Shown here: piece after piece, positions 1 to 22,087 of the stretch
Layout: each line of letters starts with the position of its first letter
Numbering within the stretch: the stretch's first letter is position 1
IMG/VR virus record: IMGVR_UViG_3300025096_000153
Coordinates: 1-22,087 of that record
Reading direction: 5' to 3' (one strand)
Source: a virus
Length of the DNA: 22,087 nucleotides
Notes under the pieces: model-generated
Told to the model about the DNA's origin: nothing
What the model saw: only the letters and a program-made list of their open reading frames with translations
Databases searched by the model: none
Position numbers and translations under genes: made by a program

Positions 1-76
1 TAGATATGTATCCATACCCGAAATTAGCTATTGGGGGGATATCCAGTTTTAGTTCAGCAAACTTAAACCAAATAAT

Positions 77-340
77 ATGGAAATATTTATAGCATCGCTT
101 TTAGTTTTTTTTACCTTAAACTTTTTAGGAAAAAAACTTTTACAAATAATTAAAAAAAACGCAGAACCCAAAAGGCATCCTTATTTTTTAAAGGATGATA
201 TCGACTATACTTACACAACAAAAGGCAAAGATCAAGGAAAAAAAAAGAACTACACTTATCCCGATTTTGTAAAGGAACACTATAAATTCGAATTGAAAAC
301 CAATGGCACGAGGAAGAAAAAAACTACCGACAAAAATTAA
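77..340 (+). CDS. Small membrane-anchored hypothetical protein upstream of terminase
   Basis: Predicted 87-residue protein that I do not recognise. Residues 1-25 form a hydrophobic stretch (IFIASLLVFFTLNFLG) followed at once by lysines, as in a single membrane anchor with a cytoplasmic, strongly basic remainder. The rest is rich in K, Y and D. It starts at an ATG after an A-rich leader with no Shine-Dalgarno, as in most genes here. Its last 38 bases overlap the start of the small terminase in another frame. The overlap and lack of known relatives leave some doubt that it is real; its place directly before the packaging genes is typical for small unknown phage ORFs. Confidence 0.5.
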   Translation: MEIFIASLLVFFTLNFLGKKLLQIIKKNAEPKRHPYFLKDDIDYTYTTKGKDQGKKKNYTYPDFVKEHYKFELKTNGTRKKKTTDKN

Positions 341-779
341 AGAACTGCAAGGCACGCTTAAAACTGAACGCGTTTTAAAAAACGAAATGCAAGTTGCGCT
401 CGTAGAAAAAGTTCCGCCCCCGCCTAAGTGGCTAACTAAAATCGCGGCGCAAGAGTGGAAAAATGTTTGCTTTGAATTATATAATAAGCAAATGCTGCAT
501 AAAATTGATTTACGTTTCATAGAAGCTTATTGCAATGCGATGGCCTTACATATTGAAACGGAACAAATGCTGCGCAAAGAGGGACGAATACAAATTTTTA
601 AAAATGTAGATGGAACTATTAAGCACACGCAAAGCAACCCTTTTCAAAAAATTGCAAACGATGCACTGGACAAAGCTTTAAAGATAGCCACTCAGTTTGG
701 ACTTACGCCTAGCGCGCGCACAAATATAAGCCAGCCCACGATGATACAAAATAATAATGAATTCAACTTCTTTGAATAA
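303..779 (+). CDS. terS: Terminase small subunit, P27 family
   Basis: DNA-recognition subunit of the packaging motor, expected to bind the phage packaging site and hand DNA to the large terminase. The 158-residue length fits the P27 (Terminase_4) family. Two family hallmarks are visible: the basic N-terminus ARGRKKLPTKIKELQGT, and the C-terminal FGLTPSART near residue 135. Between them lies a mostly helical domain (roughly residues 40-125). The proline run PPPPKWL after the basic segment is also usual. The ATG at 303 follows an A-rich stretch. Its end overlaps the next gene by 23 bases, suggesting translational coupling with the large subunit. Confidence 0.9.
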   Translation: MARGRKKLPTKIKELQGTLKTERVLKNEMQVALVEKVPPPPKWLTKIAAQEWKNVCFELYNKQMLHKIDLRFIEAYCNAMALHIETEQMLRKEGRIQIFKNVDGTIKHTQSNPFQKIANDALDKALKIATQFGLTPSARTNISQPTMIQNNNEFNFFE

Positions 780-2334
780 AAAATTTTTTTATGATAATAA
801 AGCAGCGGATCGGGCGGTGGCTTTTATAGAAACCCATATCCGCCACTGCAAAGGCGATTTGACGGGGGAAAAATTTATACTTGAAAAGTGGCAAAAAGAT
901 GAAATAATAAAGCCAATATTTGGATGGAAATATAAAAAAACTGGCTTGCGTAAATACCGAACTTGCTATGTAGAAATTCCACGCAAGAACGGGAAAAGCA
1001 GCTTAGGCGCAGCGCTTGCTTTGTTTATGTTATTTGCCGATAGCGAACGCGGTGCGGAAATATTTAGTTGCGCAGCCGACAGAAATCAGGCCAGCATCAT
1101 TTTTAATATTGCCAAAACAATGGTAGAACTTTCGCCCGAATTATCGGCACGCGCCAAAGTTTATAGAAACAGCATAGTGAATCCAGCCAAAGGAAACACT
1201 TATAAAGTTTTAAGCGCGGATGCAAAATTACAGCACGGACATAACAGTCACGGAATTTTCTTTGATGAATTACACACGCAAAGCACCCGCGAACTATTTG
1301 ATGCAATGCAAACCAGCACGGGAGCGCGAAGCCAAAGCTTGATGTTTTGTATTACTACGGCTGGCGCAAGTAAAACCGATGGAAATATTTGCTGGGAGAC
1401 ACACGATTACGCTACCAAAGTAAAAGAAGGGATAATAAAAGACGACTCATTTTTGCCCGTTATTTATGCAGCTGATGAAGAAGATGATATTCAATTACTT
1501 AGCACTTGGAAAAAAGCAAATCCAAACTACAATATAAGTATAAAAAAAGAGTATTTTAAAAGGGAAAGCGCAAAGGCCGCTGAACTGGTTAGCTATGAAA
1601 ATACTTTTAAGCGTCTGCATCTGAATATCTGGACTACCAATATCACCAAATGGATAGCGGATAGTATCTGGTGCGAAAACGCCAGTAAAATAAACCTAAA
1701 AGATTTGGAGGGGCGCGAGTGCTGGGGCGGGTTAGATTTGGCTAGCACCCGCGATCTCAGTAGTTTGGTTTTACTATTCCCAATGGATAATGAGAAATAT
1801 ATTGCTTTGCCTTTTTTTTGGTTACCGCGTGAAACTATTTACAACCGCGTTATGAAGGATAAAGTTCTTTACAATAAGTGGGTAGATCAGGGATTCATTT
1901 TTGCAAGCGAGGGCGATGTGCAAGATTATGAATTTATCCGTAAGCAAATAAATGATCTAGGCGCAAAATACAACATAAAAAGCATCGCTTTTGACCGCTG
2001 GAATAGTTCGCAGTTAGTTGTAAATTTAGCAAATGATGGATGCACGCTTAGCCCATTCGGACAAGGTTTTGCAAGTATGAGCGCACCGACAAAAGAACTT
2101 GAAAAGATTATTTTAAAAAGAAATTTAAACCACTTAGAAAACCCCGTTCTGCGCTGGCAGTGTTCCAATGTAAGCTTACGCACGGATCCCGCTTTAAATA
2201 TAAAAATTGACAAAGCAAAGTCCAGCGAAAAAGTGGATGGGATGGTGGCCTTAGTAATGGCGCTGGGGGAATATTTAACAGACGAAACCGAAGGCGATAG
2301 CGTCTATGACGATCGCGGAATTTTAACTTTATGA
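757..2334 (+). CDS. terL: Terminase large subunit (ATPase and nuclease)
   Basis: Packaging motor that pumps DNA into the prohead and cuts concatemers. It has 525 residues, matching the Terminase_1 family. The N-terminal ATPase shows a Walker A variant PRKNGKSS (K80, S81) and a Walker B IFFDELH (D170, E171) followed by the ITTAG coupling motif near residue 200. The C-terminal RNase H-like nuclease has its acidic triad in GGLDLAS (D327), IAFDRWN (D413) and KVDGMVAL (D494). All key residues are present, so the enzyme looks functional. It overlaps the small subunit upstream and has an ATGA overlap with the next small gene. Confidence 0.96.
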   Translation: MNSTSLNKKFFYDNKAADRAVAFIETHIRHCKGDLTGEKFILEKWQKDEIIKPIFGWKYKKTGLRKYRTCYVEIPRKNGKSSLGAALALFMLFADSERGAEIFSCAADRNQASIIFNIAKTMVELSPELSARAKVYRNSIVNPAKGNTYKVLSADAKLQHGHNSHGIFFDELHTQSTRELFDAMQTSTGARSQSLMFCITTAGASKTDGNICWETHDYATKVKEGIIKDDSFLPVIYAADEEDDIQLLSTWKKANPNYNISIKKEYFKRESAKAAELVSYENTFKRLHLNIWTTNITKWIADSIWCENASKINLKDLEGRECWGGLDLASTRDLSSLVLLFPMDNEKYIALPFFWLPRETIYNRVMKDKVLYNKWVDQGFIFASEGDVQDYEFIRKQINDLGAKYNIKSIAFDRWNSSQLVVNLANDGCTLSPFGQGFASMSAPTKELEKIILKRNLNHLENPVLRWQCSNVSLRTDPALNIKIDKAKSSEKVDGMVALVMALGEYLTDETEGDSVYDDRGILTL

Positions 2335-2534
2335 AACAACTGCCTTTTGAAATACTAGCTTTGCTGTCGCCTAGTGGATTTAATGATAGATTCCACAAAC
2401 ATTGCAAAACAAGTAAAACTTATGTAGAAGCTTATGAAAAAACAGATACGGAATATGAACAAATTTTCGGGAAGCGAAAATATAGTTCGTATAATAGTTT
2501 CCGAGTTTGTATGAATAGGCGCTTAAAAATGTAA
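2331..2534 (+). CDS. Conserved small hypothetical protein between terminase and portal
   Basis: A 67-residue basic protein without a known function. It overlaps the terminase stop by four bases (ATGA), a strong sign of coupled translation. The segment YVEAYEKTDTEYEQIFGKRKY followed by SYNSFRV resembles short ORFs that I associate with the packaging region of Bacteroidota phages and prophages; that similarity is from memory, not a search. No membrane segment or metal-binding motif is visible. It could be a packaging accessory factor, but nothing in the sequence proves it. Confidence 0.7.
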   Translation: MKQLPFEILALLSPSGFNDRFHKHCKTSKTYVEAYEKTDTEYEQIFGKRKYSSYNSFRVCMNRRLKM

Positions 2535-2592
2535 CAATGTTACCGCTTAGGAATTAAGGAAATGCGTAAAATTGCAAAAATCCTTATTTTTT

Positions 2593-3873
2593 ATGGCCAT
2601 CTTAGATTATTTCCGCACCTTTTTCACACCAAATAAAACCACAGAAAAACGCGGCTTCCTAGACCAGATGAGCCGCTATGCAAGCGGAAGCGCTATTTCA
2701 GTAAGCACCGATTCGGCTATGTCTTTTGCGGCTGTTTTTGCAGCCATAAGAATTCTATCTGAAAGCGTAGCGCAGCTTCCTATCCAGCTTTGCGAACGCG
2801 ATGCGAACGGGGATAAAACTATCCGCAACGATCACCCGCTTTACAATTTAATCCACCGCAAGCCGAACGGCTATATGACGACTTATATTTTTATGCAAAA
2901 AATAATCACAGATCTTTGCACGAATGGAAATAGTTATGTTCAAATAGTAAGAAATAACACCGCGCAGCCGCTTGAATTATTACCCTTGCAAGCAGATCAA
3001 ATGAGCGTGAAACAAATAGATGGAAAATATTTTTATCAGTATAGTGGCGGCAATAGTGGGCAAACAATTTTTGAAGCTGATGACTTGCTGCATTTTAAAG
3101 GGCTTACAACTGATGGCTTGATAGGGTTAAGCCCGATTGACACTTGCGCCAATAGCATCGGCTGGGGATTAAGCTTGGAAAAATATGGGAACACTTATTT
3201 CCAGAATGGCGCAAAGGTGAGCGGGGTGCTGCAAACCGACCGCAGCTTATCCACAGAAGCAGTAGATAGATTACGCAATTCCTTCAACGCAAATTATAGC
3301 AACATCGGGGACAGCAATAAAACACTAATACTAGAAGAGGGATTAAAATTTTCGGGGATTAGCTTATCAAATGAAGCTAGCCAGTTTCTTGTTAGCCGCC
3401 AATTTAGTATTGAAGAAATCGCGCGGATCTTTAATTTGCCGCCCCACTTGCTGCGCGATTTAAGCAAATCAAGTTTTTCCAATATCCAAGAACAAAGCCG
3501 CGAGTTTGTGCAATATAGCTTGATGCCTTACTTAAAAATGATAGAAAGCGAAATAAACGGAAAGCTTTTTAAGCAAACCGAAATTGGAAAAATTTTCGTG
3601 GAATTCAATGTCAATGCGCTTTTACGCGGCAACCCAAAAGATAGGAGCGAATATTATAGAACGATGCTTAATATCGGCGCAATGTCAATAAATGAAATTC
3701 GCCAAAAAGAAAACCTTAACGCAATAGAAGAAGGAGATAATCTGTTTATGCAAATGAATATGACTACGCTTACAAATATAGTAGAAGGACAACCAGTTGA
3801 AGAAGCACCAGCACCGCCAGAAATAGACGCTGAACTTTTAGAAGAGGAAGAAATTACAAACGGAACAAATTAA
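2593..3873 (+). CDS. Portal protein, HK97 family
   Basis: Forms the dodecameric portal ring at one capsid vertex through which DNA enters and leaves. I start it at ATG 2593 (MAILDYFRTFFTP, 426 residues), which fits the family N-terminus of a short hydrophobic stretch followed by a linker; a TTG at 2572 in the same frame would add seven residues and is less likely. Family features include SAMSFAAVFAAIRILSESVA, the DHPLYNLIHRKPN segment and the GLSPI segment in the clip/wing region, ending in an acidic proline-rich tail (residues about 395-426) that is commonly variable. The gene is followed after two bases by the protease gene. Confidence 0.95.
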   Translation: MAILDYFRTFFTPNKTTEKRGFLDQMSRYASGSAISVSTDSAMSFAAVFAAIRILSESVAQLPIQLCERDANGDKTIRNDHPLYNLIHRKPNGYMTTYIFMQKIITDLCTNGNSYVQIVRNNTAQPLELLPLQADQMSVKQIDGKYFYQYSGGNSGQTIFEADDLLHFKGLTTDGLIGLSPIDTCANSIGWGLSLEKYGNTYFQNGAKVSGVLQTDRSLSTEAVDRLRNSFNANYSNIGDSNKTLILEEGLKFSGISLSNEASQFLVSRQFSIEEIARIFNLPPHLLRDLSKSSFSNIQEQSREFVQYSLMPYLKMIESEINGKLFKQTEIGKIFVEFNVNALLRGNPKDRSEYYRTMLNIGAMSINEIRQKENLNAIEEGDNLFMQMNMTTLTNIVEGQPVEEAPAPPEIDAELLEEEEITNGTN

Positions 3874-3875
3874 AA

Positions 3876-4844
3876 ATGCCGATACCTAAGCCAAACGAAA
3901 ACGAAAACGAACAAGAATTTATGGATAGGTGTATGTCCGATGATACAATGCAAGAATACGAAAACGACGAACGGCTGGCAATATGTAAAACACAAATTGA
4001 AAATAAAAATTTAGAAAATATGGACAATGAAAAAAGACACGTCAAGGAAATAATAGAAGATTCTGAAACTATTACAATAGTGTATGAAAAAGACGAAAAA
4101 TTCGAGGGGATAAAAATAAAGGAAGATGATACACCAAACGAAGGCGACGAGGAAGTAGTGGGTGCGGAAGATGAAACCGAAGAAGAAGAATATAACAGCT
4201 TAAACACTACCGAAATCAAATCAGTTTGGGATAAGAATATTACAACTGAAAAGCGCTTTTATAATGTAGATACACGCATCAGCAAACGCAATGGAAAACA
4301 AGTAATAGAAGGACACGCGGCTATTTACGACAGCCCTAGCGAAGATCTTGGTGGATTCACAGAACGAATTCAACAAGGAGCTTTTGATAATGTTTTGGAA
4401 AATGATGTGCGGGCTTATTTTAATCACGATCCAAATTTTATTCTTGGCCGCACAACCAGCGGCACGCTACGCATAAGCACTGATGACACGGGATTAAAAT
4501 ACGAGTTTGATGTGCCTGATACAACTGCGGGGCGTGATTTGGTAGTTAGTATGCAGCGCGGGGATATAACGCAAAGCTCGTTCGCTTTCACCGTGGAAGA
4601 AGATTCTTGGGAACAAGTTGAGGGAAAAGATATACGAACAATAAATAAGGTAAAAAGATTATACGATGTGAGCCCAGTTTCCATCCCCGCTTATCCCAAT
4701 GCAAATGATTTGGCACTGGCGCAGCGTAGTAAAATGATTTACAACGACAAGCAAAAAATGCAAGCAGAAAGTAATTATGAAATGAAAACAAGTTTAGATA
4801 AATTAAAATTGAAAATTAACATATTAAAAAGAAAAAGAAAATGA
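3876..4844 (+). CDS. Prohead protease, HK97 family, with acidic N-terminal extension
   Basis: Serine protease that trims scaffold and capsid domains during head maturation. The catalytic domain is roughly residues 125-290. The likely catalytic histidine is H184 in YFNHDP and the nucleophile is S234/S235 in TQSSFAF, followed by YDVSPVSIPAYP, the usual end of the fold. The first 120 residues are an extension: MPIPKPNENENEQEF then RCM and LAIC, a short Cys-containing motif seen in many phage head proteins, then a very acidic linker (EDETEEEEY). The extension may act as a scaffold or pro-region; that is inference. It overlaps the capsid gene by four bases. Confidence 0.92.
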   Translation: MPIPKPNENENEQEFMDRCMSDDTMQEYENDERLAICKTQIENKNLENMDNEKRHVKEIIEDSETITIVYEKDEKFEGIKIKEDDTPNEGDEEVVGAEDETEEEEYNSLNTTEIKSVWDKNITTEKRFYNVDTRISKRNGKQVIEGHAAIYDSPSEDLGGFTERIQQGAFDNVLENDVRAYFNHDPNFILGRTTSGTLRISTDDTGLKYEFDVPDTTAGRDLVVSMQRGDITQSSFAFTVEEDSWEQVEGKDIRTINKVKRLYDVSPVSIPAYPNANDLALAQRSKMIYNDKQKMQAESNYEMKTSLDKLKLKINILKRKRK

Positions 4845-6073
4845 AAAAAAGTATAGAACTTAAAGAGCAGCGCTCTGAGGTTATTTCTAAGCTTGAAGCT
4901 ATTAGCAATACCGCTGATGCTGCAAAGGAAGAACTAACAAATGAGCAAAGTGCTGAGGTGGAAACGCTTTTAGAAAGAGCCGATTCGCTAGAAACACAAA
5001 TTACAAAAGCTGAAAAGCTGGAAAAAACACTAAGGGAGTCGGCTTTGATCTCTGGCGTGGCTGTTGAGCCAAAAGCGGATAAAGATTTAGAAAAATTCAC
5101 TTTTCAAGCTGCAATGCGTGCGGCTTATACGGGTAAAGTTGAAGGGATTATTAAAGAAATGGATCAAGAAGCAAGAAGAAACGCTCATTACACGGGACAA
5201 ACTTTTAGAGGGATAGGGGTTCCAGCGTCAATCTTAACTGAGAAAAGAACAGCCGCAGAAACCGCAGCTGTCAATTCAACGCAAACAATGTCTTTCACTG
5301 ACCAATTACAGAGCAATCTAGTTTTAGTAAGTGCGGGAGCTAATTTCTACGGGGGTGTAGAAAATATGAAATTCCCAGTTATTAGCGGCGTGAATTCAAC
5401 TTGGATGCCAGAAAGTGGCGGAACGGCGGGAACACCAACGGGAACAGCAAGCTCGGTAACGCTTTCACCAAAGAAAGTGATTTCCGTAGTAAATGTTTCA
5501 AATGAAGCTCTAACGCAAAACGCTGGGCTAGAAGCAGCTCTTCAAAGAAATATGGCGGCAAATCTTGCAGCAACTTTAGAAATTGCGTTACTTGATACGT
5601 CTGATGTAAGTAACGCGCCAGCTTCAATTTTTGCTGATGCTAGTGCGGGTTCTACGGGCGCGGTGTTTAGCGGGGCGACCGCCTTAACTTTGGAAGAGGA
5701 CTACTTAGGTAATGACGGAACTTATGAGGGTGCAAGGATGGCTTACTTAATGGATGCTGATGCTTATGCAGCTATTAAAGTAGCTCAAATGGTGAGTAAT
5801 GTTTCTGCTGCTTGGGATAATAGAGATAAAACGGTGAACGGGTTTTACGGATTTGTTTCTAGTAATGTTGCGAGCAGTGGCACGGCTGATAAAGATCACG
5901 TCTTATTTGGAGATTTCTCGAAATGTCACATAGCGCAGTTTGGCGGGATCGATCTCTTATACGATCCTTACACGAACGGAGCAACTGGAGAGCCAAGAAT
6001 GATAGTGACTTCGCTAGTTGATGGGGATGCAGTGCAAAATGCAACTGCCTTTTCAAGCTTAGTGGAAGCATAA
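4841..6073 (+). CDS. Major capsid protein, HK97 fold
   Basis: Shell protein of the head, 410 residues, as expected for the Phage_capsid (HK97) family. Residues 1-80 are a charged heptad-rich coiled coil (SIELKEQRSEVISKLEAIS), the usual delta/scaffold domain removed by the upstream protease. The mature body begins near FTFQAAMRAAYTG, with the E-loop and A-domain features WMPESGGTAGTP, PKKVISVVNVSNEAL and a C-terminal HVLFGDFSKCHIAQFGG. The 4-base overlap with the protease couples their translation. A long hairpin and a 262-base gap follow, unusual in this packed region and probably related to the need for high capsid output. Confidence 0.95.
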   Translation: MKKSIELKEQRSEVISKLEAISNTADAAKEELTNEQSAEVETLLERADSLETQITKAEKLEKTLRESALISGVAVEPKADKDLEKFTFQAAMRAAYTGKVEGIIKEMDQEARRNAHYTGQTFRGIGVPASILTEKRTAAETAAVNSTQTMSFTDQLQSNLVLVSAGANFYGGVENMKFPVISGVNSTWMPESGGTAGTPTGTASSVTLSPKKVISVVNVSNEALTQNAGLEAALQRNMAANLAATLEIALLDTSDVSNAPASIFADASAGSTGAVFSGATALTLEEDYLGNDGTYEGARMAYLMDADAYAAIKVAQMVSNVSAAWDNRDKTVNGFYGFVSSNVASSGTADKDHVLFGDFSKCHIAQFGGIDLLYDPYTNGATGEPRMIVTSLVDGDAVQNATAFSSLVEA

Positions 6074-6087
6074 TAGTTGTAAATTTT

Positions 6088-6145
6088 TGCTTTGTTTTTG
6101 GGCGTTTTTGGCGTAATTTTACGCCTTAAACACCCGAAACAAGCA
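6088..6145 (+). terminator. Long imperfect hairpin directly after the major capsid gene
   Basis: The core arms 6100-6116 and 6119-6135 pair along their length with one C/A and two T/T mismatches (GGGCGTTT against AAACACCC; GGCGTAA against TTACGCC). With two bulged T residues the pairing extends outward to 6088-6099 against 6136-6145. No run of T follows on the + strand, so this is not a textbook rho-independent terminator. It may be a partial terminator, a stability element at the capsid mRNA 3' end, or an RNA processing site. Confidence 0.55.
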
Positions 6146-6155
6146 GAAAGCTTAT

Positions 6156-6296
6156 ATGGCGCTGAGCGCTATTTTAAAGCGATTTAAGCCACTTAGAGCT
6201 TCGGCTGCTGCTAGTATATGTAAAACAAAAGATGTGCGTTTTACTAGGTTAAAAGCAAAAAGTAAAAAAAATATTATGTTAAATAGATCTACTTAA
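6156..6296 (+). CDS. Possible short basic protein in the capsid-connector gap
   Basis: An ATG-started frame of 46 codons ending at TAA 6294-6296 inside the repeat cluster. The product starts MALSAILKRFKPLRASAAAS and is rich in K and R, with a strongly positive charge and only one acidic residue. I do not recognise it. It lies in a gap that is otherwise long for this genome, uses the same GCG/CGA-type codons as neighbours, and starts 10 bases after the hairpin. A frame of this length can arise by chance, and its end overlaps an inverted repeat that looks regulatory, so it is a candidate only. Confidence 0.3.
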   Translation: MALSAILKRFKPLRASAAASICKTKDVRFTRLKAKSKKNIMLNRST

Positions 6297-6322
6297 CATA
6301 ATAAAATATTATGTTAAATAGA
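6268..6322 (+). repeat. Repeat cluster AATATTATGTTAAATAG, two direct copies with an inverted copy between
   Basis: A 20-base unit at 6268-6287 recurs exactly at 6303-6322. Between them the complement of its core (TTAACATAATA, 6293-6303) pairs with 6272-6282 as an 11-base inverted repeat around a TAGATCTA centre. The three GTTAA/TTAAC half-sites alternate in orientation and end about 13 bases before the connector gene ATG at 6336. This looks like an operator or a switching hairpin in which either outer copy can pair with the middle one. Confidence 0.6.
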
Positions 6323-6335
6323 AAAACCCTAAAAA

Positions 6336-6980
6336 ATGGCCAGAAGTGCAGTAATAACAACACCGAATAACAACGCCTTGAACACGCTGGCGGAATGCAA
6401 AGCGCACCTAAGAATTGAAGTGGATGACGATGATACTTACATCACTTCTTTGTCAATGGCCGCCAAGCAAGCGATCGAAAGTTATTGTAATATTATAATC
6501 TTGGATTCGGAAGTGAAACAATATGGCGACACTTGGGAAGATATTTATCAGCTGTATTTTAGTTCTGTCAAAAACCTTTTAAAAAACCAATCTGCGCCAA
6601 AGCCGTGGATTGAAGTGGATCATATAAAATACTATGACACTGCGGGATCTTTACAAACTTGGGCTTCTACGGAATACATTGTAGATGACACTTCTATGCC
6701 CGCAAGAATAGGGCTTGATCCCGATGGAGATGGATATCCAAATTTAGAATGTAGAATGAACGCTATTGTAGTGACTTACAATGTTGGAATAGAATTTGCC
6801 GACATTGCAAAAATTCCAGACGCTTTAAAACAAGCGGGGTTAATTTTAGTCGGGCAATGGTATGAAAACCGACAAGAAGCAGTCGTAGGGCGTTCGGTAG
6901 GGGTGATACCCTTAACTGCGCGCTATTTGATGGATCCGTATAGAATACAAACTTTTGGACTTCCAACTAAGGTATTATGA
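6336..6980 (+). CDS. Head-tail connector (gp6-like, DNA packaging family)
   Basis: A ring protein that binds under the portal and joins the head to the neck. It has 214 residues. The N-terminal helical part LNTLAECKAHLRIEVDDDDTYITSLS and AAKQAIESYC is the hallmark of the gp6-like connector family. The middle holds a beta-rich insertion (IEVDHIKYYDTAGSLQ) and the C-terminus the IPDALKQAGLILVGQWYENR helix typical of these proteins. It starts after the repeat cluster and opens the neck gene set: connector, head closure, gp10, tail terminator. Its stop overlaps the next start by four bases. Confidence 0.88.
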   Translation: MARSAVITTPNNNALNTLAECKAHLRIEVDDDDTYITSLSMAAKQAIESYCNIIILDSEVKQYGDTWEDIYQLYFSSVKNLLKNQSAPKPWIEVDHIKYYDTAGSLQTWASTEYIVDDTSMPARIGLDPDGDGYPNLECRMNAIVVTYNVGIEFADIAKIPDALKQAGLILVGQWYENRQEAVVGRSVGVIPLTARYLMDPYRIQTFGLPTKVL

Positions 6981-7378
6981 TCACAATAGGGCAATTAGAT
7001 AGAAAATTTCAGCTTCAATTAAAAAATATAAGCCGTGATGCTATTGGCGGAAATAGTGTAACGTGGGTTGATGCTTTCGATACCCCAGCGTCTACGCTGC
7101 TTTCTTGTTTTATTGAATTTAAAAGCGGAAAAGAAACTGATGATAATGAGCGCCTAAATGAAAAAGAAGTAGTGATATTTTATGTTAGAAATATCGGTAG
7201 TGTTATAAAAAAGATCAACGCTTATGATTATCGATTAGCATATCCCGTCACGGCTGGCGCAGTAATAACAAACACAACGGAATTCTATTATGTTACAGCG
7301 GTGCAAGAATATGAAGGAAGAAATAGATTTTTAAAAATACTAACAGAAAAACGAACTAGCGAACTAACAAGATTATGA
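6977..7378 (+). CDS. Head closure / head-tail joining protein
   Basis: Neck protein that seals the connector after packaging, of the Phage_H_T_join (SPP1 gp16 / HK97 gp7-like) type. It has 133 residues, usual for the family. The N-terminal MITIGQLDRKFQLQLKN followed by GGNSVTWVDAFDTPA is the typical strand-turn pattern, and the C-terminal TEFYYVTAVQEYEGRNRFLKI matches the final strands. It is coupled by four-base overlaps to both neighbours, in the standard neck gene order. Confidence 0.88.
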   Translation: MITIGQLDRKFQLQLKNISRDAIGGNSVTWVDAFDTPASTLLSCFIEFKSGKETDDNERLNEKEVVIFYVRNIGSVIKKINAYDYRLAYPVTAGAVITNTTEFYYVTAVQEYEGRNRFLKILTEKRTSELTRL

Positions 7379-7920
7379 TCAGAGTAGATATGTTAGGAGA
7401 TAGAGAAACCCGTGCAGCTTTTTTAAGAATAGCCAAAGAATTAGGCAATGATAAAGCTATGCTGTCAAAAGTAATTCGCCCAGCTGCGCGCCCACTTGTA
7501 AAAGCGATGCGAGAACTTACGCCAGCTTTAAAAGGGGGCAAAGATTTTAAAGTTTATAGAACACCGAAAAAAAATAAAAAACAGAAAGCACCCAAAGGAA
7601 TGGGAAAAATAGTTTATAATATTAAAAGCGGAACCCTAAAAGAATCTATCGGAATATTTACTACGAAAAGCAGTAGGAATATGCCCGCGCTTTATGTAGG
7701 ACCGCGCTATAAATTTGGTAAATGGAAAGACGCAGAAACGGGCGGCTGGTTCTGGCCTTTTGTTCAGTTTGGAACGGACTTTGTGAAAGCCAATACTTTT
7801 GTTCTGAAAGCCGCAATGGCTACGCGCAGCAATGTTTTAGGAATAGCGAAAACCCTAGCGAAAAAAAGAGTTGTTGAAGTAGTAAGTAAAAAAGGAAGAA
7901 AAGGAATTAAATTAGTATGA
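7375..7920 (+). CDS. HK97 gp10-like neck/tail protein
   Basis: Protein of the HK97 gp10 family, found between head closure and tail terminator genes and thought to act at the head-tail interface. It has 181 residues and is very basic. Family pattern visible: RPAARPLVKAMRELTP, then GTLKESIGIF, VGPRYKFG and PFVQFGTDFVKANTFVLKA. The lysine-rich stretch TPKKNKKQKAPKG (about residues 62-75) is likely a flexible loop. Four-base overlaps on both sides support co-translation with the other neck genes. Confidence 0.87.
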   Translation: MIRVDMLGDRETRAAFLRIAKELGNDKAMLSKVIRPAARPLVKAMRELTPALKGGKDFKVYRTPKKNKKQKAPKGMGKIVYNIKSGTLKESIGIFTTKSSRNMPALYVGPRYKFGKWKDAETGGWFWPFVQFGTDFVKANTFVLKAAMATRSNVLGIAKTLAKKRVVEVVSKKGRKGIKLV

Positions 7921-8327
7921 TAGGAAAAGCAGTATATAATATTTTAACGAATGACGTAGCAGTGGCCGCAGCGATAGGAACGCGCTGCTATCCCAATATA
8001 AATACAGAACGCGCAAATAATTTTCCGTATATTGTGTATTCCCACGCAGCGGATGAGCCGCACGATACAAAGCATTCCGTTTCTACTTTAAATACAGCGC
8101 TGCTAAATATTACTATTTATGACAATGATATGCTAAGCAATGAAACACTAGCAGAAGATGTTAGACAAGCAATAGATAGGAAAAGCGGCACTTATAACAC
8201 AATAGAAGTGCAAAGCGTTCAATACACAAACCAATCCAATCAATTCGAATTTGAAGGAATGGAAGATGATGATGGCGTCTTTGTTATAAGCCAGAACTAT
8301 AAAATTAGATATGAACCAATAAATTAG
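7917..8327 (+). CDS. Tail terminator / tail completion protein (DUF3168 family)
   Basis: Caps the tail tube and joins it to the neck. The 136 residues show the DUF3168 pattern: N-terminal helix MIGKAVYNILTNDVAVAAAIG, then RCYPNINTERANNFPYIVY, a central NTALLNITIYDNDMLSNETLAED strand-helix, and a final beta hairpin DDGVFVISQNYKIRYEP. The gene order and four-base overlap with the gp10-like gene agree with this role. Confidence 0.88.
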   Translation: MIGKAVYNILTNDVAVAAAIGTRCYPNINTERANNFPYIVYSHAADEPHDTKHSVSTLNTALLNITIYDNDMLSNETLAEDVRQAIDRKSGTYNTIEVQSVQYTNQSNQFEFEGMEDDDGVFVISQNYKIRYEPIN

Positions 8328-8332
8328 AAAAA

Positions 8333-8536
8333 ATGCCTTATTACACACTGATAAAAAAATGGACAGAACACAACGGGAAAGAATATGCAAAAGGATGCGC
8401 GATCGGCCTAAGCACAACACAAGCCGAAGCTTTTGCAGCTAACGGATATATAGAAATTGAGCCGAGCGAAAAACCAAAAAAGAAAAAACTAAAAACTAGA
8501 AAAGAAAATGGCGACACTGACAATTCAAACGATTAA
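8333..8536 (+). CDS. Small hypothetical structural-module protein
   Basis: A 67-residue protein I cannot name. The N-terminal half (YYTLIKKWTEHNGKEYAKG, then TTQAEAFAANGYIEI) looks like a small domain for binding or capping, with the pattern of short phage neck proteins where a GxxxxLS segment precedes a helix and an NGYIE strand. The C-terminal third is a lysine-rich tail (PKKKKLKTRKEN). It starts five bases after the tail terminator gene and its last 29 bases overlap the next gene. Confidence 0.7.
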   Translation: MPYYTLIKKWTEHNGKEYAKGCAIGLSTTQAEAFAANGYIEIEPSEKPKKKKLKTRKENGDTDNSND

Positions 8537-8867
8537 CGATGCGGGAAGCGTTCCCACTTTTTCAGCGGCGACTGAAAGTGGCGATCAGTATTTAAACACT
8601 GGAAACCAGTTTCTAGCAATAAAGAACGCGGGAACAGAATCGGCGTGCGTAGTTACAATAACAGCACAAGTCACAAGCTTGGACTTAACACTTTACGGGG
8701 AAGTTACAAAAGCGAGCACAACCTTATCCGTAGCAGCGGGATCCACTGGCTTTATTGGTGGGCTTTACACGCCAATTTTTAACGACGCCAGCGGATACGC
8801 TCAAATAACTTATAGCCAAGTAGAATCAGTAACAATAGCAGCACTAATAAACAAAACACAAATCTAA
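8508..8867 (+). CDS. Putative virion decoration-like beta protein
   Basis: A 119-residue, Ala/Thr/Ser-rich, lysine-poor protein predicted to be all beta. The pattern NTGNQFLAIKNAGTESACVV, a TLSVAAGSTGFIGG turn and a final YTPIFNDASGYAQITYS strand recurs in small proteins of head and tail modules in many phages, sometimes suggested to decorate heads; I know no proven function for this subgroup. Lying between the neck genes and the major tail protein, it is probably a virion component. It could equally be a tail-associated Ig-like or jelly-roll domain. Confidence 0.7.
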   Translation: MATLTIQTINDAGSVPTFSAATESGDQYLNTGNQFLAIKNAGTESACVVTITAQVTSLDLTLYGEVTKASTTLSVAAGSTGFIGGLYTPIFNDASGYAQITYSQVESVTIAALINKTQI

Positions 8868-8893
8868 AAAATTAACCAATAAAATAAAAAATT

Positions 8894-9331
8894 ATGCCGA
8901 GCAATGTATTAAATGGAACTAGCATCATCGTGAAAACGGGTGCGTCAGGTTCTGAAACAGAAATTTTGTTTTCCACAAATGCCAGCTTGACGCTGAGTAT
9001 GGACACAAGAGATATTTCAAATAAGGGTAGTTCTGGATGGCGCGAATTACTAGAAGCGCAAATGAGTTGGAGCGTTTCAACTGAGGGGCTTTTAGCTTTT
9101 AAAGATAGCAGTGGATCAGCAGTGAAAAACTATGATGATCTTGTTACCGACTTAGTTGCAAGAACAGCTTTTCAAATCTTAATTACGCCAAGCACAACCA
9201 CGACACTAGATTACACTTGGACGGGGGAATGCTTTATCACAAGCGTAGAACAAAGCGCACCGCTAGAAGATTCAGCGACTTGGAGCGCTACATTTGAAGG
9301 AACGGGAGCACTTACGCAAGCAGTTGTATAA
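8894..9331 (+). CDS. Major tail protein (tail tube, TP901-1 type)
   Basis: Builds the tail tube. The 145 residues follow the TP901-1-like tail tube pattern: N-terminal NGTSIIVKTGASGSETEILF, SLTLSMDTRDISNKGSSGWRE (the D-T-S-K-x-S-GW motif for the beta barrel), then WSVSTEGLLAF, and a final GECFITSVEQSAPLED followed by WSATFEGTG. Like the capsid gene, it ends in TAATAGTT and is followed by a non-coding, hairpin-bearing gap. Confidence 0.92.
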   Translation: MPSNVLNGTSIIVKTGASGSETEILFSTNASLTLSMDTRDISNKGSSGWRELLEAQMSWSVSTEGLLAFKDSSGSAVKNYDDLVTDLVARTAFQILITPSTTTTLDYTWTGECFITSVEQSAPLEDSATWSATFEGTGALTQAVV

Positions 9332-9356
9332 TAGTTAAAAAATAATTGTATATTTG
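9324..9356 (+). promoter_or_regulatory. Flavobacteriia-type promoter candidate
   Basis: TTG at 9324-9326 and TATATTTG at 9349-9356 match the Bacteroidota consensus TTG / TAnnTTTG with 22 bases between, inside the 17-23 range reported for flavobacteria. Transcription would begin in or near the GGCGGG following it, so the transcript would start with the GNRA hairpin and the tail chaperone gene. The -33 TTG lies inside the end of the tail tube gene. Confidence 0.45.
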
Positions 9357-9360
9357 GGCG

Positions 9361-9390
9361 GGAATAATTTAGCGGGAGCTTTATTATTTC
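9361..9390 (+). other. GNRA-capped hairpin before the tail chaperone gene
   Basis: Arms 9361-9373 and 9378-9390 pair symmetrically around a GGGA tetraloop (GNRA type): AGC/GCT at the top, an internal T/T, T/T loop, then AATAAT/ATTATT, a G/T wobble and a G/C base. It lies in the 85-base gap after the major tail protein, matching the position of the hairpin after the capsid gene. No T-run follows, so a simple terminator role is not supported. Confidence 0.5.
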
Positions 9391-9416
9391 TACCTAAATA
9401 AACAAAAAATTTAACT

Positions 9417-9770
9417 ATGTATGAGATTTTAGAAATTAACGACAAAGAGTTCGCTTGCAAGTTTGGCTTTAATGCGCTTAGGCGTTTCAGCCGACTTACA
9501 AAAATGCCAATTTCCCAGCTGGAAATTTTAGGGGATAAAATGACACTTGATGAAGCTGTTATTTTAATTCACTGCGGAATTGCCGATGGACACCGCGCAG
9601 CAAAAAAAGAACTAGATTATTCAATAGATGATCTAGCAGATGACTTAGATACCGATATGGAAGCAATCGGGCGCGCGATGGATATTTTTGGAAACCAAAT
9701 GGGAAAAGATAGAATGGCTGGCGGTGACAAAGTTGCAAGCAACAAAAAAAAAGCAAAGGCCAAAAAGTAA
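9417..9770 (+). CDS. Tail assembly chaperone, short (gpG-like) form
   Basis: Chaperone for tape measure folding and tail tube assembly, equivalent to lambda gpG by position and layout. It has 117 residues: an N-terminal FGFNALRRFSRLTKM, a TLDEAVILIHCGIADGHR helix and an acidic DDLADDLDTDMEAIGRAMDIF segment, as in chaperones before the tape measure in Bacteroidota and Gram-positive phages. It ends in a lysine-rich tail NKKKAKAKK encoded by the A9 run, where a -1 frameshift is predicted to join it to the next frame. Confidence 0.85.
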   Translation: MYEILEINDKEFACKFGFNALRRFSRLTKMPISQLEILGDKMTLDEAVILIHCGIADGHRAAKKELDYSIDDLADDLDTDMEAIGRAMDIFGNQMGKDRMAGGDKVASNKKKAKAKK

Positions 9771-9784
9771 GGGAAACTACTTTT
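9746..9784 (+). promoter_or_regulatory. Programmed -1 frameshift site with downstream hairpin
   Basis: The slippery heptamer A AAA AAA (9746-9752) is in the correct phase of the chaperone frame and part of an A9 run, followed by G. The inverted repeat AAAAGTA (9763-9769) / TACTTTT (9778-9784) with an 8-base loop begins 10 bases downstream, and the frame-0 stop TAA lies across the stem end. Slipping back one base continues into an open frame to 10093. Confidence 0.75.
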
Positions 9785-10093
9785 GATTACTTGGAGGAAA
9801 TTGCGCTAGGACAATTAAATATGAGCTATGAGCAATTCTACGATATGACACCGCGCACTTTCTATAATGCCTTAGATGGTTTTATGGCTAAAAGGGAACA
9901 GCAAGATCGAGCGGACTGGGAGCGATGTAGATGGCAAACTTGCTTACTATTAAATATCCACTTACCAAAACGCAACCAAATACATAGCCCGCAGCGCTTA
10001 ATCAAATTCGAATGGGAAAAACAAATAAGCGAGATGACAAGCTATGAGCAAGAACTTAAAAAAATACAAACTTTAAAAAATAAAAATAGATAA
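9752..10093 (+). CDS. Tail assembly chaperone, T domain, made by -1 frameshift
   Basis: The downstream half of the gpGT-type chaperone. The -1 frame is open from 9728 and has no ATG near its beginning; the first possible start, TTG at 9791, cuts into the conserved segment TTFDYLEEIALGQLNMSYEQ, which continues as DMTPRTFYNALDGF, a typical pattern for this domain. It is therefore best read as part of a fusion: 112 residues from the upstream frame plus 113 from this one, 225 in total. Its stop overlaps the tape measure start by one base (TAATG). Confidence 0.8.
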   Translation, partial: SKGQKVRETTFDYLEEIALGQLNMSYEQFYDMTPRTFYNALDGFMAKREQQDRADWERCRWQTCLLLNIHLPKRNQIHSPQRLIKFEWEKQISEMTSYEQELKKIQTLKNKNR

Positions 10094-12930
10094 TGGACGC
10101 GGCAATGAATGTAAGGGTAGGAGCTAAAACGCAGCAATTCGAAAAGGCGATGAAGCGAATGTCTATGCGGATTAAAAGATTTGGCGGCCAAGTTAAAAGG
10201 ATGGGCGCAAATATGACGCGGAACTTTACGATGCCGCTGGCTTTGGCGGCCGCAGCTAGTGTAAAACTGGCGCTTAGTTTTGAAAAGTCAATGACTAAAA
10301 TTCAAACGCTGGTAGGCGTTTCGGCTAAGGATGTCGGCCAACTAAAAAAAGAAGTTCTAGAATTAGGGGGGAAAACAGCGCAAGCCCCCGTCGAATTAGC
10401 TGAGGGGCTTTACTTTTTAACCAGTGCGGGCTTATCAACAGAGGGCGCGATGAAAGCTTTGGAGCAAGTTAGTAAAGGCGCAGCTGCGGGCTTAGGCGAA
10501 CAAGCCGATTTGGCCTTAGTTGCAGCCGCAGCGCAAAACGCTTACGGGGAAGGGACGCTTGATGCAACGGCCGCACTTGATGGCTTTGGCCAAATGGTTA
10601 AGACGGGGATGTTTGATGCCGCAGAATTATCCAAAGTGCTGGGCGTTCAATTAGGATTAGCTTCTAATTTAGGCGTAAAATTTGATGATGTTGGCGCTTT
10701 TATTTCTACCTATACAAGAACAACGGGAGACGCCACTGGCGCGTCTGTTGGCTTTGGGGCTGTTATGATGTCTTTTGCTAAAATTGCACCAATCCAAGAA
10801 AAGGCACTTGCTAAAATCAATATGAGTGCGGGAAGCTTGCGGGAGATGTTAAGTAAAAAAGGACTGCAAAAAACTTTACTTCATTTGCAAACAGAATTCA
10901 AAAAGAACGGAATGCAAATGTCCGAATTCTTTACAAAAAGTGGCGCACTAAAAGGCGTGATGGGGGTTCTTGGCGAATCTACTGAAAGTTATATAAGTAT
11001 TTTAAACCAAATGCAGACAAGTCAGGGCTTTGTCAATTCAGCTTTTGAGGAAACCGCCAAAACGAGTGCCTTCAAAATGGAGCAAGCCCTAAACAGCTTA
11101 AAAGTTGCGGCCACCGATTTGGGAACTATGCTTTTCCCCGTAGTTGAAAAGATAGCAGCAAAGATAAAATCGCTAACAGATTGGTGGAAGGGGTTAGATG
11201 AAGCGGGGAAGCAAAATGTTTTGACTTGGGGCAAATGGATTATGTTAGCTGGACCGCTTCTTTCTATAGTGGGCGGAATGATTATAAATATAGGAGCACT
11301 GATTCCTATTTTACTAAATGTAGCCAAAGGATTTCGAATGGTTACCGCAGCAATGTTATCCAATCCCTATTTAGCAGTCGGTGCGCTGGTGTCGGGATTT
11401 ATTATTTATATGTCCACGCTAGGCAGAAAAACCCGCGAACTAACAAAGGATCAGAAAGCTTTTAATAAAAAGCTAAGAGAAACCAAAGCAATTATGACGC
11501 AAGTTGCGGGATTACAAAAAGAAGTTAAAAATATCGACTTACTTTCAAAAGAACAACGGGAGCAGCTTTTAGGAAAATTAAAATTACAAAAAGCAGACGC
11601 AGCAAATACACTGAAAAATATGAAAATATTTGCCAGAGAAAATGCTGGCTTTCAGGCGTTAGATCAAACAATATTAAAACTTCACAAATCATTAAAAGGA
11701 AAAGGAAAAGCAGAACAAGGAGGTATCTGGGCGCAGATTAAACTTTTAACAGAAGAATCCAACGAATTAGTAAAGGAAAATTTTGGGGAAACTTTCCAGA
11801 ATGTAGCAAAACGCGCCAATCAATTAGCAAGAGATATTAAAAAAGTTGCTGGATCAATAAGCACATCGACTGAGGACTTAGGCGGTGATGATGTTGCTGG
11901 TGATGTTGCTGGTGCTGGTGATACTGGCGAAGCAGAAGCAGAAGCAAAAAGAAAAAAAGAAGCGCTTGCAGCATCGCTAGAAAATGTGCGAAAATTGAAG
12001 CAAGAATTTAATGTATTAACGGCAAAAGATGAACAAGCCGCTGCGCTAGTTTCTTTAAATAATCAAGAAACAAACGCTTTGCTTGCCATAGAAGATACCG
12101 AAAATGCAGCCGCTGAAAAACTAGCAATAGAAGAAAACTTTACAGAAAAAAGAAAAAAGCTTTTAGCCGATCAAGCAGCCGACACTAAAAAGAACTTAGC
12201 CGAGCAAGAAACCGAATGGGAAAAAATGTTTTCAAAAATCAGCAAAGGCTATAACCAGATTGCTGATGTAGTGAATCAAGTGCTTGGCGCTATTGGTGGG
12301 ATGTTAAGTGCGGAAGCCGATATGGAAAACGCTATTCTAGAAGAAAAGCACGCAAAAGAATTAGAGGATTATGATATTTGGATGGAACGGGAAACCGCCA
12401 AACTAGAAAATAAAGTAGGGAACAAAGCCGTAGAAGAAGCCGCGATGGTAGAACTAGAAAAAAAGGCCGCAGAAAAAAAAGCCAAACTAGAAGCAAAGCA
12501 AGAACGGGAAGCAAAAGCACTAAGAATAAAAGCTGCTAGAAGTGAAAAGAATATGAAAATTGCGAGTGCAATAATGGGAACAGCGCAAGCCGTAGTTAAT
12601 GCGCTAGGATCAGCGCCACCGCCTTTGAATTTCTTTCTTGCGGGCTTAGTTGGCGCAATGGGAGCAGCACAAATATCAATGATTGCAAGCACGCCAATCC
12701 CTTCAATGGCCGAGGGGGGATTAGCAATGGGCGACACGCTTGCGCGCGTAGGTGATTACGCTGGTGCGCAAAGCAATCCCGAAGTAATAGCGCCGCTTAA
12801 TAAACTCACGAGCTTAATAGGTGGGGGAAGTGGCGGCCGAATGGATATAAATATCACGGGCGAATTAAGCGGGAATGACTTAATATTAACAGAACAGCAA
12901 AGCGCAATAAATAGAAGTAGATTTGCATAA
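10093..12930 (+). CDS. Tail tape measure protein
   Basis: Sets tail length and is ejected during infection. It has 945 residues; at the usual ~1.5 angstrom per residue this suggests a tail near 140 nm. The N-terminus is basic, then a PhageMin_Tail/TP901 core (about residues 60-350; FEKSMTKIQTLVGVS, APVELAEGLYFLTSAG). Hydrophobic segments lie near 378-455 (WIMLAGPLLSIVGGMIINIG). A Gly/Asp linker with a duplicated DVAG (encoded by tandem 12-base repeats at 11890-11913) precedes a long coiled coil (~620-830). The end GLAMGDTLARVGDYAG then NPEVIAPLNKL is the classic C-terminus of these proteins. No muramidase or peptidase motif was seen. Confidence 0.93.
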   Translation: MDAAMNVRVGAKTQQFEKAMKRMSMRIKRFGGQVKRMGANMTRNFTMPLALAAAASVKLALSFEKSMTKIQTLVGVSAKDVGQLKKEVLELGGKTAQAPVELAEGLYFLTSAGLSTEGAMKALEQVSKGAAAGLGEQADLALVAAAAQNAYGEGTLDATAALDGFGQMVKTGMFDAAELSKVLGVQLGLASNLGVKFDDVGAFISTYTRTTGDATGASVGFGAVMMSFAKIAPIQEKALAKINMSAGSLREMLSKKGLQKTLLHLQTEFKKNGMQMSEFFTKSGALKGVMGVLGESTESYISILNQMQTSQGFVNSAFEETAKTSAFKMEQALNSLKVAATDLGTMLFPVVEKIAAKIKSLTDWWKGLDEAGKQNVLTWGKWIMLAGPLLSIVGGMIINIGALIPILLNVAKGFRMVTAAMLSNPYLAVGALVSGFIIYMSTLGRKTRELTKDQKAFNKKLRETKAIMTQVAGLQKEVKNIDLLSKEQREQLLGKLKLQKADAANTLKNMKIFARENAGFQALDQTILKLHKSLKGKGKAEQGGIWAQIKLLTEESNELVKENFGETFQNVAKRANQLARDIKKVAGSISTSTEDLGGDDVAGDVAGAGDTGEAEAEAKRKKEALAASLENVRKLKQEFNVLTAKDEQAAALVSLNNQETNALLAIEDTENAAAEKLAIEENFTEKRKKLLADQAADTKKNLAEQETEWEKMFSKISKGYNQIADVVNQVLGAIGGMLSAEADMENAILEEKHAKELEDYDIWMERETAKLENKVGNKAVEEAAMVELEKKAAEKKAKLEAKQEREAKALRIKAARSEKNMKIASAIMGTAQAVVNALGSAPPPLNFFLAGLVGAMGAAQISMIASTPIPSMAEGGLAMGDTLARVGDYAGAQSNPEVIAPLNKLTSLIGGGSGGRMDINITGELSGNDLILTEQQSAINRSRFA

Positions 12931-12943
12931 AATACAAAGATAG

Positions 12944-15900
12944 ATGGCTACTACAATAAAATGGACAAGCATATTCAGGGGCGACACGGGAGATGCGTTC
13001 ATAGTGCAGATTTTTGATGTAAACCATAACGGAAACCCGCGTCAATATACTTTGGGATCCAAGCCAGTAGAAATAAAATGGGACGGCAAAGGCGAAGATC
13101 GGTTTTCCCCCATTATTGGATCTAGTGCAGTGGTGGAATTCGTTATTCAAAATGACACCGAGCGCGTTTATTGGCGTGATGTGTTTGCAAGTTACCAAGA
13201 ACAAGAAGTTTTTCTTAGGGTATTAACTATTCCAGTGGATCCAGATATGCAAGGCGTGATCGTTTGGAGCGGCTGGCTTTTAGGAGATTTATGCACGGAA
13301 GAACAAGACGAATATCCGTGGTTACTGAAATTAAAATTCACCGACAGCATAGCTTTACTAAAAGATCATTTTTTTTGCGCTGATGACACCACTGAGCCGA
13401 TAACCAACTATGAAGATGAATATAATTCGTTCGCTTATTGGATCGTGGATAGTTTGAAAAAAATAAATGTAGGGGGGGATGGCGCTAGTTTTTTGGATTT
13501 AACACCTATTGGAAACGGCTCCCCGCTGAAAACTTTTGTCCATTGGTATAACAGCGAAGTGTCGCCAACTTCAATGTCTTATGATCCAATAGAAAAATTT
13601 GGATGCCGCCCGCGCCCCTTTTGGGATGTTAATGATGCTGGCCAAATAAAGCCGAAAAGTTGTTATGATGCGATCGAAATGTTTTGCAAAGTTTGGGGCG
13701 CGCGTTTTGTGTTTTTCAATAATAAATATCACTTTATTCAAATCAACTTTTATTTCCATTCTAATTATGATGTGCAAAGCACGCCCGCAATTAGAGATGG
13801 ATACCTATACGATTGGGCGGTGGATAGTTCATTAGAAAAATTCGAAAGCGAAACGAATTTAGAATATGAAGCAAAGATTCGCCCCAGTTATTTTAAAACT
13901 ATGAACACATTGATGGGAGGAAAGCAAACTTTTTATCCGCCACTGAAACGAGTTTTTTCAACTTACGGGCGATGGATGGGGATAAACCTTTTAACAACTT
14001 GCCCCGCTACTGCTTCCACCAGTAATGTCGATGGCTGGCGCGGGAATTTAGATATGGGGGAAAGCTACGACTTAGGAACTTTTGAAGAAGATAGCACTAT
14101 GGTTTTTCGCCTTAAATGGCTTACAATAGTAACGAATCAGGGTGTAGGATATAATTCCAACGATAATATGCAAGGAAGTAATTTCCCAGTCGGATATATG
14201 TTCGGCTATGCTGGCGCGCCCTATAACCCGCAAACCCCAGCCCCAGAGATGCAATGTATGCCCGAAATAAGATTCACTTTACAAATCACAAATATTGCGA
14301 CGGGCGATGTTAATGCGATCGGCTTTTGGACGACTGCGGGGGGGGGGTATTATCAAGCTCCAGGACTTGTCAATTGGACAAATTACTTATTAGATCCTTA
14401 TCCCACTTGCAAAGTGGATGGCACAGATCCCGCTTCTTGTGGTTGGATGACTGGTTCTTGGCCAACTACTATACAGCCGAACACCCTTAGCGACGTAGGG
14501 TTACAGCTGGAACTTAGCCCGACGGGAATTGCTGGGCTTGATGCGTCTGCGGGGGGCTATTCTTTGTCAATACATTTTTTTGATGTTACTGGCGGTGCAT
14601 CTTTTACTTCTGGCTCCTCTACTTATGGAAATAGCTGGGGATCTCCTCCGTGGTTTTGTGGAAGCACCTTTGGGGGATGGGGTGTTGCAAATGTTGGCGC
14701 TGGTTGGCTAGGCAGAATGAACGAAAAAAAAGATCTTTGGAACAGCGCGCGCGGGGCGTATATTGATGTCAAAGGATTAAACACTGGCACGCTTGGCGCA
14801 GATATAACTTATGATCCCGCGCTGCAAGGTTCTGCGTTATACCCAAGCGGATTAGAAGCTGGGATATTTCATATCGATGCGAACGGGCAATATACTGGCG
14901 CGCCTTTTACTTGGATCATAGATAATAATGGAACGGGGGCTAGTGTTGTCGCTTCCACTTTGGAATATAAAACTGGCGCTTTGCTGTTTGGCGACGGCCG
15001 ACATACAAATAGTTTTGGCGCTATTAAATATGATGATGGATCGGGGGGCTGGGCTGATCCCGCTTATGAAGGATGGGCTAGGGATCTTCCTTCTGGCGGA
15101 GATTTTATTACAGAATTACTCGGAAAAGAAATTCTACTTGGCCAAATGAATCTCACTTCGAAATTCGAATTTACCATTACACGATCTGGAAAAGTGGTAA
15201 ACGCTGGCCATATCCCACGAATTACACCGCTGACGCGCGTTCAATATAGGGGCTATAATTTACTTCCATTGCGCTGCGCGTGGAATTTAATAACCGACGA
15301 ATGGAAGGGAAAATGGTTCGAAGTAAGTGAAGCGTCTGTCGATAATATCGCGCCAGCTGCTGATATGATTGGCGCGGGAAGTGCCGATATTGCTGGCGTT
15401 CCAGCGGGCGGATCTTTACAAAGGCGCGCCCCAAGTAATTCGGGCGGCGGTTTATTACTTACGCGAACCGCTTCCAATATAACTGCGGGCGCAATAATTT
15501 CAATTCCAATTAACCCTATCACAATAGGCCAGCTAGAATCAGACACAGATCAAGGATTAAGCGGAATCGCTTTATTAAAGGCGGGGGATAGGGTTTTATT
15601 ATTTGCCACGCTAACGGGAACACCAGCAGAATTTGAAGGAACAAATAGAAATTTTAAAATATATATACTTATTCTAACAGCCGATCAAAAATATGATGAC
15701 ACAACGCTGTCCGTAGAAAGCGTGACTTTTGATTTGGATGTCGTGGCGGGAAGCGCCTTATATTTGCAACAAAGCGAGATCGCTCAAAAAGCGCTAGGTG
15801 CAAGGGCTATTAATGTTTTAGAACTAAGCCAGACACCGCAATGCTGGTATGATATAAGCGATGATTCTACGCTAACAATTACAGCACAAAACTTAGTTTC

Positions 15901-16519
15901 TGCAATAACTAACAAGGCCGTAGATGGAACTAACGATCTAACTTATGGCGGAGCGGCTGCGCTTTACGATGTTGCAACACTTAAAAAACCCAGTATTAAT
16001 TTCAATGGAACGGACAATTATTATACGCTTACGGGGCTATCTTCATTGCAAAATTTTGAGTTTTGGATGGTTATTCACCCAGACACCGACTGGCTAACGA
16101 ATAACAATTATATGTCTTTCTTCGGGCATAGCAACGGCCAGAATTATATCCGAACCCAGAATGCGATTTCAAATTATCAATTTAAAGTTGGGAATGTATC
16201 TAACAACACTGGCACGCTGCGCGCTTCAATCGTAGCTGGGAAAACTCAAATTATAAGATTTTTCCGTTCAGTTGCGGAAGGGGCAGAAGGGTATGATATT
16301 ATTGATTCAGTAGAAATAAACGGGATAGGAAGCGGCGACGCTTATACAGTGGAAGAATTTGCCGCCGACGGCACTTTTAGTAGAATAGGCGCACGGAATA
16401 CTTTGGCCGAAGCATCTTTTTTGGATGGAAATATCGGCGAAATTTTAATGTATGATGAAACGCTTACACCAAACAACGCAGCAAAAATACTTAATTATTT
16501 ACAAAATAAATGGCTCTAA
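12944..16519 (+). CDS. Large tail-tip / baseplate protein with C-terminal LamG-like domain
   Basis: A 1191-residue protein just after the tape measure, the position of Dit/Tal-type baseplate proteins. The N-terminal part (to ~150) has the pattern of large tail proteins of Bacteroidota phages: FRGDTGDAFIVQIFD, DRFSPIIGSSAVVEFVIQND, VIVWSGWLLGD, LLKLKFTDSIALLKD. The central part is Gly/Trp/Tyr-rich. Residues ~964-1191 look like a concanavalin/LamG jelly roll (QCWYDISDDS, NFNGTDNYYTL, ending GNIGEILMYDETLTP and NYLQNKW), a carbohydrate-binding type of domain and so a candidate receptor-binding module. A G10 run (14338-14347) lies in frame at residues 465-468. Exact domain limits are estimates. 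Confidence 0.82.
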   Translation: MATTIKWTSIFRGDTGDAFIVQIFDVNHNGNPRQYTLGSKPVEIKWDGKGEDRFSPIIGSSAVVEFVIQNDTERVYWRDVFASYQEQEVFLRVLTIPVDPDMQGVIVWSGWLLGDLCTEEQDEYPWLLKLKFTDSIALLKDHFFCADDTTEPITNYEDEYNSFAYWIVDSLKKINVGGDGASFLDLTPIGNGSPLKTFVHWYNSEVSPTSMSYDPIEKFGCRPRPFWDVNDAGQIKPKSCYDAIEMFCKVWGARFVFFNNKYHFIQINFYFHSNYDVQSTPAIRDGYLYDWAVDSSLEKFESETNLEYEAKIRPSYFKTMNTLMGGKQTFYPPLKRVFSTYGRWMGINLLTTCPATASTSNVDGWRGNLDMGESYDLGTFEEDSTMVFRLKWLTIVTNQGVGYNSNDNMQGSNFPVGYMFGYAGAPYNPQTPAPEMQCMPEIRFTLQITNIATGDVNAIGFWTTAGGGYYQAPGLVNWTNYLLDPYPTCKVDGTDPASCGWMTGSWPTTIQPNTLSDVGLQLELSPTGIAGLDASAGGYSLSIHFFDVTGGASFTSGSSTYGNSWGSPPWFCGSTFGGWGVANVGAGWLGRMNEKKDLWNSARGAYIDVKGLNTGTLGADITYDPALQGSALYPSGLEAGIFHIDANGQYTGAPFTWIIDNNGTGASVVASTLEYKTGALLFGDGRHTNSFGAIKYDDGSGGWADPAYEGWARDLPSGGDFITELLGKEILLGQMNLTSKFEFTITRSGKVVNAGHIPRITPLTRVQYRGYNLLPLRCAWNLITDEWKGKWFEVSEASVDNIAPAADMIGAGSADIAGVPAGGSLQRRAPSNSGGGLLLTRTASNITAGAIISIPINPITIGQLESDTDQGLSGIALLKAGDRVLLFATLTGTPAEFEGTNRNFKIYILILTADQKYDDTTLSVESVTFDLDVVAGSALYLQQSEIAQKALGARAINVLELSQTPQCWYDISDDSTLTITAQNLVSAITNKAVDGTNDLTYGGAAALYDVATLKKPSINFNGTDNYYTLTGLSSLQNFEFWMVIHPDTDWLTNNNYMSFFGHSNGQNYIRTQNAISNYQFKVGNVSNNTGTLRASIVAGKTQIIRFFRSVAEGAEGYDIIDSVEINGIGSGDAYTVEEFAADGTFSRIGARNTLAEASFLDGNIGEILMYDETLTPNNAAKILNYLQNKWL
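14338..14347 (+). repeat. G10 homopolymer inside the tail-tip gene
   Basis: Ten consecutive G residues encode part of A465-G466-G467-G468 in an otherwise AT-rich genome. A one-base change would shift the frame and remove the last ~720 residues including the LamG-like domain. It could cause phase variation or simply be a spot prone to sequencing error. Confidence 0.6.
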
Positions 16520-16520
16520 A

Positions 16521-16688
16521 ATGAAAACAGATATAAAAGACACCTTAGAAATGATCGCTATAAATGGAACGGGAATAGGAATAAGCTTAACGGATATAGA
16601 TTCTATTTTAAGAACTTTGATATTATTGGCGACGCTGGTTTATACAATAATAAAAGTGCGCCACTTTATTAAGGACGGCAAAAGTTAA
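16521..16688 (+). CDS. Small membrane protein, possible holin partner
   Basis: A 55-residue protein starting at ATG 16521, one base after the tail-tip stop; an upstream in-frame ATG at 16452 would lie inside the tail gene and is not preferred. It has one clear membrane segment (IDSILRTLILLATLVYTIIKV, residues ~26-46), an amphipathic N-terminus with GTGIGISLTD, and a basic C-terminal tail. Single-span proteins of this kind occur next to endolysin genes in Bacteroidota phages. A holin, antiholin or pinholin role is inferred from size, topology and position only. Confidence 0.7.
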   Translation: MKTDIKDTLEMIAINGTGIGISLTDIDSILRTLILLATLVYTIIKVRHFIKDGKS

Positions 16689-16691
16689 AAT

Positions 16692-17144
16692 ATGAAATGC
16701 GCCTTAAATTTTATAAAAAAGGTTATTAAAAAAAACCAAATTTTAGAAGCAAATTTACTTATCATTAGAAATACTTTTAGTAAAAAATCAACCTTAGGAA
16801 CGCTTTATTTAAATGGCGGCTTATACTGGCAGACGCTGGAACTGCCTTATAAAGATAACGAAAGGCGCGTGAGTTGCATCCCAGCTGGCCGATATAAAGT
16901 AAAGAAACGCAGTGCGGAAGAAAGCACGAAATATAAATATGAACACTTAATTGTAGAAGATGTTCCAAATAGAAAATATATCTTATTCCATATCGGGAAT
17001 TATCCGCACGATACAAGCGGCTGTATTTTAGTTGGCGAAACTTTTGCTAGGGACTTCATTGGAAATAGCACTGCGGGCTTTACAAAACTTATGCAAGAAT
17101 TACAAGGTTACAATCAAATAAATTTAATAATCAAAAACCAATAG
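16692..17144 (+). CDS. DUF5675-family protein, candidate lysis enzyme
   Basis: A 150-residue member of the DUF5675 family, which is common in phage lysis and late regions. The family core is clear: TLGTLYLNGGLYWQTLELP, then CIPAGRYKV, and the signature FHIGNYPHDTSGCILVGE (H100, G102-N103, D107, C111). The His...Ser-Gly-Cys order resembles the YkuD L,D-transpeptidase active site, so a cell wall role with C111 as nucleophile is possible, but this is inference. The position between two small membrane proteins suggests a holin-endolysin cassette, and no other lysin is visible here. No signal peptide is obvious; the N-terminal 20 residues are basic. Confidence 0.82.
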   Translation: MKCALNFIKKVIKKNQILEANLLIIRNTFSKKSTLGTLYLNGGLYWQTLELPYKDNERRVSCIPAGRYKVKKRSAEESTKYKYEHLIVEDVPNRKYILFHIGNYPHDTSGCILVGETFARDFIGNSTAGFTKLMQELQGYNQINLIIKNQ

Positions 17145-17146
17145 AA

Positions 17147-17341
17147 ATGAAAAATTACATTTTAACTAAACTTCTAACTTCCAAAAAAGTATGGATAGGA
17201 ATAGCTTCTATCATCATTCCAATAATAGCAAGCGCACTAAATGTAGATGAAGCAAGCGTGAGTCAAATCTGGTGGAGCTTAATTGCGATGCTTGGCGGCC
17301 AATCCTTAGCGGATTTCGGTAAAGAAGCAAAGAAAAAATAA
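17147..17341 (+). CDS. Putative holin
   Basis: A 64-residue protein with two hydrophobic stretches: VWIGIASIIIPIIASAL (residues ~15-32) and ISQIWWSLIAMLGGQSLADF-like segment (40-57), joined by a short loop with N33 and D35, and ending in KEAKKK. Small two-span proteins with the LTSKKVW start and a GQSLADxGKE end are commonly called holins in phage genomes. It follows the DUF5675 gene by two bases. The first codons hold a 22-base sequence (17162-17183) that recurs exactly at 19062-19083. Confidence 0.75.
   Translation: MKNYILTKLLTSKKVWIGIASIIIPIIASALNVDEASVSQIWWSLIAMLGGQSLADFGKEAKKK
17162..17183 (+). repeat. 22-base exact direct repeat, copy in the holin-like gene
   Basis: TTAACTAAACTTCTAACTTC plus CA occurs here and at 19062-19083, in the same codon phase of two otherwise unrelated genes (LTKLLTS in both). 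Flanks diverge immediately. An exact 22-base match is unlikely by chance in 22 kb. Confidence 0.75.
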
Positions 17342-17342
17342 A

Positions 17343-18092
17343 TTGGAATTTCGCCCACGATTATCAAGGCGCGAATACGATTTAATAAAGCAACACCGCA
17401 GCGCTGGGAATGTGGGAATTATTGGAGATACTCACGAACCTTTTTGCGTAGCTGGTTACCGAAATTTCTGTTATGATTTATTTGATCATTACGGGTGCAG
17501 CACCATAATTCACATCGGAGATGAGGTGGATAACCACGCACTAAGCTATCACGAAAACGCTGAGGGAAGTTTAGATGCTTTGCGTGAAGCAGAACTAGCG
17601 CAAGCGGCGATGGACAAATGGTATGCAACATTTGACCGCGTGAAAGTATGCGTCGGCAATCATTCGGCTTTGCCGTTCCGTAAGGCGACAACGCACGGAA
17701 TTCCAAAGCGTTTTTTGAAAAGCTACGAACAGATTTGGAAAGCACCAAAGGGCTGGACGTGGGATATGCAATACGAAATAGATGGCGTGCTTTACGAACA
17801 CGGAACGGGAAGCAGTGGTATAAATGGCGCTAGGAATAGAGCCATCGCTAATAGACAAAGCACCACGATTGGACACTTGCATTCTGCTGGCGGGGTGAGT
17901 TATATGGCCAGCCGCAATGATATTATCTTTGGACTAAATGTAGGATGCGGCTTTGATGTTAGTAGTTACGCGGCAAGCTATGGAAAGCACTTTCCACGCA
18001 AGCCAACAATCGGCGCGGGTGTAGTTTTATCGGGCGGCAAAGTGGGCTTCTTTATTCCTATGGATTTGGGAAGCAAAATATATAGAAAATAA
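17343..18092 (+). CDS. Calcineurin-like metallophosphoesterase
   Basis: A 249-residue two-metal phosphoesterase. All the usual ligands are visible in order: GDTH (D29, H31), GDEVDNH (D60, D63, H65), GNH (N106, H107), the EHG histidine (H153) and GHLH (H178, H180), so it is probably active. The substrate cannot be told from sequence; phage members may act on nucleic acid ends, nucleotides or proteins. No ATG fits: the start is most likely TTG 17343, one base after the holin-like gene, with a GTG at codon 24 too close to the first motif. It is the last gene before the terminator at 18211. Confidence 0.88.
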   Translation: MEFRPRLSRREYDLIKQHRSAGNVGIIGDTHEPFCVAGYRNFCYDLFDHYGCSTIIHIGDEVDNHALSYHENAEGSLDALREAELAQAAMDKWYATFDRVKVCVGNHSALPFRKATTHGIPKRFLKSYEQIWKAPKGWTWDMQYEIDGVLYEHGTGSSGINGARNRAIANRQSTTIGHLHSAGGVSYMASRNDIIFGLNVGCGFDVSSYAASYGKHFPRKPTIGAGVVLSGGKVGFFIPMDLGSKIYRK

Positions 18093-18210
18093 ATGTTAAA
18101 AACATTGATGGAGTTTTAAAATAGTAAAGCTTATTTTATTATTTTTGCAGTTCTTGAAAATTTGTTTTGTTTTCATAATGCAAAACTTGTTACTTGTTTT
18201 AGTTGATAGA

Positions 18211-18238
18211 AGCCCTAGTTAATAGCTGGGGCTTTTTT
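18211..18238 (+). terminator. Rho-independent terminator ending the late operon
   Basis: AGCCCTAGTT pairs with AGCTGGGGCT-type sequence (18224-18233, with G/T wobbles) around a tight A/T loop, followed directly by TTTTTT (to 18238). It lies 119 bases after the phosphoesterase gene and is the only strong stem-plus-T-run seen in the window. Confidence 0.8.
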
Positions 18239-18332
18239 CAGTTGGCACAGCCCCCACGCTAAAAATCGCCTAAATTTTGGCCTTATTTTTATGCTAATTG
18301 TAAAAAAAAACGCTTTTAACCTAGTAAAAAAA

Positions 18333-18355
18333 GTTAATAAAGTGAAGCTATTAAC
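18333..18355 (+). promoter_or_regulatory. Inverted repeat GTTAATA / TATTAAC, operator-like
   Basis: Perfect 7-base arms at 18333-18339 and 18349-18355 with a 9-base spacer, 50 bases before the gene at 18405. Another TTAAC half-site lies at 18316-18320. The GTTAA core is the same as in the cluster at 6268-6322, which might mean a shared regulator, although the spacing differs and the motif is short. Confidence 0.35.
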
Positions 18356-18365
18356 AAAAATTTGC

Positions 18366-18384
18366 GTATTATTGCAGTATTATT
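18366..18384 (+). repeat. Direct repeat GTATTATT with 11-base period
   Basis: GTATTATT at 18366-18373 recurs at 18377-18384, one helical turn apart, 20 bases before the start codon at 18405. It may be a regulator or RNA polymerase contact site; no consensus promoter could be matched. Confidence 0.3.
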
Positions 18385-18404
18385 AATCAATTAAAACAAA
18401 GAAA

Positions 18405-18626
18405 ATGACAATTACTAAAAACGGCTTCAATTTCACGGTAGTTCAACAAACACAACACTACAACGGAACAACTTGGGAAAATAAAAAGGTAGTAGAAATA
18501 ACCCCAACCGAACAAACTTGGTATGACTTACAAGATAATGGAGGACTTGAAAACTACCCTGAATATCATACAAGAGATGTAGATGAAACTTTAGAAGAAA
18601 TAGTTTACGACATAACAACAATATAA
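18405..18626 (+). CDS. Small hypothetical acidic protein, first accessory gene
   Basis: A 73-residue protein that I do not recognise. It is soluble and acidic toward the C-terminus (DVDETLEEIVYDITTI), with a beta-rich N-terminal half (GFNFTVVQQTQHYNGTTWENKKVVEI). No catalytic or binding motif is visible. It is the first gene after the late terminator, begins ATGACAA as do the next two genes downstream, and has an A-rich leader (AAAACAAAGAAA). Position suggests an early or accessory gene. Confidence 0.65.
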   Translation: MTITKNGFNFTVVQQTQHYNGTTWENKKVVEITPTEQTWYDLQDNGGLENYPEYHTRDVDETLEEIVYDITTI

Positions 18627-18632
18627 GTAATA

Positions 18633-18655
18633 GGGGGGGGGTGTAAAAGCCCCCC
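18633..18655 (+). other. G9/C6 hairpin after the first accessory gene
   Basis: G9 at 18633-18641 can pair with C6 at 18650-18655 across an 8-base loop TGTAAAAG. There is no T-run after it, so it is not a standard terminator; it could slow transcription or protect the mRNA end. The homopolymers also make this spot prone to sequence length errors. Confidence 0.4.
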
Positions 18656-18699
18656 ACTAAAAACAATAACGGCAAAAGCCCTAGCCAACTAATATAGGC
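18656..18699 (+). repeat. 44-base leader repeat, copy 1
   Basis: Matches 18973-19016 at 40 of 44 positions, with the first 26 bases identical (ACTAAAAACAATAACGGC then AAAAGCCC). It ends 11 bases before the ATG at 18711. A small hairpin GCC(C)TA/TAGGC fits at its 3' half. It does not code for anything apparent, so a cis-acting leader, operator or RNA element is likely. Confidence 0.7.
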
Positions 18700-18710
18700 A
18701 CACAAAAACA

Positions 18711-18977
18711 ATGACAAGATTTGCAAAGCACAAACAAAATTTAAAACGAGAAGGAAACTTTATTATTTCCTATGAAACAAAAGTAGCTGAAATAATTGGC
18801 AGCGAATTACACAAATTAGATTGGAATGTAGATGGCAAAACAAGCAGCCCGACAACTACTAGGCACATTAACTACGCTGCGCAGGAATTAAAATTAACTA
18901 TAATAGAAACCGAAAAAAAATCAAAATTCAAACAACACGGAGAAAGAGCGGGTTTTGATATGCGCGGAATAAACTAA
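18711..18977 (+). CDS. Small hypothetical protein with SYETKVAEI and TTTRHINY motifs
   Basis: An 88-residue basic protein. The segments NFIISYETKVAEIIG, LDWNVDGKTSSPTTTRHINY and AAQELKLTI recall a family of short phage and plasmid proteins with a YxT-V...W...S-TT-RH pattern (similar to DUF8033, from memory), of unknown function. It is preceded by copy 1 of the 44-base leader repeat, and its stop codon lies at the start of copy 2. No membrane segment is visible. Confidence 0.7.
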   Translation: MTRFAKHKQNLKREGNFIISYETKVAEIIGSELHKLDWNVDGKTSSPTTTRHINYAAQELKLTIIETEKKSKFKQHGERAGFDMRGIN

Positions 18978-19016
18978 AAACAATAACGGCAAAAGCCCCA
19001 GCCAATTAATAAGGGC
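18973..19016 (+). repeat. 44-base leader repeat, copy 2
   Basis: Second copy of the leader at 18656-18699. It begins within the last codons of the previous gene and ends 9 bases before the ATG at 19026. Here the hairpin is GCCC/GGGC. Of the four differences from copy 1, the 3'-arm changes keep pairing possible, weakly supporting a structured role. Confidence 0.7.
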
Positions 19017-19025
19017 AAAATAATT

Positions 19026-19418
19026 ATGACAACTTTACAAGAACAAAAAAAGATATGCAAATTAACTAAACTTCTAACTTCCAGAACAGAACTAAGAATT
19101 AAAGATTTAAAATTAGCTTCAAAAATTGATGCAGAAGAAACCGCCAAAGAAAAAAAGGCCGAGCTATTTGAAGAAAACGAATGCCGTTTAGATAAGTTGC
19201 ACAAAGCCGCGCAATTAGTGGCGCAAGCGCAAGAGGAAATTGATTGTGCTTTACGCGGAACTGACTTAGTATGCGGCTTTGAAGCTTATGGCCGATATGG
19301 GATAGATCAGCTGCTTGGCAATGGTAACCCCTATGACAAAAGCGTTTATTCCTTAATGGACGCAATACAAGCAAAGCAGGATGATCTATATTGCAACCAA
19401 ACTGGCGAATGGAAATAA
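19026..19418 (+). CDS. Hypothetical coiled-coil accessory protein
   Basis: A 130-residue protein of unknown function. Residues ~1-75 are a highly charged, heptad-like helix (RIKDLKLASKIDAEETAKEK and following KKAELFEENECRLDK), and the second half GTDLVCGFEAYGRYGIDQLL, NPYDKSVYSLMDAIQ looks like a compact domain. Residues 13-19 (LTKLLTS) are encoded by a 22-base sequence identical to one in the putative holin gene at 17162-17183. It has its own leader repeat copy directly upstream. Confidence 0.65.
   Translation: MTTLQEQKKICKLTKLLTSRTELRIKDLKLASKIDAEETAKEKKAELFEENECRLDKLHKAAQLVAQAQEEIDCALRGTDLVCGFEAYGRYGIDQLLGNGNPYDKSVYSLMDAIQAKQDDLYCNQTGEWK
19062..19083 (+). repeat. 22-base exact direct repeat, copy in the coiled-coil gene
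   Basis: Second copy of the sequence at 17162-17183. A recombination between the copies would remove the phosphoesterase, the terminator gap and the first two accessory genes while keeping the reading frame. Confidence 0.75.
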
Positions 19419-19451
19419 CACTTATTTGATAACTTACTAAAAAATAGAATT

Positions 19452-19751
19452 ATGAAAACAACTTATTCGGAACTAAGAAGCAACCCGCCTAAATTAGCTA
19501 TCAACGGAAAACCTCGGGAAATTAAAATAGATTTGATTTCTGTGATGTGCGATAATAAGCACCGGTGGACAATGAAAAAAGATGGTGCTGGCGATTACAA
19601 GATTTGCACGCACGGCTTTTCTTATTCTAACTGGCTTATCCCTTTTGGCAAAGACGATATTGAATGGGAAGCGGATGCTGGAAATTGGAAACAAGTTTTC
19701 AATATGATTAACGCTGGAACCTCTAAAATTAACCAAATAAAATACAGATAA
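19452..19751 (+). CDS. Hypothetical protein
   Basis: A 99-residue protein without recognised relatives. It has a basic N-terminal part (SELRSNPPKLAINGKPREIK), a middle with two cysteines and aromatic residues (MCDNKHRWTMKKDGAGDY, ICTHGFSYSNWLIPFGKDD) and a C-terminal ADAGNWKQVFNMINAG. The two cysteines are too far apart and lack partners for a zinc site. It starts 33 bases after the previous gene and ends one base before the next, in the same transcription unit. Confidence 0.65.
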   Translation: MKTTYSELRSNPPKLAINGKPREIKIDLISVMCDNKHRWTMKKDGAGDYKICTHGFSYSNWLIPFGKDDIEWEADAGNWKQVFNMINAGTSKINQIKYR

Positions 19752-19752
19752 A

Positions 19753-20064
19753 ATGGAAAAGAACATACAAACTGGCCGCGTATTTACTACGCTTAATGAC
19801 TTAGCAACTAAATGGGAACGAAATTTAGAGCAGCTAGAAGCACGCGAAAAAGAACTTAAAGCAAAGGATGATCAGCTTACTTGCTTGGCCGTTTCAATGG
19901 TGGCCGATAATACTTTGGAACATATTATAGCACTGCGTAAAGCGATTACAGATTTACAGCGCTTAGAAAACCACGAAAAAACAATGACAAACAAACTGCT
20001 TGAAACTATGTTGAACCAAGCAAATCCTATTAACTTTAAAAAACCAAAAAAAGATGATAATTAA
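19753..20064 (+). CDS. Hypothetical coiled-coil protein
   Basis: A 103-residue, almost fully helical protein. Residues ~15-45 (LATKWERNLEQLEAREKELK) and ~60-88 (EHIIALRKAITDLQRLENHE) have heptad patterns that suggest dimerisation. The C-terminal end KKPKKDDN is basic then acidic and overlaps the next gene by 11 bases. Function unknown; the link to the following SSB-like gene suggests a replication or recombination context. Confidence 0.65.
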   Translation: MEKNIQTGRVFTTLNDLATKWERNLEQLEAREKELKAKDDQLTCLAVSMVADNTLEHIIALRKAITDLQRLENHEKTMTNKLLETMLNQANPINFKKPKKDDN

Positions 20065-20494
20065 AACCAGCAAAGTAGAAAGCGCGCAATTCCTTAAAAC
20101 TTGGGAAAGCCGTAAAGGAGATACATTTTACGCACATCAAATCCAAATGGAAAACGGGGATTGCGGGGAATATTCCAGTAAAACGCAAGAGCAAAATAAA
20201 TTTAATGAGGGTGAAGAAGTGCAATACGAATACCACCCACACGAAAGTTTCCCTAAAATCAAACCGCACTATTCACGGCCGCAATTTACTGCTATGCAGA
20301 ACGACAATACAATGGTTCCAAGCGTAGCAATAAAAGCAAGCGCAGTATTTAATGCGGGGCGAAATGTTAGCGCGCAGCAAGTTGTAAAAGACGCCAAAGT
20401 TTTTGCGGCTTTTATTAACGAATCGCCAGCTGAAACTGAATCGCCAGCTGAAACTATTTCCAAGATAAAAGCAGAAGAAAAAGATCCTTTTTAA
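20054..20494 (+). CDS. Putative SSB-like OB-fold protein with acidic DPF tip
   Basis: A 146-residue protein. The N-terminal ~65 residues (FLKTWESRKGDTFYAHQIQM, NGDCGEYSSKT, FNEGEEVQYEYHP) have the strand pattern of a small OB-like domain common in Bacteroidota phages. A middle Ala-rich linker follows, with a tandem ESPAET duplication, and the protein ends KAEEKDPF. An acidic, PF-terminated tail is the hallmark of bacterial SSB proteins, where it recruits partners. I infer single-strand DNA binding; no direct family match was confirmed. It is coupled to the upstream gene by overlap and touches the next start. Confidence 0.6.
   Translation: MIIKTSKVESAQFLKTWESRKGDTFYAHQIQMENGDCGEYSSKTQEQNKFNEGEEVQYEYHPHESFPKIKPHYSRPQFTAMQNDNTMVPSVAIKASAVFNAGRNVSAQQVVKDAKVFAAFINESPAETESPAETISKIKAEEKDPF
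20420..20455 (+). repeat. Tandem 18-base duplication (ESPAET x2)
   Basis: GAATCGCCAGCTGAAACT occurs twice in tandem and exactly (20420-20437, 20438-20455), adding six residues to the linker of the SSB-like protein. A copy-number variable linker would not harm the frame. Confidence 0.85.
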
Positions 20495-20884
20495 ATGGAA
20501 AACACTATACTAAAAGCAAAGCTTATTCTTGCGCAAATGTTTGGAATAGGAAAGATTCATTTTGAAAAGCACAAAAGCCGTAAAACAAATATTAATGAAG
20601 CCCGCAGATTTTTGATTTATTTTTTGCGCAAAGAATTAAATGTTACTTTTACTGAGATTTGTAAATATGTGCCAGCACTAACAAACCACGCCACCGCTAT
20701 GCACCATCACAAAAGGATGAAAGAACTACTGGAAGTTGAAGCGCCAATATTGCGCAAGTATGAGGAATTTAAAGAAACCCTTTTAAGCGATGAAACGCTA
20801 TCGATCCAGCGTGAAATAATTGGCTTGAGAAATACGCGCACTAATTTAACAGCGCAGATCACTAAATTAAAAAAACTTTTATGA
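20495..20884 (+). CDS. Stand-alone DnaA domain IV-like DNA-binding protein
   Basis: A 129-residue protein whose central part (about residues 30-75: KTNINEARRFLIYFLRKELN, FTEICKYVPALTNHATAMHH) follows the C-terminal DNA-binding domain of DnaA: an AR-x-x-x-x-x-L-R helix, a helix-turn-helix, and the NHATAMHHHK segment in place of DnaA's DHSTVMHA. There is no ATPase part. The C-terminal third is a coiled coil (IIGLRNTRTNLTAQITKLKK). It may bind DnaA-box-like sites in the phage origin or act as a regulator that competes with host DnaA; both are inference. It starts immediately after the SSB-like gene and overlaps the next by four bases. Confidence 0.7.
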   Translation: MENTILKAKLILAQMFGIGKIHFEKHKSRKTNINEARRFLIYFLRKELNVTFTEICKYVPALTNHATAMHHHKRMKELLEVEAPILRKYEEFKETLLSDETLSIQREIIGLRNTRTNLTAQITKLKKLL

Positions 20885-21156
20885 AATTACAAATCACAAG
20901 TTTCAAGAATACTCCAAGCAAATACGGGGGTTTTTTTTACTATGTATTTTTTAAAGACGATGCTGGCAAAAATTACAAAAGTTGCATCTATCCAAATTGC
21001 CGCAATTTTAATAAGTGGCGCAGCGTTTTAAAACGCGGGGCTGTCTTGGATAATTTAATACTAAAAAGCGCGGGCTTAGTTGATGCTGATAGCAATTTTA
21101 ATTTTTTAGGTATTAAGCAAAGCAAGCCCAAACCACAACACCCAAAACTATTTTGA
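20881..21156 (+). CDS. Conserved small phage protein, possible OB-like fold
   Basis: A 91-residue basic protein. The pattern FYYVFFKDDAGKNYKSCIY, CRNFNKW, VLKRGAVLDNLILKSAGLVD ADS resembles a family of short proteins near replication genes in Bacteroidota phages (from memory). Strand-rich with conserved RNxxxW and DADS segments, it could be a nucleic acid binding OB-type fold. No catalytic residues are clear. ATGA overlap with the DnaA-like gene; ends one base before the next start. Confidence 0.65.
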   Translation: MKLQITSFKNTPSKYGGFFYYVFFKDDAGKNYKSCIYPNCRNFNKWRSVLKRGAVLDNLILKSAGLVDADSNFNFLGIKQSKPKPQHPKLF

Positions 21157-21157
21157 T

Positions 21158-21373
21158 ATGAAAGAACTATTTGAAGCTGATTATGGAATTGATAACAGCG
21201 CACCCGACAGCACTGAAATAACTACGACGATTCTTTATTTTAGCAAAGAAGAACTGAAACTATTTAAACAGCTTTGCAAAAAAGGAATGCAAAAGGAAAC
21301 GCTTAATTTAAGCACAGCCAATATATCTGATTTTTTACTACTAATTTTAAAACAAAGATATGAAAACCTATAA
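21158..21373 (+). CDS. Small hypothetical protein before the dioxygenase
   Basis: A 71-residue protein, with a flexible acidic N-terminus and a helical C-terminal part FSKEELKLFKQLCKKGMQKE and NISDFLLLILKQRYENL. The two-helix end with a hydrophobic SDFLLLIL core resembles small regulators or RHH-like dimers, but the match is not secure. It overlaps the following dioxygenase gene by 14 bases in another frame, so the two are probably translated together. Confidence 0.65.
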   Translation: MKELFEADYGIDNSAPDSTEITTTILYFSKEELKLFKQLCKKGMQKETLNLSTANISDFLLLILKQRYENL

Positions 21374-22087
21374 ATTAAAAAAGCACCTAACACAAAAAGA
21401 AGCTGCAAAACTTAAAGGAACTTTTTTAGATGATAAAAGCTATGATATTATAATAGACCACGATGCTGATGGTTTTGATTTATACGGGAATTTATTATTT
21501 AGATTTCGGAAAGGGGTTTTGCCTTACAAAGTTTTAAAGAACGGATACGACAGTTTTAAGGACAGCATACAGCTAACTGATGGGCGTGGTATAGTTAGCG
21601 GAAGCAGCCATAAAAGGATCTTAAAAGACGGAACAGTGAGCAAAATAACAGTAGGAAATAAAGTATTAAGCGGGAATGTAGGTTATATGGATAGAAATGC
21701 GATGGTGCAATATTGCCGTAAAACTGCGTTCGGCCGCAAATACTTTGAAAAATTTAAAGCTGGAATTCCTTTTGTAGAATTTATAGATAAAAAATATGAA
21801 GAACTTTGCCCCGCTTATTATAAAAAACAAAAGGCCATCGCCGCTGGAACCAATAGAAACTATGTAATTGGAGATACCAGTTATACAACAATCACACTAA
21901 ATAAAAATTTTAGAACTGCGGTGCATCAAGATAGCGGTGATTATCGGGAAGGTTTTGGAAACCTTTGTGTCTATCGTGAGGGTGATGTAAAAGGCGGCCT
22001 TTTTGTTTTGCCAGAATTTAGGGCGGCCGTAGATATGCAGAACTGCGATATGTTTTTTGCTGATGTGCATAGATGGCACGGAAATAC
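21360..22087 (+). CDS. TET/JBP-family 2-oxoglutarate/Fe(II) dioxygenase (C-terminus cut by window end)
   Basis: DNA base dioxygenase; 242 codons are visible and the frame runs off the window. Established members of the family oxidise the methyl group of 5-methylcytosine (TET, phage TETs) or thymine (JBP). The core is clear from about residue 75: DGRGIVSGSSHKR, GYMDRNAMVQYCRKTAF, then TITLNKNFRTAVHQDSGDYR with the iron HxD pair (H189, D191), GFGNLCVYREGD, GGLFVLPEFRAAVDM, and FADVHRWHGN with the distal iron histidine (H240). The 2-oxoglutarate-binding arginine should lie just beyond the window. The N-terminal 70 residues are unassigned. ATG 21360 overlaps the upstream gene. Confidence 0.88.
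   Translation, partial: MKTYKLKKHLTQKEAAKLKGTFLDDKSYDIIIDHDADGFDLYGNLLFRFRKGVLPYKVLKNGYDSFKDSIQLTDGRGIVSGSSHKRILKDGTVSKITVGNKVLSGNVGYMDRNAMVQYCRKTAFGRKYFEKFKAGIPFVEFIDKKYEELCPAYYKKQKAIAAGTNRNYVIGDTSYTTITLNKNFRTAVHQDSGDYREGFGNLCVYREGDVKGGLFVLPEFRAAVDMQNCDMFFADVHRWHGN

Follow-up and report, generated by a model that had tools for sequence, protein, structure and literature searches.

A TET/JBP-type dioxygenase and a putative clamp-docked DNA-hypermodification operon in a marine bacteriophage

The stretch of DNA analysed here (the window, 22,087 bases) is one entire IMG/VR record, IMGVR_UViG_3300025096_000153, and its right-hand edge encodes the start of a genuine TET/JBP-type enzyme. The explanation that best accounts for our results, to which we give a probability of about one half, is that the window belongs to a siphovirus-like phage of marine Bacteroidota with a TET/JBP-type DNA-hypermodification operon, in which modification would follow a thymine route and the tailoring enzymes would be docked on the sliding clamp. 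What can be read off the sequence is which family TET belongs to and which catalytic residues it keeps, how the genes are ordered, that the enzymes which follow are of the GT-B and radical-SAM families, and that a set of C-terminal tails exists and is enriched by position.

The TET/JBP gene and its surroundings

As the window is a whole record, the TET gene, open from 21360 to 22085 and beyond, is cut by the record end, and 21360..22087 (plus strand) holds codons 1-242 of 287 of a TET/JBP 2-oxoglutarate/Fe(II) dioxygenase. A search of viral contigs retrieved IMGVR_UViG_3300006754_000123 (L002), which overlaps the window over 10,728 positions, agrees with it at 10,714 of them and completes the gene at L002 10001-10864, giving a protein of 287 aa. 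The Pfam profile Tet_JBP (PF12851) matches the cut-off frame with an E value of 1.3e-12 and 47.7 bits (curated cut-off 34.9), and the complete protein with 5.4e-17 and 61.9 bits, reaching the last profile position. The preliminary description, which had called a phage TET/JBP dioxygenase here from the letters alone, is thereby supported, and the residues it singled out (H189, D191 and H240) lie at the positions it gave and are, together with R253, invariant in 15 aligned TETs. The Fe(II) triad HxD...H and the 2-oxoglutarate arginine are intact in the window-type TET; R253, past the window end, is presumed to be that arginine. A premature stop beyond 22087 with loss of the arginine, named in the same description as an outcome that would refute it, is ruled out by the 287-aa protein of L002, in which R253 is kept.

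Another way for the assignment to fail would be that the gene encodes a 2-oxoglutarate oxygenase of another class, such as an AlkB/FTO-like repair enzyme or RNA demethylase. The fold superfamily is common to both, and FTO and AlkBH3 do appear lower in a PDB fold search made with the AlphaFold2 model of TET (mean pLDDT 89.7). However, ranks 1-26 of that search are all TET, NgTET, CcTet or CMD1 chains, at E values of 1e-10 to 1e-13 against 1e-6 for FTO, the closest predicted folds being NgTET1, CcTet, CMD1 and TET2, and the Pfam match exceeds its cut-off. The AlkB/FTO reading was rejected on the fold search and retains only a very slight likelihood, so that the second refutation foreseen, a structure search favouring another oxygenase family, did not materialise. 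The TET/JBP identity of the gene is confirmed by sequence and model, and the oxidation of methylated bases, i.e. of a 5-methyl pyrimidine in DNA, is inferred from it. The gene is a fresh member of an already known family. TETs of its clade have their C-terminus in a conserved TG[YF]LxL-like peptide (L002 10840-10861 and relatives). For scans of sequence collections the alignment of all 15 TETs proved too divergent, and a narrower one (A2) was used. Annotation of these genes appears unreliable in places: HTVC112P (L020) and Cr30 (L022) have their TET genes entered as DnaJ/SNF2 DNA repair proteins, and the PHROG that TET matches bears the label queuine tRNA-ribosyltransferase, both apparent misannotations.

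Directly upstream, and overlapping the TET start, lies the gene of a 71-aa protein (21158..21373, plus strand; no family match), whose cluster, c2, occurs in 12 loci; a small gene of this type precedes TET in most clade members. It follows, on the same strand, a 91-aa protein with no family assigned (20881..21156), which ends in ..QHPKLF and whose homologue in the related contig L003 ends in ..HQPKLF, i.e. in a QxxLF tail of the kind described below. Further upstream are a 129-aa DnaA domain IV-like DNA-binding protein (20495..20884, plus strand) and a 146-aa SSB-like protein (20054..20494, plus strand), the latter recognised from its sequence alone. These SSB-like and DnaA-like neighbours had been proposed before and stand only in part: the acidic C-terminal tip ..EEKDPF of the one and the Bac_DnaA_C match of the other (E 2.4e-5) speak for them, but the DnaA match is under its curated cut-off and no SSB model or other family matched the 20054..20494 protein. 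A metallophosphoesterase-like gene (PF00149, phrog_221) is found at 17343-18092 of the window; one is also annotated in Nonlabens phage P12024L and another is encoded near the TET of L053.

The window, the L002 contig (G001, 27.4 kb) and the L003 contig (G002, 26.7 kb) all have their first base at one homologous position, a short way ahead of the first gene and upstream of the terminase-like genes. That three assemblies stop at one base suggests a real genome end; the common start is therefore probably a real and fixed end, and G001 and G002 are, by inference, probably near-complete. No end repeats were found. The search of genome contigs returned a single distant relative, in a Winogradskyella MAG, which leaves the window phage without a directly identified host.

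Tailoring genes downstream of TET

The preliminary description had placed the missing partners of TET either further to the right or in the host, and the near-identical contig L002 bears out the former with genes for a radical-SAM/SPASM enzyme and for a GT-B glycosyltransferase. The radical-SAM/SPASM protein (315 aa, L002 10861-11808) is encoded directly after TET and is predicted from PF13186 (E 9.9e-12) and PF04055 (E 6.6e-6, just under its cut-off). It has the CX3CX2C motif and the SPASM cysteines, and five relatives all conserve C18, C22, C25, C209, C227, C271 and C274; two further matches in GC-rich contigs (L025, L026) were left out, as no operon could be read there. Among solved structures, BtrN alone is related to it in sequence (E 1.6e-9), with an alignment that spans the SPASM/Twitch region. 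The second gene after TET encodes a 309-aa protein (L002 11810-12739) that has no Pfam family match and is assigned by fold: Foldseek relates it to BshA, MurG, Gtf3 and SenB at a probability of ~1, i.e. to the two-Rossmann GT-B fold, on a model that is modest (mean pLDDT 74.6, built from 6 sequences). After it come a replication-initiation-like HTH protein (PHROG match) and other small genes, one of them for a VRR-NUC protein. The association recurs independently, as ParB, TET and this glycosyltransferase in L031, L130 and L132, and as ParB, TET, radical SAM and a glycosyltransferase-like gene in L028. In L132, two tandem GT-B paralogues (1510-3293) follow TET and perhaps add two sugars.

A survey of the clade, in which 91 loci collapsed to 47 at 95% TET identity, found a tailoring cassette after TET in all of these non-redundant members. 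The cassettes are of several types: TAGT (PF20691) with or without F1; a P-loop kinase and/or ADDT (PF18724), again with or without F1; radical SAM plus GT-B, which is the type of the window phage; and F1 only, in one contig that is itself cut. L002 and L003 differ in cassette even though their TETs are 85% identical. Since the cassette is swappable, the genes downstream of TET in the window phage itself might in principle not be those of L002. F1 (L086 3498-3953 and relatives) is a 151-aa protein, often between TET and the glycosyltransferase and frequently QxxLF-tailed; it has no Pfam match, and a G-x-E-x-K-N-D stretch in it is suggestive of a PD-(D/E)xK nuclease.

Phage TET/JBP dioxygenases have reportedly been described in hypermodification gene clusters. 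The window phage has the Pfam family, the catalytic residues and the neighbouring tailoring enzymes in common with these; but their usual set is a methyltransferase with TAGT-type enzymes, whereas the window type has radical SAM/SPASM plus GT-B and no C5-methyltransferase was found. In P12024L the TET is 68% identical and occupies the same locus (gp26-gp28), followed by two QxxLF-tailed genes; its cassette, unlike the window type, is TAGT plus a DNA methyltransferase. The combination of TET, radical SAM and GT-B was matched to no characterised pathway, and a literature search for radical SAM together with TET found nothing relevant. A new modification pathway, which had been raised as a possibility, thus remains one.

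A shared C-terminal tail on the cassette enzymes

An exact C-terminal Q-x-x-[LIMV]-F ends 56 of the 131 genes at positions +1 to +3 from TET, as against 4/814 at other positions, and none of 250 ORFs of other phages. The Fisher p for this enrichment (1.5e-48) is indicative only, given that related sequences do not count as independent. More telling is that the tail is common to unrelated families, namely TAGT, F1, the P-loop kinase, ADDT, C5-methyltransferase, another DNA methyltransferase, radical SAM and GT-B. On the window-type glycosyltransferase and radical-SAM protein it is an added stretch, absent from their homologues elsewhere; TET itself does not carry it (0/47), and in the complete P12024L it occurs on two ORFs alone, those right after TET.

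The bacterial clamp-binding consensus is QL[S/D]LF or Q-phi-x-[L/M]-[F/L], with an aliphatic residue favoured at position 2 (PMC13254535), whereas the tails have QxxLF exactly at the C-terminus and residue 2 is often not aliphatic (T, Q, K or S in many cases). QLKFEF is the C-terminal sequence of flavobacterial Pol IV. Transposases have acquired QLxLF-type motifs, typically C-terminal, by convergent evolution (PMC4549789). For a DNA glycosyltransferase there is a phage precedent: in T4, the alpha-glucosyltransferase is recovered together with the clamp gp45 on purification (PMC13216743, where Sommer 2004 is cited), and the same study, from 2026, holds that association with gp45 is not the main determinant of glucosylation proportions. 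The clade motif differs from the T4 case in that it is of beta-clamp type, lies at the extreme C-terminus and is common to several unrelated families at one operon position. The pattern suggests replisome-docked hypermodification, and docking of the cassette enzymes on the replication clamp through the tail is plausible, with no binding data behind it.

The tail could instead bind another partner, e.g. TET or the conserved 71-72-aa protein, so as to assemble a modification complex. Its near confinement to the TET cassette (the 56/131 against 4/814 above) and the conservation of the small gene upstream of TET are both in keeping with this; the sequence, however, is close to the clamp-binding consensus, which is typically C-terminal in transposases (PMC4549789), and T4 alpha-glucosyltransferase, likewise a DNA-modifying phage enzyme, binds its clamp (PMC13216743). 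We consider such a complex possible and somewhat doubtful. That the tail has no role as a protein, and is the by-product of a conserved DNA junction aiding cassette recombination, would suit the evident exchange of cassettes between relatives as close as L002 and L003, but the tail is not fixed as DNA: it is written with CAA or CAG, with TTA, CTA, TTG or CTT, with TTT or TTC and with any of the three stop codons, whereas at the protein level Q, L and F are kept and positions 2-3 vary freely. This codon-level variation makes a recombination junction improbable.

Substrate, proposed pathway and implications

The identity of the oxidised base had been left unknown, and our results narrow it towards thymine without proving it. 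No C5-methyltransferase was found in the window, as the preliminary description had stated, and a search with PF00145 gave none in G000, G001, G002 or the complete genomes of P12024L, HTVC112P and Cr30; the same method detects one beside TET in phage Melnitz. Relatives of the tailoring enzymes are found in clusters of the 5-hmdU type. In E. coli phage EP_H11 (L109), where TET is absent, the glycosyltransferase homologue occurs together with a P-loop kinase, a thymidylate-synthase homologue and HMUDK_hel, the helical domain of 5-hmdU DNA kinase (E 4e-35). The closest radical-SAM relative outside the clade (L024, 63%) adjoins HMUDK_hel (E 8e-47); its contig also encodes a thymidylate-synthase homologue but lacks TET. 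ADDT is found within the TET clade. The same tailoring families thus follow either a thymidylate-synthase-type or a TET route, which favours 5hmU derived from thymine. By eye, the EP_H11 thymidylate-synthase homologue (L109 11860-12933) seemingly lacks the PCH triplet usual in the active site and has ICN at the apparent equivalent position.

5-Methylcytosine, supplied by a host or an undetected phage C5-methyltransferase, oxidised by TET to 5hmC and then glycosylated and remodelled, is a live possibility, short of even odds. Characterised phage TETs are said to oxidise 5mC. Besides the Melnitz gene, a C5-methyltransferase is present in 7 of the 48 further virus records of the clade search, so that cytosine is possible in some members, and in L042 it lies within the cassette and ends in QIELF. 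The known relative of TAGT, in T6-type phages, acts on glucosylated hmC (PMC13216743). Against this, PF00145 has no match in the near-complete G001 and G002 or in the complete P12024L and HTVC112P, reliance on host methylation would restrict the modification to host motifs, and the glycosyltransferase and radical-SAM homologues co-occur with HMUDK_hel and thymidylate-synthase homologues. Thymine (T to 5hmU to a glycosylated base) is the likelier substrate on this sequence evidence; 5-methylcytosine is not excluded.

We propose that TET would hydroxylate a 5-methyl pyrimidine within the phage DNA, most likely thymine to 5-hydroxymethyl-dU, a J-base-like first step, and that the GT-B enzyme would transfer a sugar onto the hydroxymethyl group. 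By analogy with BtrN, a radical SAM dehydrogenase that dehydrogenates a hydroxyl of an aminocyclitol, the radical-SAM/SPASM enzyme may then oxidise, epimerise or otherwise remodel the sugar or substituent. BtrN acts on the free aminocyclitol, whereas the target proposed here is a DNA-bound sugar. Finally, the C-terminal QxxLF peptide would tether the tailoring enzymes to the host's beta sliding clamp and thereby let decoration travel with the fork. Substrate, final base and clamp binding are inferences throughout. In the kinetoplastid base J pathway, i.e. JBP1/JBP2 plus a glucosyltransferase, thymine is likewise oxidised at the DNA level and then glycosylated; the differences are the phage setting, the extra radical-SAM step and the fact that thymine oxidation is only inferred here. 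The thymidine hypermodification phages (HMUDK, ADDT) have glycosyltransferase and radical-SAM homologues beside HMUDK_hel and thymidylate-synthase homologues (EP_H11, L024), and ADDT and the P-loop kinase recur in TET-clade cassettes; there 5hmU is made as a nucleotide by the thymidylate-synthase homologue, while here it would arise in DNA by TET. A more ambitious version, which we offer only tentatively and think unlikely to hold in full, is a plug-in system on the fork, in which one conserved TET oxidises thymine, the host beta clamp recruits interchangeable enzymes (TAGT, kinase plus ADDT or radical SAM plus GT-B) that have nothing but the C-terminal docking peptide in common, and the window product is an unprecedented radical-SAM-remodelled glycosyl-5hmU.

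Phage TETs, their presumed role in oxidation before decoration, and the binding of a clamp by one such phage enzyme, the DNA glucosyltransferase of T4, are already known. What appears new, from sequence, is the combination of TET, radical SAM and GT-B and the shared putative docking tail. Neither is described in the literature searched, which did not include the main TET papers, and prior description can therefore not be excluded. If true, the proposal would give phages a second, DNA-level route to thymine hypermodification, with a link to the origin of base J, and would add radical-SAM chemistry to the decoration of DNA bases. A docking tail of this kind would account for the way in which enzymes of unrelated families are exchangeable within a single pathway and still act at the fork, and such fork-coupled action would precede the encounter of restriction enzymes with bare DNA. 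The complete isolate P12024L, with two tailed genes directly after TET, renders the docking idea testable, and the tail would be an easily recognised sequence mark by which modification enzymes still unknown could be found.
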